A stretch of DNA of 64,000 nucleotides from Pseudomonadota bacterium (GCA_018261905.1 JAGTRU010000012.1:37170-101169), one strand, 5' to 3'; shown: positions 1 through 64,000, counted from the stretch's first letter. The notes: generated by a model from the letters alone, not told the origin. Program-made: numbers and translations.

Positions 1-1136
1 GTGTCCATGTCGTCCTGGTCGGCTTCGGCATGGTTGGTGTAGCAGATGTCGCAGCCCATCGGCAGGCCGAGCAATTTGCCGCAGAAATGGTCCTCGAGGC
101 CGGCGCGGATGATCTGCTTGCCGTCGTAGAGATATTCCGGGCCGATGAAACCGACCACGGTATTGACCAGCAGCGGCTGATAACGCCGCGCCAGACCGTA
201 GGCGCGCGCCTCGATGGTTTGCTGGTCGACGCCGTGGTGGGCGTTGGCCGACAGGGCGCTGCCCTGGCCGGTTTCGAAATACATCACGTTGTTGCCGAGC
301 GTGCCGCGGCCGAGTTGGCGCGCCGCCGTGTTGGCTTCGTCGAGGAGCGCGGCGGACACGCCGAAACTGCTGTTGACGCCCTCGCTGCCGCCGATCGACT
401 GGAAGACCAGATCGACCGGCGCGCCCTGATCGATGGCGCGCAGCGTATTGGTGACATGGGTCAGGATGCAGCTCTGCGTCGGCACCGCGTATTGCTCGCG
501 GAAATCGTCGATCAGGCGGAGCAGGGCGGTGATCGCCGGCAGGCTGTCGGTCGCCGGGTTGATGCCGATCACCGCGTCGCCGGCGCCGTAGAGCAGGCCG
601 TCGAGCATCGAGGCGGTGATGCCGCGCGGATCGTCGGTCGGGTGGTTGGGTTGCAGGCGCACGGCGAGCCGGCCGGGCAGGCCGAGGGTGTTGCGAAAAC
701 GGGTGACGACCGAGCACTTGGCGGCGACCAGGATCAGGTCCTGGTTGCGCATCAGCTTGCTCACCGCCGCCACCATCTCCGGCGTCAGGCCGGGCGCCAG
801 CGCGGCCAGGCTGGCCGTGTCGGCGGCATCGGAGAGCAGCCAGTCGCGGAACTCGCCCACCGTCAGACCGGCCACCGGCAGGAAGGCGCCGGTGGCGTGG
901 CTGTCGATGATGATGCGGGTGACCTCGTCGTCTTCGTAGGGAATCACCGCCTCGTCGAGGAAGTGGGCGAGCGGGATGTCGGCGAGCACGAGGCGCGCCG
1001 CCATCCGTTCCTCCTCGCTGGCGGCGGCGACGCCGGCCAGCATGTCGCCGGAGCGGGCCGGACTGGCCTTGGCCAGCACAGCCTTGAGGTCGGGGAAGAC
1101 GTGGCGGTGCAGGCCGAGGGTGCAGGCGTGGATCAT
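1..1136 (-). CDS. eutB: Ethanolamine ammonia-lyase large subunit, 3' end outside window
   Basis: Catalytic large subunit of the adenosylcobalamin-dependent lyase that splits ethanolamine into acetaldehyde and ammonia. About 378 residues are visible; E. coli EutB has about 453, so roughly 75 C-terminal residues lie off the left edge. The translation shows RSGDMLAGVAAAS near the N-terminus, a YEDDEVTR segment, and MGCDICYTNHAEADQ close to the edge, all matching EutB. The ATG at 1136 has an AGGAAA ribosome site and follows the permease stop by 21 bases, so the two genes form one operon. eutC would be expected just outside the window. Confidence 0.95.
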   Translation of the reverse strand, partial: MIHACTLGLHRHVFPDLKAVLAKASPARSGDMLAGVAAASEEERMAARLVLADIPLAHFLDEAVIPYEDDEVTRIIIDSHATGAFLPVAGLTVGEFRDWLLSDAADTASLAALAPGLTPEMVAAVSKLMRNQDLILVAAKCSVVTRFRNTLGLPGRLAVRLQPNHPTDDPRGITASMLDGLLYGAGDAVIGINPATDSLPAITALLRLIDDFREQYAVPTQSCILTHVTNTLRAIDQGAPVDLVFQSIGGSEGVNSSFGVSAALLDEANTAARQLGRGTLGNNVMYFETGQGSALSANAHHGVDQQTIEARAYGLARRYQPLLVNTVVGFIGPEYLYDGKQIIRAGLEDHFCGKLLGLPMGCDICYTNHAEADQDDMD

Positions 1137-1157
1137 GATGCGTTTCCTGGCGTTCGC

Positions 1158-2546
1158 TTATTCGGCTTCGGCAGCCAGTTCAGCGAAAGGGAGGGCGGCG
1201 CGCTGGGCGTGGGTGATCCGGAAGTAGCCGTAGCCAATGGCCAGGATCAGCACGAAGAGGCCGGCCAGGGTCGGGTTGAACCAGGCTACCGTGCCCAGGC
1301 AGACCAGGGCGCCGGCCAGTGCGATGGCCGGGAAGACCGGGTAGAACGGTACCTTGTACGGGCGGGCGAGACGCGGTTCGCTGCGGCGCAGCTTGAACAG
1401 CGCGGCCATGCTCAGGGCGTACATGAGCAGGGCGCCGAACACCGACATGGTGACGATGTTGGCTGTCAGGCTCTGGCCGCCGAAAGACAGCACCTCGTCG
1501 CTGAAGATGGCGGCGATGCCGATCAGGCCGCCGGCGATGATGGCGCGGTGCGGCGTCTTGAAGCGCGGGTGGATCTTGCCGAGCCAGCCCGGCAGGTAGC
1601 CGGCGCGGGCCTGGGCGTAGATCTGCCGCGAGTAGCCGAGGATGATGCCGTGGAAGGAAGCGACCAGACCGAACAGGCCGAGCCAGACCAGCATGTGCAG
1701 CCAGCCGCTCGATTCGCCGACGATGGTCTTCATCGCCTGCGGCAGCGGGTCGTTGATGTTGGCGAGCTTGGTCCAGTCGCCGACGCCGCCGGCAAAGACC
1801 ATGACGCCGATGGCCAGCACGACCAGAGTGAGGATGCCGCCGGTGTAGGCGATCGGGATCGAACGCTTCGGATCGCGTACTTCCTCGGCGGCCATGGCAA
1901 CGCCTTCGATGGCGAGGAAGAACCAGATGGCGAACGGGATGGCGGCGAAGATGCCGGTCAGCGAAGCGAGCGAGAACTCGTCGGCGCCGCTCCAGCCGCC
2001 GGCCGTGAAGTTGGCGAGCGAGAAGCCTGGGGCGACAACGCCCATGAAGACGAGCAGTTCGAAGATGGCGAGGATGGTGACGAACAGCTCGAAGGTCGCG
2101 GCGATGGTCACGCCGATGATGTTGAGGCCCATGAACACGACGTAGGCGCCGGTCGCCGCGATCTTGGGATCGAGCGCCGGGAACTGCACGTTGAGATAGG
2201 CGCCGATGGCGAGCGCGATGGCGGGCGGCGCGAAGATGAATTCGATCAGCGTCGCCATCCCGGCCAGGTAGCCGCCGGTCGCGCCAAAGGCGTGGTAGCT
2301 GTAGGCGAAGGGGCCGCCGGCGTGCGGGATGCTGGCGGTCAGTTCGGTGAAGCTGAAAATGAAGGTACCGTACATGATGGCGACCATGATGGTGGTGACC
2401 AGGAAACCGAGGGTGCCGGCCGTCGCCCAGCCGAAACTCCAGCCGAAATACTCGCCGGAAATCACCAGGCCGACGGCAATGCCCCACAGTTGCCAGGTGC
2501 CGAGGCTGGCCGAGAGGCCATGCGCCGAATGGGAAGGGGTAGTCAT
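1158..2546 (-). CDS. eat: Ethanolamine permease (APC superfamily)
   Basis: Predicted inner-membrane permease of about 462 residues, the usual length for APC-family ethanolamine transporters, with about twelve hydrophobic segments. It carries the family feature of a glycine-rich first helix (WGIAVGLVISGEYFGWSFG) and lies directly upstream of eutB, which supports ethanolamine as substrate. The ATG at 2546 (MTTPSHSAHG) is chosen because GGAGC precedes it at normal spacing. An in-frame extension to 2609 exists but has no ribosome site. A tandem direct repeat at 2603-2640 lies just upstream and may be the EutR operator. Confidence 0.92.
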   Translation of the reverse strand: MTTPSHSAHGLSASLGTWQLWGIAVGLVISGEYFGWSFGWATAGTLGFLVTTIMVAIMYGTFIFSFTELTASIPHAGGPFAYSYHAFGATGGYLAGMATLIEFIFAPPAIALAIGAYLNVQFPALDPKIAATGAYVVFMGLNIIGVTIAATFELFVTILAIFELLVFMGVVAPGFSLANFTAGGWSGADEFSLASLTGIFAAIPFAIWFFLAIEGVAMAAEEVRDPKRSIPIAYTGGILTLVVLAIGVMVFAGGVGDWTKLANINDPLPQAMKTIVGESSGWLHMLVWLGLFGLVASFHGIILGYSRQIYAQARAGYLPGWLGKIHPRFKTPHRAIIAGGLIGIAAIFSDEVLSFGGQSLTANIVTMSVFGALLMYALSMAALFKLRRSEPRLARPYKVPFYPVFPAIALAGALVCLGTVAWFNPTLAGLFVLILAIGYGYFRITHAQRAALPFAELAAEAE

Positions 2547-2602
2547 GATGTGCTCCGAAAAATGTTGGTGACTGCATCTTCGAACAGGCGGCGGGACGAT
2601 AC

Positions 2603-2640
2603 ATATCAAGAATCAGCACCGCAATATCAAAAATCGGCAC
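2603..2640 (-). promoter_or_regulatory. Tandem direct repeat, candidate EutR operator
   Basis: Two copies of ATATCAAnAATCnGCAC lie at 2603-2619 and 2624-2640, identical at 15 of 17 positions and repeating every 21 bases, two helical turns. AraC-family dimers commonly bind direct repeats at this period beside a promoter. The site is 57-94 bases upstream of the permease start, and an AraC-family regulator (eutR) is the divergent neighbour. The repeat is seen directly; binding by EutR is inferred. Confidence 0.5.
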
Positions 2641-2820
2641 AAATGGCGGTCGACCGTAAAAAAACCCGCGTTTTGCACCGCGGCAGTGCCCGAAAACCGG
2701 GAAATGCACCACGCCGGACGGCATTGCGCCCGGTTTTGCCTATTTTTTCGTCATGACCTGCAAGCGGCGTGCCCGCTGCCGACGCCAATCACGAAAACGG
2801 CATAGGTAATTTGCGCCGGA

Positions 2821-2836
2821 TGGTACGGGCCTTGCA
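2821..2836 (+). promoter_or_regulatory. Sigma-54-like promoter upstream of eutR
   Basis: TGGTACGGGCCTTGCA matches the sigma-54 -24/-12 consensus TGGCACGrNNNTTGCW except for one C-to-T change, with correct GG-to-GC spacing. It would start transcription roughly 20-25 bases before the eutR ATG. It is a single pattern match and no enhancer-binding-protein site was identified. Confidence 0.35.
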
Positions 2837-2870
2837 TTGAATCGCGCGACAGCAACAGCGGAAAGCCACC

Positions 2871-3839
2871 ATGAGCGCACTCACCACATCCCATCCGGCC
2901 TTTGCCCGGCCACTGCGCCGCGAGATCCGGGCGCGCGATGCGGACGAGCATGCGCGCAACCTGTCGCAGTGGGATCAGCGCTACGACCAGCTTTCGGCCG
3001 GCAGCTTCAGCGGTGAAGTCACCGAACTGTGGCTGCCCAAGACCCAGGTTTTCGTCGAACGCGCCAATCAGCAATTGCGCCAGACCTGCGCTGCCTGGCC
3101 CAACTCGGTGTGGTTCGGCATCCCCGACATGGCCGACGGCCTGATGGCGATGGGCGGCAAGCAGCTATCCTCGCGCGCCGTCTGCATCCGCGACGGCGGT
3201 GCCGAGTTCGATTTGCTCACCGCGCCGGATTTCGACCTGTTCGGGGTCGTCGTCGACCGCGAAAGTTTTGCCCGGCATCTCGATGCCACCTGCCATCTCG
3301 ATCTCGACCGCCTGCTGCAGCAAGGCGACGTGCGCGACCTGGCGCCGGGGCGCAAGGAACACCTTTGCCGCAAGCTGGCCAACATCCTGGCCGACGCCAA
3401 CAGCAGCGAAGCCGACAGCGCCGCGGTCGACGACCTGCAGGGGCGCATTTTCGAAGCCCTGGCCGGCGTGCTGACCAGCCAGGATTCGCAACCGGCGTCG
3501 CTCAGCCGCACCCGCCTGCAACACCAGCAGGTCGTAGACAAGGTGCGTCGCCGCGTCCTTGAACAGCCCGATGCGCCGCCCAGCGTCGCCGAACTCTGCG
3601 AGCAGTTCCACATCAGCCGGCGCGCCCTGCAGAACTGCTTCGAAGACGCCACCGGCCTGCCGCCGCTCGCCTACGTGCGCAGCCTGCGCCTCAACGAAGT
3701 GCGCCGCCAGCTGCGCGCCAACACGGCGCGCCCGATTTCCTGCATCGCCTACGACTGGGGCTTCTCGCACCTCAGCCAGTTCGCCCAGGATTACCGCCGC
3801 CTGTTCGGCGAACTGCCTTCAGAGTCTTTGCGCAGCTAA
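2871..3839 (+). CDS. eutR: AraC-family ethanolamine operon regulator
   Basis: Transcription activator of 322 residues that resembles E. coli EutR along its length (AWPNSVWFGIP near residues 75-85; a C-terminal AraC HTH with VAELCEQFHISRRALQNCFEDATG and RLNEVRRQL). EutR proteins sense ethanolamine and adenosylcobalamin and switch on the eut genes. It is divergent from the permease-eutB operon with a 324-base intergenic region. The ATG at 2871 follows a GGAAAG stretch. The region between the genes holds a tandem repeat and a sigma-54-like element annotated separately. Confidence 0.92.
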   Translation: MSALTTSHPAFARPLRREIRARDADEHARNLSQWDQRYDQLSAGSFSGEVTELWLPKTQVFVERANQQLRQTCAAWPNSVWFGIPDMADGLMAMGGKQLSSRAVCIRDGGAEFDLLTAPDFDLFGVVVDRESFARHLDATCHLDLDRLLQQGDVRDLAPGRKEHLCRKLANILADANSSEADSAAVDDLQGRIFEALAGVLTSQDSQPASLSRTRLQHQQVVDKVRRRVLEQPDAPPSVAELCEQFHISRRALQNCFEDATGLPPLAYVRSLRLNEVRRQLRANTARPISCIAYDWGFSHLSQFAQDYRRLFGELPSESLRS

Positions 3840-4068
3840 ATACCCAAGTCAGGTGAGTCGAAGTGCGCAGAGCCAGCTCCGGCATCCACCTCGGTCACGT
3901 CTTCGCCGACGGCCGTGCTGGCGTTGCATGGCTGGCCGCGGGCTGGTCGGCTGGCCGTCAGCCCGAAGCCCCGGCTTATTTCGCCTCCGGCTTCGGCCGG
4001 GCGAACGTGGCCGCCAGTGTGCCGGATATCCTGCTGATGACGAGTGGCCGGCCGGGAGCGGCTTTCCC

Positions 4069-6450
4069 TCAGCCTTGCCCCGACAACTGCGGAATAAAGT
4101 CCTTGCTTGGGGCGCCCGGCGGGGTAGTTGGCAGCGTGCCCGGCGGCGCGTCGGGGGCCATGATTTCCTCCATGTCCAGGGCCCTGATCCCGCTGTCGCC
4201 GTTGAATTCGTCGTAGAGCCATTCGCCGTCGATGAACGAGACGCCCGGCGGCGGCGTTCTTTCGTTGTTCGGCTTGCCGGCCAGCGCCTGCCGCATGTAG
4301 TCGATCCAGATCGGGAGCGCCAGGGTGGCGCCGAATTCCCGGCCGCCCAGCGATTTCGGTTGGTCGAAGCCCATCCAGGCGACGGCTACGACATCGCCGG
4401 CGTAGCCGGCAAACCAGCCGTCGAAGGCATCGCTCGTCGTGCCGGTCTTGCCGGCCACGTCGGGGCGTCCGAGGCGCGCACCGGCCAGGGCGCCGGTGCC
4501 GCTATGGGCGACTTCGCGCAGCATGCTGTCCATAATGAAGGCGTTGCGGCTGTCGATCACCCGTTGTTCGTCCTGCCGGACGGGCAGCGGCGGGGTTTCA
4601 TGCAGCACGGTGCCGCGGGCGTCGGTGATTTTCTGGATCAGGTGCGGCGTGACCTTGTAGCCACCGTTGGCGAACACCGCGTAGGCGCCGGCCATCTGCA
4701 GCGGCGTCACCGAGCCGCTGCCCAGGGTCATGGTCAGGTTGGCCGGATGCTTGGCGGCGTCGAAACCGAAGCGCCCCATGTAGTCGCGGGCATATTGCGG
4801 CGAGATGGCGCGCAGTAGCCGCACGGCGACGATATTCTTGGAGCGGGCCAGCGCCCGGCGCAGGCTGATCGGGCCATCGTAGCCGTCGTCGTTCTGCGGC
4901 TCCCAGGCCTGGCCGTTCTCGCCGCCGGGCAGCGAAAGCGGCGCGTCGTTGACCAGCGTGGCCGGCGAAAAGCCTTTTTCCAGCGCCGCCGAATAGACGA
5001 AGGGCTTGATGCTCGAGCCCGGTTGGCGCCAGGCGCTGGTGACATGGTTGAACTGCTTGCGCGAAAAATCGAAGCCACCGACCAGGGCGCGGTAGGAACC
5101 GTCTTCAGCGTTGAGGGCGACGAAGGCGGCATCGACCTCCGGCATCTGGCTGATCGCCCAGCGCCCCTTGCCATCCTGACTGGCCCGGATCACCGAGCCG
5201 ACACGGATCTTCAGGTCCGGCTTGGCGTTCGTCTGCAGGGCGCGGGCGGCGAAGCGCAGGCCGTCTCCGCTGATTTCCAGGGTGTCGCCGGAAGCCGGTT
5301 CGGCGCGCACCTGTTTGGCCGAGACGGCGGTAACTACGGCTGATACCAGGTTGTCGCTGGTCGGGTGCTTGGCCAGGATCTGATCGATGGCGTCGTCCCG
5401 CTCGTCCTCGTCGCTCGGTAAATCGACGAAGTCTTCCGGTCCGCGATAGCCGTGGCGCTGGTCGTAGGCCAGCACATTGTTGCGCAGCGAACTGTAGGCG
5501 GCGTTCTGTTCGGCCTTGTTGAGCGTGGTATAGACATTCAGGCCGCGGGTGTAGGTCTCTTCCTTGTATTCCGCATAGAGCTCCTGGCGGACCAGTTCGG
5601 CGACATGGTCGGCATGCACTTCGAATTGCTGGCGACTGCTTACCTTCAGCGGCTGGTCGACGGCCTCGGTATATTGCGCCTGGGTGATTCGACCGAGCTG
5701 CAGCATGCGCTTCAGGACCAATTGCTGGCGCGCCTTGGCCCGCACCGGATTGACCGCCGGATTATGCTTCGCCGGGTTCTGGGGGATGCCGGCCAGCATT
5801 GCCGCTTCGGCCAGGCTCAGTTCCGGCAGGCGCTTGTTGAAATAGGTGCGGGCGGCGCTGGCGAAGCCGTGCGTTCTTTGCCCGAGATAAATCTGGTTCA
5901 TGTACAGCTCGAGAATCTGGTCCTTGCTCAGTGCCGCCTCGATGCGGTAGGCGAGCAGGGCTTCGGTCAGCTTGCGGGTCAGCGTCTTTTCCCGCGACAG
6001 GAAGAAATTGCGCGCCACCTGCATGGTGATGGTTGAAGCGCCTTGGTGGAAGCCGCCGGTCAGGTCGGCGACCAGCGCCCGCGTCACGCCCCGGTAATCG
6101 ACCCCGCCATGTTCGTAGAAACGCGAATCCTCGATCGACAACAAGGCATCCTTGAGGAGCGGCGGAATTTCCTGGATCGGCACGAAGTCCCGGTGTTCCT
6201 CGCCGAATTCGCCGAGTAGCGCGCCGTCGGCCGTGTAAATGCGCAAGGGGATCTTCGGCCGATAGTCGGTGACGATATCCAGGGGCGGCAGCGTCGGCAG
6301 CACGGTGAGCAGCATGAACGCGAGCAGCAGCACCACCAGCAGGGCGCCGTCGGCGGCCACGGCGAGCAGCGTTCGCCGTAACTGAGCGCGGTAATTTGCT
6401 GTCGCAAAGGGAAGGGTCAGAAACTTAACAGCAGTCGAAAATATGCTCAC
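4069..6450 (-). CDS. mrcA: Penicillin-binding protein 1A (bifunctional GT51/transpeptidase)
   Basis: Class A PBP of 793 residues that polymerises and cross-links peptidoglycan in the periplasm. One N-terminal membrane anchor lies near residues 28-55. The GT51 domain has EDSRFYEHGGVD with catalytic Glu at about 107, GASTITMQ near 138-144, and a second Glu at about 163. The transpeptidase domain has SSIK at 479-482, a SKN motif in ARSKNIVAVRLL, and KTGTT starting at about 668. The C-terminal tail is Pro-rich. Length and motif order are standard for PBP1A. It converges with eutR and appears monocistronic. Confidence 0.95.
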   Translation of the reverse strand: MSIFSTAVKFLTLPFATANYRAQLRRTLLAVAADGALLVVLLLAFMLLTVLPTLPPLDIVTDYRPKIPLRIYTADGALLGEFGEEHRDFVPIQEIPPLLKDALLSIEDSRFYEHGGVDYRGVTRALVADLTGGFHQGASTITMQVARNFFLSREKTLTRKLTEALLAYRIEAALSKDQILELYMNQIYLGQRTHGFASAARTYFNKRLPELSLAEAAMLAGIPQNPAKHNPAVNPVRAKARQQLVLKRMLQLGRITQAQYTEAVDQPLKVSSRQQFEVHADHVAELVRQELYAEYKEETYTRGLNVYTTLNKAEQNAAYSSLRNNVLAYDQRHGYRGPEDFVDLPSDEDERDDAIDQILAKHPTSDNLVSAVVTAVSAKQVRAEPASGDTLEISGDGLRFAARALQTNAKPDLKIRVGSVIRASQDGKGRWAISQMPEVDAAFVALNAEDGSYRALVGGFDFSRKQFNHVTSAWRQPGSSIKPFVYSAALEKGFSPATLVNDAPLSLPGGENGQAWEPQNDDGYDGPISLRRALARSKNIVAVRLLRAISPQYARDYMGRFGFDAAKHPANLTMTLGSGSVTPLQMAGAYAVFANGGYKVTPHLIQKITDARGTVLHETPPLPVRQDEQRVIDSRNAFIMDSMLREVAHSGTGALAGARLGRPDVAGKTGTTSDAFDGWFAGYAGDVVAVAWMGFDQPKSLGGREFGATLALPIWIDYMRQALAGKPNNERTPPPGVSFIDGEWLYDEFNGDSGIRALDMEEIMAPDAPPGTLPTTPPGAPSKDFIPQLSGQG

Positions 6451-6764
6451 TTACTGGTCCTGGCATGAGTGCCCGGCCGAGTCCTGCACCATTCGGGCGG
6501 TTGAAGACGCTGGGCTGGCCAGTCGCCGAGGCCGCTAGTTTAGCCCTTCGGCCCGTCGCCCAGGCAACGTTCTGTAACCATTGGTGCTAACTGCGTATCA
6601 CGTCGCTCGCCGCGTTTGGTCGGAAACGGAGGAGCAGGAGACGCGGGCCGATACCGCCATTTTGTTTCCAATTGTTAAGGGGGCGAAACCAGGCGCCGTC
6701 TGGCGCGTTCTTATCTGCATAGGGCGATCCTCTGGGGTTGGCTTTATCTTTAAGGAGGTCTGAT
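6451..6764. other. Intergenic region between mrcA and a small secreted-protein gene
   Basis: Divergent upstream region of mrcA (minus) and the small gene at 6765 (plus). No convincing additional coding sequence or structured RNA was seen. Its right end carries a strong AAGGAGG ribosome site at 6752-6758. Confidence 0.5.
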
Positions 6765-7070
6765 ATGAAAACTATCCACATCGCTCTGCTCGGCTTGGTG
6801 CTCTCGGCCGGATTGGTGTCAGGTGCCCAGGCGCATGAGCCGCGCGTCGGTTTCAGCGTCCAGTTGGGCTATCCGGGCTATGTTCCGCCGCCCGTCTACT
6901 ACGCGCCGCCGCCACCGGTGGTCTACCTGCCGCCCCCACCCATGGTTTACGGGCCGGTGCCGGTCTATGGGCCGCGCTACGTCAACCCTGGCTACTATGG
7001 CTACGATCGTGGTTACCGTCACGGTTGGCGCCGACATGGGCGGCATCGTCATTGGGAAGACAGGGATTGA
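6765..7070 (+). CDS. Small secreted Pro/Tyr-rich, His/Arg-tailed protein
   Basis: Hypothetical protein of 101 residues. A clear signal peptide (MKTIHIALLGLVLSAGLVSG, cleavage after AQA near residue 23) is followed by repeated PPPVYY/PPPPVVY/PPPPMVY units and a basic tail rich in Tyr, Gly, His and Arg. Similar YXXPPPP envelope proteins are widespread in betaproteobacteria, but no function is established. The start is fixed by AAGGAGG six bases before the ATG; longer in-frame starts lack a ribosome site. The His-rich tail could bind metal, which is speculation. Confidence 0.8.
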   Translation: MKTIHIALLGLVLSAGLVSGAQAHEPRVGFSVQLGYPGYVPPPVYYAPPPPVVYLPPPPMVYGPVPVYGPRYVNPGYYGYDRGYRHGWRRHGRHRHWEDRD

Positions 7071-7125
7071 CCGGCCGGCGGAATAGGGCCATGAATCAGG
7101 ACGGGCGCGAGTAAAAACCGGCAAG

Positions 7126-7170
7126 CGCTGGTCGGGGTGACCCCCCTGGCCAGCGGCAATGCGTGTTTTT
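7126..7170 (+). terminator. Candidate terminator between convergent genes
   Basis: CGCTGG and CCAGCG arms (7126-7131 and 7150-7155), with inner GGGG/CCCC pairing, form a GC-rich hairpin. A T-run follows about ten bases later. It lies between the convergent small secreted-protein gene and qorR. The gap before the T-run makes it imperfect. Confidence 0.4.
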
Positions 7171-7222
7171 TCGTTCCGTTTGCGCGCTTCCCGATGTCGT
7201 CAAAACGAGGGATTGAAAGCGC

Positions 7223-7621
7223 CTAGCGTTTCTCCCTCTGCGCCGCCAGAATCTCCGGCAACTTCACCTCGATCCAGTCGGCCAGCGCTTCCACCTTGCC
7301 GCCGATTTCCTCGCCCAGCGGCGTCAGCCGGTATTCGACATGGGGCGGTACGACGGGGTAGGCGATGCGTTCGACGAAACCATCACCTTCCAGCCATTGC
7401 AGGGTCTGGGCGAGCATTTTTTCGCTGATGCCGTTGACCTTGCGGCGTAGGTCGCTGAAGCGGTGCGTGCCGCTCAACAGGGCGACCAGCAGCAGGACGC
7501 CCCAGCGACTGGTGACATGCTTCAACACTTCGCGTGACGGGCATTTTTCCGAGAATAGCTCGCCGCGCCGCATGAGGTCGGCAAGGGCGGGCTGGGCGGC
7601 ATTTCCATCGGCGTTATGCAT
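7223..7621 (-). CDS. qorR: HxlR-family redox-responsive repressor (QorR/YtfH type)
   Basis: Winged-helix regulator of 132 residues. The segment CPSREVLKHVTSRWGVLLLVAL is split across the N-terminal half, with the single Cys typical of quinone/electrophile-sensing HxlR proteins, followed by THRFSDLRRKVNGISEKMLAQTL and PVVPPHVEYRLTPLG. It is very close to E. coli YtfH, the divergent partner of qorB. The ATG at 7621 (MHNADGN) has AAGGTAAG upstream; a longer frame to 7690 runs through the operator region. It probably represses itself and qorB. Confidence 0.9.
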   Translation of the reverse strand: MHNADGNAAQPALADLMRRGELFSEKCPSREVLKHVTSRWGVLLLVALLSGTHRFSDLRRKVNGISEKMLAQTLQWLEGDGFVERIAYPVVPPHVEYRLTPLGEEIGGKVEALADWIEVKLPEILAAQREKR

Positions 7622-7625
7622 TTTG

Positions 7626-7651
7626 AACTTACCTTTAGGTGCGTACTTACG
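7626..7651. promoter_or_regulatory. Candidate QorR operator between qorR and qorB
   Basis: The interval holds the dyad ACCT-TT-AGGT at 7631-7640 and two ACTTAC copies about twenty bases apart, overlapping the qorR ribosome site. Its position between divergent qorR and qorB suggests autoregulation. The dyad is visible; binding is inferred. Confidence 0.35.
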
Positions 7652-7710
7652 AAAAGTTAGCGATGTCGCTATTCTGCCGGCTCCCCTCATCGAAATAAAG
7701 GAAATTCATC

Positions 7711-8562
7711 ATGATCGTGGTTACCGGAGCCGCCGGCCAATTGGGCCGCCTTGTCATTGAAGCCCTGCTGCAGAAACTGCCGGCCGGCGAGATCGTTGCC
7801 GCCGTGCGCCATCCCGAGAAAGTTGCCGATCTGGCAGCGCGCGGCGTGCAGGTTCGTCAGGCTGATTACGAGCAGCCGGCCAGCCTGGTCGCCGCCTTCC
7901 ATGGCGCCGACAAGCTGCTGCTGATTTCGTCCAGCGAGGTCGGTCGCCGCGTGCCGCAGCATCGCGCCGTGATCGACGCCGCCAAAGTAGCCGGCGTCGG
8001 CCTGCTGGCCTATACCAGCATCCTGCATGCCGATACTTCGCCGCTGCCGCTGGCCGCCGAGCACAAGGAAACGGAAAGCCTGATCCGCGCCTCCGGCCTG
8101 CCGGCAGTCATCCTGCGCAACGGCTGGTACACCGAAAACTACCTCGCCGGCATCCCGGCCGCGCTGCAATACGGTGTACTGCTCGGTAGCGCCGGGCCGG
8201 GCCGGATCGCCTCGGCGGCGCGCGCCGACTATGCCGCAGCGGCCGCCGCCGTGCTGACGCTGGACAACCAGGCCGGGCGCATCTACGAGCTGGCCGGCGA
8301 CGAGGCCTACACGCTGGCCGAGCTGGCCGGCGAAATCGCGGCTCAATCGGGCAAGGCCGTGGCTTACCAGGATTTGCCGGAAAGCGAATTCACGGCGGCT
8401 TTGCTCGGCGCCGGTCTGCCGGCGGGGCTGGCAACGCTGTTGGCTGAGTCCGACGTTGGCGCCGCGCAAGGTGGTTTGTTCGACGAGAGCCACCAGTTGA
8501 GCCAACTGATTGGCCGTTCGACGGCGCCGCTGACCGAACTGGTCAAAGGCGCTTTGCGGTAA
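7711..8562 (+). CDS. qorB: NAD(P)H:quinone oxidoreductase, NmrA-like
   Basis: Short-chain-dehydrogenase-like enzyme of 283 residues that reduces quinones with NADPH in the cytoplasm. It has the N-terminal nucleotide-binding TGAAGQLGR motif (residues 5-13), LLLISSSEVGRRVPQHR, AYTSILHADTSPL, LRNGWYTENYL and ESDVGAAQGGLFDES, all shared with E. coli QorB (YtfG). Length is normal. It is divergent from its probable regulator qorR, as in E. coli. Confidence 0.93.
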   Translation: MIVVTGAAGQLGRLVIEALLQKLPAGEIVAAVRHPEKVADLAARGVQVRQADYEQPASLVAAFHGADKLLLISSSEVGRRVPQHRAVIDAAKVAGVGLLAYTSILHADTSPLPLAAEHKETESLIRASGLPAVILRNGWYTENYLAGIPAALQYGVLLGSAGPGRIASAARADYAAAAAAVLTLDNQAGRIYELAGDEAYTLAELAGEIAAQSGKAVAYQDLPESEFTAALLGAGLPAGLATLLAESDVGAAQGGLFDESHQLSQLIGRSTAPLTELVKGALR

Positions 8563-8661
8563 TTGCCGCGCGGCGGCTCGCGGCGCCGGGCGTCGCGAGT
8601 CCGCTGGCTGGCGAGTTGCGAATATACTGGCGCCGTCCGATTCCTGCGGGAGCATCCATCC

Positions 8662-9567
8662 ATGAAAATCCTCATTCTCGGCGCCGGCGGCATCGGCGGC
8701 TATTTCGGCGCCCAGTTGCTGCGCAGCGGCGCCGACGTGACTTTCCTGCTGCGCGAAAAGCGCCAGGCGCTGATCGCCACCGAGGGCCTGCGCATCGAGA
8801 CGCCGCACGGCAATTTCACGGTGCAGCCGCCGACCGTGACGGCGGCCAGCGTCCAGCCGATCTACGACCTGATCATCCTGGCGCCGAAGTCCTACGACCT
8901 CGGCGACGCCCTGGCTTCGCTGGGAAATGCCCGGGGTAGCGCGGTCGTGCTGCCTTTCCTGAACGGCATCGAACATCTGGCGGTGCTCGACCGCGAGTTC
9001 GGTCGGGCAAAGGTGATGGGCGGGGTCGCCCACATCGCCGCGATGATTACCGAAAGCGGCGCCGTCCGGCAATTGAACGATATTCACAGCCTGACCGTCG
9101 GGCCGCGCGACCCGGCGCACGCCGAACTGGCCAAGGATTTCATCGCACTGTGCGGCAAAGCGCCATTTACCAGCGTTTATGCCGAGGATATCGAACAGGC
9201 GTTGTGGGACAAATGGGTCTTCCTCGCCGCGCTGGCCGGCATGACCACGCTGTGCCGCGGATCGGTCGGCGAAATCCTGGCGACGCCCTACGGTGAAGGC
9301 CTGATTCGCCAGATGTACGAGGAGTGCTGCGCGGTTGCCCGCCTGAGCGGCTATCCCACCGGTCCGGCGGCGACGCAAAGGGCGCTCGGCATGCTGATCG
9401 CGCCCGGTTCCCCATTTACCGCCTCGATGCTGCGCGACCTGCTGGCTGGGCAGCGCACGGAACACCAGCACATTCTTGGCGCCATGGCCGAGCGCGGCAT
9501 GGCCCTCGGTTTACCCATGGATTTGCTGCGCCTGGCGCACACGCATCTGGCGGTGCAGGCCAGCTAG
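8662..9567 (+). CDS. 2-dehydropantoate 2-reductase-family protein
   Basis: NADPH-dependent reductase family (PanE/ApbA) of 301 residues. It has an N-terminal Rossmann GAGGIGGYFGAQL motif and a KPYDL-like segment (APKSYDL). The catalytic region is ALWDKWVFLAALAG, which keeps the Lys of the family (K176 in E. coli PanE) but has no Asn where E. coli has the substrate-binding N180. It could be ketopantoate reductase for pantothenate or a paralogue with another 2-keto acid substrate. The start at 8662 (MKILILGAGG) has GCGGGAG upstream. It follows qorB by 99 bases on the same strand. Confidence 0.85.
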   Translation: MKILILGAGGIGGYFGAQLLRSGADVTFLLREKRQALIATEGLRIETPHGNFTVQPPTVTAASVQPIYDLIILAPKSYDLGDALASLGNARGSAVVLPFLNGIEHLAVLDREFGRAKVMGGVAHIAAMITESGAVRQLNDIHSLTVGPRDPAHAELAKDFIALCGKAPFTSVYAEDIEQALWDKWVFLAALAGMTTLCRGSVGEILATPYGEGLIRQMYEECCAVARLSGYPTGPAATQRALGMLIAPGSPFTASMLRDLLAGQRTEHQHILGAMAERGMALGLPMDLLRLAHTHLAVQAS

Positions 9568-9754
9568 CAGGTAGGGTCTGAGAGAAAGTCCAGGCGACCG
9601 GTAGTACGGTGGCGAGATACTCGGGATGCCAAGCGGCAGACATATAATCTTTTGGCCTAGTGCTGTGAGGTTGGAGTGATTCCACAGGCATGAAGGTTTG
9701 GCGATAAATACTATTCTGATAGCATCCGCCTATCTTCATGGCGGGGTGTGGTGA

Positions 9755-11479
9755 ATGATTGTCGGCATTGATCTTGGTACGACCAACAGCTTGATCGCGG
9801 TCTGGGAGGGAAACGGACCGCGTCTGATAAAGAACAGTCTCGGAGAGGTGCTGACGCCTTCTTGTGTCAGCCTCGACGATGACGGCACCGTTCTCGTCGG
9901 ACGTGCCGCCCGCGAACGTTTGCAAACCCATCCCGAGTTGACGGCAAGCGCCTTCAAACGCTTCATGGGGAGCAACAAGCAGATCAGGCTCGGTAAACGC
10001 GACTTCCGGGCCGAAGAATTGTCTGCTCTGGTTCTCCGTTCGTTGCGCGAGGATGCCGAGGCAGCCCTCGGGCAACCGGTGACCGAGGCGATCATTACCG
10101 TACCCGCCTATTTCTCGGATGCCCAGCGCAAGGCGACGCGCGCCGCCGGTGAACTGGCCGGGCTACGTGTCGAGCGCCTGCTCAATGAGCCGACCGGCGC
10201 CGCGCTGGCCTACGGCATACACAACCGCGATGGCGAATCACGTTTTCTGGTCTTCGATTTAGGTGGCGGTACCTTCGACGTGTCCGTGCTCGACCTCTTC
10301 GAGGGAGTTATGGAAGTTCGTGCGTCAGCTGGCGACAACTGCCTGGGCGGGGAGGATTTTGTTTCCTGCCTGGTCGATCACTTTTTCGAGCAGAACAAGT
10401 TGCCAGCCAAGCTCAAGAACCATAGGGAGTTCATGCAGCGTCTGGCGGCCCAGGTCGAAATCGCCAAGCGCAAGCTCAGCGAGGTGGGACAGACAACAAT
10501 CCGTCTGCATCATGATGACAACGAATATTCGATGCCTCTCGACGAGCCGCTGCTCGAACGCCTTTGCGCACCACTTCTCCTCCGGCTGCGGACACCGGTG
10601 GAACGGGCTTTACGGGATGCGAACCTGCGCAGCAACGAACTCGATAATATTGTCCTGGCAGGTGGGGCGACGCGCATGCCCATCGTGCGGCGCCTGGTGG
10701 CACGCATGTTCGGACGTTTTCCGGCGAGCGAGATCAATCCGGACGAGGTTGTCGCGCTCGGTGCCGCGGTTCAGGCCGGCCTCAAAATGAAGGATGCCGC
10801 CCTGAGCGAGGTGGTGATGACCGATGTTACGCCGTATTCGCTGGGCATCGCGCTGTCCATTCAGATTGGCGATAATCAGTTTTCGGAGGGGCATTTCGAT
10901 CCGGTCATCGAGAGAAATTGCGCGGTTCCGATCAGCCGGGTGAAACAGTATTTTCCCGTCCGTGAAGGGCAGCGCCTGTTGAACCTGGAGGTCTTCCAGG
11001 GCGAAGCCAGGATGGTCAAAGACAACATTCACCTAGGCACCCTGAAAATTCCCATGCCCGGGGGAAGACTCGACGAATGCGGTATCGACGTCCGCTTCAC
11101 CTACGATGTCAATGGCCTACTGCAAGTCGAAGCCTCTGTCCTGAAAACCGGTGAAAGTTTTTCGCTGATCATCGAGGGCAACCCTGGGCTGCTGAGTCAG
11201 GAAGAGATTGCATTCCGACTGGTCTCGCTGGCCGACTTGAAGATACACCCGCGTGACCGTATCGAGCATCGGACCTTGCTAGCGCGAGCCGAGCGCCTAT
11301 ATCAGCAGTTGCGTGGCGAGCAGCGCGAATGGTTTGCCCTACAGATTCTGAGCTTCGAAAAAGCCCTGGCGTCGCAGGATCGTCGGGTGATAGACCAGCG
11401 CCGCAAGAAATTCGAGGATATCCTCGAATATCTCGAACGCGACGCCTTCATCAACCCGCCGGGGGCGGATCTGACCTAG
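9755..11479 (+). CDS. hscC: HscC-type Hsp70 chaperone
   Basis: Specialised Hsp70 of 574 residues, shorter than DnaK (about 638), so the C-terminal lid is reduced. Seen: GIDLGTTNS at residues 4-12, AYFSDAQRKAT, NEPTGAALAYG, DLGGGTFDVSVLD from about residue 168, and the substrate domain region DVTPYSLGIALS. This fits E. coli HscC (YbeW). The next gene encodes a J-like membrane protein 14 bases downstream, the same partnership as hscC with djlB/djlC in E. coli. Confidence 0.9.
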   Translation: MIVGIDLGTTNSLIAVWEGNGPRLIKNSLGEVLTPSCVSLDDDGTVLVGRAARERLQTHPELTASAFKRFMGSNKQIRLGKRDFRAEELSALVLRSLREDAEAALGQPVTEAIITVPAYFSDAQRKATRAAGELAGLRVERLLNEPTGAALAYGIHNRDGESRFLVFDLGGGTFDVSVLDLFEGVMEVRASAGDNCLGGEDFVSCLVDHFFEQNKLPAKLKNHREFMQRLAAQVEIAKRKLSEVGQTTIRLHHDDNEYSMPLDEPLLERLCAPLLLRLRTPVERALRDANLRSNELDNIVLAGGATRMPIVRRLVARMFGRFPASEINPDEVVALGAAVQAGLKMKDAALSEVVMTDVTPYSLGIALSIQIGDNQFSEGHFDPVIERNCAVPISRVKQYFPVREGQRLLNLEVFQGEARMVKDNIHLGTLKIPMPGGRLDECGIDVRFTYDVNGLLQVEASVLKTGESFSLIIEGNPGLLSQEEIAFRLVSLADLKIHPRDRIEHRTLLARAERLYQQLRGEQREWFALQILSFEKALASQDRRVIDQRRKKFEDILEYLERDAFINPPGADLT

Positions 11480-11493
11480 AAGTCGGCAATATC

Positions 11494-13176
11494 ATGACGA
11501 ATAAACTCGCCTTCCTGGAATACTTGGAACTCGACAACACCGCCGATGAGCGCGCCGTCCGCCGTGTCTACGCTCGCAAGTTGAAGCTGATTAACCAGGA
11601 GACGGACGCTGCCGGTTTTCAGGCGCTGCGCGAGGCCTATGAAGTGGCGTTGCAATGGGCGCGCTGGCAACAGCAACAGGCCGCGCAGCAGGCGGCCGGG
11701 TCGAAAGAAGGGATTGTTGCGGAGGTGACTCCGGTTGGCAACGAGCCGTCCGCCCCGGCGCCGGGGAGGGAGGACAAGCCGGGGCTGGCCTCAATTCGAG
11801 AGGGGGAACTCGATACCGTCCCGCCCGAAGTGGCGGCGCAGGCCGTCTTCAACGAGTTGGTGGCGGAACTTGCCGCATCGTCTACTGCGGCTGGCTGGTC
11901 GTCCGACAAGGTGCACCACGACAAGTTACTGCGCTGCCTCGACGATCCCCGTCTGCTCTCGATTGCCGCCCGTGATGTCTTCGAGTGGTACGTCGCCGAA
12001 CTCCTGGCCAGTGCTTGGCGGCCCGGCCAGGAGGCTCTGCTGGTTGCTGCCACACGGGTTTTTGCCTGGCAGGATGATCCGCGGCGTCTGGCCCGCTTTG
12101 GCTGGGTTGGCGATACCCTGAATCGCGCGATCACCGAGCGGGCGGTATTCGATCAGCAACCGGAGAGCGCTAAAAAGGCGCAGCGCGATCTGATCGCGCG
12201 CCTGCGCGATCCAGCGCAGCCTAGTCACGGCGAACTGATTGCCAAGATGCCACTGCTCGAGTGGACCTTTTCCCGATTTCCTGCATGGCTACCGTTGATT
12301 ACTAACATGGAGAACCTGCGGCTATGGCGGGAACTGGATTCCCGGGTGCCCTCCTGGAAACGCCGCCTTTCTTTCCAGAAGAAAGGAACAGCCAAGGATT
12401 CTTTGAAATTTGCGCATGTCCCCGCGAGTCAAGGCATAAATTGGCGTTGGAGCATGGTATTTCTTGTTTATGTGTTTTTCAGAGTCGTCTCTGGCATGAC
12501 AAGTAGCGATTCGCCGCCACCCGTCGTTTCGACGTCCGGTCTGCCGAGTGCTTTCCAGCAACAGGGTGGTGCGCCAGGGAGCCTGCCCGGTGGAGCGCGC
12601 CACGTAAATGCTTCTGGCGCCTTTCCCTATTCCTCTTCGGCTGCTGATGCATTCCAGGCTGATCCGCTGAAAGTACCCGAGAACAGGCCGGTGCCACCTT
12701 CCAAGTCGCAATTGTCGGCACTCGTAAGTGGTAAGCCGAACCTGGAAAAGTGTGATGAAATCAGTCGGCTGACGCTGGTTTTCAAAATTGGTACCACCCA
12801 GTCGCTCATCCAGTTCGGTCCGGCCTTCGAACGGCAGGTGATCAACTGCGCCAATGCGCGTCTGTGGCCACGATCGGTCTATCAGGATCCGGCTGTTCAG
12901 GAGGCGGTTCGCCACGAAGAGCAAAGAAGTGCCGCGATCATTAAGTCTATGCAGCGCGAGATGGCAAACCTTGTCAAAGTTAGCCCGCCAGTCGAAAAGC
13001 CGGTCGGTTTGCCGGTTCCCGAGAAGACTGTGACGGCGCCAAGAGCACCGGGTTTGAACGGAGTGGTAGTGGCAACACCAAGCTTCAAGCCGGTCGAGCA
13101 AGCCTGGACCTTGAATGCGGATAGCGACAAGTACCGGCTGAATCCCAAGGAAGTTCAACTCAATGCCAGGGATTGA
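11494..13176 (+). CDS. J-like co-chaperone, membrane anchored (DjlB/DjlC-like)
   Basis: Protein of 560 residues. The N-terminus (LEYLELDNTADERAVRRVYA, then FQALREAYEVALQWA) has the helix pattern of J-domain-related proteins paired with HscC, but the loop reads NQETD and the catalytic HPD triplet is absent. A Gln/Ala-rich linker and a helical middle follow, then one predicted membrane helix near residues 317-335, and a low-complexity Pro/Ser-rich C-terminal half. It is cotranscribed with hscC. The start at 11494 is preferred because it begins the J-like fold; the longer frame overlaps hscC. Confidence 0.75.
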   Translation: MTNKLAFLEYLELDNTADERAVRRVYARKLKLINQETDAAGFQALREAYEVALQWARWQQQQAAQQAAGSKEGIVAEVTPVGNEPSAPAPGREDKPGLASIREGELDTVPPEVAAQAVFNELVAELAASSTAAGWSSDKVHHDKLLRCLDDPRLLSIAARDVFEWYVAELLASAWRPGQEALLVAATRVFAWQDDPRRLARFGWVGDTLNRAITERAVFDQQPESAKKAQRDLIARLRDPAQPSHGELIAKMPLLEWTFSRFPAWLPLITNMENLRLWRELDSRVPSWKRRLSFQKKGTAKDSLKFAHVPASQGINWRWSMVFLVYVFFRVVSGMTSSDSPPPVVSTSGLPSAFQQQGGAPGSLPGGARHVNASGAFPYSSSAADAFQADPLKVPENRPVPPSKSQLSALVSGKPNLEKCDEISRLTLVFKIGTTQSLIQFGPAFERQVINCANARLWPRSVYQDPAVQEAVRHEEQRSAAIIKSMQREMANLVKVSPPVEKPVGLPVPEKTVTAPRAPGLNGVVVATPSFKPVEQAWTLNADSDKYRLNPKEVQLNARD

Positions 13177-13233
13177 GCGGGGTTTCGCGGTAAGCTGACG
13201 CATTCCCTCAATGCCTTGCCGGACGCCACAACC

Positions 13234-13548
13234 ATGAGCCATCGACACTCGGGCTGCCCACTATGCGGCGGCAAGCTGACCGCCCTGGATTTGCTCAATG
13301 CCTGCGACGAACTGGTCGACGCCGAGCTTGGCGTACTTTCGGCGCGCTGCCCGTATTGCCAGGGGCGCCTCGAAATCCGGCCGGCCGCCGGGCAGATCGA
13401 AATCGGTTACATCGTCGGCGCCAACCAGCCCCGTTTCGACGTGGCCTTCGTCATGGATTGCGCCGGGCTGGAGATGCTTGCCGGCGATGAAGCCGGCGGT
13501 TTGCGCCTGCGTACTTCGGAACAGTACTGGGCATTCCGCGAAGCGTAA
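13234..13548 (+). CDS. Small zinc-ribbon protein
   Basis: Hypothetical protein of 104 residues. Two CXXC knuckles (CPLCGG near residues 8-13 and CPYCQG near 45-50) predict one zinc-ribbon fold, followed by an acidic, mixed C-terminal domain (IEIGYIVGANQPRFDVAFVMDC). No catalytic motif was recognised. It sits after the J-like gene and converges with the AraC-family gene at 13558. Confidence 0.7.
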   Translation: MSHRHSGCPLCGGKLTALDLLNACDELVDAELGVLSARCPYCQGRLEIRPAAGQIEIGYIVGANQPRFDVAFVMDCAGLEMLAGDEAGGLRLRTSEQYWAFREA

Positions 13549-13557
13549 ATCCCCGGC

Positions 13558-14337
13558 TCAGGTCATCGCCGGCTCGCCGGAAAAATAGCGGCGCGGTTCC
13601 ATGCCCAGGGTCCGCTTGAACATTGCGGTAAAGGCACTGGCGCTGCGGTAGCCGAGTTTTTCGGCGACCAGCGCGACCGGCATGCCATTGGCCAGGTGGC
13701 CGAGGGCTTCGACCAGCCGTGCCTGCTGCCGCCACTGGCGAAAGCTCATGCCGGTTTCGCGCTGGAACTGGCGGGCCAGCGTGCGGCTGCTGGTCGCCTG
13801 TTGTTCGGCCAGGGTTTCCAGGGTTTCGCGGCTATCCGGGTTGCCGACCAGTTCTTCGCACAACCGGTGCAGGCGCGCTTCGCCGGGCATCGGTAGATGC
13901 AGCGCCGGGATTTTCAGGAAACGCAGTTCGCTCAGCACCAGCGCCGCGATCTGGCCGGCCCGGCCGGCGCGGTCGTAGGCCAGCGGTTCGTCGATCAGGG
14001 CGAGGATCAGGGCGCGCAGCAGCGGGCTGACTTCCAGCAGGCAGCAACTGTCGGGCAGGCCGGGCGCGGCGTCCGTCCGGATATAGAGCGTGCGCATTTC
14101 CACCGTCCCCAGCATGATCACGCGGTGCGCCGTGTTGGCGGGAATCCACACGCCGCGCACCGGCGGCACCACCCAGCTGCCGGCCTCGGTCTCGACGCGC
14201 ATGACGCCGCTGCCGGCATAGATCAGTTGCGCCCGCAGGTGGCTGTGCACCGGCGTTTCACCACCGCGGTAATTGCGTGCCTTGGCGGTGACCGGGTGGG
14301 GCAGGGTCTGATGTTCGTCGTCGTGGCCGCAACTCAT
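13558..14337 (-). CDS. AraC-family regulator with cupin sensor domain
   Basis: About 259 residues from the ATG at 14337; an in-frame GTG at 14364 would add nine residues and neither start has a clear ribosome site. The N-terminal RmlC-like cupin (HSHLRAQLIYAGSGVM, GVWIPANTAHRV) is followed by a C-terminal AraC HTH (LETLAEQQATSSRTLARQFQ, VAEKLGYRSASAFTAMFKR). This is the architecture of NimR/YeaM-type regulators, which usually control a divergent MFS exporter. Here the divergent neighbour is fsr, 97 bases away, so it is the likely target. Confidence 0.85.
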   Translation of the reverse strand: MSCGHDDEHQTLPHPVTAKARNYRGGETPVHSHLRAQLIYAGSGVMRVETEAGSWVVPPVRGVWIPANTAHRVIMLGTVEMRTLYIRTDAAPGLPDSCCLLEVSPLLRALILALIDEPLAYDRAGRAGQIAALVLSELRFLKIPALHLPMPGEARLHRLCEELVGNPDSRETLETLAEQQATSSRTLARQFQRETGMSFRQWRQQARLVEALGHLANGMPVALVAEKLGYRSASAFTAMFKRTLGMEPRRYFSGEPAMT

Positions 14338-14434
14338 GGTTGGGCCGGCGATTGTCCAATTCACGATATTTTCTGTCCGGACATGTGAGGATCAGTCATT
14401 CTAGACTGCAGTTCCGGAAAACTGAAAGTCCCGC

Positions 14435-15676
14435 ATGGAAAAGACGCTCACCGCCGCTGCCCATCCCGCCGCGCCGCGCGCGGCCGACGCGCTCAGCGCC
14501 ACCACTTACCCGGTGATTGCCGCGATCAGCTTCTCGCACCTGTTGAACGACATGATGCAGTCGGTGCTGCTCGCCATCTACCCGATGCTCAAACTCGGCC
14601 TCAACCTGAGCTTCGGCCAGATCGGCCTGATCACGCTGACCTACCAGCTCACCGCCTCGCTGCTGCAACCGCTGATCGGCCTGTATACCGACCACCGGCC
14701 GAAACCGTATTCGCTGCCGGTCGGCATGGCCTTTACCCTGGTCGGCCTGTTGTCGCTGTCGCAGGCCGGCAGCTTCGAGGCAGTGCTGGTTTCGGCGATG
14801 CTGATCGGCATGGGGTCCTCGGTCTTCCACCCGGAATCCTCGCGCGTCGCCCGCATGGCGGCCGGCAGCCAGCCCGGCCTGGCGCAGTCGCTGTTCCAGA
14901 TCGGCGGCAATCTCGGCTCGGCGATCGGGCCGCTGCTCGCTGCGCTGATCGTCGTGCCGTACGGGCAGGGCAGTGCCGCCTGGTTCTCGCTGTTTGCGCT
15001 GGTTGGCGTCGTCGTGCTGAGTTTTGTCGGGCGCTGGTCGAGCCACCATGTCGCCAATTTCCGCAAGCGGATGCAGGCGCACGCCGCCAACGGCCTGACG
15101 CGCAGCCAGATCGGCTGGTCGCTGGCCATCCTCGGCCTGCTGATCTTCTCCAAGTTCTTCTACATGGCCAGCCTGAGCAGCTATTACACCTTCTACCTGA
15201 TGGACAAGTTCGGCCTGACGCTGCCGCACGCCCAGATCTACCTGTTCGTCTTCCTCTTCGCCGTCGCCGCGGGCACCGTGGCGGGCGGGCCGATCGGCGA
15301 CCGGGTCGGGCGCAAGCGCGTGATCTGGGGTTCGATCCTCGGCGTCGCCCCGTTCACCTTGCTGCTGCCGCATGTCGGCCTCTTCTGGACCGGCATCCTC
15401 TCGGTGATCATCGGCATGATCCTCGCCTCGGCCTTCTCGGCCATCCTGGTGTACGCCCAGGAACTGCTGCCCGGCAAGGTCGGCGCCATTTCCGGCCTGT
15501 TCTTCGGTTTCGCCTTCGGCATGGGTGGCATCGGCGCCGCGCTGCTCGGCCAACTGGCCGACGCGACGAGCATCGAAACGGTGTACCAGGTCTGCGCCTT
15601 CCTGCCGCTGATCGGGCTGCTGACGGCGTTTTTGCCTACTATCGAGAAACCTAGCTCTCGCGTCAGGCCGCTTTAA
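14435..15676 (+). CDS. fsr: Fosmidomycin-resistance-type MFS exporter
   Basis: Inner-membrane MFS efflux protein of 413 residues with twelve predicted helices. It matches E. coli Fsr throughout: SHLLNDMMQSVLLAIYP, GMGSSVFHPESSRVARMA, QIGGNLGSAIGPLLAA, SSYYTFYLMDKFGL, GDRVGRKRVIWGSILGVAP, and SAILVYAQELLPGKVG. Fsr exports fosmidomycin in E. coli; the native substrate is unknown. It is divergent from the AraC/cupin regulator. Confidence 0.93.
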   Translation: MEKTLTAAAHPAAPRAADALSATTYPVIAAISFSHLLNDMMQSVLLAIYPMLKLGLNLSFGQIGLITLTYQLTASLLQPLIGLYTDHRPKPYSLPVGMAFTLVGLLSLSQAGSFEAVLVSAMLIGMGSSVFHPESSRVARMAAGSQPGLAQSLFQIGGNLGSAIGPLLAALIVVPYGQGSAAWFSLFALVGVVVLSFVGRWSSHHVANFRKRMQAHAANGLTRSQIGWSLAILGLLIFSKFFYMASLSSYYTFYLMDKFGLTLPHAQIYLFVFLFAVAAGTVAGGPIGDRVGRKRVIWGSILGVAPFTLLLPHVGLFWTGILSVIIGMILASAFSAILVYAQELLPGKVGAISGLFFGFAFGMGGIGAALLGQLADATSIETVYQVCAFLPLIGLLTAFLPTIEKPSSRVRPL

Positions 15677-15828
15677 TTTGATGACGAGGATTGCGACAGG
15701 CGGCGTCGGCGAGAAGTGATTCCAGCATCCAGAAACGGGAATTGCTGCGCATTATGACAATGTTGTTTTAGTATTCGCTCCGGCCGATGACGGATCGGCC
15801 GATCGACAGCAACATTGGGGAGAGTCGC

Positions 15829-16215
15829 ATGGCATCAGCGGCAAAGAGCATCAAGGTGAACCTGGCGCAACAAATCGTTCAAGCTTGTGAAGGAAGTACG
15901 AAGGTATTCAGTTTCGACTGCGTGACTGGTGACAACGAGCATCCAACGTATCGGGGAGTTTTCAGAGTCTTGCGGACGGTTCATCCCTACCGCAGCCATA
16001 CCTATAATGTGCAGATGGACTATGCCTTGTTCTTTACCCACGACGGCAAGGCACTGCATCAGTACCACGGGGTCGTGCCACTGTCCGTCGTGCGCACCGC
16101 TCGCGGTAGCGTCGGCGACTGGTTCGGCTCACACGGCTGTGTGCGCTTGAGCGAGGCTGATGCGAAAGTGCTTTACGGGTGGGCTTCGGTGGGTACAACG
16201 GTGCAGGTCTCATGA
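15829..16215 (+). CDS. Small L,D-transpeptidase (YkuD) domain protein
   Basis: Protein of 128 residues, close to a bare YkuD catalytic domain. It shows YHGVVPLS and the active-site signature SHGCVRL with catalytic Cys near residue 105. YkuD enzymes form 3-3 peptidoglycan cross-links or attach proteins to peptidoglycan. No signal peptide is visible from the ATG at 15829, which has a strong GGGGAGAG site; the longer frame from 15787 is hydrophilic too. How it reaches the periplasm is therefore unclear. The stop codon overlaps the start of the next gene (ATGA). Confidence 0.82.
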   Translation: MASAAKSIKVNLAQQIVQACEGSTKVFSFDCVTGDNEHPTYRGVFRVLRTVHPYRSHTYNVQMDYALFFTHDGKALHQYHGVVPLSVVRTARGSVGDWFGSHGCVRLSEADAKVLYGWASVGTTVQVS

Positions 16216-16778
16216 ATTCGGCGATCAAGCGATATGGAATATTTGGCCTGGTTTTTCTCGGCGGATTGTTTTTCGGGGCGGGCCTGAGCCAATTCGTCTC
16301 CCATGATCAGGTGACAGCAAGTCCCGAGCAGAAGATCGCTGCCGATACCCAAATCATCAGCCTCCTGGGCGAGGAAGTGATGTCGCTGACCTACCACACG
16401 GAGGCGCTGACCTTGACCGCACAACGCTCGAAGCCCGCCGATCCGTTCGCCGTCCAGATCACCTTTGCCGATGGCCGAAAGCCCCAGCAATGCCTGACCT
16501 CGCCTGACCTGGCCGGGCTCCTGGGCGACTTCTCAACTATCACCGCGAAACGACAGATTCAATCGCCGCGCTTCGAAGCCGAATTTCCGCAACCGCTGGG
16601 AACCCTCGAAATCCGTGATCGCATCGTCGCCGAAGCCCCGCCCGCGATGCTCTTTCGCACGACAGCTAACCGTCAAGCCGTAGCGCTATCCTACGATGGC
16701 TACACCGCCGAGGTGCGTACCTCGATCGACGGGTTCGTCAAGCTGGAAGGCGGTTGTGAAGCGTTGGTGCAGCGCTGA
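16212..16778 (+). CDS. Hypothetical membrane-anchored protein
   Basis: Protein of 188 residues, translationally coupled to the L,D-transpeptidase gene by an ATGA overlap. One N-terminal hydrophobic helix (GIFGLVFLGGLFFGAGLS, residues 7-24) should anchor it with the remainder in the periplasm. The soluble part contains two Cys (QQCLTS and GGCEAL) that could form a disulfide. No family was recognised. Coupling suggests a role linked to cell-wall modification, which is inference. Confidence 0.7.
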   Translation: MNSAIKRYGIFGLVFLGGLFFGAGLSQFVSHDQVTASPEQKIAADTQIISLLGEEVMSLTYHTEALTLTAQRSKPADPFAVQITFADGRKPQQCLTSPDLAGLLGDFSTITAKRQIQSPRFEAEFPQPLGTLEIRDRIVAEAPPAMLFRTTANRQAVALSYDGYTAEVRTSIDGFVKLEGGCEALVQR

Positions 16779-16913
16779 TGTAAGTGTGTTAGCCCCATTG
16801 ATCCGGCTGATGGGGAGGAGGGGGCGCTTACAAAAGCCATGCTTCACCCCCCCTTTCGTGACAAAAACAGGAGGCTCCGTAAGTACCCTGTTCTGGCGGT
16901 CAGGTACGGTGGG

Positions 16914-17405
16914 TCAGGTCCTCAGCCAGCCACGTCCCTTGAGTAGCGCAAAGCGTTCAGGGGGCAGGCAAGCTTTCATGTCCTGGTGTGGATCGACTTC
17001 ACAAGAGTTATCAACCACCACTACTACGAAGTCGTCGGTCACCGGGGTGATTGTCGGCCAGTCGAGTTCATTGAGCTGTTTGGCCACTTCCACCAGAAGT
17101 TTCTTGCCCGAGGTGTAGCTGCCCTTGTCTGACATCAGCATTTTGTGGCGTAGGCACAGGCCGGCGATTTCCTCGTCGCAATCCAGCCAGAGTTCGTGCT
17201 CGGTGCCGCTACCGCGAATCTCGTCCGGTGCCCACAGGAAATAGCCTACCTGCTCTGAAGTTTGCTCTCGCCAGGATTGCCGACCCCAGACCAGAAACGG
17301 TGGCCAGGCGGCCTCGAAGTCTTCCTGCGTGTAGCACAGCAGCAGCGCATAGAGCGGTCCATCGAGGGCTGCCTGTTTGACCGGTTCCGGAATCTTTTTC
17401 AGCAT
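16914..17405 (-). CDS. Hypothetical cytosolic protein
   Basis: About 163 residues from the ATG at 17405 (MLKKIPEPVKQAALDG), which has an AAGGCGG ribosome site; an extension to a TTG at 17450 is less likely. It contains DGPLYALLLCYTQEDFEAAWPP, a VGYFLWAPDEI segment and a DDFVVVVVDNSCEVD strand. The pattern recalls small immunity/SMI1-like cytosolic proteins, but no family can be assigned with confidence. It stands alone and converges with the preceding operon. Confidence 0.6.
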   Translation of the reverse strand: MLKKIPEPVKQAALDGPLYALLLCYTQEDFEAAWPPFLVWGRQSWREQTSEQVGYFLWAPDEIRGSGTEHELWLDCDEEIAGLCLRHKMLMSDKGSYTSGKKLLVEVAKQLNELDWPTITPVTDDFVVVVVDNSCEVDPHQDMKACLPPERFALLKGRGWLRT

Positions 17406-17741
17406 TGCCGCCTTGCTGGCGCTTCCCGGCCTCGTTGGGCAGGCGAGCAAAAAAAGAAGGCGCAGCTTAGTTGACTAGTGCGTATGTCACAAGCATTTGT
17501 ATTTGAATTGGATAGATGGCCGACGGCCGGAATCGCAGCCCAATCCAGCGGTCGATGGGGAAAATCTCCGGTTTTCCGTGTCGACCACTGCCGCCGTTTT
17601 GCCGCCTAATTTCTTAACCGTGACTACCCGGTCGTAGCTGTTCTTGTGGCACTGCAGGTAGAGGCGGTGCTGGCGGGCGAGGTGGCGGTTGGCGAAGAAA
17701 ATAACAGAGGGAAGCCCCCCTCAGCATTCCATTGCGCTACT

Positions 17742-17912
17742 TCACTTTTTCGGGCTTACCGATGCCTTGCTTGAGCGATCCGTGAAAAATAGGGCAAGGC
17801 GAAGGGCGGTAACGCAGCCCAGGGAGACTACGAGAATTGTCGCCCAGGACCATTCCGGGAAGAGATAACTGGCCAGGCTGGCCAGACACAGGAAGATGAT
17901 GACAAAAAACAT
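17742..17912 (-). CDS. Possible 56-residue membrane protein
   Basis: A short frame with two hydrophobic stretches (FFVIIFLCLASLASYLF and WATILVVSLGCVTALRLALFF) and a basic tail (KASVSPKK). The composition is that of a real small membrane protein. The ribosome site (AAGAAAAG) is weak. It is isolated, so confidence is limited. Confidence 0.4.
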   Translation of the reverse strand: MFFVIIFLCLASLASYLFPEWSWATILVVSLGCVTALRLALFFTDRSSKASVSPKK

Positions 17913-17967
17913 TCGGGACTTTTCTTGGTTTCGTGAAAGAGATTGTAATGCCCGAAATCAGAAGGCA

Positions 17968-18150
17968 TCAGCGCCCGCTTGCTCGCTGCTGTCTACGAGG
18001 GCAGTGAATCGGCTGCGCGACCAGGGGCGCCGAGTGCTGTGCAAACTTTGCTGATGGTTGAAAAACGTTGGCTGGCATCGGGACGCAGCGCCTTGTAGAG
18101 CGCTCCGCGGGTAATCCCGGATGCCTTGGCAATGTCGTCATCCCCCGTAC
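17968..18150 (-). pseudogene. Decayed antitoxin remnant (HTH addiction-module antidote)
   Basis: The translation DIAKASGITRGALYKALRPD, then SQRFSTISKVCTALGAP, copies the C-terminal half of the intact antitoxin at 21679-21990. It is broken: the end LVAQPIH is in a different frame from the HTH part, and the segment before DIAK (matching ARARGM) is in another frame again, so at least two frameshifts are present. The N-terminal half is missing. Confidence 0.75.
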
Positions 18151-18221
18151 CCGTGCAAGCGGGCCCAACTTCTGCCGTCGCCAGGGGAAAAGGGGGCTCA
18201 GCGACTTTGTGTATTCTCTTT

Positions 18222-18357
18222 ACCTCTTTGCTCGCCACCGAGATCGCCCCGCTCAAGAAATTCATCGAGGCCGAGGAACACCACCCGGACTACCTGTTCA
18301 AAACCCATACAGCTACTGGGGCCTGGGCGGCACCGGCGTCAGGTATCCGCTTGCCAG
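18222..18357 (+). pseudogene. msrA: Degenerate 3' end of msrA
   Basis: One frame reads ATEIAPLKKFIEAEEHHPDY, then LFK; the adjacent frame continues NPYSYWGLGGTGVRYPL. Joined, these match the C-terminus of peptide methionine sulfoxide reductase A (E. coli ends HKNPYGYCGIGGIGVCLP). A frameshift near 18300 and loss of both C-terminal Cys (Trp and Arg instead) show it is dead. The catalytic N-terminal part is absent. Confidence 0.65.
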
Positions 18358-18461
18358 CGTATTCCACCGGCCACCGCAGCGAGCGATTGAGTGAAAGAAA
18401 AGCTATGTAAACTGACGCCAGGGATTATTCAAAATTTGGGCGTTTCAGCCAGGAGTCGGTC

Positions 18462-19259
18462 ATGCAACAGTTATCAGCGCAGGGGCAGCAGTTCATTCAG
18501 GGTTTGGCGCAGCGCTACGGTATCAGCACCGACGCGGCGATCAGCATGCTTTATGCGGTGATGAACGGTAACGGGACGATGGCGCAATTCAGCCATCCGG
18601 AACTGGGCGGCTCTGGCCAATGGATGCAGGGCGGCATGACCATGGTCGGCGACATGTTCAACTACGGGCTGAAAGCCAAGGTCGATGGGCTGTGCAGCGA
18701 AATCTCCAACCAGTTGATGAACCAGCCGGGCTATTTCCAGCCGGCCCAGTCGCAATTCCAGTCGTCCGGCAACGCCCCCGGCGTCAATCTGTTCGTCTCG
18801 GCAGCAGCGGCCGGCCAATGGTGGCCCGGCGATCTCGGTTCGCCATCATCAACCGGCGGTCAGAACAACGTGCGCTATGCGGTGTTTCCCGGCTCGCGGC
18901 GCCTGGTGGTCGACATCGGTGGCCAGGTCACGGTCTACGACACGCTCGACAACCAGATCGGCGGCGTTTCGCAGCAGCAGGGCGGCAACGATTCGATGAC
19001 CTTCAGCAGCCAGTACGGAACGATCAGCGTCAGCAGCCTGCCGCTCATCAGTATCAACGGCTACCTGCAACAACAACCGCAACAAAACTTCATCGCGCCA
19101 GCCCAGAACTTCAACGAAGCGCCGCCCCAGCCGGCGCCAACTGCCCAGGAAGGCGATGTCTTTGCCAAAATCGAGCGACTGGCCGATCTCTTTCAAAAGG
19201 GCATCCTGACCGAGCAGGAATTCACCACCAAGAAAATGGAATTGCTCAGTCAGCTTTGA
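18462..19259 (+). CDS. SHOCT-domain protein
   Basis: Protein of 265 residues. The N-terminal region (FIQGLAQRYGISTDAAISML) is helical, the middle is Gln/Ser/Gly-rich with a predicted beta region (RRLVVDIGGQVTVYDTLDNQ), and the C-terminus (IERLADLFQKGILTEQEFTT, about residues 233-260) is a SHOCT motif, a short helical oligomerisation module. Function is unknown. The ATG at 18462 follows AGGAGTC. A strong terminator follows directly. It lies between the two halves of a broken toxin-antitoxin locus, suggesting it arrived by insertion. Confidence 0.8.
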   Translation: MQQLSAQGQQFIQGLAQRYGISTDAAISMLYAVMNGNGTMAQFSHPELGGSGQWMQGGMTMVGDMFNYGLKAKVDGLCSEISNQLMNQPGYFQPAQSQFQSSGNAPGVNLFVSAAAAGQWWPGDLGSPSSTGGQNNVRYAVFPGSRRLVVDIGGQVTVYDTLDNQIGGVSQQQGGNDSMTFSSQYGTISVSSLPLISINGYLQQQPQQNFIAPAQNFNEAPPQPAPTAQEGDVFAKIERLADLFQKGILTEQEFTTKKMELLSQL

Positions 19260-19283
19260 TCGGCTTGATGTCGGAGAAAGGCC

Positions 19284-19330
19284 AAATGGCTCGGAGATAT
19301 TTTCAATGAAATATCTTCGAGCCATTTTTT
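19284..19330 (+). terminator. Rho-independent terminator after the SHOCT gene
   Basis: AAATGGCTCG and CGAGCCATTT, with the inner stem AGATATTT/AAATATCT and the loop between, form an almost perfect hairpin ending in a T-run. It starts 24 bases after the SHOCT stop codon. Confidence 0.85.
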
Positions 19331-19389
19331 GTACTTGGGCATTGGACTGTGGTTGCCAATCCCGGGATTGATCCTTGTGCATATGGCAG

Positions 19390-19512
19390 CCCCCTTGGCT
19401 TCTGGACTTTTGTCAGGCAGCCCGCCAGCCGGCGACGTGTCATGTCGTCCCTGAGGCCGTTCTGCCATGCCGTGAACTCGGGCAGGGGCTTGATTGAGTG
19501 GGTGGTTGAGTT
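19390..19512 (-). pseudogene. Truncated RelE/HigB-like toxin remnant
   Basis: The translation SIKPLPEFTAWQNGLRDDMT, then RRRLAGCLTKVQK, closely matches the first 35 or so residues of the intact toxin at 21994-22290. After that the similarity ends, so the catalytic C-terminal part is missing. Together with the antitoxin remnant at 17968-18150 it fits one ancestral toxin-antitoxin pair in the same order and orientation, now separated by about 1.2 kb. Confidence 0.75.
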
Positions 19513-19613
19513 GTACTCGGGCAATTACTTTTGGTTAATCTTGGGCACAATTAGGCATGGAAATTCGCGTCATGTGATGCTATCGTTGAAGCGTTCCACA
19601 GAAGGAGAACCCC

Positions 19614-19811
19614 ATGCGCACGACGCTCGCCCTCGATGATGATTTGCTTGCCAAGGCCCAGGCCTTGACTGGGGTTTCGGAAAAAACCGCCTTGATCCGC
19701 GAAGCCCTGCGCGCGCTGATCCAGCGCGAAAGCGCCAAGCGTCTGGCGCTGCTCGGCGGTTCCGAGCCGCAACTCGATTCCGTACCACGGCGCCAGACGG
19801 AGCCGGCATGA
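19614..19811 (+). CDS. vapB: VapB-type antitoxin
   Basis: Antitoxin of 65 residues with an N-terminal ribbon-helix-helix-like segment (MRTTLALDDDLLAKAQALTG, then VSEKTALIREALRALI) and a C-terminal tail that would wrap the toxin. AAGGAGAA precedes the ATG. Its last four bases overlap the vapC start (ATGA), the usual coupling of VapBC pairs. The complex should autoregulate the operon. Confidence 0.9.
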   Translation: MRTTLALDDDLLAKAQALTGVSEKTALIREALRALIQRESAKRLALLGGSEPQLDSVPRRQTEPA

Positions 19812-20179
19812 TCCTGGTCGATACCTCGATCTGGATCGACCATCTACGTCAGCGCGACGAGCGCCTGAGCAAACTGCTCAATCAGGGCCAGGTGCTGGCC
19901 CATCCCTTCGTGATCGGCGAACTGGCCTTGGGCAGCCTGCAAAACCGCGCGGCGATCCTCGGCGCGTTACAGGATTTGCCGCAAGCACCGGTTGCCACGG
20001 AAGGCGAGCTCCTGAGCTTCATCCAGCAAAATGCCCTCTACGGTATGGGCATCGGCTACATCGACGCGCATTTGCTGGCCGCGGTACGTCTTGCCCCGGG
20101 CGCCGCATTGTGGACGCGTGATAAACGGCTGCTGGCAGCAGGCACGAGCTTGGGGTTGGTGGAAAATGGGGGGCATTGA
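19808..20179 (+). CDS. vapC: VapC-type PIN-domain ribonuclease toxin
   Basis: Toxin of 123 residues. The PIN acidic residues are visible: Asp in LVDTSIWIDHL (residue 5), Glu in IGELALG, Asp in GYIDAHLLAA and Asp in WTRDKRLL. VapC enzymes cleave tRNA or rRNA when the antitoxin is degraded. Intact length and all key residues suggest an active toxin. Confidence 0.93.
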   Translation: MILVDTSIWIDHLRQRDERLSKLLNQGQVLAHPFVIGELALGSLQNRAAILGALQDLPQAPVATEGELLSFIQQNALYGMGIGYIDAHLLAAVRLAPGAALWTRDKRLLAAGTSLGLVENGGH

Positions 20180-20364
20180 GCGAACATCTTGTCGTTCTGC
20201 GCACAAACCTATGGCGTGGCCGACTCCCGATCTTTCGTAAATGTCTCTGGCTTCAAAATTGCACAACGGACAAAGAGGGGCCGGATGAATTGGATTTTCA
20301 ATTGCCCCTTTGATCGGTGCCAGCCAAGTGTTTTCTCTGAACATGCAGGCGGACTTCTGCTAAT

Positions 20365-20399
20365 CTTGCAAATCGAAACTTAAACTTTCGATTTGCAAG
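20365..20399. repeat. Perfect inverted repeat upstream of the DUF4143 ATPase
   Basis: CTTGCAAATCGAAA (20365-20378) and TTTCGATTTGCAAG (20386-20399) are perfect 14-base arms around a 7-base spacer. The element ends 12 bases before the ATPase start codon. It could be an operator or an mRNA hairpin covering the ribosome site; no T-run follows, so it is not a classical terminator. Confidence 0.75.
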
Positions 20400-20411
20400 A
20401 ATTGAGCGCTC

Positions 20412-21572
20412 ATGTACCTACGTCAAGCCCGCAACACCTTGGACCGGCTAGCCCGGGGCTTCCCTGTGCTGGCCTTGACCGGGCCGCGTCAGTCCGGCAA
20501 GACGACGCTGGCGCGGGCCGGTTTTCCCGACAAACCTTATATTTCGCTGGAAAACCTAGACGAACGGGACTTTGCCGAGCATGACCCCAAGCGCTTCCTG
20601 GCGCGCTTTCCCGAAGGGGCGATTCTGGATGAAGTGCAGCGTTGCCCGGCGTTGTTGTCCTGGTTACAAGGCGTGGTCGACGAATGCCCGGTAATGGGCC
20701 AGTTTGTGCTGACCGGTTCGGCCCAGTTTGATCTGATTGCCGGCATGAGCCAGTCGCTGGCCGGCCGGGTAGGGCGGGTCGAACTGTTGCCGCTGTCGCT
20801 GACCGAAATGCAGGATGGCGACTGTCTGCCGCCGACGCTGGACCGCTTGCTGCTCAACGGCGCTTACCCGGCCATCTATCAGCGCGACCTGGCGGCGACG
20901 GACTGGTTTCCCAACTATGTGGCAACCTATCTGGAGCGCGATGTCCGGCAGATCATCGCCGTGCGCGATCTGTCGCAGTTCCAGCGCTTCGTGCGGATGT
21001 GCGCGGCACGCTCCGGGCAATTGCTCAATCTGGCGGCCCTGGGTGCCGATTGCGGCATCTCGGCGGTGACGGCGCGCGACTGGCTGTCGGTGCTGGAAGC
21101 CAGCTATCTGGTGACCCGTCTGCCGCCGTACTTCCAGAATTTCGGCAAACGCCTGGTGAAAACGCCCAAGCTCTATTTTCTCGATGTCGGCCTGATGGCC
21201 TGGCTGCTGGGAATCCGCGACGAAGCATCGCTAGCCACCCACGCCGCCCGAGGCGCCCTGTTTGAAACCTGGGTGGTGTCAGAACTGATCAAACAACGCT
21301 TTAATGATGGCCAGCCGGCCGACCTGTACTTCTGGCGCGATAGCGCCGGGCACGAAATCGACGTGGTATTCGAAACCGCCGCCGGTTTACAGGCAGTTGA
21401 AATCAAGTCCGGTAGCACCTTCGCAGCGGACTGGGTGGATGGGCTGAAGAAATGGCAGAAAATCGCCGGCGATACACCGACCCTGAAGCCCATCCTGATT
21501 TATGGCGGCGAGGACAGCCATGAGCGGGAGCGCTGTTTTCTTACCGGGTGGAAGGATGTGGGGCGGGGCTAG
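20412..21572 (+). CDS. AAA-type ATPase with DUF4143 domain
   Basis: Protein of 386 residues. Walker A is GPRQSGKTT (residues 24-32), Walker B is AILDEVQRCP, and sensor-like LTGSAQFDLI follows. The C-terminal DUF4143 region (FFRDSAGHEID-type, here YFWRDSAGHEIDVVFE) resembles a restriction-endonuclease-like fold. The family is common and mobile and its function is poorly known. A perfect 14-base inverted repeat ends just before the start codon. Confidence 0.88.
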   Translation: MYLRQARNTLDRLARGFPVLALTGPRQSGKTTLARAGFPDKPYISLENLDERDFAEHDPKRFLARFPEGAILDEVQRCPALLSWLQGVVDECPVMGQFVLTGSAQFDLIAGMSQSLAGRVGRVELLPLSLTEMQDGDCLPPTLDRLLLNGAYPAIYQRDLAATDWFPNYVATYLERDVRQIIAVRDLSQFQRFVRMCAARSGQLLNLAALGADCGISAVTARDWLSVLEASYLVTRLPPYFQNFGKRLVKTPKLYFLDVGLMAWLLGIRDEASLATHAARGALFETWVVSELIKQRFNDGQPADLYFWRDSAGHEIDVVFETAAGLQAVEIKSGSTFAADWVDGLKKWQKIAGDTPTLKPILIYGGEDSHERERCFLTGWKDVGRG

Positions 21573-21678
21573 CTTGCGACGGTCATCAAGCGAAATTCTC
21601 GAACTTTGAGTCAGGCCCTTTTGGCGTGCGGGAGAGGCAAGGTCGTAAAAAGAGCCTCGCCCGCCTGATTCCTGTGGC

Positions 21679-21990
21679 CTACGAAGGTGTGTGAATCGGC
21701 TGGGCGACCAGGCGAACGCCGAGCGCCGCGCAAACCTTGCTGATGGTTTCAAAACGCGGGCTGGCATCCGGGCGCAGCGCCTTGTAGAGGGCTTCGCGGG
21801 TAATCCCGGACGCCTTGGCAATGTCGCTCATGCCCCGCGCCCGCGCAATGGTGCCCAGCGCATCCGCCAGCGCCGCCGGATCATTTTCTTCCAGTATCAC
21901 GGTCAGATACTCGGCAACGGACTGCTCGTCCGGCAAATGCTCTGCCATGTCGAATTCGGGCAGATCGGTGATTTTGATTTTTCGGGTCAT
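21679..21990 (-). CDS. Addiction-module antitoxin (HTH antidote protein)
   Basis: Antitoxin of 103 residues. The N-terminal part (KITDLPEFDMAEHLPDEQSV) binds the toxin in this family and the C-terminal HTH (DIAKASGITREALYKALRPD) binds DNA. It lies 3 bases after the toxin gene, toxin first, as in HigBA-type loci. A decayed copy of its C-terminal half is at 17968-18150. Confidence 0.9.
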   Translation of the reverse strand: MTRKIKITDLPEFDMAEHLPDEQSVAEYLTVILEENDPAALADALGTIARARGMSDIAKASGITREALYKALRPDASPRFETISKVCAALGVRLVAQPIHTPS

Positions 21991-21993
21991 CGT

Positions 21994-22290
21994 TCAATCC
22001 TCCAGCATGGCGGCCAACCTGACGGCCTTGGCAATATCAGTTGTCTGCGTGCCTTTGTCGCCACCACCCAGCATCACAATCAGCACCTCGCCGCGTTGCA
22101 CGTAATACATGCGCCAGCCGGGTCCGAAGTGCTCCCGCATCTCAAACACGCCATCGCCAACCGACTTCACATCGCCAAGATTGCCTTTCTGGGCTTTCTC
22201 CAGGCGGCGCGCCAGACGACGATGCGTCATACCGTCCTTGAGGCCGTTCAGCCATGCGGTGAACTCGGGGAGGAGCTTGATCGAGTACAT
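21994..22290 (-). CDS. RelE/HigB-like toxin (addiction-module killer protein)
   Basis: Toxin of 98 residues. It shows the family pattern: SIKLLPEFTAWLNGLKD, RRLARRLEKAQKGNLGD, VFEMREHFGPGWRMYYV and LLGGGDKGTQ-like GGGDKGTQTTDI. These toxins cleave mRNA at the ribosome. The gene is complete and pairs with the antitoxin immediately downstream. A truncated copy is at 19390-19512. Confidence 0.9.
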   Translation of the reverse strand: MYSIKLLPEFTAWLNGLKDGMTHRRLARRLEKAQKGNLGDVKSVGDGVFEMREHFGPGWRMYYVQRGEVLIVMLGGGDKGTQTTDIAKAVRLAAMLED

Positions 22291-22417
22291 GGGTAAAGTG
22301 TAGTCGTTCGATTACGGTTGGTCAATTTTGAGCTGGGGGAGTCAAACCGTGGTCTGGCCGCTGTTGTTGCTAATCTCTCTGACCCTTTCGGTTTGTGATG
22401 CCTTTGGTTTGTGCAAA

Positions 22418-23077
22418 TTATGTGAAGCTAAGTACCATTTGGCGCACATAACTTCCCCAGTCTCGGTAACATCTTATCGAGGCAGATTTAACTGATGGAG
22501 CACCTTCCGTTACATCAAGTTTTTCTTTTAGAAGCCACATGGTTTGAGATATGTTTTTAATAGTTTTGTGTGCATCAAGGTTTGGAATAATTCCGGAGTC
22601 AATGAACCCTTTGTTTAAGTTTTTTGGGCCGCGGTGAATATTTTCTTGCCAAAAGTTTTTTTCTCTTTCATTCTTTGGTTCGATATTTCTTGACTCGAAG
22701 TTGTATGACCAATAATTAAATTCATCTTTCATTTTTTCAAACAATTTCTCTGAGATTATGAATATATCTAGATCAGAGTGTGGGCCAAAAGTTTTGCCCA
22801 ATTTATTGGGCGCGAGTGATTGGCCAATTCTTGCGCTGCCAGATAAATGAAGATCTTTTGGATCTACATCTAGCCGAATGCTAAGCCAGCCTCTAACTGA
22901 CTCGTAAAGTGCAGGATTGTCTCGAAAAGCATAAGGGATTCCTTCGGACATCCATAGTCGGGCTATGGCAATCTTCGACTGCTCGCCTCCTTTTTTTGCA
23001 GCATCGAGAAGTGCACTGGCTTCAGGATATGTGCCTGTAAGCTTAGCCAATTCGCTTGGTACTTTAAAAGCTTCCAT
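22418..23077 (-). CDS. Nucleotidyltransferase-like protein in an AT-rich pair
   Basis: Protein of 219 residues. GSARIGQSL (residues 80-88) followed by HSDLDIFII (100-108, Asp at 102 and 104) is the GS...DxD core of polymerase-beta-like nucleotidyltransferases, the fold of MNT, CD-NTase and related enzymes. A third acidic residue could be Asp168 (IPNLDAHK). No substrate can be assigned; it is short for a CD-NTase. It starts 10 bases after the GT51 gene on the same strand, so they form an operon. Codon use is visibly AT-rich against the GC-rich surroundings, a sign of transfer. Confidence 0.7.
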   Translation of the reverse strand: MEAFKVPSELAKLTGTYPEASALLDAAKKGGEQSKIAIARLWMSEGIPYAFRDNPALYESVRGWLSIRLDVDPKDLHLSGSARIGQSLAPNKLGKTFGPHSDLDIFIISEKLFEKMKDEFNYWSYNFESRNIEPKNEREKNFWQENIHRGPKNLNKGFIDSGIIPNLDAHKTIKNISQTMWLLKEKLDVTEGAPSVKSASIRCYRDWGSYVRQMVLSFT

Positions 23078-23087
23078 CGTTTTAGGC

Positions 23088-23648
23088 CTATTTTTTCGGA
23101 ATGGACGTTGTGTGGCGCTGAAGAATATAACTGGCTCGGGTTTTTATTTTTTTAATTCTATCAATGCTAGGGGTTTGGGGCTCTGGGTATTTTAGTCTAG
23201 CAACTATTTCGGCAGCTAAGTATGAGGTGATAGATTTAGGGTCAAAATTTAGACGTATAGCAGCTTGTTTGATTCCATTCATCTGCCATCCATAATAGGC
23301 AATCATTAGGTATATTCTTGGAATATCATTCTTTCCAATAATTTTTGTTATCCCTAATGCAAAAATTATTTCGATTAACTTTCTTTTGAGTGTTCTCTGA
23401 TAGCGTCCAGTTAGTACTCTTACTAGTTGCATCGCAATGGTTGAGCCGCCTTCGATTTTGTTTCCCCGAAGCATTTTCCAAGCCGCGCGAGCTAACGATT
23501 GAAGATCAACACCTGCATGTGACCAAAATCGATGGTCTTCTGCAACAATGAGCATTGTTGTTAGTTCTTCTGATATCTGAATATATTGGCATTTAGATTG
23601 AATATCTTTGGCCCGTGTTATTAGTAGAGTCCATTCTTCTAGCAGCAT
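23088..23648 (-). CDS. Stand-alone GT51 peptidoglycan transglycosylase-like protein
   Basis: Protein of 186 residues consisting of little more than a GT51 domain. AEDHRFWSHAGVD carries the first catalytic Glu (37), GGSTIAMQLVR is at 67-77, and KRKLIEIIFALG carries the second Glu (93). Normal GT51 enzymes (MtgA, class A PBPs) have an N-terminal membrane anchor; none is visible here, nor a signal peptide. It is the first gene of an AT-rich two-gene operon with a nucleotidyltransferase-like protein. Whether it polymerises glycan or has been repurposed, for example as an effector, is unknown. Confidence 0.75.
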   Translation of the reverse strand: MLLEEWTLLITRAKDIQSKCQYIQISEELTTMLIVAEDHRFWSHAGVDLQSLARAAWKMLRGNKIEGGSTIAMQLVRVLTGRYQRTLKRKLIEIIFALGITKIIGKNDIPRIYLMIAYYGWQMNGIKQAAIRLNFDPKSITSYLAAEIVARLKYPEPQTPSIDRIKKIKTRASYILQRHTTSIPKK

Positions 23649-23859
23649 GATCGTATAAATTAACCTAACCGAAATATATAAATGGACTATGTTTGGCCGA
23701 GGCTCGATACATATTCATATTGCCGCTTATCCATAAATGGCAAAGGATTGTATCGCCAAGCGTGCAATGAGTAAGAAGCCCCCAGGCTAGTTGACGGCTG
23801 TTTATGGCGCAAGTATTCAGTCGCGGGGAGTGGTCAATCCAATCTAGCACTCCCATCCC

Positions 23860-26800
23860 TTATATCCTCAACCGCGAATACCCAACCCCGCCGCCCTTCT
23901 CAACCCGTATCTGCGCCGGAATCCGTTCCTTCATGCCTTCGACGTGGCTGATGACGCCGATCATCTTCCCGCTGGCGTTCAGGGTGTCGAGGGCGTTGAG
24001 CGCGATTTCCAGGGTGTCGGCGTCGAGGGTGCCGAAGCCTTCGTCGAGGAATAGCGAGTCGATTGAGGTCTTGTGGCTGACCAGGTCGGAGAGGGCGAGG
24101 GCGAGCGCCAGACTGACCAGGAAGCTTTCGCCGCCCGATAGCGTGCGCGTGTCGCGGGCGACTTCGCCTTGCCAGCTATCGACGATGTCGAGTTCCAGTT
24201 CGCCGCTGCTTTTGCGGCGCAGCAGGTAGCGGCCGTGCAGGCGGGCGAGGTGGGCGTTGGCGAGGTGCAGCAGGTGGTCGAGGGTCAGGCCCTGGGCGAA
24301 CTTGCGGAACTTGTCGCCTTTGGCCGAGCCGATCAGGCTGTCGAGGCGTTGCCAGAGGTCGCTTTCGGTGGTCTGCGCGGCGATTTCCTTGAACAGCGCT
24401 TGCTGGTTCTGGCGCGCCTGTTCGTCGCGGGTGAGCAGGGCGCGCTGGGCGCCGAGTTGTTCGCTGAGTTCGCGGCGCGTGGTGTCGAGTTGAGTTAGGA
24501 GGTATTCCAGTTCAGGGAGGGTTGGGAACCCATCCCCCTCCCAGCCTCCCCCTTGAAGGGGGAGGAGTTTGGCCGGCGGGCTGCTTTGCAGGCGCAGCAG
24601 CTTTTCGCTGGCGGCCTTGAGCACGGCAGCGGCCTGCTGCTGGGCGAGTTGCCGGGCTTCCTTCAATTGCAGCAGGCGCTGGCGTTCTTCGGCGGGGAGC
24701 AGCGCCGCCGCGTAGGCGGCGAGGTCGGCGAAGGGGCTGGCGGCGAGGTCGGTTTGCCAGGCGGTCGACGCGTCGGCGAGGGCCTTTTTCTGTTCTGCCA
24801 GATTGGCGGCGAGCTGCGCCTGCCGGCCTTGCTGGGCGGCGAGTTGCTGCGTCAGGTCGGCGATGGCTTCGGCGCAGCGGGCGAGGGCGGCGGCCGGGTT
24901 GGCGCTGACTTCCGCCAGTTTTTGCCCTTCCTGGGCGGTCGACCGTTCGGCGGCGACGATTTTCCAGCGGTCCTGCCAGTGCGCGGCTTGCGCCTGCGCG
25001 GCCTCAGTGCGGTCCTGCTGCTTGACGAGAATTTCGCCGAGTTCCTGGCGGCGTTTCTGCGTCTGCTGCCAGTGTTGCCATTCGCCGTCGCGCTCCTGCA
25101 GCCAGGCGGCGGGTTCGGCGGGGATTTCGTAGCCGGCGGCGCTCAGCGTGGCGCCGAGTTTGGCGTCGAGGTCGACCTGTTCCTGGGCGATGGCTTGTGC
25201 GGCTTTGGCGAGTTCGGCCTGGCGTTGCTGGCCGGTTTGCGTCGCCTGTTGCAGCAGTTTCTGCTGGTTGCCGGCGTTGAGCAGCGTCTGCGCGGCTTCG
25301 GCGGCGGTTTTGCGGGCGGCGTTGAGCGCCTGTTCGCCCTGATCGGCGGCTTGCAGGCGTTGGGCGAGTTGGGCCAGCGCCTGTTCGGCGGCGGCGCGGC
25401 TGGCAGCCAGGATTTTTGCGTCCTGCCAGGCGTCGACCGCGAGGGGTGTGGTGCTGGCGAGGTTGGCGACCAGTTCGGCCCATTCCGCTTGCAGGTGGGC
25501 GCCATCCGCGGCCGTCTTGCTTTGCTGCTCGAGCAGGACCTTTTGCGTCGTTTGCGCCGCGGTTTGCTCGTTGCGGGCTTGCTGGCCGGTTTCCACCAGC
25601 GCGTCGAGCGCCGCCTGCTTTTCCTTGAGCGCGTTTTCGGTCGTGGAAACGTCGAGCGCCGCGTAGTCGGCAATCGCCGGGTGTTCGTGCGCGCCGCACA
25701 GCGGGCAGGCGTCGCCCGGCTGCAGTTGCCGGCGATGCTCTTCCAGGCTGCGGATGCGCTGTTCCTGTTCGAGCAGTTTTTTCTTGTCGGCGACCTGGGC
25801 GGCGAGTTCCTTGTGCTGTTCGCGCAGGGCGACCAGCTTTTTCTCCTGTGCTTCGATCTTCGCCTGCGCCTGCTGTAATTGCGTCGCCTGCGCGCTTTGC
25901 GTCGCGGCGAGTTCGCGCCGGCGCTGGGCGAGGGCTTCGAGTTGTTGCCAGCGATTCAGGCCGGTTTGTTCGCGCTGCCAGTGCTGGCGCAGTTCGGCCA
26001 GGGTCTGGCCGGCCAGGCGCTGGTTTTGTTCGGACTGGATTTTTTCCAGCGCGGCGTCGGCGGCGGTTTTTGCCTTTTCTGAGAGGACGACCGCTGTGGC
26101 TTGCGTGGCGAGTTGGCGGGCGGTGGCGGCGAGTTCATCGGCCAATTTTTGCTGCGCCTGCTGCTGGGCGGCGAGGTCACGGCCCAGTTTTGCCTTTTGC
26201 TCGAACTGCTGGCGCCAGACGCCGAGGCGTTCGCCGAGTTGGGCGCGTTGCGGCTGGGCGGCGCAGAAGTCGTCGATTTGTTTGGCTTCGCTCTGGCTGA
26301 GTTGCAGGGCCTGCTGCGCCAGGGTGGCGACTGCGGCGCTGTAGTGCCGGGCGGCGGCGTGCTGGGCGAGCTGTTCGGTTTGCAGCTTTTCGCGGGCGGC
26401 GTGCAGGGTTTTGAGTTCGTTTTCGCTGTGCTGGCAGGCGGCACCGGCCTGTTGCCATTGCAGGTGCAGCGGTTTGAGCGTTTCGGCCGGTTCGCTGGCG
26501 GTGAGCCTGGCCAGTTCGGGCGCGGCGGCAGTCAGCGCAGCCTCGGCTTCCTGCTGCTTGCCTTCGGCGGCTTTGACTTCCTGCTCGCCTTGCGCCAGGT
26601 CGAGGCGCCACTGGCGCTGGGCTTGGGTTTGATCGTGGTGGCGCTGGACGTCGGCGAGTTGCATATCGAGGCGGGCGACTTCGGTTTGCATCGCGGTACG
26701 TTGCTCGTCAGAGAGCAGTTCCATGCCGTCAGCGCGGGCTTTGAGCTGGTCGAGCTGGCTTTTTGCCTCGCGCGCCTGCTCGAAAACCTTGCGCGAAATT

Positions 26801-27348
26801 TCGCCGTAGATCTCGGTGCCGGTCAGTTCTTCGAGCAGTTCGGCGCGTTCGTTGGCGCTGGCGTTCAGGAAGGCCGCGAAGCCGCCCTGGGCGAGCAGCA
26901 TGGACTTGGTGAAGCGCGGAAAATCGAGGCCGGTGATCTCGGCGATGCGCTTGAGTTTGTCGTTGGTCTGCGTGCTGAGGATGGTGCCGTCGCCGGTGGC
27001 TAATTCAACTTTGGGCGCCTGCAATGCGCCGTCGATCTTGTCGCGCGAGCGGCGCTGGCTCCAGAAGGCGCGGTAGACGGCGCCTTTCACTTCGAATTCG
27101 ACCTCGGCCAGGCAGTCGGCGGTGTGCCGCGTCATGATGTCGTTGTCGGATGCCGAGATGCTCTTCAGGCGCGGCGTCTGGTGGTAAAGCGCAAGGCAGA
27201 TGGCGTCGAGCAGCGTCGACTTGCCGGCGCCGGTCGGGCCGGTGATGGCGAACAGGCAGTTGTCGGTGAAGGGCTGCTTGGTGAAGTCGACGAACCATTC
27301 GCCCTTCAGCGAATTGAGGTTCTTCAGGCGCAGGGTCAGGATCTTCAT
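23860..27348 (-). CDS. sbcC: Exonuclease SbcCD subunit C
   Basis: SMC-like ATPase of 1162 residues that works with SbcD to cut DNA hairpins and double-strand ends. N-terminal Walker A GPTGAGKST is near residues 38-46, the zinc hook CPLCGAHEH is mid-protein between long Ala/Gln/Glu-rich coiled coils, and the C-terminus has the signature TLSGGESFLVSLALALALSD and Walker B SLFLDEGFGTLD. It overlaps sbcD by four bases. An in-frame palindromic repeat at about 24521-24585 encodes LLPLQGGGWEGDGFPTL within the second coiled coil. Confidence 0.96.
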   Translation of the reverse strand: MKILTLRLKNLNSLKGEWFVDFTKQPFTDNCLFAITGPTGAGKSTLLDAICLALYHQTPRLKSISASDNDIMTRHTADCLAEVEFEVKGAVYRAFWSQRRSRDKIDGALQAPKVELATGDGTILSTQTNDKLKRIAEITGLDFPRFTKSMLLAQGGFAAFLNASANERAELLEELTGTEIYGEISRKVFEQAREAKSQLDQLKARADGMELLSDEQRTAMQTEVARLDMQLADVQRHHDQTQAQRQWRLDLAQGEQEVKAAEGKQQEAEAALTAAAPELARLTASEPAETLKPLHLQWQQAGAACQHSENELKTLHAAREKLQTEQLAQHAAARHYSAAVATLAQQALQLSQSEAKQIDDFCAAQPQRAQLGERLGVWRQQFEQKAKLGRDLAAQQQAQQKLADELAATARQLATQATAVVLSEKAKTAADAALEKIQSEQNQRLAGQTLAELRQHWQREQTGLNRWQQLEALAQRRRELAATQSAQATQLQQAQAKIEAQEKKLVALREQHKELAAQVADKKKLLEQEQRIRSLEEHRRQLQPGDACPLCGAHEHPAIADYAALDVSTTENALKEKQAALDALVETGQQARNEQTAAQTTQKVLLEQQSKTAADGAHLQAEWAELVANLASTTPLAVDAWQDAKILAASRAAAEQALAQLAQRLQAADQGEQALNAARKTAAEAAQTLLNAGNQQKLLQQATQTGQQRQAELAKAAQAIAQEQVDLDAKLGATLSAAGYEIPAEPAAWLQERDGEWQHWQQTQKRRQELGEILVKQQDRTEAAQAQAAHWQDRWKIVAAERSTAQEGQKLAEVSANPAAALARCAEAIADLTQQLAAQQGRQAQLAANLAEQKKALADASTAWQTDLAASPFADLAAYAAALLPAEERQRLLQLKEARQLAQQQAAAVLKAASEKLLRLQSSPPAKLLPLQGGGWEGDGFPTLPELEYLLTQLDTTRRELSEQLGAQRALLTRDEQARQNQQALFKEIAAQTTESDLWQRLDSLIGSAKGDKFRKFAQGLTLDHLLHLANAHLARLHGRYLLRRKSSGELELDIVDSWQGEVARDTRTLSGGESFLVSLALALALSDLVSHKTSIDSLFLDEGFGTLDADTLEIALNALDTLNASGKMIGVISHVEGMKERIPAQIRVEKGGGVGYSRLRI
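24521..24585. repeat. Palindromic repeat inserted in frame in sbcC
   Basis: The core CCTCCCCCTT-G-AAGGGGGAGG (24545-24565) is a perfect 10-base-arm palindrome, flanked by CCCATCCCCCTCC. Such CCCTCCC/GGGGGAGG elements are typical of intergenic interspersed repeats, so its place inside a coding sequence is unusual. The reading frame remains open. Confidence 0.6.
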
Positions 27349-28565
27349 GCTTCTTCGCCTTGCAGGCCGGCGACGATGGCGCGGTAGCGTTCATTCAAGG
27401 CTTGTTGCATCTCTTCGCCGAGTTCTTCCTGTTGCAGGCGGCGGGCGAAGACGTCGTGCGGGCTGAGTTCGTCCAGGGTTTCGCGGGCTTCCGTCGCCAG
27501 GCTGGCGACGGCGTTGCCGCGCTGACGGCGGATGCGCAGGACTTCGACCGGCCAGCCTTCGGTCAATGCTTCGATGCGCGCCGGCAGGTCGGCCAGGTAA
27601 TCGTCTTCGGCGACGGTGACTTCCAGCCAGGCCGGGCATTCGCGCGTGCCTTGGGCAGCCGCGGCGCCGATGGCGCCGGCCAGGGTTTCGAGATTGCCGC
27701 TGACTGCGACCAGACCCTGGAAGCACGGTACGGGCAGCGGCGTGACGCTTTTCAGGCCGTCGCAGTCGAGTTCGACGAGCAGCATTTCCTTCTGCTGCTT
27801 CGCTTCGTCGAAGCCGAGCGGGATCGGCGAGCCGCAGTAGCGGATGTGTTCCAGGCCGCCGACTTTCTGCGGTCGATGGATGTGGCCGAGCGCGATGTAG
27901 TCGGCCGGCGGAAAGGCGGAAGTCGGGAAGGCTTCGAGGGCGCCGACGTAGATTTCGCGCACCGATTCGCTGGTGCTGGCGCCGACCGTGGTCAGGTGGC
28001 CGGTGGCGACGATGGGCAGTTTGCCGGGGAGTTCGGCCATTTTGGCCAGGGCGGCGGCGTGCACTGCGGCGTAGTGTTCCTGGATGGCGGTTTGCAGCGA
28101 CAACTGCTTGTCCTCGGCGCTTTGCCCGGCCTGGCTGTGCAGCACGTCGCGCGGCCGGACGAAAGGCACGGCGCAGACGAGGCAGCCGGGCTCGCCGTTA
28201 CGCTGCGGCAGGACGATGACCTGCGTGGCGACATCTTCATGCGTCGCGGCGATGACGGTGGTGCCGAGGTGGGCGAGCAGTTCGCGGCTTTCGCCCAGGG
28301 TGGCCGGCGAATCGTGATTGCCGCCGAGCACCAGCAGCGGCACACCGGCCTTGAACAGTTGCCCGACCAACTGGTTGTACAACTCGCGGGCGTAGCTGGG
28401 TGGCGTGCCGGTGTCGAAAATGTCGCCGGCGACGAGCACCGCGTCGACCGCCTGCGCTGTCACCTGCTCAAGCAGCCAGGCGATCAGCGCCTGATGCTCG
28501 GCCTGGCGGCTTTTGCCCATGAAGTGCTGGCCGAGGTGCCAGTCGGAGGTGTGGAGGAGGCGCAT
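27345..28565 (-). CDS. sbcD: Exonuclease SbcCD subunit D
   Basis: Mre11-like metallophosphoesterase nuclease of 406 residues. Metal-binding motifs are in order: SDWHLGQ at residues 7-13, AGDIFDTG, GGNHDSP, GHLTTVG and GHIHRPQ. Length is normal. Its stop overlaps the sbcC start (ATGA), giving the usual sbcDC operon. Confidence 0.95.
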   Translation of the reverse strand: MRLLHTSDWHLGQHFMGKSRQAEHQALIAWLLEQVTAQAVDAVLVAGDIFDTGTPPSYARELYNQLVGQLFKAGVPLLVLGGNHDSPATLGESRELLAHLGTTVIAATHEDVATQVIVLPQRNGEPGCLVCAVPFVRPRDVLHSQAGQSAEDKQLSLQTAIQEHYAAVHAAALAKMAELPGKLPIVATGHLTTVGASTSESVREIYVGALEAFPTSAFPPADYIALGHIHRPQKVGGLEHIRYCGSPIPLGFDEAKQQKEMLLVELDCDGLKSVTPLPVPCFQGLVAVSGNLETLAGAIGAAAAQGTRECPAWLEVTVAEDDYLADLPARIEALTEGWPVEVLRIRRQRGNAVASLATEARETLDELSPHDVFARRLQQEELGEEMQQALNERYRAIVAGLQGEEA

Positions 28566-28681
28566 GCGGGCGATCGAACCGGAAAAGGGTGAATTCTACG
28601 CTGCGGACGACGCTGGCAACGCCTGGCGGGGCCGGCTTTAGCCGCTGGGCAGAAGCCTTTTCGTCCCAACTGCCCAATTGA

Positions 28682-28810
28682 ACCGTAGAGATGCTGAGGA
28701 AAAACAAAGATGAGCCTGAATTGCGCGGCCCGCTTTGGGCGTGGCCCAATAAGCGATGCCAGCAACTGCTTTCAAGATCCTCTCCGCTTCTCTGCGACTC
28801 TGCGGTGAGG
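28682..28810. repeat. MITE-like element with degenerate terminal inverted repeats
   Basis: The left end ACCGTAGAGATGCTGAGGAA and the reverse complement of the right end (ACCGCAGAGTCGCAGAGAAG) share a CCGCAGAGnnGCAGAG-type sequence. The same motif bounds the element at 39717-39860 and occurs alone near 31704-31728. It lies between sbcD and the GGDEF-EAL gene and encodes nothing. Confidence 0.4.
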
Positions 28811-28819
28811 TTTTTCGCT

Positions 28820-30544
28820 TCAGTCGTTCGTCTCGAAACCGGTGAGAATCAGGATTTGCGCTTCGTTGGCGGCGACCGGGCGGGAGTAGAGAAAACCCTG
28901 CGTGTAACCGACGCCCATGGCGGCCAGGATGGCGGCCTGCTCTGCCAGTTCGACCCCTTCACAGATAACGTCCTGCTCCAGGCGCTGTGCCAGGTGCACG
29001 ATGGTTTCGACGAAATGGCGGTCGGTCGGGTTCTCGTGCAGGTGGCGGACGAAGGAGCGATCGACCTTGAGGGTGTCGATGGGCAGACGGTGTAGGTAGG
29101 CGAGGGAGGAGTAGCCGGTGCCGAAGTCGTCGAGCAGGATGCGGATGCCCATGGCCTGGAGTTGTTCGAGCAGCAGGGCGGCTTTCTCCGTATCCTGCAT
29201 CATCGCGCTTTCGGTGATTTCCAGCTTCAGCGAGTGCGGCGACAGGCCGCTCGTCGCCAAGGCCTCGCGCACATCGTCGAGCAGGCCGGGGTGTTGCATC
29301 TGTTTGCCGGAAAGATTGACGCTGACGGTCAGCGCCGCCGCGTTCGGCAACGTGTTCTGCCAGTGCCGCAACTGGCGGCAGGCTTCGCCCAACATCCAGC
29401 GGCCGAGCGCCACGATCAGCCCGCTTTCCTCGCTGACCGGAATGAATTCGACCGGGGAAATCAGGCCCTTGTTCGGGTGGTTCCAGCGCACCAGGGCCTC
29501 GAAGCCGGCCAGCGTGCCGTCCGCCAGTTTGACGATGGGCTGGTAATAGGCCTGGAATTCGCCATGTTCGAGGGCGTGGCGCAGATCCATTTCCAGTTCC
29601 ATGCGCCGCACCGCCTGGTCGTGCATGCCGCGGTTGAAGACCTGGTAGGCGCCGCCGCCCTGCTGCTTGGCGCCGAGCATGGCCAGGTTGGCATCGCGCA
29701 GCATGGCGTCGGGCACCAGGTATTCGGCGCCGCTGGCAACGATGCCGAATGAAATGGTGCTGAACACCTCGTGTTCGTGCAGCATGAACGGCAGTTGCAG
29801 CTTTTGCAGGATGCGGCTGACCACCTGCAGGGTCGAGCTGACATCGCGGATGTCCTCAAGCAGGATGCCGAATTCGTCGCCGGCCAGGCGGGCCACCATG
29901 TCGGTCGGCCGGATGGTGTTGCGGATCAGGTTGGCGACGCACATCAACAGCAGGTCGCCCATGCGGTGCCCGAGGCTGTGGTTGATCACCTTGAAACGGT
30001 CGATGCCGCAGTGTAGGACGGCGAACTGGATGTCCTTGCGGCGCTCGGCGCGGCGGAAGGTGTGTTCGAGACGGTCGAGAAACAGGCTGCGATTGGGCAG
30101 GCCGGTCAGGCCGTCGACGAACATCTCCGGCAGTTGCGGTTCATCCGGCGAAAGGTGGACGGCCGTTTGATGCGCCGCTGCGTAGAACAGTTCGAGGTCG
30201 CTGTCGAACGTCAGGTTCCAGACCACCCCCAGGTAGCCGCCTTCCTTGCGGCAGCAGCGACTGGAAAAACGCAGGGTGGGGGCCTCGGCATTCATGGCGG
30301 CGAGTTTTTGCCGGCAGGCGCTGCGGTCGTTTTCGTACAACAGGTCGAAAAAACAGTATTGCTTCAGTTCGCCCAGGTCGTAACCCAGGGCCTCGACCCA
30401 GGCATCGCTGATCATGGCCAGCCGCCCTTGGCGATCGAAAACCAGCAACAGGGTATCCGGCAACTTGAGAAAAGCACTGGAGAGCGGATTGGGCGGGTTG
30501 CGTGGTCGGTACATGCAGCATGAACGGGGCCGGAGAGCGGCCAT
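28820..30544 (-). CDS. PAS-GGDEF-EAL cyclic-di-GMP protein
   Basis: About 574 residues. A PAS-like sensor (LLVFDRQGRLAMISDAWVEA) is followed by a GGDEF domain with AGDEF at the active site and an EAL domain with intact motifs (GFEALVRW, ITESAMM, DDFGTGYSSL, LKVDRSFV). The EAL part should be an active phosphodiesterase; the AGDEF site may be active or regulatory. No membrane helix is seen. The start is uncertain: 30544 and 30514 are both plausible and neither has a good ribosome site. Confidence 0.9.
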   Translation of the reverse strand: MAALRPRSCCMYRPRNPPNPLSSAFLKLPDTLLLVFDRQGRLAMISDAWVEALGYDLGELKQYCFFDLLYENDRSACRQKLAAMNAEAPTLRFSSRCCRKEGGYLGVVWNLTFDSDLELFYAAAHQTAVHLSPDEPQLPEMFVDGLTGLPNRSLFLDRLEHTFRRAERRKDIQFAVLHCGIDRFKVINHSLGHRMGDLLLMCVANLIRNTIRPTDMVARLAGDEFGILLEDIRDVSSTLQVVSRILQKLQLPFMLHEHEVFSTISFGIVASGAEYLVPDAMLRDANLAMLGAKQQGGGAYQVFNRGMHDQAVRRMELEMDLRHALEHGEFQAYYQPIVKLADGTLAGFEALVRWNHPNKGLISPVEFIPVSEESGLIVALGRWMLGEACRQLRHWQNTLPNAAALTVSVNLSGKQMQHPGLLDDVREALATSGLSPHSLKLEITESAMMQDTEKAALLLEQLQAMGIRILLDDFGTGYSSLAYLHRLPIDTLKVDRSFVRHLHENPTDRHFVETIVHLAQRLEQDVICEGVELAEQAAILAAMGVGYTQGFLYSRPVAANEAQILILTGFETND

Positions 30545-30667
30545 TATGTACCAAAGCCGACAGCCGGGGAAATGGCCGCCGGGCGAGCCGGCCAGAGTTT
30601 CGATCAAGGCCCGGGTGGGCCGTCTTTCTCCATGCCCATGGCCTGGCGATTGCTCAACCCGGCCGGG

Positions 30668-30701
30668 CAAAAAATCCCGTCGGCGCTGGCGACGACGGGA
30701 G
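30668..30701 (-). terminator. Rho-independent terminator
   Basis: On the minus strand CCCGTCG and CGACGGG arms enclose a 10-base loop and are followed by ATTTTTT. It terminates the small gene at 30732-30959. Confidence 0.8.
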
Positions 30702-30731
30702 GGCGGCGCGCAGCCGGGGGGCGGCCGGGGC

Positions 30732-30959
30732 TCAGTGGTCGGCGGAGAGGCCGGGGGGCAGGGCCGCCAGTTGGATGCGCTCGCTGGCCGCGGCGTTTTC
30801 GGCCTGCTGCAGTGCGACCGGCGGGCTAGCCAGGGGTTGCCCGGGAATTCTGCCGAGGGCGGAGGGCAGGAAGACGAAGGCACAGTTGGCGGTGAATAAC
30901 AGCGTGCCGAGGATGACCGTGCTCAGTTCCTTGAAAAATTCCGTCTGTAGTAATTTCAT
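30732..30959 (-). CDS. Small hypothetical membrane protein
   Basis: Protein of 75 residues with one hydrophobic helix (LSTVILGTLLFTANCAFVFL, residues 12-31) and an Ala/Pro/Gln-rich tail. GGAG precedes the ATG at 30959 and a good terminator follows the stop, supporting a real gene. No family was recognised. Confidence 0.6.
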   Translation of the reverse strand: MKLLQTEFFKELSTVILGTLLFTANCAFVFLPSALGRIPGQPLASPPVALQQAENAAASERIQLAALPPGLSADH

Positions 30960-30974
30960 ATTATCGATCTCCAA

Positions 30975-31360
30975 TTGCGGTTGGGGGGCAAGTCGTTTCC
31001 GGTCCTGCCGAATGGCTAACGCAGATAGCGGGCCAGCTTGGAGAGTCGTCGTTAAATCAATGACTTGTCGCGTTGCTGGCGCCCGTGCCCGGCCTTTCTG
31101 TCGCCGGGGAGCGACGCCGCTCGGCGGATGGGCCGGTCAGCGCGGCCATTTCGGTGAAATTGCCTGTCGCCGAACGGCGACGTCCGGCCGGCGGGCTGCC
31201 GACGCACGAACCAAAGGCGCCCGGAGCGGTCTGACACGCTGAGCGGAAGTCGCTTCGCGCCGTTGTTCGGTCAAGCGTGGTCCTTGTGGGTCGAGGATAT
31301 TCAACGCCTTGGTGAGCTTCTGGCGAGGCGGGTTTTTCGCCGTACCTTGAGGAGAGTCAG
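30975..31360. other. Intergenic region without a recognised gene
   Basis: Divergent spacer of 386 bases. It contains the short dyad GTCGCCG-AA-CGGCGAC at 31166-31181 but no convincing coding frame, tRNA or riboswitch. Confidence 0.5.
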
Positions 31361-31570
31361 ATGAAAGCGAATATCGGCAACATCGATCGCATCGCCCGTG
31401 CCGTGATCGGCATTGTTCTTATCGGCGCCAGCCTGGCCGGCTTGATCGGCGTCTGGGGGTGGATCGGCATCGTCCCCCTGGCCACTGCCGGCTTCCGCTT
31501 TTGCCCGCTTTACGCCGTGCTCGGCGTCAATTCCTGCGATCTGACCAGCGGCGGCAAGCCGTCGACCTGA
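31361..31570 (+). CDS. DUF2892 (YgaP-like) inner-membrane protein
   Basis: Protein of 69 residues. It starts MKANIGNIDRIARAVIG, the hallmark of DUF2892, has two membrane helices (VIGIVLIGASLAGLIGVWG and IGIVPLATAGF), and ends with the conserved CPLYAVLGVNSC. In other bacteria this domain is found alone or fused to rhodanese. GAGGAG precedes the ATG. Function is unknown. Confidence 0.88.
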   Translation: MKANIGNIDRIARAVIGIVLIGASLAGLIGVWGWIGIVPLATAGFRFCPLYAVLGVNSCDLTSGGKPST

Positions 31571-31739
31571 TCTTGGTTGCGCCCTGGGCTGCTGTGCGGG
31601 GTGGAGCCGTTGCTGCGTTCGGCGATTCGCATTTCTCAAGCGGTGAGCGGTGTTCAAGGACACGTTCAACAAATCAGTTTGCCTGAGCCGCCGGCTGAAA
31701 ACTGTGCGTCTCTGCCTCTCCGCGGTTCAATGGCGTTTT

Positions 31740-33341
31740 CTAGGATAAATCAGCCTTTCCCGCTAACTCTTCCGCCTCTTCAAGGCCGACCCGGAAGCGC
31801 CGCGCCCCGGTTTGGGCGCTGGCGATCAGGGCGGTCAGCCGGTCCGCCGGCCAGTTCAGTTCCTCGACCAATAGCTCGCCCACCCGGCCGATCACCGCCG
31901 TCGCCGCCGTGGCGTCGAGAAAGAGGGCTCGCGTCCGGCGGGCCAGCACATCCTCGATGCGGCGCGCCGCTTCGTAGCGCACGGCGAAGCGCACCATCGC
32001 TTCGCTATAGGGCAGGGCGGGGTGGAGCCGCCGGTCGTGGCCGGGCAGCGCGGCCAAGAGCGGGGCATCGGTGCCATAGGCGTCGTTGCTCGGGGCATCC
32101 GGGCTGCCGTGCAGTTTCAAGGTCCGGGTCGGGCAAGGTTCGGCGGGCAGGCCGCCAACTTGGCTCGCCCGGTCGACGACCTGCTCGGCCATCAGCCGGT
32201 AGCTGGTCCATTTGCCGCCGGCGACGGTGACCAGGCCGCTGGCGCTGACCAATACGGCGTGTTCGCGCGACATGGCGGCGGTGCTCCGGTGGTCGGCGCT
32301 GGCCGGATGGATCAGCGGGCGCAGACCGGCGAAGGCGCTGCGGATGTCGGCCCGGCCCGGCGCCCGTTGCAGCACGCCGGCCGCGGTGCGGAGCAGGAAG
32401 TCGATCTCGCTGGTCAGCGGTTGCGGATCGTCGAACTCGGTCAGCGTCGGGCGCGGCGTGTCGGTGGTGCCAAGCAGGACCTTGCCCTGCCAGGGAATGG
32501 CGAACATGACGCGGCCGTCCTCGGTTTCCGGAATGAGCAGGGCCTGCTCGCCGGGCAGGAAATCGGCGTCGAGGACCAGATGGATGCCCTGGCTCGGGGT
32601 CAGCAGCGGGGCGGCGGCCGGATCGTCGAGGTGGCGCACGCGGTCGGCATACACGCCGCTGGCGTTGATGACGACACGGGCGGCGACCTCGAATTCCTCG
32701 CCGCTTTCGGCGTCGCGCAGCACGGCGCTGGCGAGGCGCCCCCCGGTCTTGAGCAGGCCGATCGCCGGCAGGTAGTTCAGGCAGCAGGCGCCGAACTCGC
32801 TCGCCGTGCGCATCAGCGCGATGGCCAGCCGGGCGTCGTCGAACTGGCCGTCCCAGTAGCGGATGCCGCCGCACAGGCCGGCCCGGCGCAGGCCGGGCAG
32901 GGCGGCGATGACCTGCCGGCGGTCCAGGCTGTGCGCCGCGGCCAGGTTGTGGTGGCCGGCCAGCAAGTCGTAGAGCTTGAGCCCGGCGGCGTAGAGCAGG
33001 CGGTCGACCTGGCGCCGGGCGGGAATCACGAAGGCCAGCGGATGCACCAGGTGGGCGGCGTTCTGCAACAGGTAGGCGCGTTCGCGCAGCGCATTGCGGA
33101 CCAGGGCGAAATCGCCCTGGCGCAGGTAGCGGACGCCGCCGTGGATCAGCTTGGTGCTGCACGACGAGGTACCGGAGGCAAAGTCGCGGGCTTCGACGAG
33201 CAGCGTGCGATAGCCGCGGGCCGCCGCATCGACCGCCGCGCCCAGCCCGCTGGCCCCGCCGCCGATGATCAGCACATCCCAGGGACGGGCTTGGCGCAGG
33301 GCGGCGAGTTGCTCGGCGCGGCCGGACGGGGGCTGGCTCAT
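31740..33341 (-). CDS. glpD: Aerobic glycerol-3-phosphate dehydrogenase
   Basis: FAD enzyme of 533 residues that oxidises glycerol-3-phosphate to dihydroxyacetone phosphate and passes electrons to quinone at the inner membrane. The FAD motif [20 protein letters not shown] is near residues 22-41, with [15 protein letters not shown] and [20 protein letters not shown] further on. Length is normal. The start overlaps the glpK stop (ATGA), so glpK and glpD are coupled. Confidence 0.95.
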
Positions 33342-34846
33342 GTCGCCCGGGCCCAGTTCAGCGTGCGGCTGACGGCACGTCGCCAGTCGGCGAACCGGGC
33401 GGCCCGCTGGTCTTCCGCCATGGCCGGCTCGAAGCGGCGTTCGGCTTGCCACAGCGTCGTCAGTTCCTCTTCGTCCTGCCAGAAGCCGACGGCCAGACCG
33501 GCCAGGTAGGCGGCGCCGAGCGCCGTCGTTTCGGTAACCCGCGGCCGGACCACGGGGACGCCGAGGAGATCGGCCTGGAACTGCAGCAGCAGGTCGTTGC
33601 GGGCGGCCCCGCCATCGACGCGCAGTTCGCGCATCGGCTGGCCGGCATCGCCTTCCATCGCCTGCAGGACTTCGGCACTCTGGAAGGCGATCGCTTCCAG
33701 CGCGGCGCGCGCGATATGGCCGCGGTTGGTGCCGCGCGTCATGCCGAACAGGGCGCCGCGGGCGTCGGGGTCCCAGTACGGTGCGCCGAGGCCGGTGTGG
33801 GCCGGCACCAGGTAGACGCCGCCGTTGTCCGGGACCGAGGCGGCGAGCCCTTCGATCTGGTCGGTACGGCTGATCAGGCCGAGGCCGTCGCGCAGCCATT
33901 GCACGGTGGCGCCGCCCATGAAGACGCTGCCTTCGAGCAGGTAGGTGGTGCTTCCCCGGCGTTGCCAGCCGATGGTGGTCAGCAGTTGATGGCGCGAAGC
34001 CATCGGCTGCGCTCCGGTGTTCATCAACAGGAAGCAGCCGGTGCCGTAGGTGTTCTTGGCCATGCCGTGTTCCAGGCAGGCCTGGCCGAAGGTTGCCGCC
34101 TGCTGGTCGCCGGCCATGCCGCAGAGGGGAATGGCGGCGCCCAGCCAGGCCGGGTCGAGGCTGGCGATGTTGCCGCTGCTGTCGACTAGGCGCGGCAACA
34201 GCGCCGCCGGGATCTTGAGCCGGGCCAGCAATTCCTCGTCCCAGCACCGGCGATGGATGTCGAAAAGCAGGGTGCGCGAGGCATTCGACGGGTCGGTGAG
34301 GTGCTGGCGGCGGCCCGTCAGATTCCAGGCCAGCCAGCTATCGATGGTGCCGCCGGCCAGTTCGCCGCGTTCGGCCCGGGCGCGGGCGCCGGGCACATGG
34401 TCGAGCAGCCATTGCAACTTGGGGCCGGAAAAGTAGGCGTCGAGGACGAGCCCGGTGCGCGCCCGGAACAAGTCGCCATGGCCGGCGGCCGTCAGTTCGT
34501 CGCAGATGCCGGCGGTGCGCCGGTCCTGCCAGACGATGGCGCGGTGCACCGGGCGGCCGCTGGCGCGCTCCCAGAGCACCGTCGTCTCGCGCTGGTTGGC
34601 GATGCCGACGGCGGCGATCTGCGCCGCGGTGACGCCGTGCTGGCGCAGGACGGCGCGGGCGACGCCAAGCTGGGCCTGCCAGATTTCATCGGCGTCATGC
34701 TCGACCCAGTCGGGCTGCGGGTAGTACTGGGTGATTTCCTGCTGGGCGAGGCCGTGGATATTGCCCCGCCGGTCGAACAGGATGGCGCGGGCGCTGGTCG
34801 TGCCCTGGTCGAGGGCCAGGACGAACTGGTCGGAACGGACTTCCAT
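33338..34846 (-). CDS. glpK: Glycerol kinase
   Basis: FGGY-family kinase of 502 residues that phosphorylates glycerol. Motifs: [15 protein letters not shown] at the N-terminus, [34 protein letters not shown] and [20 protein letters not shown]. The ATG at 34846 has GGAGAT six bases upstream; a TTG 15 bases earlier is less likely. It is the first gene of the glpKD operon. No glpF or glpR was seen in the window. Confidence 0.95.
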
Positions 34847-34948
34847 GCGGATCTCCGGCAAGCGGTGTCCGGCCAGTATAGCCGGCTCTCCGAGGGATGC
34901 GGCAGCGCCGCTCGCGGGCAGTCTGGCCGGCCCGCGCCGGGGGCCGGT

Positions 34949-35605
34949 TTAGCGGCGGCGGGTGGCCTGCAGTTCGTCGTCGATCAGGCGCTGCAGTTGT
35001 TCGAAACCAAAGCTCGGCAGCGGCTTGCCGTTGACGAAATACTCCGGGGTCATCGTCACGTTCAGGGTCTTGGCGTCGGCCAGGTCTTGGGCGATGACCT
35101 TGGCGATTTCCGGCGAAGTCAGGTCGAAAGCCATCTGTTCCATGTTCAGTCCCAAGCCGTCGAGATGCTTCCAGACCCGATCGACCTGCGCCGTGTGGTT
35201 GGCTACCCAGTCGGGTTGCGCCGCCAGGATGGCCTCCAGCACCGGCCAGAATTTACCCTGCAGACGAGCCGCTTCGAGCAGCCCGACGACCTTGTCGGAA
35301 CCGTTATGGAAAGGGGCATAGCGCAGCACGAGGCGAATCTGCTCGGGGTTGGCTTGCAAGATTGCTTTGACCCGCGGATAGAAGTCCCGGCAGGTTTCGC
35401 AGGCCGGGTCGAAAAATTCGACGATGACGACCGGTGCCTCGACCTTGCCGAGGGCCGGCGAGTGCAGGCGCACCAACGCCGAGCGGTTGGCGGTGGCCAG
35501 TTGGCCGGCCGCCTTTTCCTGTTGCGCCGAGTAGAAATAGGCGCCGCCCGAGAAGGCAATGAGCAGGAACGTCAAGGCGACGACGAAAAGGGTTTTCTGG
35601 TTCAT
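34949..35605 (-). CDS. DsbA-family periplasmic thiol:disulfide protein
   Basis: Protein of 218 residues with an N-terminal signal anchor (LFVVALTFLLIAFSGGAYF) and a thioredoxin-like domain containing the active site CETC (Cys69 and Cys72) and a cis-Pro segment (VTMTPEYFVNG). It should act in the periplasm. Its start overlaps the dsbB stop by four bases, so the pair is one operon and DsbB probably reoxidises it. The CETC dipeptide differs from DsbA's CPHC, which implies a different redox potential. Confidence 0.88.
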   Translation of the reverse strand: MNQKTLFVVALTFLLIAFSGGAYFYSAQQEKAAGQLATANRSALVRLHSPALGKVEAPVVIVEFFDPACETCRDFYPRVKAILQANPEQIRLVLRYAPFHNGSDKVVGLLEAARLQGKFWPVLEAILAAQPDWVANHTAQVDRVWKHLDGLGLNMEQMAFDLTSPEIAKVIAQDLADAKTLNVTMTPEYFVNGKPLPSFGFEQLQRLIDDELQATRRR

Positions 35606-36117
35606 CGGGGACTCCTGGAGTGCGCGGCGAGCAGCAGCGCGGCGATGGAAATGAAAGCGAAGATGGAGAGCAGCGGGATGGTCAGGAATCCGAACCAGGT
35701 CACCACCGTGACCGAGCAGGGGACGCCCGGCATGCAGGGCTTGATGCTTTCCGGAATGACCCCGGCCACCAGCAATTGGTGAAAGATGGCGATCAGGCCG
35801 CCGATGCCGGCCAGCGGCAGGGTATAGCGGACGACCTTAGGATCGTAGGGAAAGAGGCCGAAGGGAAGGAGCACGGCCAGCGGAAACATGAAGATGCGCT
35901 GATACCAGCACAAGGTGCAGGTTGGGTAATGCATCACTTCGCCAAAGAAAAGGGCGCCGAGGGTCGACGTGCTGGCCACCAGCCAAGCGGCGAAAACCAG
36001 TTGCCAGGCTCGAACGGCGGCGGGTGTGGGCGGGCGAAGGTGGGCGGGGGGCATGGTCGAACTACTCGGGACGGCGTTGAGCTGCGCACTATACCGATTA
36101 GACCTCGGCACTGCCAT
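35602..36117 (-). CDS. dsbB: DsbB-family disulfide bond formation protein
   Basis: Inner-membrane protein of about 171 residues with four predicted helices. The first redox pair is CTLC (YPTCTLCWYQR) and the second pair is in KPCMPGVPC. DsbB proteins move electrons from DsbA to quinone. The ATG at 36117 has a GGAAGG site; an internal ATG at 36054 lacks one but would remove a long hydrophilic N-terminus, so the start is moderately certain. It is coupled to the DsbA-like gene. Confidence 0.88.
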   Translation of the reverse strand: MAVPRSNRYSAQLNAVPSSSTMPPAHLRPPTPAAVRAWQLVFAAWLVASTSTLGALFFGEVMHYPTCTLCWYQRIFMFPLAVLLPFGLFPYDPKVVRYTLPLAGIGGLIAIFHQLLVAGVIPESIKPCMPGVPCSVTVVTWFGFLTIPLLSIFAFISIAALLLAAHSRSPR

Positions 36118-36292
36118 GGCGTGCCCTTCCTTCACCGAACAGCCGGCTCACGATCTGCCAAAAAAACATCAATCCTGTCGCTCCGAATCCCCTCCGTCCC
36201 GGAGCGGCTTTATGTCGCTTGGGCATTCTCCGGCCGGCCAAATCCTTCGCTCCTGCAGTGCCGCACGCTTGCGTCAGCTAACCGGAGGAGGC

Positions 36293-36928
36293 CTAGGGCG
36301 GGGCTTCGGCGGGGTTGAAATCGACGGCCAGGTCGATGCTGAAGCTGCGGCCGCGCAGGCTGGCCGGTACCTCGGTGTGGCTGGCGGCGAGCCCCATCAT
36401 TTCCAGCGCCGCCTGGTCGAGAACCGGGAAACTGCTGCTGCCCAGCAACTCCAGGTTGAGCGGGGCACCGCTTTCGGCGACCACCAGACGCAGGCTGACC
36501 CGGCCTTGCCAGCCGGCCGCGCGGGCGGCCGGTGGGTAGCGGCGAAACTGCCTGGCTTGTTGGCCGAGGGCGAGGTGATATTGGCGCAAGCCGGCCAAGT
36601 CGATGCCCTCATTGCTCGTCGCGGGCGGCGCTTCGGCCGGCTGTGGCGGATAGCGGCGCTCGGTCGCTGGCCGGGGGGCGGCTGGTTCGGCGGCGGCCCC
36701 AGGTCGGCGGGCGACGGCTGGCGGTGGTGGTGGGGCGACCGGCATCGCTTGCAAACTGGCGCGCAGGCTCCCGTGGGCGGCTGGCGAGGCCGGCGCCGGC
36801 AGCCGGCCGGGCGTTGGCGCCAGGAGCAGGGCATGGATCAGCAGGGAGGCGAGCAGCGGGCGGTGCAAGCGGCGCCAGTCGTCGAGCTGAAAGCCATGGT
36901 GCGGGAGCGGTAGGGAAAGCCAGGACAT
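36293..36928 (-). CDS. TonB-like energy transducer protein
   Basis: Protein of 211 residues with an N-terminal membrane segment (LLASLLIHALLLAPT), a Pro/Ala-rich periplasm-spanning middle, and a C-terminal TonB domain (YPPAARAAGWQGRVSLRLVV, then LELLGSSSFPVLDQAALEMM). No exbB or exbD is adjacent, so it may use partners encoded elsewhere or serve a role other than transport. Confidence 0.8.
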   Translation of the reverse strand: MSWLSLPLPHHGFQLDDWRRLHRPLLASLLIHALLLAPTPGRLPAPASPAAHGSLRASLQAMPVAPPPPPAVARRPGAAAEPAAPRPATERRYPPQPAEAPPATSNEGIDLAGLRQYHLALGQQARQFRRYPPAARAAGWQGRVSLRLVVAESGAPLNLELLGSSSFPVLDQAALEMMGLAASHTEVPASLRGRSFSIDLAVDFNPAEAPP

Positions 36929-37057
36929 GCCGCCGAGTATGTTCGTCGGCGCCGGCCGCGGTCAACGCGGCTTGCCGCGCCGGCCGCCCCGGGGCTACCC
37001 TGCGGTTTGTCGCCCGGCCGTCAGCGGTCCGGGCCAACCACTGCCCAGAGAAAAGCA

Positions 37058-37657
37058 ATGATCGCCAACCAGGAACGTTTCAATAAAGCCATCGCCCTGT
37101 TCGACGCCGCCAATGCCGAGGACCCCAATCTCGACGAAGGCCAGCCCAAGGAACTGCTTTACGCCATCCGGATGACCGAGATGATCGGCCGTTTTGCCCC
37201 GGCCGCCAGCGAAGTCGCCCAACTCGCCGTGCGCGCCCAGCACATCCGGCGGTGGACCGTGCCGCGCCACAATTATCCCCTCGGCAAACCCGGTTACTTT
37301 GCCTGGCGCACCGGTCTCTACCGCTTTCACGCCGAAACGGCGGCGGACCTGATGCGGCAGGCCGGTTACGACGTGGCGATGATCGAGCAGGTGAAAACGG
37401 CGGTCAGCAAGCAGGAGATGAAGAGCAACCCGGCGACGCAGATGCTCGAAGACGTCAGCAGCCTGGTTTTCCTCGAACATTACATGCAGGGCTTCGCCGG
37501 CCAGCACGCCGACTACAGCGAAGAAAAGTGGCTCGGCATCATCCGCAAGACGTGGAAAAAAATGTCCGACAACGCCCATGCCTTCGCCACCTCGGGCGGC
37601 ATCACGTTGCCGCCAGCGCTCCTGCCGCTGATCGAGAAAGCCCTGGCCGACGCCTGA
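37058..37657 (+). CDS. DUF4202 protein
   Basis: Protein of 199 residues, full length for DUF4202. Conserved parts are HIRRWTVPRHNYPLGKPGYF, LYRFHAETAADLMRQAGYD and EDVSSLVFLEHYM. His and Asp/Glu placement resembles HD-type helical proteins, but no enzyme activity is known. AGAGAAAAG precedes the ATG at 37058. Confidence 0.85.
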   Translation: MIANQERFNKAIALFDAANAEDPNLDEGQPKELLYAIRMTEMIGRFAPAASEVAQLAVRAQHIRRWTVPRHNYPLGKPGYFAWRTGLYRFHAETAADLMRQAGYDVAMIEQVKTAVSKQEMKSNPATQMLEDVSSLVFLEHYMQGFAGQHADYSEEKWLGIIRKTWKKMSDNAHAFATSGGITLPPALLPLIEKALADA

Positions 37658-37746
37658 TTTAGGCGTCTCCGGAACGGGCCGAGGGTCTGGCGCCGCCTCC
37701 CGGGGCATCGATTGATCGGCCTCGTTTTCCGGCTTTTTCGCCCTAA

Positions 37747-37760
37747 GTGCGATATCGCAC
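37747..37760. promoter_or_regulatory. Perfect palindrome GTGCGATATCGCAC
   Basis: A 14-base perfect palindrome 174 bases upstream of the CsbD-like gene, in an otherwise non-coding spacer. It could be an operator, possibly for the neighbouring Crp-family regulator, although it does not match the Crp or FNR consensus. Confidence 0.35.
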
Positions 37761-37934
37761 CGACAGTGCGGCCCGGGCTCGGTAGTCTGGATTTCGCCTC
37801 CCGGAGCGGCCTGCTGGCGCTCTGCAGGGTCGCCCCGTCGGCGGCCGTTGCCTTGCTTCGCGGCAGGGACGACGGCGGCAGCGGGGTGGGCGACGGGCAA
37901 TTTCGCCGGTCTGCCAAACACATGGAGTCTGGAT

Positions 37935-38156
37935 ATGAGCTGGGATATTGACGCGGAAGCATGGAAGCTGGTTCGGGGCAAAATCAAGTCGCGCTGGGGC
38001 AAGATCAACGAAGCCGTGCTCGTCGCCATCGACAGCAAGCGCGAAGGTCTGGTCAGCAAGGTGCAGGAACTCTACGCCGTGAGTCCGGAAGAGGCCGAAA
38101 CCCAGGTCAAGAGTTTCGAGTCGCACACCAAGGAACTGCGCCCCAAGGCCGCCTGA
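37935..38156 (+). CDS. CsbD-like stress protein
   Basis: Protein of 73 residues. AWKLVRGKIKSRWGKINEA, then KREGLVSKVQELYAVSPEEA follows the CsbD family pattern (weak at the N-terminus, with EAETQVKSFE at the end). These small helical proteins are induced by general or osmotic stress. GGAG precedes the ATG at 37935. It converges with the Crp-PAS regulator gene. Confidence 0.85.
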   Translation: MSWDIDAEAWKLVRGKIKSRWGKINEAVLVAIDSKREGLVSKVQELYAVSPEEAETQVKSFESHTKELRPKAA

Positions 38157-38203
38157 TCTGCGGCGACGGTCGGACTTCAAGGTCCGCCGTCGTTGCCCGG
38201 CGC

Positions 38204-39571
38204 TCAGCGTTTGTCGTTGGCGCGTCGGGTCGTGATGCCCTGGCCGAGGGGCAGGTTTTCAATGAAACGGCGGTAGCGCATTTCCGAATGTTCCAGCGCC
38301 TGCAGCGTGGCGCGCTGCTCGGTGATGTCCAGTAGCACCATCCGGCACTCGTGGCCGGCCTCGTCCGGCACCGCTTCGACCCGGACGGTGGCGGCCGGGC
38401 GCCAGGGCGTCGCGGCCAGTACGATCTCGCACAGGTTGCGCGTTTTCTCGTGCAGCACCTGGTCGACAAACTTGTCGAAGGCCGCCTGGCATTCCGGCGC
38501 CAGATAGCTGCCGAAACGCAGCCGGCTTTTCTGCGAGCGTTTCAGGCCGAGCAGAATGGCGCCGGCCAGGTTGAGATCAAGAATGTAGCCCCGGGCATCC
38601 AGCGTGAAATAGCCGATCGGCGCAAAGTCGTAGATGTCGGCATAGCGCTCGCTCCGTGCATCCGCCGTGTCAAAGGCCTGATGCAGCGCCTCGTTGCTGA
38701 TTTCCAGTTCGATCTTGCGGATTTCCAGCTCATGCAGCAGGCGCGCACTGTCCGAAGGGCTTTCCGGGTTCGCCGTCGGCAAGTCGCGCCAGCGCGCTTC
38801 GGCCCGTTGCCGCAAGCTTGCCGGCGGTGGGCGCGCGCGGCTGGGCAAGAGACTTTCCGCCATCGCCTGGAAGTAGCGCCCATATTCGCCACGGATGGCC
38901 CTGTAACACTCGCAGGCCGCGTCCTCCAGGCCGGGCCGGTCGAGGACGACGATCTTGCCACGCTGGTACTGGATCAGACCGGCCGCCTGCAGCTTGCCGG
39001 CGCCGTCGGTGACCGCTTCGCGCCGGACACCGAGCAGGCTGGCAATACGGTCCTGGGTCATGTTGATCGCCTCGCCGGGTCGCCGGTCGAGGCAAAGCAA
39101 CAACCAGCGGCAGAGCTGCTGGGCGATCGGATGGTGATTGGCACAGACGAAATTCTGCCCGGTCTGGGCCAGCAGGGCCTTGGCATAGCGCAGGGCGAGG
39201 CGCTGCAAGCGGCCGCCCTGGGCCAATTCCCAAGCCATGATCCCGGCTTTCAGACGATAGGCCTGGCCGGCACATTGAACGACCAGTTGCTGGCTGCTCA
39301 CGGTGTCGCCCAGCACCAGCGAAACGCCGACCAGTCCCTCGTTGCCGACCATGGCCAACTCCGTCGAGGCGCCGTTGGCGGTGCTGGCGATCAGCGAAAC
39401 GATGCAGGTGGTCGGGAAATAGACGTCGCTCAGCACCTCGCCGGCGTTCTGCAGGACGGCGCCGGCCGGCAGCGCAAGGAGTTCAAGATCGTCCTGCAAT
39501 AAGGCCAGTTCGCTGCTGCTCAGCCCGGCCAGAATGAAATTCGGCGGCCCGGGCAAGGCTGCGGGGGGCAT
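38204..39571 (-). CDS. Crp/Fnr-family regulator with C-terminal PAS domain
   Basis: Protein of 455 residues. The N-terminal cyclic-nucleotide-binding-like domain (GAVLQNAGEVLSDVYFPTTC) and Crp-type HTH (MTQDRIASLLGVRREAVTDG, about residues 170-190) are typical. Unusually, a linker and a PAS domain (YDFAPIGYFTLDARGYILDL) follow the HTH at the C-terminus, so two sensory inputs may meet in one regulator. The ATG at 39571 has AAAAGGAAAG upstream. Target genes are unknown; the CsbD-like gene is the convergent neighbour. Confidence 0.88.
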   Translation of the reverse strand: MPPAALPGPPNFILAGLSSSELALLQDDLELLALPAGAVLQNAGEVLSDVYFPTTCIVSLIASTANGASTELAMVGNEGLVGVSLVLGDTVSSQQLVVQCAGQAYRLKAGIMAWELAQGGRLQRLALRYAKALLAQTGQNFVCANHHPIAQQLCRWLLLCLDRRPGEAINMTQDRIASLLGVRREAVTDGAGKLQAAGLIQYQRGKIVVLDRPGLEDAACECYRAIRGEYGRYFQAMAESLLPSRARPPPASLRQRAEARWRDLPTANPESPSDSARLLHELEIRKIELEISNEALHQAFDTADARSERYADIYDFAPIGYFTLDARGYILDLNLAGAILLGLKRSQKSRLRFGSYLAPECQAAFDKFVDQVLHEKTRNLCEIVLAATPWRPAATVRVEAVPDEAGHECRMVLLDITEQRATLQALEHSEMRYRRFIENLPLGQGITTRRANDKR

Positions 39572-39716
39572 GGCTTTCCTTTTAGGGTGACCGGTCATCC
39601 TAAAATTGGACGGCCAAGCGTAGACAGCCTAAGCCCTTCGGCGCTTGGTCGAGGGATTTATTTTGGACCGGGAATAAGCCGTGTCGGCCAAGGAAATCAC
39701 GGATTTATCCTGAAAG

Positions 39717-39860
39717 CCTTGCCGCAGCGTCGCAGAGGAGTAGAGAAGAACGTGAAAACAGTGGCTTGCGTCGTTTTTGCAGCTCACCCCAAAGGTTGGC
39801 CGAATAATCCACGCAAGCCGCTGTTTTTCCTCCGCATCTCTGTGGCTTACTTGCGGTTGC
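39717..39860. repeat. MITE-like element with inner 17-base inverted repeat
   Basis: AAAACAGTGGCTTGCGT (39755-39771) is repeated inverted as ACGCAAGCCGCTGTTTT (39811-39827), one mismatch, around a 39-base loop. Outside these arms are degenerate CGCAGAGG/CTCTGTGG-type ends that match the element at 28682-28810. This 375-base spacer between the Crp-PAS gene and the FapA gene shows no coding frame. Confidence 0.55.
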
Positions 39861-39946
39861 TGGGTTTATTCCCCAGCGTTTGGGCCGAGCCCGACGTAGC
39901 GATTGTCAATTGCCCGTCGCCGGGCGTCCTCCGGTCTTTGGCGCAA

Positions 39947-41974
39947 TCAAGCAGGCGGCTCAGGCGGGTGGTTTAGTTCAGCGTTAACCTGGGTCTTGGC
40001 GTATTGCCAGGCGAATTGACCGCTGTCGCCGGAAAAGAGCGGCCGGCTTGCGTTGTCGGTGGCGCGCAGGCGCAGACGCAACTCCTTGGCCGGCAACTGG
40101 GCGAGCGGTGGCGCATCGAGCTTGACGGTCAGGCTGCGGATGCGGGTTTCGCCGACGATCTGGCCGACCGTGCAGGCGACGCCGACGCCGGCTTCCTGTT
40201 CGGCGCTGTCGAGGGCGGCCAACTGGCTGTGTACGTCCTCGATGTTGGCCTGCAGGGCATGCCCGCTGTCGCTCAACAGGCGCAGGGCACGCAGGGCGGG
40301 AGCGACCTGGGTGGCCAGTTTTTTCCAGCCCTCCTGCTGTTCCGGGGCCAGCGTCAGCTCCTTGCGCTGCAGTTTGCTGGCGATTTTCAGGTAATGGCTG
40401 ATTTCCTTTTGCTGCCGGATGCTGTCTATCTTGCGCTGCTGCTCCTCGAGGGCGGTCTTGAGCCTGGCTTCTTCCTCGTGCAGGTGGTTGCGTTTGGCGT
40501 GAAAGGCGGAGAGGTCGGGGACGAGCAGGGAAAAGACGTTCTCTACCTCGCGGGCGTTGCGGGCCTGGACGACTTCGACCTGGTGCCCGGCGATGGCGCA
40601 GCTTTCGGCGTTGGCGATGACGATCCGGTCGGCCAGGATATCGCAGCAGCGGGCCTGATCGATATGCACTTCGCGGCCGATGAGCAGGCAGTTCTCGGCT
40701 TTTTTCAGGTGCAGGCAACCGGCCGGGGCAAGCAGCGTCGCCCCCGAGCAGACGCCTTCGACGCTGATGTCGCCGGCTGCGTTGCTGGCGCTGCCGCCGA
40801 CCAGGTTGTGTTTGAGCAGGACTTCACCGCCCTGTGAAACGATGTTGCCGAAAACGTCGCCGTGGACAGTGATGCTGTGACATTTGACGGTGCGTTTTTC
40901 CTGGATTTCGCCGAACTCTTCGTACTCTTCACCGGCGAGCTGGAGGTCGCCGGTGGTGCGCAGGCTGACCCCTTCGCGACTGACGATCTTGGCGGTGATC
41001 GAGATCAGGCCGCTGGCCGCGTCGATATTGAGAAATCCGGCGGCGGTGGTGATCAGGCATTCGCCATCGGCTTCGTTGACGATCTGGGTGCCGGGGCCGG
41101 CGCAGTGGCTCAGGTCGAGGTCGGCCGGAAGGGGGGCGGGAATCGGCTTGCCGCTGATTTCGAGTCCGTCTTCGCCGGGCTGCCGGGGAAATTTCTTGAA
41201 TAGCCGCAAGTCCTTGGTCACCTGCGGGTGGCGGTTTTCGAACTGGGTCAGGTCGATACGGCCGCCCGACAGTCTTTTCGGGGCATTGCTGCGCTGCAGG
41301 TTGCTCGATTCCGGCTTGATCTCGGCGTCCTTGCCGGGAATGAAGGGGCGCGGCCGGGCGACGACGAGGCGCTCGGTCTTGCCGCTCTGTATCGCCTGGG
41401 CGACGGCGGCATAGTCGATGCCGTAGCGGATGTCCTGCAACCAGGCGGCGGCGATGAACTCATCGACATCGAGGCTGGTGCGCTCATTCAACGTGCGCTG
41501 TTCGACGCGCAAGAGGCCGAAACTGCCATCTTCGAGGTCGCCCATGATCGGTTCGTCGACCACGGTTTCAAGGTAGGCCGGCTCGAACAGATAAACGGCT
41601 TCGCCGTTGTCGACCTTGAGCTGGCGGTAGAGGGCCTGCCGCTCCGGGGCGAAGCTCAGGATGTTGCCGGCAAAGCGCAGGGTCGGCGGATAGCGCCCCC
41701 CCAGGCTGGCCGGGTCGTCGAACAGAAGGGCAATGAAAGGCGGGTAATCGAGCTGGCTGAAGAAGGTGCCGATGGCGAAGCTGCGTTCGACAAAGGCAAA
41801 AAACTGATCGTTCTGCGTTGCCTCGGCCAGATCGACATAGAGGCCGTCCGGACGTTGGCTGATGAACGAAGGTAGCGCGATTTCGCCCTCCTGGAGGTCG
41901 GCTAGGTTGCCGATGGCGCAAGCCTGGTCGCCGGCGGCGGGGGGGGAGGGGGGCATGGTGGGGGCGCTGTTCAT
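39947..41974 (-). CDS. FapA-family (DUF342) protein
   Basis: Protein of 675 residues. The central beta-helix-like region (DISVEGVCSGATLLAPAG, HIDQARCCDILADRIVIANA, CAIAGHQVEVVQARNAREVE) is the DUF342 core, followed by a coiled coil (HLHEEEARLKTALEEQQRKI). Some homologues (FapA, formerly linked to flagellar assembly) act in polysaccharide or pilus-related processes, but the role is not settled. No flagellar or polysaccharide gene is adjacent. The start at 41974 lacks a clear ribosome site; 41956 is an alternative. Confidence 0.85.
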   Translation of the reverse strand: MNSAPTMPPSPPAAGDQACAIGNLADLQEGEIALPSFISQRPDGLYVDLAEATQNDQFFAFVERSFAIGTFFSQLDYPPFIALLFDDPASLGGRYPPTLRFAGNILSFAPERQALYRQLKVDNGEAVYLFEPAYLETVVDEPIMGDLEDGSFGLLRVEQRTLNERTSLDVDEFIAAAWLQDIRYGIDYAAVAQAIQSGKTERLVVARPRPFIPGKDAEIKPESSNLQRSNAPKRLSGGRIDLTQFENRHPQVTKDLRLFKKFPRQPGEDGLEISGKPIPAPLPADLDLSHCAGPGTQIVNEADGECLITTAAGFLNIDAASGLISITAKIVSREGVSLRTTGDLQLAGEEYEEFGEIQEKRTVKCHSITVHGDVFGNIVSQGGEVLLKHNLVGGSASNAAGDISVEGVCSGATLLAPAGCLHLKKAENCLLIGREVHIDQARCCDILADRIVIANAESCAIAGHQVEVVQARNAREVENVFSLLVPDLSAFHAKRNHLHEEEARLKTALEEQQRKIDSIRQQKEISHYLKIASKLQRKELTLAPEQQEGWKKLATQVAPALRALRLLSDSGHALQANIEDVHSQLAALDSAEQEAGVGVACTVGQIVGETRIRSLTVKLDAPPLAQLPAKELRLRLRATDNASRPLFSGDSGQFAWQYAKTQVNAELNHPPEPPA

Positions 41975-42324
41975 TTTAATTATCGGTGACCGAGTTATCC
42001 GGCGATGAATTGCAAGGGTTCAACGACCGGGCAGGGGGTGACCAAAGCCATCCGGTGCGCCAGAGTGCCGCCAGTTTATAGCCGGCAGGCGGCAATGTTC
42101 AACACCCAGCGCCGGGCTGCCAAAGCCCGCTGCGGTCTGGCTTTTTCGTCGGGTGGCGCGGCGTTGTTCCACTTTCCTTGCTTGGCTTGGGATGCCGGGC
42201 GGTGGCGATGCGCCGGGGGTATGCGAACGGTTTTGCTTGACGATATTTTCAAGTCAAGGCGGCACCGCGGATAGAATTGGGCGCCACTCTTGCCTTGCCG
42301 TCGGCCCCCCTTGGGGCAGGGCTT
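41975..42324. other. Intergenic region without a recognised gene
   Basis: Spacer of 350 bases. It contains the short hairpin CTTGAC...GTCAAG around 42236-42258 and an AAAGCC/GGCTTTTT hairpin near 42119-42147, but no coding frame or structured RNA that I can support. Confidence 0.45.
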
Positions 42325-43014
42325 TTAGTGTGCGGCGCTTGCCCGGCGATAGCGCAAGGAGAGCCACGCCGCCAGCAGGCCGAGGCCCAGACCGCCGAGA
42401 ACATCGAGAAAGACGTGCTGACGGATGGCCATGGTCGAATAGGCGATACCGAGACACCAGGCCCAGTTGCCGGCCAGGACCCACGGCGGGCAGGCAAAAC
42501 GCTGCAGCAGGTGGTGCAACCACAGCGCCGAGAAAACCGAGGTGGCGACATGCAGCGAAGGGCAGGCGTTGCCGGCGGCGTCGATGCCCTTCAGGAAGTC
42601 GAGCTCGGGAAACCGTGTCCAGTCGATATCGGCCGGGGGGACGGTGGTCGGCCAGAAGTAGAAAATGGTCAGGCCGGCCAGACAGGTCAGGCCGATATCC
42701 CGGGCGTAGTTCCACAGTTCGCGGCGGGTCGCCAGCAAGGCGGGGGGCAGCGAGACATAGACCCACATCGAGACATAGAACGGCATGGCCAGCGGCTGCA
42801 CGTCGATCAGGCGATCGACCCAGGTGACGGGCATTATCGTTGCCGGATAAGCCGGATTCCTGAGCAAATAAAAATAGGCGTTGAAGAACAGGCTGATGAA
42901 AACGGTCGTGCCGATTGCCTTGAGATAGCCATGGCGGAAAATCATCACCGCTATCTGGCGGTACCATGGCGCTGGCGTCTCGGCAGCGCTGCCCGCTGGG
43001 CCGGGGCACTTCAT
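42325..43014 (-). CDS. PAP2-superfamily membrane phosphatase
   Basis: Inner-membrane protein of 229 residues with about six helices. PAP2 motifs are CPSLHVAT (motif 2, catalytic His) and STMAIRQHVFLDVLGG (motif 3, His and Asp). It fits the inositol-phosphorylceramide-synthase/phosphatidic-acid-phosphatase type. Substrate is unknown, perhaps a lipid phosphate. The start at 43014 is the first ATG with a long hydrophilic leader; 42943 would also keep all helices. Confidence 0.82.
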   Translation of the reverse strand: MKCPGPAGSAAETPAPWYRQIAVMIFRHGYLKAIGTTVFISLFFNAYFYLLRNPAYPATIMPVTWVDRLIDVQPLAMPFYVSMWVYVSLPPALLATRRELWNYARDIGLTCLAGLTIFYFWPTTVPPADIDWTRFPELDFLKGIDAAGNACPSLHVATSVFSALWLHHLLQRFACPPWVLAGNWAWCLGIAYSTMAIRQHVFLDVLGGLGLGLLAAWLSLRYRRASAAH

Positions 43015-43282
43015 GAACGGGCCCGGTGGCAGGTGGCACAATGCCAAATGACGAGCGCCGTCATGCGGCTGGCCAATGCGCGTTGTCCTCGTTCGCCCTC
43101 ATTCTCAATCTCCTCGCTGCCGACTCTTTTGGGGAAGCTATGTTAGCACCGGGGTTTTAAAGCAAAAGTAGCGAATGTATTCGGCCTAAGTTTGGCGGCT
43201 CCGGGCAGGGGATTTTTCCGCCCGTATTTGCGCTCAGCTTTGCCCCTACAATTAGCGCTTCTTGCTTCCCCGCCAAAATGCC

Positions 43283-43558
43283 ATGACCATCGAAATTTCC
43301 GCCGACGCCAGCAAGGCCGCCATCGTTTCAATCCAGCGCTATTTTTCCGAAAACCTGGAGGAGGAGATCGGGGGGCTGGCGGCCGGTGCCCTGCTCGGGT
43401 TTTTCCTCAAGGAAATTGGCCCCCTGATCTACAACAAGGCGATTGCCGATGCCCAGGCGCGGCTGCAGGCCCGGGTCGCGGAACTTGATGTCGAGGTGTA
43501 CGAGGATGAGTTCCAGTACTGGGTAAAGCCGGGGCGGCCGGGCAAGCGTCATGGATGA
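43283..43558 (+). CDS. DUF2164 protein
   Basis: Protein of 91 residues that matches DUF2164 over its full length (IVSIQRYFSENLEEEIGGLA, FFLKEIGPLIYNKAIADAQA and VEVYEDEFQYW). Function is unknown. Its last eight bases overlap the next gene. Confidence 0.88.
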   Translation: MTIEISADASKAAIVSIQRYFSENLEEEIGGLAAGALLGFFLKEIGPLIYNKAIADAQARLQARVAELDVEVYEDEFQYWVKPGRPGKRHG

Positions 43559-43796
43559 GCTGAATTCCCTGGCCGGCCTCGGTTGGACGCTGCCCACTCC
43601 GGCCTACCTGATCGGTGCCCTCCTGTTCGGCATCATCGGCTTTGCCGCCTACCGCTACGGCAAGCGGATGTCGCGCAACCGGGTGAAATGGATTGGCGTC
43701 GCCCTGATGCTTTATCCCTATGCGATTTCCGGCACCGCCCAACTCTATGCCGTCGGTACCGCGCTCTGCCTGGGCTTGTATATCAGGCGCGATTAG
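43551..43796 (+). CDS. Small hypothetical membrane protein
   Basis: Protein of 81 residues with three hydrophobic stretches (AYLIGALLFGIIGFAAYRYG, VKWIGVALMLYPYAISGTAQ, LYAVGTALCLGLYI). The start overlaps the end of the DUF2164 gene by eight bases, so the two are cotranscribed. No function is known. Confidence 0.75.
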   Translation: MDELNSLAGLGWTLPTPAYLIGALLFGIIGFAAYRYGKRMSRNRVKWIGVALMLYPYAISGTAQLYAVGTALCLGLYIRRD

Positions 43797-43927
43797 TCGG
43801 GCGTGGAAGGCTGACCGTCGTTTTTGCCGGGCCGTCCAGGTTAGGCGTCGGCCGGACTTTGGGTGATGCGTTTTCGATATTTCGCCCGGGCTGGCGAGCA
43901 TTTCTCGGCTCGTGAATCCTCTCCGCC

Positions 43928-45709
43928 TCAGCCGGCTTTTGCCAGCGGCTTGCTGAACTGCATCGGCGCCTGCCATCGGAGCAGGATCTCGAAAAGTTTT
44001 TCCGGGCTGACCGGTTTGGCGATGAAGTCGTCCATGCCCGCGGCAAAGCAGCGCTTCTTGTCTTCGGCAAAGGCATTGGCCGTCATCGCCAGGATCGGGA
44101 CGTGAGCGCCGCGCGGCAAATGGCGGATGTTGCGCGCCGCTTCCAGACCGTTCATGTAGGGCATCTGCATGTCCATCAGGATCAGGTCGTAGCTGTTGCG
44201 GCGAACGAGTTCCATGGCTTGCAGGCCGTTTTCGGCCAGATCGACGATCTGGCCGATGTCGCGGAGCAGTTCCTGAACGATTTCCCGATTGATCGGTTCG
44301 TCTTCCGCCAGCAGAATTCGGCGCCCCCGGTGCTCGCGGGCCAGGGTGGCTTCGGCCAAGCCGGCCGGCGGTTTGGCTAGCGTTTTGCTGACGCCGCTCG
44401 CCGCCTTGAGGCGGGCCGTAAACCAGAAGCAACTGCCGACGCCCAGCGTGCTTTCGGCACCGGCTTCGCCGCCCATCAGGTGCGCCAGTTTCCGGGTAAT
44501 GCTCAACCCCAGCCCGGTGCCGCCGTGCGTGCGGCTGGTCGAACTGTCGGCCTGCGCGAATTCCGAGAAAATGCTGCGCAGGTGTTCCGGGCTGAGCCCG
44601 ATGCCGCTATCGCGCACCTCGAAACGCAGCAGCGCATGTTCGCCGTTGTCTTCGTCGAGTCGCACGCGCAGGGTGACGCTGCCGGTTTCTGTAAACTTCA
44701 GGGCATTTGCCGCGAAATTGAGTAGCGCCTGCTGGAGCCGGGTCGGGTCGCCACGCAGGTTGCGGGGCAGGGCCTTGTCGGTCTCGACGCGCAATTCCAG
44801 TTTTTTGCTTTTCGCCTTGTCGCCCAGCATGGAAACGATGTTGGCGGTAATGCTCTCGATGCTGAGGTCGATTTCTTCGAGAACGAGTTTGCCGGCTTCG
44901 ATTTTCGATAAGTCGAGGATGCCATTGACCACTTCCAGCAGGTGATGGCCGGCCGCGTTGATCTTGTCGAGTTGCACCGCCTGATGCGGTAAGACGCCTT
45001 CGCGCTTGATGATGTGGGCGATCCCGGTAATGGCATTGAGCGGGGTACGGATCTCGTGCGACATGTTGCTGAGAAATAGCGATTTGGCGCGATTGGCCCG
45101 CTCGGCCGCCTCTTTGGCGGCTTTCAGTTCTTCCTCGACGGTCTTTCGCCGGCTGATCTCACGGCTTAATTGCAGCGTGCGACTGGCCAGTTTGTCGTAC
45201 ATGCTCATCACGGTTTCGATGAGAAGCGGTGTTGCCCCGCTCATTTCATCATCGGCGAGTTGTTTTGCCTGTTCCAGCGAAAGGCCGGCGCGCCGGGCCA
45301 GCGCCGCCTTGGCCATGCGCTTGTCGGATTCGAGAATGTGCAGGGCCAGCCAGTGGCTGAGAAACCGGACGATCTCGTCGATGACATCTTCCGGCGTCTG
45401 CTCGCCGCCGTGCGCTCGCATCGCGGCCACCTGGTCGATGAAATCGACATGGCCGATGCGGTGCCCGGACTCCCATGTGTCGTTGCCGAAGTAACCGGCC
45501 CAGATACGCTCTTCGGTGGCGAAATGGACGGCGGTGTACTCCCGGAGTTGCTCAAAGATGGCGTTGATGCCCGGAACATCGTCCGGCTTGCTCAAGTATC
45601 CGACCAATTGGTTGAGCAGACTGATCAAGCCCCGGTGCTGCTGATCAATTTCTTCAATTCCAGTATTGAAGTTGTCGTTCCACGGGAAAATATCGACTGT
45701 TTGAATCAT
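43928..45709 (-). CDS. Hybrid histidine kinase with bacteriohemerythrin domain
   Basis: Protein of 593 residues. The N-terminal hemerythrin domain has the di-iron ligand pattern ([49 protein letters not shown]). A coiled coil leads to HisKA ([19 protein letters not shown]), HATPase ([21 protein letters not shown]) and a C-terminal receiver domain (Asp in [14 protein letters not shown]). Hemerythrin binds O2, so oxygen or redox sensing is likely, with output through phosphotransfer. GGAGGG precedes the ATG at 45709. No membrane helix is seen. Confidence 0.93.
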
Positions 45710-45727
45710 TGCACCCTCCACTGGCAA

Positions 45728-46074
45728 CGGGCGCCCACTTCCCGTTTTTGCCTGACCGCTAGCCGCTGATCAGATTGTTGCGGTGGGACGCTGAAATATT
45801 GTCTGTTCTATTTTTATGCATTTTGAAATATCGGACGGTACGCCAGGGTGAGCCAAGGGAAAAAACGGGCTTCCCATAAAGCGCTTGACGACTTTCAAAT
45901 TAATCAAATTATTACTATTGTAATAGATCGATGGGTTTTCGCTACAACTTTGTCCTCTGGTCAGTTGCCGGGCGCTCGAAAGGCTCCGGCAGCGACGGAC
46001 CGTTTCGGGATTTAGTGGCCTGGCCGGAGGCGGCCTTTGCGCAAGGCGATGCCCGGCCGTTTCCGCGCCTCGGG
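45728..46074. other. AT-rich divergent spacer between the hybrid kinase and purL
   Basis: No gene is seen. The spacer contains an AT-rich patch with the palindrome TATTAC-TATT-GTAATA at 45910-45925 and probably promoters for both flanking genes. Confidence 0.4.
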
Positions 46075-46080
46075 TATAAT
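46075..46080 (+). promoter_or_regulatory. Candidate -10 box for purL
   Basis: TATAAT 35 bases before the purL ATG. No good -35 hexamer is found at standard spacing, so only the -10 is supported. Confidence 0.4.
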
Positions 46081-46114
46081 GCCGGCCTCTCCGCCTAACC
46101 AGACCCCACTCCCC

Positions 46115-49100
46115 ATGGCCGACATTCTTTGCCTCAAGGGCGACGCCGCCTTTTCCGCCTTCCGTCTGCAACGCCTGCAAGCCCGCCTGGTGGCGGCCGT
46201 GTCGGATATCGAATCCGTGGCGGCAGATTACTGGCATGTCGTGGCGCAAAAGCGCGTCCTGAATGCCGACGAGCGCGCCAAGCTGGCGACGCTGCTGGAA
46301 GAGAAGGCAGCCGGTGCTGATGCCGGCGAACTGTTCCTGGTGGCACCGCGCATCGGCACTATTTCGCCGTGGTCGTCGAAAGCCACCGACATCGCCTGGA
46401 ATTGCGACCTGGATGCCATCGAGCGCATCGAGCGCGTCATCGCCTTCCACGTCGTGCTCAAGGGTGGTCGTGCCTTGAATGGCGAGGAAAAGAAGACGGT
46501 TGCCGCGTTGTTGCACGACCGCATGACCGAATCGGTGCTGCCCGGTTTCGCGGCGGCCGGCGAACTGTTCCGCCATTTCGAGCCGAAGCCGCTGAATACC
46601 GTCGATGTGCTGGCCGGCGGCAAAAGCGCCCTGGTCGAAGCCAATGCTTCGCTCGGTCTGGCGCTGTCCGACGACGAAATCGATTACCTGCTCGACGTCT
46701 TCACCAAGGCCGGCCGCAATCCGACTGATGTCGAACTGATGATGTTCGCCCAGGCCAATTCCGAGCACTGCCGCCACAAGATTTTCAACGCCTCCTGGGT
46801 GATCGACGGCGAGAAGAAGGATAAAACGCTGTTCGGCATGATTCGCGAAACCCACGCCGCCCACCCGCAGGGGACGGTGATGGCCTATGCCGACAATTCC
46901 TCGATCATCGAAGGCGCCAGCATCCAGCGTTTCTACCCGGATGCCGACCGCGGCTATTCCTACAAGGAAGAGCTGACCCACATCCTGACCAAGGTCGAGA
47001 CGCACAACCACCCGACCGCCATTTCTCCCTTCCCCGGCGCGGCCACCGGCAGCGGCGGCGAGATCCGCGACGAAGGCGCCACCGGCAAGGGGTCCAAGCC
47101 GAAGGCCGGCCTGTGCGGTTTCTCGGTCTCCAACCTCAATCTGCCGGACGCCCCGCAGCCGTGGGAACACGCCTACGGCCGTCCGTCGCGTATCGCTTCG
47201 GCGCTCGACATCATGCTCGAAGGCCCGATCGGCGCCGCTGCCTTCAACAACGAATTCGGCCGCCCGAACCTGACCGGCTATTTCCGTACCTACGAGCAGG
47301 ATGTCGCCGGCACGGTGCGCGGCTACCACAAGCCGATCATGATCGCCGGCGGCCTCGGTTCCATCCAGGCCGGCCAGTCGTTCAAGGAAGAAACTTTCCC
47401 GGTCGGCACGAAATTCGTGCAACTCGGCGGCCCCGGCATGCTGATCGGCCTGGGCGGCGGCGCAGCCTCGTCAATGACGGCCGGCACCAATGCTGAAGAC
47501 CTTGATTTCGCCTCGGTGCAGCGTGGCAATCCGGAAATCCAGCGACGGGCGCAGGAAGTCATCGACCGCTGCTGGCAACTCGGCGCCAATAACCCGATCC
47601 TGTCGATTCACGACGTCGGTGCCGGCGGCGTTTCCAACGCCCTGCCGGAACTGGCCCACTCGGGCGGCGTTGGCGCGGTGTTCGATCTGCGCAAGGTGCC
47701 GACCGAAGAGCCGGGCATGTCACCGGCCGAAATCTGGTCCAATGAATCGCAGGAACGTTACGTGCTGGCCATTCCGCCGAACCGCATTGGCGAATTCCAG
47801 GCGATGTGCGAACGCGAGCGCTGCCCGTTTGCCGTGGTCGGCGAAGCCACCGGTGACGGCCACCTGACGGTGACCGACGCGCATTTCGGCGTCAATCCTG
47901 TGGACATGGAAATGGAAGCCCTTTTGGGCAAGCCGCCGCGCATGACGCGCGACGTGACGCACCAGCCGGAAACTTTCGTCTCCTTCGACGCCGCCTCCAT
48001 CGAACTCAAGGATGCCGCCTATCGCCTGATGCGTCTGCCGACTATCGCCGACAAGACCTTCCTGATCTCCATTGGTGACCGCTCGGTCGGCGGCATGACC
48101 GCCCGCGACCAGATGGTCGGCCCGTGGCAGGTGCCGGTGGCCGACGTCGCGGTGACGACGATGGGTTATCAGGGTTACTTGGGTGAAGCCTTCGCCATGG
48201 GCGAACGCACGCCGCTCGCCGTGCTTGATGCGCCGGCCTCCGGCCGCATGGCCATCGGCGAAGCGCTGACCAACCTGGCCGCCGCCGACATCGGCGATCT
48301 CGGCAAGGTCAAGCTCTCGGCCAACTGGATGGCGCCGTGCGGTGTGCCGGGCGAGGATGCGCGCCTGTACGACACGGTTGAAGGTATTTCCGAGTTGTGC
48401 AAGGCGATCGGCGTGTCGATCCCGGTCGGTAAGGATTCGCTGTCGATGCGCACCGCCTGGGAAGATCAGGGCGTCAAGAAACAGGTGGTGTCGCCGCTGT
48501 CGCTGGTCATCACCTCGTTTGCCGCGGTGGACGACGTGCGCAAGACGAAAACGCCGCAACTGGCTGTCGATCAGGGCGAAACCGAACTGCTGCTGCTCGA
48601 TCTTGGCCAGAACCGCCTCGGCGGCTCGGCGCTGGCGCAGGTGTACAACGCCACCGGCAACGATGTGCCGGACGTTGATGATCCGGCCAAGTTGAAAGGC
48701 TTGTTCGACGCCGTGCAGAAACTCAATCGCGACGGCCTGCTGCTCGCCTATCACGACCGTTCCGATGGCGGCCTGTTCGTCGCCGCCTGCGAAATGGCCT
48801 TTGCCAGCCGTCGCGGCGTGTCACTCGATCTCGACGGCATCTGTTACGACGCCGGTGCCGGCGATGTCGATGGTTCGGAAAAACTGACCAACCTGCTGGC
48901 CGGCCGCGATTTCGAGAACATCGTGCGCGCCCTGTTCAACGAAGAACTCGGCGCCCTGATCCAGATCCGCCGCGCCGACCGCGAAAAGGTCACGCCCATC
49001 CTGCGCGCCCTGCGTGTGCCTTACCATTTCGTCGGCACCATGAACGAGTGGGACGAAATCCGCGTTACTCGCAACGCCAAGCGCGTGCTGCGTGAAAAGC

Positions 49101-50044
49101 GCGTCGACCTGCAACGCGCCTGGTCGGAGACCAGCTACCAGATGCAGGCCATGCGCGACAACCCGAGCTGCGCGCAGCAGGAATTCGACCGTATCCTCGA
49201 CGTCGCCGATCCCGGCCTGACGCCGAAGCTGACGTTTGATCCGCAGGAAGATTTCACCAAGGTTTACCAGGATGTCAGCGGCCGCCCGCGCGTCGCCATC
49301 CTGCGCGAGCAGGGCGTCAATAGCCATTACGAAATGGCCGCCGCCTTCGACAAGGCCGGTTTCGCCTCGGTCGACGTGCATATGAGCGACATCCTGGCCG
49401 GCCGCGTCAGCCTCAAGGATTTCAAGGGCTTGGTCGCCTGCGGTGGTTTCTCCTATGGCGACGTGCTCGGCGCCGGCCTCGGCTGGGCGCGGACCATCCT
49501 GATGCACGACGGTTGCCGCGACGAATTCGCCGCCTTCTTCAATCGCAAGGACACCTTTGCTCTCGGCGTCTGCAACGGCTGCCAGATGATGAGCGCGCTG
49601 AAGTCCATCATTCCCGGTGCCGAACACTGGCCGGCCTTCCGTCGCAACAAGGTCGAGCAGTTCGAAGCGCGTTTCGTGATGACCGAAATCCTCGATTCGC
49701 CGTCGATCTTCTTTGCCGGCATGGAAGGCTCGCAAGTGCCCATCGTCGTCTCGCACGGCGAAGGCCGGGCGGTGTTCGACAATACCGACGACCAAGCCAA
49801 GGTGCTGTCGGCCGTGCGCTACGTCGACAACAAGGGCGAACCGACCGAAGTCTATCCCTACAACCCGAACGGTTCGCCGAACGGTTTGACCGCGGTGACC
49901 ACGGCTGACGGCCGCTTCACGATCATGATGCCGCACCCGGAACGTGTCTTCCGCACCGTTCAGATGTCCTGGCACCCGGAAAGCTGGGGCGAGGATTCGC
50001 CGTGGCTGCGCATGTTCCGCAACGCGCGGCGCTGGGTGGGCTGA
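46115..50044 (+). CDS. purL: Phosphoribosylformylglycinamidine synthase
   Basis: Large-type FGAM synthase of 1309 residues (E. coli PurL has about 1295), the fourth step of purine synthesis, using ATP and glutamine. Domains in order: N-terminal PurS-like, two AIRS-type synthase halves ([70 protein letters not shown]) and a C-terminal glutamine amidotransferase with catalytic Cys in [10 protein letters not shown] and His in MPHPERVF. The ATG at 46115 ([10 protein letters not shown]) fits the family start. A strong terminator follows. Confidence 0.97.
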
Positions 50045-50061
50045 GACAGTAACTGCTATAA

Positions 50062-50090
50062 AAGGAACTCTGAGGAGTTCCTTTTTTTTA
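50062..50090 (+). terminator. Rho-independent terminator of purL
   Basis: AAGGAACTC and GAGTTCCTT arms around TGAG, followed by a run of eight T residues, 18 bases after the stop codon. The hairpin sequence nearly repeats that at 55738-55766. Confidence 0.93.
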
Positions 50091-50276
50091 CGCCCGAACG
50101 GCCATCGCGCTGCTGTCAAAGCAGGTTTTTGTTTTCCCGGGAAGCGCGGGTTGGCGGAACGCTCCGCCTTGCACAGGAATCACGCCTATCTGACGTATGT
50201 CATAATTCATTCTGTCTGAATAGATGCCTGATCCATTTCGCCGGGTCAGTGGTTGAGCGTGAGGAAAGAAGACGCT

Positions 50277-51002
50277 ATGGTCGATATGGAACACTTGCAG
50301 GCATTGTTGAATTGTGCGACGGAGAGCGATTGGCAGGAGGTGTTCTTCTCGCTCTGCCGTGGTCAGGGTTTCGATCTGGCATTGTTTGCGGTGGTGCCGA
50401 GTCGGCATGTGGCATTGGAGAGTGCTTTCGTGCACAGCAGTTATGCCCCCCGCTGGCGCGCTACCTACGATACGGAGAAATTGCACTATGTCGATCCGAC
50501 GGTCGAGCATTGTCTGGCGAGGAATGTGCCAGTCGTGTGGTCACCTTCGATTTTTCGCAGTAGCTGCCAGAAACGCCTTTACGAGGAGGCATCGGCCTAC
50601 GGGATTCGTTCCGGGATTACCTTCCCCATTCACGGCCCACGGGGTGAGTTCGGCGTATTGAGCTTGGCGACTGGAAATCTGGGTAGCCGTGACTTCATCA
50701 GCGAATTTGGCCATACCTTGCCCGATCTGGCGTTGATTCGGGATTACGTTTTTGAGTCCTGTTTGCGTTTCGCACCGGGGGGGCGATCGGCCGAACGCAC
50801 AGTGCATCTCACGCCGCGTGAGCGGGAGTGCCTGCAATGGAGCATGGAAGGCAAGTCCTCATGGGAGATCGCCCGAATATTGTGTTGCTCGGAGGCGACG
50901 GTAAATTTTCATGTGGCGAATATCCGGCGCAAGTTCGACGTGACCACACGTCGTCAGGCGGTGGTAAAGGCAATCCGCCTTGGTTTGATTAGCGTGGGCT
51001 GA
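50277..51002 (+). CDS. luxR: LuxR-family quorum-sensing regulator
   Basis: Protein of 241 residues. The N-terminal autoinducer-binding domain has WRATYDTEKLHYVDPTV and VWSPSIF-type segments (conserved Trp, Tyr and Asp), then GITFPIHGPRGEFGVLSLAT. The C-terminal HTH is LTPRERECLQWSMEGKSSWE, then CCSEATVNFHVANIRRKFDV. It should bind an acyl-homoserine lactone made by the nearby LuxI. The ATG at 50277 follows GAGGAAAG. It is first in the cluster, in the same direction as luxI. Confidence 0.93.
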   Translation: MVDMEHLQALLNCATESDWQEVFFSLCRGQGFDLALFAVVPSRHVALESAFVHSSYAPRWRATYDTEKLHYVDPTVEHCLARNVPVVWSPSIFRSSCQKRLYEEASAYGIRSGITFPIHGPRGEFGVLSLATGNLGSRDFISEFGHTLPDLALIRDYVFESCLRFAPGGRSAERTVHLTPRERECLQWSMEGKSSWEIARILCCSEATVNFHVANIRRKFDVTTRRQAVVKAIRLGLISVG

Positions 51003-51285
51003 GTTCCGACTGCCTCGGGGGCATCGTCGGGGGCTTCGGTGCCGGGGTGGTGCGGGCCGAACGTAAATCGCTGTCGCTGACAGCTCCGTCCAGATAGAGA
51101 CTGAGCAGGATGGCAACAGGGAAAGGTATTTCCATACCGAGTTCAAAGCGACTCCCTCGTGACTGTGAAACACCAAAACGCTGCCAGAAACGGGTCTGAC
51201 TTTCGCGCTTTCTCTTGCGCAATGCACGCAATTCTGCAGCACTTACTGCAAACCTGCCGATCGTTTTGGATGGATGTTCTTTCAT
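50989..51285 (-). CDS. XRE-like HTH regulator between luxR and luxI
   Basis: Protein of 98 residues. ELRALRKRKRESQTRFWQRF, then GVSQSRGSRFELGMEIPFPV is the HTH of a small XRE-like family (FWxRFGVSQSxGSRYE pattern), followed by LLSLYLDGAVSDSDL and a Pro-rich tail. It lies antisense between luxR and luxI and its 3' end overlaps the luxR end by 14 bases. It could modulate the quorum-sensing genes, which is inference. Confidence 0.78.
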   Translation of the reverse strand: MKEHPSKTIGRFAVSAAELRALRKRKRESQTRFWQRFGVSQSRGSRFELGMEIPFPVAILLSLYLDGAVSDSDLRSARTTPAPKPPTMPPRQSELSPR

Positions 51286-51468
51286 ATGGCTTCTTGAGTC
51301 AGGTTCTCTGCTGGGCGGACTATTTCAGCACCCTGGGCGAATGGGAGAGGAATAATCCAGTCTCTCTCGAAGCATTTCAACCTGTCTGTTGTGATGATTG
51401 CCGGATTACCCGATACGCATATCATGGGCCGCCTGAAGTCATCGAGGCGAAAGAAAGAGAGGCCCATC

Positions 51469-52056
51469 ATGTCGCTGCAGATTCAAATTGCTCCCCGGCG
51501 GGAATTTCAGAGCAAAGTGCTGTGGGAAATGCACAAACTTCGTGCCAAAGTCTTCCGGGATCGGATGGGTTGGGAGGTGGCGGTGATGAGTGGGATGGAA
51601 ATCGATGGTTACGACGCGATCGATCCCTATTACATGCTGATCAGGGAGGCGGGGGGCGAGTTGCGGGGATGCTGGCGTATATTGCCAACCGAGGGCCCCT
51701 ACATGTTGAAAGACTCGTTCCCGCAATTGCTGCATGGCCAAGTCGCGCCACAGGATCCCGATGTGTGGGAATTGAGTCGCTTTGCTATCGATACCGATGG
51801 CCGCCATAGCTTTGGTTTTTCCGAGGTTGCCATGGAGTCGATACGGGAAATCATCGCCTATGGGCATCGGAGTGGCATCCGCTTCTATGTCACGGTGACC
51901 ACTACTGCTATTGAGCGGCTCTTGCGTCGCGCCGGTGTTTCCATTGCCCGTCTCGGACCGGATATGAGGATCGGTGTCGAGAATGCGGTGGCGCTATATG
52001 TTGATGTCGGCAAAACCTACGAGCGTATTTGCGGTGCCTTGCCGCAGGCGGCCTGA
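51469..52056 (+). CDS. luxI: Acyl-homoserine-lactone synthase
   Basis: Protein of 195 residues that makes the autoinducer from S-adenosylmethionine and an acyl-ACP. Family positions are present: LRAKVFRDRMGW, EIDGYDAIDPYYML (Asp pair), LRGCWRILPTEGPYML and WELSRFAID (Glu, Ser-Arg). The ATG at 51469 has GAGAGG upstream; upstream in-frame ATGs do not. No clear lux box was found in the 183-base spacer before it. It forms a pair with luxR. Confidence 0.93.
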   Translation: MSLQIQIAPRREFQSKVLWEMHKLRAKVFRDRMGWEVAVMSGMEIDGYDAIDPYYMLIREAGGELRGCWRILPTEGPYMLKDSFPQLLHGQVAPQDPDVWELSRFAIDTDGRHSFGFSEVAMESIREIIAYGHRSGIRFYVTVTTTAIERLLRRAGVSIARLGPDMRIGVENAVALYVDVGKTYERICGALPQAA

Positions 52057-52123
52057 GCCTTGTCGAATCGATTCGGGTCGTGGGCCATTTTTCGATCCGG
52101 CGAGGGCTGGTCGAGGTGCTCCG

Positions 52124-52693
52124 TTAGCCGGCAAGGAGAGGGACGCTTACGGTTAGCGAAGGACGCGAGCAGTAATATCCGAACAATTCCTGCGTTTCGC
52201 CATCTTTTGCCAGGGTGTATAGCCCAAAGCATATGCTGAGCTTCTCCATGCCATGTCCTTTTGTTCTTGATTCGAGGCTGGAAAAATCGATGCTGGTATG
52301 GCCTGGGGGGATGCCGGTTTCAACCTCGGGGTCTGGCGTTACTGCGTAGGAGCGGGTCAGAAACGATGGTGAAAATGCGTTGAATGCCATCTCTCCGGCC
52401 GTGTATTCAAGGCTGTACACGACTACAGCATCATCCGAATTGTGGTAGATCGAGGTGCCGGAGATCGAGACGTAGTCGCCGGCATTGGCGCTGAATTGCA
52501 GGTTGGCGCTGCATTGCCCCGCGATATTTCCGCGAGCGCCGCTGCCGAGTATGAACAGATTTTCCTGATCGACCGGGGTTGGGGCGGCGGGGTCTTGGCT
52601 GGGAGCGGGGAGCGTCGCCTTGACGTTTGCCGTGTCAACGACGACCAGTATGTTGATGATGGCGGTAGAAACAGCATCCACGTCTGATTGCAT
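52124..52693 (-). CDS. AidA/PixA inclusion-body family protein (copy 2)
   Basis: Protein of 189 residues. IINILVVVDTANVKA at the N-terminus, YVSISGTSIYHNSDDAVVVY in the middle and ICFGLYTLAKDGETQELFGY at the end define the AidA/PixA family. Members form cytoplasmic inclusions in Xenorhabdus and are quorum-sensing-controlled in Burkholderia; molecular function is unknown. A second copy is at 52888-53442, about 200 bases upstream on the same strand, and luxI is convergent. GAGAGGACTC precedes the ATG. Confidence 0.88.
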   Translation of the reverse strand: MQSDVDAVSTAIINILVVVDTANVKATLPAPSQDPAAPTPVDQENLFILGSGARGNIAGQCSANLQFSANAGDYVSISGTSIYHNSDDAVVVYSLEYTAGEMAFNAFSPSFLTRSYAVTPDPEVETGIPPGHTSIDFSSLESRTKGHGMEKLSICFGLYTLAKDGETQELFGYYCSRPSLTVSVPLLAG

Positions 52694-52799
52694 GATGAGT
52701 CCTCTCTTGCGAATTCAAAACGTTGCGCCGACCGTGAGGCTAACGAGCGCCAAAAATCTTGATGACAAGCGGCATTGCAATATGACATCTCCGCGGTTT

Positions 52800-52818
52800 G
52801 GCGAAGAAGGTCTTCGCC
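52800..52818. repeat. Hairpin between the two aidA copies
   Basis: GGCGAAGA and TCTTCGCC flank AGG. No T-run follows on the minus strand, so it may be an intercistronic RNA hairpin and not a full terminator. Confidence 0.4.
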
Positions 52819-52887
52819 GGGTGACTCGGCAAGACGACGGCGCTCGAGAGTCAAGCGCCATCGTTCGGAGCGTTGAAGCGAAATCCG

Positions 52888-53442
52888 TCAACCTACGGTA
52901 ATCGTCGGATCCCAGTAGTAGTAACCAAATAGCTGTTGCGTTTCCCCGTCGGGAGCCAGTGTGTAAAGCCCAAAATTGACGTAGAAATTCTCGCTGCCCG
53001 CCTTGGCGACTTTCGAGTCAAGGCTTGAGAAATTGATCGAGGCTTGCACCGGGGGAATCCCGTTCGAGGTGCTGGTGTTCGGGATCACCGCTTTCGACCG
53101 TGTCACGATGTTGGGCACGAAGGTGTTGAAGACAGAGTCGCCGCTCCAATATTTGATGCCGTAAATGATTACCGCATCATCGGAGTTGTTATAGATCGAA
53201 GTGCCGGTGAACCCCACGTAATCGCCGACGTTGGCCCGGAAGTTAAGGTCGGCGGTTCCCTGGCCCCCGATGATGCCGCGCGATCCCGTGCAAATCATGA
53301 ACTGACTGCTATGGTTGATGCCGGTTGGGTGGGCTGGATCTGTGCTGGGATTGGGGTAATTCTTCTTGACATACTCGGTGTCGATCACGATGAGAACGTT
53401 GATCTGTTGCACGCTGGCGGCATCTATTGAGATTGATGTCAT
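52888..53442 (-). CDS. AidA/PixA inclusion-body family protein (copy 1)
   Basis: Protein of 184 residues, paralogous to the gene at 52124-52693: INVLIVIDTEYVKKNYPNPS, YVGFTGTSIYNNSDDAVIIY and VNFGLYTLAPDGETQQLFGY match equivalent parts. The two are clearly divergent in sequence, so duplication is not recent. AAAGGGAAAAG precedes the ATG. A lux-box-like dyad lies about 130 bases upstream (53571-53590), which would fit quorum-sensing control. Confidence 0.9.
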   Translation of the reverse strand: MTSISIDAASVQQINVLIVIDTEYVKKNYPNPSTDPAHPTGINHSSQFMICTGSRGIIGGQGTADLNFRANVGDYVGFTGTSIYNNSDDAVIIYGIKYWSGDSVFNTFVPNIVTRSKAVIPNTSTSNGIPPVQASINFSSLDSKVAKAGSENFYVNFGLYTLAPDGETQQLFGYYYWDPTITVG

Positions 53443-53570
53443 CGCTTTTCCCTTTCTGGGTTGTGGTGCCTACTCATATGGCTTTTCGGCGACGCCTCGT
53501 CGAGGGCGGCTGGCTACCGCTGCCCATGTCCAACGAGTATTTATGTTGGCCAGAAAGCATTGCGCTGCCT

Positions 53571-53590
53571 ACCTATGTTCTTTGCTAGGT
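53571..53590 (-). promoter_or_regulatory. Candidate lux box upstream of aidA
   Basis: A 20-base element that begins ACCTA and ends TAGGT on both strands. The Vibrio fischeri lux box is also 20 bases with ACCT...AGGT ends. It is 129 bases before the first aidA start codon and about 3.3 kb from luxR. The centre is not well conserved. Confidence 0.4.
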
Positions 53591-53877
53591 TTACACGGCG
53601 AGCGAGTGTTGGCGGTGAGAACTGAGACTGGCCGCCGGTAGCTGAGTACAGCATGACTGTGATCGGGGGGGTAAAAAGGGTGTGTCAGGATGGAACACCC
53701 ATACCTTCACGTTCCTAGTTGTGATTGATTAAGGGAAATGAGGGGGTTAGAACTACTCCATAAGAAATAAAGGTTGGGCCATGCGATTGCTTTGCCGCGT
53801 AACCAGCGGCAATTCGGCAGCGTGGTTAGGGCGGAGACGAAGGCAAAATCGATTTGAACTGCACAGGGGGAATTCAG

Positions 53878-55692
53878 ATGAACGCTCTAACACTCATATT
53901 CGCGGCGGCCTGCATTTTCGCGATTGCCTATCGCTTCTACGGGATCTTCATCGGCAGCAAGGTGATGAACCTGCGCGACGACCGGGAAACGCCCGCCGTC
54001 ACTCAGGCCGATGGTCACGATTTCGTGAAGACCGACAAGTACGTGCTGTTCGGTCACCATTTCGCTGCCATCGCCGCCGCCGGTCCGCTGCTCGGGCCGG
54101 TGCTGGCCGCCCAGTTCGGCTTTCTGCCGGGTGCCTTGTGGATACTGATCGGCGCCGTATTGGCCGGCGGCGTGCACGATGCGATCGTGCTCTTCGCCTC
54201 GGTTCGCCATAAGGGACGAAGTCTGTCGCGCATCGCCGAGGCCGAAATCAGCAAGGCGGCCGGCAAGGTCGCTTCGGTGGCCATTCTGTTCATCCTGATC
54301 CTGACCCTGGCCGGGCTTTCCATCGCCGTGGTCAATGCCATGTTCAACAGTCCCTGGGGCACCTTCACCGTCTTCGCCACCATCCCGATCGCCATGATCA
54401 TGGGGGTGTACATGCAGAAAGTCCGTCCCGGCGACATCCGCGGCGGCAGTATCATCGGCGTCGTATTGCTGGCGCTGTCCATCCTGGTCGGGCCGTATGT
54501 CGCTGCCGATCCGGTTCTCGCCGCCATGCTCACCTTCTCCAAGAAGGAACTCGCCGTCATCATTCCGGCCTACGGCTTTGCCGCCTCGGTGCTGCCGGTC
54601 TGGTTCCTGCTGGTGCCGCGCGATTACCTGTCCACCTACCTGAAGATCGGCACTATCGCGCTCCTCGCCTTGGGCATCGTCTTCGTCCATCCCGACCTGC
54701 AAATGCCGGCCGTGACGTCGTACTTCTACGGTGGCGGCCCGATCATCCCGGGCGCGGCTTTCCCCTTCGTTTTCATTACCATTGCTTGCGGCGCGCTGTC
54801 GGGCTTCCACGCCATCATCGGTTCGGGGACGACGCCGAAGATGATCGCCAACGAGAAGGACATCATCTTCGTCGGCTACGGCGCCATGCTGATGGAAGGC
54901 TTCGTCGGCATCATGGCCCTGATCGCCGCCTGCGTCCTGGTGCCGGCCGATTACTTCGCCATCAATGCGGCACCCAAGGTGTTCGCCACCCTCGGCATGC
55001 TGCCGGTCAATCTGCCGGAGCTGGCCGCCCAGGTCGGCGAACAGGTCCAGGGGCGGCCGGGCGGTGCCGTTTCGCTGGCTGTCGGCATGGCCTTTATCTT
55101 CTCTTCGGTGCCCTTCCTGGAAGGGATGATGGCCTACTGGTATCACTTCGCCATCATGTTCGAGGCGGTCTTCATCCTGACCGCCGTCGATGCGGGTACC
55201 CGTGCCGGTCGCTACCTGCTGCAGGAAATGCTCGGCAAGGTCTATGCCCCGTTCGCCGACAACACCTGGATTCCCGGCATCGTCGTGACCAGCGCGCTGT
55301 TCACCTCGGCCTGGGGCTACCTAGTGTATACCGGCGATATCTCCACCATCTGGCCGCTGTTCGGCATGAGCAACCAGCTTCTTGCCACTTGTGCGCTGAT
55401 TGTCGGCACCTCGATGCTGATCCGTCTGGGCAAGGCGAAATACGCCTGGGTGACCGCCGTGCCCGGGCTGTTCATGTTGCCGATCGTGATGTGGGCGGGC
55501 TACCTCAATATCACCGCCAACTTCCTGCCCAAGGGCTTGTATCTGCTGGCCGGCATGTCGGTGGTCCTGATGGTGCTGATGACCATCGTTTTCGTCGAGG
55601 CTTTCCGGCGCTGGTACGCCTTGCTGCAAGTCGAGAAAACGGTTGCCGACAGCTATGGCGATCAGGTGCTGGCGATGGCCGAGGATCGCTGA
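53878..55692 (+). CDS. cstA: CstA-family carbon-starvation/peptide or pyruvate transporter
   Basis: Inner-membrane transporter of 604 residues with many hydrophobic helices, shorter than E. coli CstA (about 700). Characteristic blocks are FGHHFAAIAAAGPLLGPVLA, GALWILIGAVLAGGVHDAIV, ACGALSGFHAIIGSGTTPKM and FGMSNQLLATCALIVGTSML. Family members carry peptides or pyruvate; substrate is not resolvable here. GGGGG precedes the ATG. A hairpin terminator follows. Confidence 0.93.
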   Translation: MNALTLIFAAACIFAIAYRFYGIFIGSKVMNLRDDRETPAVTQADGHDFVKTDKYVLFGHHFAAIAAAGPLLGPVLAAQFGFLPGALWILIGAVLAGGVHDAIVLFASVRHKGRSLSRIAEAEISKAAGKVASVAILFILILTLAGLSIAVVNAMFNSPWGTFTVFATIPIAMIMGVYMQKVRPGDIRGGSIIGVVLLALSILVGPYVAADPVLAAMLTFSKKELAVIIPAYGFAASVLPVWFLLVPRDYLSTYLKIGTIALLALGIVFVHPDLQMPAVTSYFYGGGPIIPGAAFPFVFITIACGALSGFHAIIGSGTTPKMIANEKDIIFVGYGAMLMEGFVGIMALIAACVLVPADYFAINAAPKVFATLGMLPVNLPELAAQVGEQVQGRPGGAVSLAVGMAFIFSSVPFLEGMMAYWYHFAIMFEAVFILTAVDAGTRAGRYLLQEMLGKVYAPFADNTWIPGIVVTSALFTSAWGYLVYTGDISTIWPLFGMSNQLLATCALIVGTSMLIRLGKAKYAWVTAVPGLFMLPIVMWAGYLNITANFLPKGLYLLAGMSVVLMVLMTIVFVEAFRRWYALLQVEKTVADSYGDQVLAMAEDR

Positions 55693-55737
55693 GCAGAGTC
55701 GTTGTTCGCCGGCGGCGCCCAGCGGTTTGAAGTGACG

Positions 55738-55766
55738 GGAAAGGAACTCCGCGGAGTTCCTTTCTC
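55738..55766. terminator. Bidirectional terminator between cstA and the methyltransferase gene
   Basis: AAAGGAACTCC and GGAGTTCCTTT form an almost loopless palindrome between the convergent genes. It shares the GGAACTC/GAGTTCC stem with the purL terminator. The T-run is weaker. Confidence 0.7.
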
Positions 55767-56863
55767 TATTGGGGCTGGGTGCGCAGCAGCAGGATATTGC
55801 CGAAGGATTGCAGCCCGACCACTTCTTCGAGTTGCAGTCGGCTGGCGGTGAACAGCGCCTGCCAATGGCTCAGCGTGCGTTCCCGGCCGCGCGTGCCCAT
55901 CAACATCTGCAGGTCGAACGAGGCGCCGACCAGGTCGGCATGGCTTTCCGGCAGGACCATTTCCAGCAGCGCGATGCGCGCCCCGGTGCGGCCGCAGGCC
56001 GTGGCCAGGTTACCCAGCACCTGCCGGCAGGTGGCGTCATCGAAGGCGTGGAGGATGGCAGAAAGCAGATAAATGTCCTGCTCGTCACGGGCCGGCGGCA
56101 CCGAAGCCAGCATGTTGCCGGCCGCGAATTGCTGGCGTTCGGTCTTGCGATTTTCCGCCTGGGCGATGACTTGCGGCCGGTCGATGACCAGGGCAGTCAG
56201 CTTCGGGTGATGTTTCAGGATGGCCGCCGACTTGGCGCCGAGTGAGCCGCCGACGTCGATGATGCGGGCGAAGCGGCCCCAGTCGAAATCGGTGGCGAAG
56301 CTGTCGCCGGTCAGGGCTTCGACGCTGCTCATGGCTTGCGAAAACAGGGCGTCGAGTTCGGCATTGTCGTCGAGGTAAGCAAACAGCTCCTTGCCGTGGC
56401 TTAGCTGGAAGGGCGGCACGCCCCGTCGAATGCCATTTTCGAGCTGTTCGTACCAGGGGCGGCTCATGGCGTCGGCGTTGTGCAGCAGGATCATGGCGCG
56501 CACGTTATCGGGCCGCTCCGGGCGCAGAAAATTCGAGGTCTTGTTGTTGCGAAAGCGCTGCGCCGAGGTTTCTTCGAAAATGCCCATGGCGGCGAGCAGG
56601 CGCAGCAGGCGGCCGGTGGCGTCGGGATTCGTGCCGAGGCGGGCGGCGATATCCGTTGCGGCGAGTTCGTCATCGCCCAGCGCGCCGGCGATGTCGAGCC
56701 GGGCGGCGACATAAAGGGCGCGCGATTGCCAGAAGGCGGAGCCGATCTGCAGCAGGCGGAAGGGCGGCGGCGTCAGCTTGTGGTGCAGGGCCTGCAGCCA
56801 GGCACCGAATCGGGTTAGTCGGGCGAAGCGGCGCACGGCGCCGGCATTTTTCTGGAATGACAT
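55766..56863 (-). CDS. Class I O-methyltransferase (plant-OMT/hydroxyneurosporene type)
   Basis: AdoMet-dependent methyltransferase of 365 residues. An N-terminal dimerisation winged helix (VAARLDIAGALGDDELAATD, then LGTNPDATGRLLRLLAAMGI) precedes the Rossmann domain (RIIDVGGSLGAKSAAILKHH) and an ILHAFDD segment in place of the usual LHDWDD. Substrate is unknown, probably a phenolic or quinone-like small molecule. GAAAGGACAG precedes the ATG at 56863. It lies 10 bases after the TetR gene in one operon. Confidence 0.85.
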   Translation of the reverse strand: MSFQKNAGAVRRFARLTRFGAWLQALHHKLTPPPFRLLQIGSAFWQSRALYVAARLDIAGALGDDELAATDIAARLGTNPDATGRLLRLLAAMGIFEETSAQRFRNNKTSNFLRPERPDNVRAMILLHNADAMSRPWYEQLENGIRRGVPPFQLSHGKELFAYLDDNAELDALFSQAMSSVEALTGDSFATDFDWGRFARIIDVGGSLGAKSAAILKHHPKLTALVIDRPQVIAQAENRKTERQQFAAGNMLASVPPARDEQDIYLLSAILHAFDDATCRQVLGNLATACGRTGARIALLEMVLPESHADLVGASFDLQMLMGTRGRERTLSHWQALFTASRLQLEEVVGLQSFGNILLLRTQPQ

Positions 56864-56873
56864 GGCTGTCCTT

Positions 56874-57476
56874 TCAGGCTTCGGGCGCCAGGCCGGCCGA
56901 GAACAGGCGGCCGTTGAAAACCGCCAGTTTTTCCAGAAAGGCCGCATCCATCGGCTGTTCCATCTGTTCCTCGAAAATTTCCTTCAACAGCATCGGCGTC
57001 ATCGCCAGGCTGACGAAGGCCATGCGCACGATGTCGGGGTCGGTGCCGGCGGCGACCTGGTGGTCGGCTTGCAGCTCGTTGATCCGGCTGGCGCCGCGGC
57101 TGCGGCCGCGTTCGAGCAATTGCTGGATGAAGCGTCGGCCGGGACCTTGCTTGAGTGCGAGAACCTTGAGAATGAGCTTGGGGAATTCAGGATGCGCCGT
57201 CATCGTCATGTAGTAGAGACGCAGGAAATCGCTGAAGCCGCCAACCGAGGCCAGCATCGGGCCGTCGAGAACGGCCAGCAGCGGCTGCATCGTCTCACGT
57301 ATCATCTCTTCGTAGAGGCCTTCCTTGCTGCCGAAGTAGTAGCGGATCATCGAGACATTGGCGTCGGCTTTTTCGGCAATCAGCCGGGTGGTCACCCGGT
57401 GGTAGTCGTCGGCCAGGAAACATTGCAGCGCCGCCTGGATCAGGCGTGCCCTGAGTGGTTCGGTCGTGGCGTCCAT
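56874..57476 (-). CDS. TetR-family regulator
   Basis: Protein of 200 residues. The N-terminal HTH is LIQAALQCFLADDYHRVTTR, then LIAEKADANVSMIRYYFGSK, followed by a helical ligand domain. The ATG at 57476 (MDATTEPLRA) has GGAGCAAG upstream; the frame extends to 57551 without a ribosome site. It precedes the methyltransferase gene and probably controls the shared operon. Confidence 0.9.
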   Translation of the reverse strand: MDATTEPLRARLIQAALQCFLADDYHRVTTRLIAEKADANVSMIRYYFGSKEGLYEEMIRETMQPLLAVLDGPMLASVGGFSDFLRLYYMTMTAHPEFPKLILKVLALKQGPGRRFIQQLLERGRSRGASRINELQADHQVAAGTDPDIVRMAFVSLAMTPMLLKEIFEEQMEQPMDAAFLEKLAVFNGRLFSAGLAPEA

Positions 57477-57596
57477 CGTCTTGCTCCGGATTGCGATGGA
57501 ATAAAGACTAGCACTGCCGCTCGCCGCTCTCGTAGTGCTTTCGTCAATCAAGATGCAGGGCTTGATTGAAGCGGGGAAGCGGTTACTTGTGGCGAA

Positions 57597-58058
57597 TCAG
57601 GCCTGGCAGACGTCGACCCACCGGCCGCCGGTAATTTCAGCCAGTTGCTGCGGGCTGATGCGGACCGCGCTGTGGACGGCGCCGGCGGCGGGCAGGACTT
57701 CGTCGAAAGCCTGCAGCGACTGGTCGAGGTAGATCGGCAGCTCGTTGGTCAGGCCGAAGGGACAGACGCCACCGACCGGATGCCCGGTCAGTTCGACGAC
57801 TTCCTCGGCCGGGAGCATCTTGCCCTTGCCGAAACGGTCCTTGAATTTGCGGTTGTCGATGCGGGCATCGCCGCGCGCGACCAGAAGCATGGCCTGTCCA
57901 CCGTTCACGCGAAAAGCCAGGGTCTTGGCAATGCGGCCGGCTTCGACGCCATGCGCGGCGGCGGCCAGCGCGACGGTTGCCGTGCTGACTTCCAGTTCGA
58001 TGATCGGGATGTCCAACTGGCGAGCCGCGAAGAAGTCGCGGACTGACTGCAGGCTCAT
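57597..58058 (-). CDS. ybaK: YbaK/ProX-type aminoacyl-tRNA deacylase
   Basis: Trans-editing protein of 153 residues. GRIAKTLAFRV contains the catalytic-type Lys of YbaK/ProX, followed by LLVARGDARIDNRKFKDRFG and GHPVGGVCPFGL. Such proteins hydrolyse mischarged Cys-tRNA(Pro) or Ala-tRNA(Pro). The exact specificity cannot be read here. It overlaps the CZB gene by four bases (ATGA). Confidence 0.9.
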   Translation of the reverse strand: MSLQSVRDFFAARQLDIPIIELEVSTATVALAAAAHGVEAGRIAKTLAFRVNGGQAMLLVARGDARIDNRKFKDRFGKGKMLPAEEVVELTGHPVGGVCPFGLTNELPIYLDQSLQAFDEVLPAAGAVHSAVRISPQQLAEITGGRWVDVCQA

Positions 58059-58402
58059 GACTCTCGGTATTCGCGCAGTCTGTCGAGTTGGCCGACCAGT
58101 TGGTGCGAGGATTCGTTGAGTTCCGGCAGCAGCAGGTCGGCCGAGTCGCCGAGGCCGCTGTTGCTGAGTTCGACGATTTCGTTGGCCAGGTGATGGAAGC
58201 GCTCGTGGATGACCACCAGTTGCTGGTAATCAGCAGACGTGACGCCGGTGCCGGTGGCTTCGTTCAAGGTGCTGGCCAGGAGGCAGCCCCGGTGTTCGGA
58301 AAGAGGCATGTCGGCATAGGCGCCGCCGGCAAAAGCATTCATGAACTGGCGTCGCCACTGGGTATGCAAGCGTATGGCGTGATCGATATCGATACGCTTC
58401 AT
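58055..58402 (-). CDS. Stand-alone CZB (chemoreceptor zinc-binding) domain protein
   Basis: Protein of 115 residues. The HTQWRRQF, CLLASTLNEA and HERFHHLANEIV segments give the His-Cys-His-His zinc pattern of CZB domains, which usually sit at the end of chemoreceptors or diguanylate cyclases and sense zinc or hypochlorite. Here the domain is alone. It is coupled to ybaK by overlap. Confidence 0.75.
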   Translation of the reverse strand: MKRIDIDHAIRLHTQWRRQFMNAFAGGAYADMPLSEHRGCLLASTLNEATGTGVTSADYQQLVVIHERFHHLANEIVELSNSGLGDSADLLLPELNESSHQLVGQLDRLREYRES

Positions 58403-58504
58403 GGACTGTCTCCGGAAAATTGAAGGCGAGCGGCTCGGTTGCCGCTTCTTGCCGAAGGCTGAATTATGCCGCAGGGCCGTTTATGGGCAAGGGGGCGCGC
58501 GGCT

Positions 58505-59062
58505 TTAAATCGGAAAACGCTGGTGGGCGACGAATGTTTCCAGTTGTTCGCCAGCGAAAAACACCAGTCTGACTTCGTCGATCATCGGAGTATCGGCGAG
58601 GACCTGGCTCAGTGTGGTCGACACGACAATGGCGGCCTGTTCCGGCGGATAGCCGTAGACGCCGGTCGAGATGGCCGGGAAAGCCAGACTTTTCAGAGCG
58701 TGGCTGGTCGCCAGTTCAATGGCGTTGTGATAGCAGGCGGCGAGCAGTGCCGGTTCTTCTCCGTGCTCTTGGCCGTAAATCGGGCCGACGGTATGGATAA
58801 CGAAAGGCGCCGCCAGCTTGCCGCCTGGCGTTATCGCTACCTGGCCGGTCGGCAGCCCGTCCGGCCACCGGTCACGGCGCAGGGCGCGGCAGGCTTCGAG
58901 GATGGCCGGGCCGCCGCGCCGATGGATGGCGCCATCGACACCGCCGCCGCCGAGCAGGCTGCTATTGGCGGCATTGACGATGGCATCGACGGCGTGCTCG
59001 GTGAGATCGCCGAGGTATAGGGCGATGCGGCCGTTGAGATAGTGGTGGAGGGCGGGTTGCAT
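58505..59062 (-). CDS. Macrodomain protein (O-acetyl-ADP-ribose deacetylase type)
   Basis: Protein of 185 residues, a single macrodomain. Key segments are DAIVNAANSSLLGGGGVDGA (ADP-ribose binding, residues 25-44), VIHTVGPIYG and AFPAISTGVYGYP. It is the E. coli YmdB type, which removes acetyl or ADP-ribose groups. It is monocistronic. Confidence 0.93.
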   Translation of the reverse strand: MQPALHHYLNGRIALYLGDLTEHAVDAIVNAANSSLLGGGGVDGAIHRRGGPAILEACRALRRDRWPDGLPTGQVAITPGGKLAAPFVIHTVGPIYGQEHGEEPALLAACYHNAIELATSHALKSLAFPAISTGVYGYPPEQAAIVVSTTLSQVLADTPMIDEVRLVFFAGEQLETFVAHQRFPI

Positions 59063-59131
59063 GGCTGAGTTCTTTACCGGTTAGCGACATGATAGCTGTC
59101 TCCCGGCTTCTTTTCGTTCGACGGGCGTCGT

Positions 59132-59296
59132 TCAGGCAGCGCAGATGCGGGACCGCCGGCGCCAGCAGGCCGGAGTCTGCAGGGCCTCGATATTCGGACC
59201 ACGGGAGCCGAAGATCTGGCGGGCGCGCTCGAGGCGGGCCTGTTCGTCGTGGGCAATGCCGGCAATCAGGTCGAACCAGTGTTGAAGACGTTTCAT
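59132..59296 (-). CDS. Small hypothetical protein, 54 residues
   Basis: Short frame MKRLQHWFDLIAGIAHDEQA, then RLERARQIFGSRGPNIEALQ, ending TPACWRRRSRICAA. It is helical and basic and has two Cys in the tail. The AAAGGAG ribosome site at ideal spacing supports translation. No family was recognised; conserved short proteins of this kind occur in betaproteobacteria. Confidence 0.55.
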   Translation of the reverse strand: MKRLQHWFDLIAGIAHDEQARLERARQIFGSRGPNIEALQTPACWRRRSRICAA

Positions 59297-59445
59297 GGTG
59301 GCAACTCCTTTATTGGTGGCTGTATGGATGAACAGTGTCTGGCGTTCGGGTGCAGAATAACCGAAAGCTGTATGTATGTACAGTATTCGAAAATACTTTT
59401 ATCCAGAGTAGGCTTGCGGCATTCTCAAGGGACGGGAGACCCACG

Positions 59446-59658
59446 ATGTCGCGCGCAAAATCAGCCTGGTTGCCCCCGGCCGGTACGCTGGCGACCTATC
59501 GCGGCCGCAGTCGCCGTTCGCTGCGCAATGTCCGGGTGCTGGCCGAGGCCTCGGCCGGACGCATGGTGGTCGAGGCCGTCGGCCGCCAAGGCGTACTGGT
59601 GCGGCTGACCGTCAAGCAGACGAATCTGGCGCCGATGCAGCCGGATTTGTTCGACTGA
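59446..59658 (+). CDS. Small conserved-type hypothetical protein
   Basis: Basic protein of 70 residues (TYRGRSRRSLRNVRVLAEAS) ending LTVKQTNLAPMQPDLFD. The predicted fold is a small beta domain. GGGAG precedes the ATG at 59446. Function is unknown. Confidence 0.65.
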   Translation: MSRAKSAWLPPAGTLATYRGRSRRSLRNVRVLAEASAGRMVVEAVGRQGVLVRLTVKQTNLAPMQPDLFD

Positions 59659-59675
59659 GTCTTTCCGCTAAATCG

Positions 59676-60011
59676 TCAAGCAGGCGGAATTTCCTGCTGT
59701 CGGGTAAGTGCCTGGAATCCGGATTTCCCCCAAAAATTTCGGATGCTGTTCAGCCAAGTTTTCAGCCCGCTCTCCCGGCGCGGCATGTCCAGCCGAAACC
59801 GCCCGTCCGCGATGCTTTCGACGAGACAGAGGCCCATGCCGGCAATCTGCCAGGATTCGCCGGGGGACAGGAAAACGTCTTCCGTTTGGCCGGTGACCGT
59901 GATCCAGATCGTTCCCGAGGTGCAGTGCAGGCGAATCCCCTGCGCCTTGCTCAGGCGTATCGGGCGATCGGCGGGTAGATCAATTTCGCCGGAGCGCAAT
60001 TCGATTTTCAT
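59676..60011 (-). CDS. DUF2917 protein
   Basis: Protein of 111 residues. LHCTSGTIWITVTGQTEDVF, then LSPGESWQIAGMGLCLVES is the DUF2917 signature, a small cupin-like beta domain. No enzymatic role is known. It is divergent from a MocR-type regulator 144 bases away, and the spacer contains inverted half-sites, so it is the likely regulated gene. Confidence 0.85.
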   Translation of the reverse strand: MKIELRSGEIDLPADRPIRLSKAQGIRLHCTSGTIWITVTGQTEDVFLSPGESWQIAGMGLCLVESIADGRFRLDMPRRESGLKTWLNSIRNFWGKSGFQALTRQQEIPPA

Positions 60012-60066
60012 GGTCCTCTCCGATGCTCCTACAGGAGACAAAGTGTAGAAGGCGCGGATTGTTTGA

Positions 60067-60149
60067 TACAGTTCCAGTAAAGTTAAATTGTGACCAGTAC
60101 AGTCGTTTTGTTTTATAACTGTGCTGGTAGCTGACTGGGCAAACTGTAC
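60067..60149. promoter_or_regulatory. Candidate MocR operator cluster
   Basis: Four ACAGT/ACTGT half-sites are visible: ACAGT at 60068, CCAGTACAGT at 60094-60103, ACTGTGCTGG at 60118-60127 and ACTGTAC at 60143-60149. The middle two form an inverted repeat with a 14-base spacer. MocR regulators bind paired half-sites next to their own gene. Confidence 0.45.
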
Positions 60150-60155
60150 GGGTGA

Positions 60156-61574
60156 ATGATGAGCATGCTTCGTTATGAAAAGTTGGCTGCCGAACTGGAA
60201 GGCATGATTGCCAGCGGCGCGTTGCGCCATGGCGATCGCCTGCCATCGGTGCGGCGCCTGTCGCTGGAACGCCGATTGTCCATTTCGACGGTGCTCCAGG
60301 CTTTGCGGCAACTGGAAGAGCGCTCGCTGGTCGAGGCACGGCCGCAATCCGGCTACTTCGTCCGGCCGGCTGGGCAGGCGAGGGCTGAGCCGCGAGCGCG
60401 CACGACACCGGTATCGCCGGTACCGGTCGATGTCTCGCAACGCCTGGTTCGTGTTTTGCAGGCCGGAATGCAGCCCGGCGTGGCACCGTTTGCCGCAGCT
60501 TTGCCGGCGCCCTCGTTATTGCCCCTGGCGGCGTTGCATCGCCTGTATGCCGGCGTCGCCCGCCGTCACCCGAAACTCCTCGAAGGCGGCAGCCACGTCA
60601 ATATGGACGAACCGGCCCTGGTCCGCCAGTTGGTGCGTCGTTCGCTGGCCTGGGGCGGGCCGCTGGCGGGGGAGGAAATTGTCGTTACCAATTCCTGTAC
60701 CGAGGCACTCAGCCTTTGCCTGCGCGCGGTCACCCAACCGGGCGATACGGTAGCCGTCGAATCGCCGGCCTATTACCTGATGCTGCAGTTACTCGAGACC
60801 TTGGGCCTGAAGGCGCTGGAGATTCCGACCGATCCACGTACCGGTATTTCGGTTGAGGCGCTCGATCTGGCGACGCGCCATGGCGGCATCGCCGCCTGCC
60901 TGCTGGTACCCAATGCCAGCAACCCGCTGGGCAGTGTCATGCCCGACGACAGCAAGCGCCGGCTGGCGAATCTGCTGGCCAGTCGCAATGTTGCGGTAAT
61001 CGAGGACGATATTTACGGCGATCTGCATTTCGCTAGCCAGCGGCCGTGGCCGATCAAGGCGTTCGACACGGCCGGCAACGTCATGCTTTGTTCCTCCTTT
61101 TCGAAGAGTCTGACGCCATCGCTGCGCATCGGTTTTGTCGCGGCCGGCCGCTACCGGGCGGCGATTGCCTTGCAGAAAACTATTACCAGCGGCGCGACCA
61201 ATCCGATCACCCAGCATGTGTTGGCCGAATACCTGGCATCCGGTTCGTTCGAGCGGCACCTGCGCGGCTTGCGGCGCTGTTATGAAAGTCAGGTCGAAAG
61301 CATGCGGGCAGCGGTCGGTCGGTATTTCCCGGCGGCAACCCGCATGGCCCAGCCGCAAGGCGGTTTCGTGCTGTGGGTGGAATTGCCGGAAGAATTTGAT
61401 GCTTCGCGTTTGCACCAGCGGGCGGTCGCGGAAAATCTGGCTTATGTGCCGGGCGAACTATTCTCGGCCAGTAGCATGTACCGCAATTGCCTGCGCCTGA
61501 ATTGCGGCAATCCGCATACCCCGGAAATCGATGATGCGGTGCGCCGTCTCGGTGCCTTGATGGAAAAGCCCTGA
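60156..61574 (+). CDS. MocR-type GntR regulator with aminotransferase domain
   Basis: Protein of 472 residues. The N-terminal GntR winged helix (GDRLPSVRRLSLERRLSIST, residues 25-45) is fused to a class I aminotransferase-like domain with PLP Lys in SFSKSLTPSLRIGF and PNASNPLG. Such regulators use PLP to sense an amine or amino acid and seldom catalyse transamination. It is divergent from DUF2917, its probable target. An ATGATG start is used; 60156 or 60159 are equivalent. Confidence 0.9.
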   Translation: MMSMLRYEKLAAELEGMIASGALRHGDRLPSVRRLSLERRLSISTVLQALRQLEERSLVEARPQSGYFVRPAGQARAEPRARTTPVSPVPVDVSQRLVRVLQAGMQPGVAPFAAALPAPSLLPLAALHRLYAGVARRHPKLLEGGSHVNMDEPALVRQLVRRSLAWGGPLAGEEIVVTNSCTEALSLCLRAVTQPGDTVAVESPAYYLMLQLLETLGLKALEIPTDPRTGISVEALDLATRHGGIAACLLVPNASNPLGSVMPDDSKRRLANLLASRNVAVIEDDIYGDLHFASQRPWPIKAFDTAGNVMLCSSFSKSLTPSLRIGFVAAGRYRAAIALQKTITSGATNPITQHVLAEYLASGSFERHLRGLRRCYESQVESMRAAVGRYFPAATRMAQPQGGFVLWVELPEEFDASRLHQRAVAENLAYVPGELFSASSMYRNCLRLNCGNPHTPEIDDAVRRLGALMEKP

Positions 61575-61699
61575 GCGCACCAATTTTGGGGCACAAAAAC
61601 TACGGTATCATTCGCCTTTGGCCCGAAATGGCCAGGCATCAAAATTGAAGGCGGGCATGGGTCCGCTTCTTATCTTGCATCCGAAGGGTTTGTCCTCTC

Positions 61700-63586
61700 A
61701 TGTTTGACGCAGTCCGGAACAACAAGAAGATCGTCCAGATTTTTCTGGCGCTGATTACACTGCCGTTTGCCTTTTTCGGCGTCGAGTCCTATGTGCGTAG
61801 CACCGGAGCAGGGGAAGACGTGGCCAAGATTGGTGATAGCAAAATCACTCAGCCACAATTTCAGCAGGCCCTCCGTGAGCAGCAGGAAAAACTGCGCGCC
61901 CAATTGGGTGGTCAGTTCGATCCGAAAATACTCGATACCCCCGAAGCGCGCAGCGCAATTCTCGATGATTTGATCAGTCAGCGTCTGCTGCTGCAGGAGG
62001 CCAGCAAAAAGGGCCTATTCGTCGGCGATGATGCCATTCGGCGGACTATCGGTTCAATCGAAGCTTTCAAGGTCGATGGCAGTTTTTCCAGTGAGCGTTA
62101 TGAAGCAGCGCTACGTGGCCAAGGGATGACGCCGGCCGGCTTCGAAGCGCAATTGCGTCAGGACCTGATCCTGCAACAATTGGCTGGCGCGCTCGCTCAG
62201 TCGGGCGTGACGGCGCAAAGCGTCGGCGAACGAGTGCTGGCTTTGCAAACCGAGAAGCGCGAAGTGCTGGAGTTCCGTTTTCCGGTGGATGGCTATCTTG
62301 ATAAGGTCAAGCTGGCGGATGGCGAAGTCAGGAAATTTTATGACGAAAACAGTAAACAATTCGCCGTCCCGGAGCAGGCGAAGGCTGAATATCTGGTGTT
62401 GTCGATGGATACCATTGGGGCGCAATTGACGGTTGGCGAGGCTGAGATCAAGTCCTGGTACGACGATCACCGGTCTCGTTTCCAGCAGCCGGAAGAGCGG
62501 CGCGCTAGTCATATCCTGATCGGCTCGGAAAAGATCGGCAAGGCCAAAGCCAAGGCTAAGGCAGAAGATGTTCTCAAGGAAGTCCAGAAGAATCCTGCCG
62601 CCTTCGCTGAGCTGGCCAAGAAGAATTCGGATGATCCGGGGTCTGCTGCCAAAGGTGGTGACCTTGGTTTCTTCGGCCGCGGCATGATGGTCAAGCCTTT
62701 TGAGGATGTCGCTTTCAAACAGAAGGAAGGCGAAATCTCCGGTATCGTCGAATCCGACTTCGGTTTCCACATTATCAAGGTTACCGGCATCCATGCCAGT
62801 AAGGAAAGAGCGCTGGCCGAGGTCAAGGGGGAAATCGAGGCTGAATTGAAAAAGACGGCTGCCGCTCGCAAATTCGCCGAGGCTGCCGAAGCCTTTAGTA
62901 ATACCGTTTATGAACAGTCCGACAGCCTGAAACCGGCGGCCGAAAAGTTCAAGTTGAGCATCAAGCAATCCGACTGGTTGGGGCGTCAGGCCAATCCGGC
63001 CAACGGCCCCTTGGGTAATGAAAAACTGTTGGCGGCACTTTTCTCCGAAGACTCGATCAAGAACAAGCGCAATACCGAGGCGGTGGAAGTTGCGCCGAAT
63101 ACCCTGGTTGCGGCGCGTATTCTCGACCACAAGCCGGCGTCGCTACAACCCTTCGATAGCGTAAAAGCCGCTATCGAAAGCCAGCTCAAATACCGCGAAG
63201 CGCAAGCTCAGGCTAAAAAGGACGGAGAGCTTCGCCTAGAGGCGTTGAAGAAGGGCGAAGACAAGCTGGCCTGGGGGGGGGGCAAGAGTATCTCCCGGAT
63301 GGATTCCCGTCCCATCCCGCCGCCGGCTGCGTCAGCGGTTTTCAAGACAGATGTCACCAAGCTGCCGGCCTATACCGGTGTCGAGTTGCCGGGTACCGGC
63401 TACGTCCTATTCAAAATTAGCAAGCTGGAGGCTGGTGAAAAAATGGACGATGCCCGCCGTCAGGCCTCCTTGGGTCAAATCGGCGCGCTTGGGGCGCAGG
63501 AAGAAATCAGGCTCTATCTGGTCGCCTTGCGCGATCGGTATAAAGTTGATGTCAACAAGGCTGCGCTGGAAGCCAAAGAGCGCTAA
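61700..63586 (+). CDS. ppiD: Periplasmic folding chaperone PpiD
   Basis: Protein of 628 residues anchored by one N-terminal helix ([20 protein letters not shown], residues 11-30). A SurA-like N-domain ([20 protein letters not shown]) precedes a parvulin domain (RRASHILIG, then [19 protein letters not shown] and [12 protein letters not shown]) near residues 265-365 and a long C-terminal domain. It helps outer-membrane and periplasmic proteins fold after leaving the Sec translocon. Length and order match PpiD. A terminator follows. Confidence 0.94.
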
Positions 63587-63612
63587 CCTCATAACTGTTT
63601 CGCCAGCTCACC

Positions 63613-63645
63613 AAAAGCCGACTGAAGTATGCAGTCGGCTTTTTG
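63613..63645 (+). terminator. Rho-independent terminator of ppiD
   Basis: AAAAGCCGACTG and CAGTCGGCTTTT flank a 7-base loop and end in a T-run, 27 bases after the stop codon. Confidence 0.92.
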
Positions 63646-63700
63646 GTGTCTAGAAAAGGCTAAGCTTGCTAAGGGCTTTGGATTATTTTTTGGTTTGCTG

Positions 63701-63728
63701 TTGACCCGCGATCGAAACTCTATATAAT
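63701..63728 (+). promoter_or_regulatory. rRNA operon promoter P1
   Basis: The -35 TTGACC (63701-63706) and -10 TATAAT (63723-63728) are separated by 16 bases, followed by a GC-rich GCGCCCC discriminator typical of stringently controlled rRNA promoters. Confidence 0.8.
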
Positions 63729-63827
63729 GCGCCCCTCCTTACAGCGCTTGGGTTTTGGCGGGGTGGGGAGGAAGCGGTGGATGAGGAAGTTTGAACGGCG
63801 GCGAGCAAAAAAGATTCATCGAAATGC

Positions 63828-63856
63828 TTGACGAAGTTTAGGAAGTTCTTCATAAT
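63828..63856 (+). promoter_or_regulatory. rRNA operon promoter P2
   Basis: TTGACG (63828-63833) and CATAAT (63851-63856) with a 17-base spacer. It is about 128 bases after P1, a usual tandem arrangement. Confidence 0.6.
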
Positions 63857-64000
63857 CTCGCCTCTCTGCTGCAGACGAATCAAACGAGACGGCGCAGCGG
63901 GGCAAGCAGTTCTTTAACAATTTGAACAATCGATAGGTGTGGGTGCCTTGATACGCAGTGACTTCGGTCACACAAAGTATTAAAGGCAATCACACGGATG
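63857..64000 (+). ncRNA. rRNA operon leader; 16S gene begins beyond the right edge
   Basis: The leader contains GTTCTTTAACAA near 63910-63921, a boxA-like antitermination element, then AATTTGAACAATCGATAGGTG. This is the usual layout just upstream of a 16S gene. No 16S sequence lies inside the window. Confidence 0.75.

Follow-up and report, generated by a model that had tools for sequence, protein, structure and literature searches.

Exploring a 64,000-nucleotide stretch of DNA from a Pseudomonadota bacterium (GCA_018261905.1; the whole stretch is hereafter called the window), we found a cluster of five genes that, as read from the sequence, is very probably a laterally acquired acyl-homoserine lactone (AHL) module of the L1 type with a built-in aidA output. 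Homologues of luxR, rsaL and luxI are followed by two genes of the PixA/AidA family, and predicted LasR-type boxes lie upstream of luxI and of aidA2 (Table 1). All five genes named in a preliminary description of this DNA were present, with Pfam matches far above chance, and the helix-turn-helix (HTH) gene said to overlap luxR does so by 14 bp at the 3' ends of both (50989-51002). The aidA pair had been called convergent; it is convergent with luxI, whereas aidA1 and aidA2 are arranged in tandem on the minus strand and do not converge on each other.

Table 1. Genes and predicted sites of the cluster, with positions counted from the first letter of the window
Feature	Position	Strand	Properties
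luxR homologue, LasR/BraR type	50277..51002	+	241 aa; PF03472 6.4e-31, PF00196 7e-21
rsaL homologue	50989..51285	-	98 aa; PF22495 RsaL-like HTH 9.4e-22, above cut-off
Degenerate LasR-type box ACCTGTCTGTTGTGATGATT	51380..51399	+	Predicted; 69 bp before luxI start; PWM 5.9, seventh best in 64 kb
RsaL half-site candidate CGCATA/TATGCG	51416..51421		rsaL-luxI intergenic; weak
luxI homologue, LasI/BraI type AHL synthase	51469..52056	+	195 aa; PF00765 5.9e-34
aidA1, PixA/AidA-family	52124..52693	-	189 aa; PF12306 3.6e-34
aidA2, PixA/AidA-family	52888..53442	-	184 aa; PF12306 3.2e-50
LasR-type lux box ACCTAGCAAAGAACATAGGT (aidA2 strand)	53571..53590	-	Predicted; 128 bp upstream of aidA2 start
cstA	start 53881	+	Shares upstream region with aidA2

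In a search against solved structures, the closest protein to the luxR product was LasR (6mwh, E 1.2e-52) and the closest to the luxI product was LasI (1ro5, E 4.9e-64; next chain 3p2f, 3.2e-26). LuxR is 39% identical to LasR and retains Y56, W60, Y64, D73, T75, W88 and S129, which belong to the ligand pocket in LasR; LuxI shares 50% identity with LasI, and R23, F27, W33, D44, D47, R70 and F84, which are catalytic residues in LasI, are conserved. The two AidA proteins are 52% identical to each other, the PixA domain spans nearly the full length of both (residues 12-182 and 13-183), and the PixA/AidA family profile matches a solved PixA protein (4lzk, 3e-38). The rsaL homologue lies antisense between luxR and luxI and is divergent from luxI, likewise in P. 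aeruginosa and relatives. By homology and gene layout, the three-gene unit luxR>, <rsaL, luxI> is of the LasR-RsaL-LasI kind and has the L1 topology, the name under which the R>, <L, I> arrangement of lasR-rsaL-lasI and braR-rsaL-braI was published with RsaL as the repressor (PMC3742214); the mechanism of repression by RsaL has also been described (PMC10746200). P. aeruginosa lasR-rsaL-lasI, compared here in the copy carried by a plasmid record (L125), and likewise P. putida ppuR-rsaL-ppuI, share with the window the same three families, order and orientation, and the 3' overlap of luxR and rsaL measures 11 bp in P. aeruginosa las versus 14 bp in the window. The las locus, however, has no adjoining aidA, and its luxI box and RsaL palindrome are clear, whereas in the window the luxI box is degenerate and the RsaL site partial.

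The intervening HTH protein matched P. aeruginosa RsaL (5j2y) with an E value of 4.8e-16 over 61 residues and was 42.5% identical to it across an 80-residue alignment; on this similarity, the gene is an RsaL homologue and a predicted repressor of the rsaL-luxI promoter. The label XRE-type, previously given to it, is imprecise, the specific family being RsaL-like (HTH_92, PF22495). It had also been suggested that the gene might be an added control, similar in position to RsaM-type modulators but of another family. The comparison of position stands, but in las and bra systems that place is occupied by rsaL itself, and since the gene is a homologue of RsaL, a known negative regulator with the same place and orientation between lasR and lasI, it is not an unrecognised control. 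An RsaM identity was ruled out, a DUF4902 match being absent, and reading the gene as a generic XRE regulator or as part of a toxin-antitoxin pair was weaker than reading it as RsaL. It is most improbable that the protein is some other RsaL-like HTH member with a different target, not an RsaL orthologue, like the genus-wide paralogue that occurs without luxI. PF22495 is indeed broader than RsaL, with a member above cut-off in 43 of 61 relatives though few of them have luxI, and the full RsaL palindrome TATG-N7-CATA was not found in the window, where the rsaL-luxI region carries a half-site only; against this stand the E value and identity of the RsaL match, the mere 36-41% identity over short stretches between the HTH protein and the two paralogues of its own genome, and the presence of a homologue at the rsaL position in every close module relative with a complete locus. 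The two further RsaL-like HTH proteins of the genome are encoded at G000:C48:49244-49390 (L003) and G000:C24:80169-80366 (L002). The C48 protein is conserved almost throughout the genus, and also in other families, without luxI, and therefore PF22495 includes an RsaL-like regulator that is not tied to quorum sensing.

A search for LuxI among 399 genomes of the order (Burkholderiales, GTDB sense) revealed nearest relatives of 57-70% identity. The order luxR, antisense rsaL, luxI was found in all eight of these with complete loci, while in a ninth (G323) luxI alone is visible, close to a contig end; the LuxI relatives examined at ~54% identity or less had no rsaL beside luxI. None of the nearest relatives has aidA, and PixA is rare in the order (5/399 genomes). 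Among 36 other genomes of the genus, a PixA gene was present in none and a comparable LuxI in one alone (G028), where the same luxR-rsaL-luxI trio adjoins a lipA-like gene and is not accompanied by aidA. The LuxI tree placed the window protein in the LasI/BraI clade, with the Sol/Cep lineage across a 100/100 branch, and grouped it with the proteins of two genomes of another family (G389 and G334; 100/99 support), apart from that of G028. The braR-rsaL-braI loci of plant-associated Paraburkholderia have the same topology and families as the window, and the BraI-type LuxI of P. metrosideri is 57% identical to the window LuxI; in this genome (G291), however, aidA adjoins a second LuxI of Sol/Cep type, and the BraI-type LuxI lies with RsaL on another contig.

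In composition, too, the cluster differs from its surroundings: its GC content is 55.4%, as against 62-64% in purL, in cstA and in the genes that come next, and its GC3 is 54-71% versus 78-84% in the flanks. A luxR gene downstream of purL was absent from every same-genus purL locus fetched. In G020, the purL hairpin is directly followed by a ybaK-like gene, which in the window is found at about 57600; the window therefore holds ~7.5 kb of extra DNA, including cstA and two further genes. Because the low GC stops at cstA, the part comprising quorum sensing and aidA probably has its own history. Given its lower GC, its absence after purL in relatives and the grouping of its LuxI with those of another family over the same-genus LuxI, we concluded that the signalling cluster was probably acquired laterally. 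The luxR...cstA segment is flanked by two almost identical terminator-like hairpins of the form AAAGGAACTC-nnn-GAGTTCCTTT (50060-50087 and 55740-55766); G020 has a single copy, 3' of purL.

The regulatory argument for aidA as the output, made from predicted sites, is good. A symmetrised position weight matrix (PWM) derived from nine rsaL-luxI boxes of other genomes, none of them from the window, ranked the aidA2 box first in 64 kb with a score of 16.8; the next site reached 10.9, and the maximum among 30 random 64-kb sequences was 14.0. With up to one mismatch allowed, the pattern ACCTAKCNNNNNNGMTAGKT matched the aidA2 box and nothing else in the 4.9 Mb genome, versus eight matches for a reversed control pattern; the pattern was written after this site had been seen, which weakens the genome-wide test but not the PWM test, and the genome-wide target prediction consists of this one search. 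The aidA2 box belongs to the LasR class and not to the Cep class, and a strong lux box of its own was not found for aidA1. In ten other rsaL-luxI loci, a LasR-type box starts 75-103 bp before the luxI match, in the forms ACCTAGCA..TGCTAGTT or ACCTATC..GATAGTT and similar; the luxI box of the window sits at this conserved position, its left half intact and its right half without AG. When lux-type boxes were scored family-wide with a cut-off of 9 or more of 10, one was detected upstream of aidA in 7/7 loci with luxI/luxR beside aidA (window included) and in 10/11 other Burkholderia-group loci, but in 0/28 Bacteroidota loci and 0/7 others; with shuffled aidA upstream regions, 0.03-0.18 loci with a box are expected per group. 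As the loci are related to one another, these counts do not represent independent events. The P. metrosideri box lies beside a truncated first aidA copy.

Lux boxes being palindromic, a box in the upstream region common to aidA2 and cstA might serve cstA instead of, or besides, aidA2. We consider such a role highly unlikely: the distance from the box is 290 bp to cstA versus 128 bp to aidA2, aidA of other genomes is likewise preceded by boxes at a distance of ~110-165 bp, and the GC content of cstA is host-like (62%, GC3 84%). For the box as a site of aidA2 control, we propose that LuxI would make an AHL, which to judge from the kinship of LuxI with LasI/BraI is most likely of the long-chain 3-oxo type, and that AHL-bound LuxR would activate aidA2, together with aidA1 behind it, from the aidA2 box. 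The rsaL-luxI promoter would be activated by AHL-bound LuxR less strongly than aidA2, and RsaL would cap signal synthesis by binding in the interval that separates the LuxR box from luxI. The AHL signal, LuxR binding, aidA activation and RsaL repression are all steps that we infer from gene and site predictions; as the luxI box is degenerate and the search for a complete RsaL palindrome yielded a half-site only, autoinduction and the braking role of RsaL are put forward on the basis of kinship and layout. In its classical form, the loop of autoinduction and RsaL may be weak here or may act through other sites, and aidA1 may be transcribed from a promoter of its own.

In Burkholderia and Ralstonia, proteins of the AidA type rank among those under the strongest quorum control, and AidA homologues are required for full virulence of Ralstonia on tomato and help Burkholderia to kill nematodes. 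Surveying 50 named loci with AidA relatives, we found luxI and luxR close to aidA in six, those of Rhodanobacter glycinis, Paraburkholderia rhynchosiae, P. terricola, P. metrosideri, Paraburkholderia sp. UYCP14C and Caballeronia sordidicola; an RsaL match was obtained in 0/6. The intervening genes of the Rhodanobacter (L046) and Caballeronia (L067) loci are DUF4902 matches, and the Caballeronia protein matches B. cenocepacia BCAM1869 (4o2h), which is known as RsaM; at the UYCP14C locus (L084), a protein similar to RsaM was recognised by eye. These three luxR-rsaM-luxI loci with aidA follow the same logic as the window, i.e. a synthase, a receptor, a small intervening regulator and an aidA output with a lux box, but they combine RsaM (DUF4902) with a CepI/SolI-like synthase, whereas the window combines RsaL with a LasI-like one. 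The LuxI proteins from three of the six aidA-luxI loci, those tested, form a separate clade (100/100).

Control of aidA has been studied in Ralstonia and B. cenocepacia. In Ralstonia solanacearum UW551, lecM, aidA and aidC adjoin solI/solR and are 55-, 31- and 2-fold lower, respectively, without solI (PMC4596706), and in B. cenocepacia CepR binds the aidA promoter (PMC1766932). In Ralstonia, aidA is thus beside a LuxI/LuxR pair and activated by that pair, as proposed for the window, although SolI/R represent another LuxI/LuxR lineage with divergent genes and no RsaL described, and the window has no lectin gene. The idea that the cluster is a compact autoinducer-output unit has held up, with a LasR-type box before aidA2 whose pattern is matched nowhere else in the genome, recurrence of luxI/luxR with aidA in six named loci, and expression data from Ralstonia. 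It is unlikely that the neighbourhood arose by chance, through insertion of an aidA pair next to a LasR-RsaL-LasI module in the purL-ybaK interval, with aidA not controlled by the window LuxR. Many genomes do carry aidA without luxI, e.g. the 28 Bacteroidota loci and Sulfuriferula, the nearest LuxI relatives lack aidA and the full order was seen once; but the LasR-type box at the aidA2 promoter, the low GC common to all five genes and the independent linkage of luxI with aidA in other lineages, with proof from expression in Ralstonia, argue against coincidence.

The combination of LasR-RsaL-LasI with aidA is new and was found at the window alone, each half being known already. The order luxR-XRE-luxI-aidA, for which conserved linkage in relatives had been set as a test, is conserved piecewise: luxR-rsaL-luxI is kept in relatives of the module and luxI-aidA in a different LuxI lineage, but the full five-gene order was found at the window only. 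A second genome with that full order was not found, and a single case does not suffice to demonstrate selection for keeping the genes linked. We tentatively suggest, as a possibility that we rate somewhat below even, that aidA has been coupled independently at least twice to unrelated quorum-sensing lineages, here with a promoter switch to a LasR-type box in a mobile 'private' cassette, whose receptor would have essentially one strong host target, aidA, and whose own autoinduction box has decayed. The unit would exemplify, in nature, an output gene swapping its quorum-sensing partner. With a synthase, a receptor, a brake and a single predicted output, it would be a simple system in which to ask what AidA does for a group of cells. 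The parts are familiar and their combination unusual, so that the surprise is moderate.

Genes for AidA relatives were also seen in other contexts. In six Burkholderia-group loci (L078, L080, L081, L083, L085 and L086), three PixA/AidA genes are distributed over the two strands, with luxI absent within the fetched flanks, and two Rhizobium leguminosarum loci (L051 and L127) carry a tandem aidA pair. On the Ta9k plasmid, the aidA pair lies between IS5 transposases and adjoins an EAL-domain gene, with no luxI annotated nearby; the R. leguminosarum plasmid context hints that aidA pairs move on their own. AidA relatives were found in 16 plasmid records, in two of which, those examined, an annotated LuxI was absent, and an AidA relative was not confirmed in viral contigs. 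On plasmids, the RsaL matches came from the las locus of P. aeruginosa and from an Azospira HTH gene that is unrelated, and the LuxI matches were LasI and rhizobial TraI-type synthases. Elsewhere in the window, the lowest-GC stretch (20701-24200, ~51%) carries adjoining genes for an AAA_14/DUF4143 ATPase (PADLOC candidate PDC-S01, 1.6e-105), a weakly matching nucleotidyltransferase-like protein and a stand-alone transglycosylase-domain protein (PF00912, 1.3e-34).
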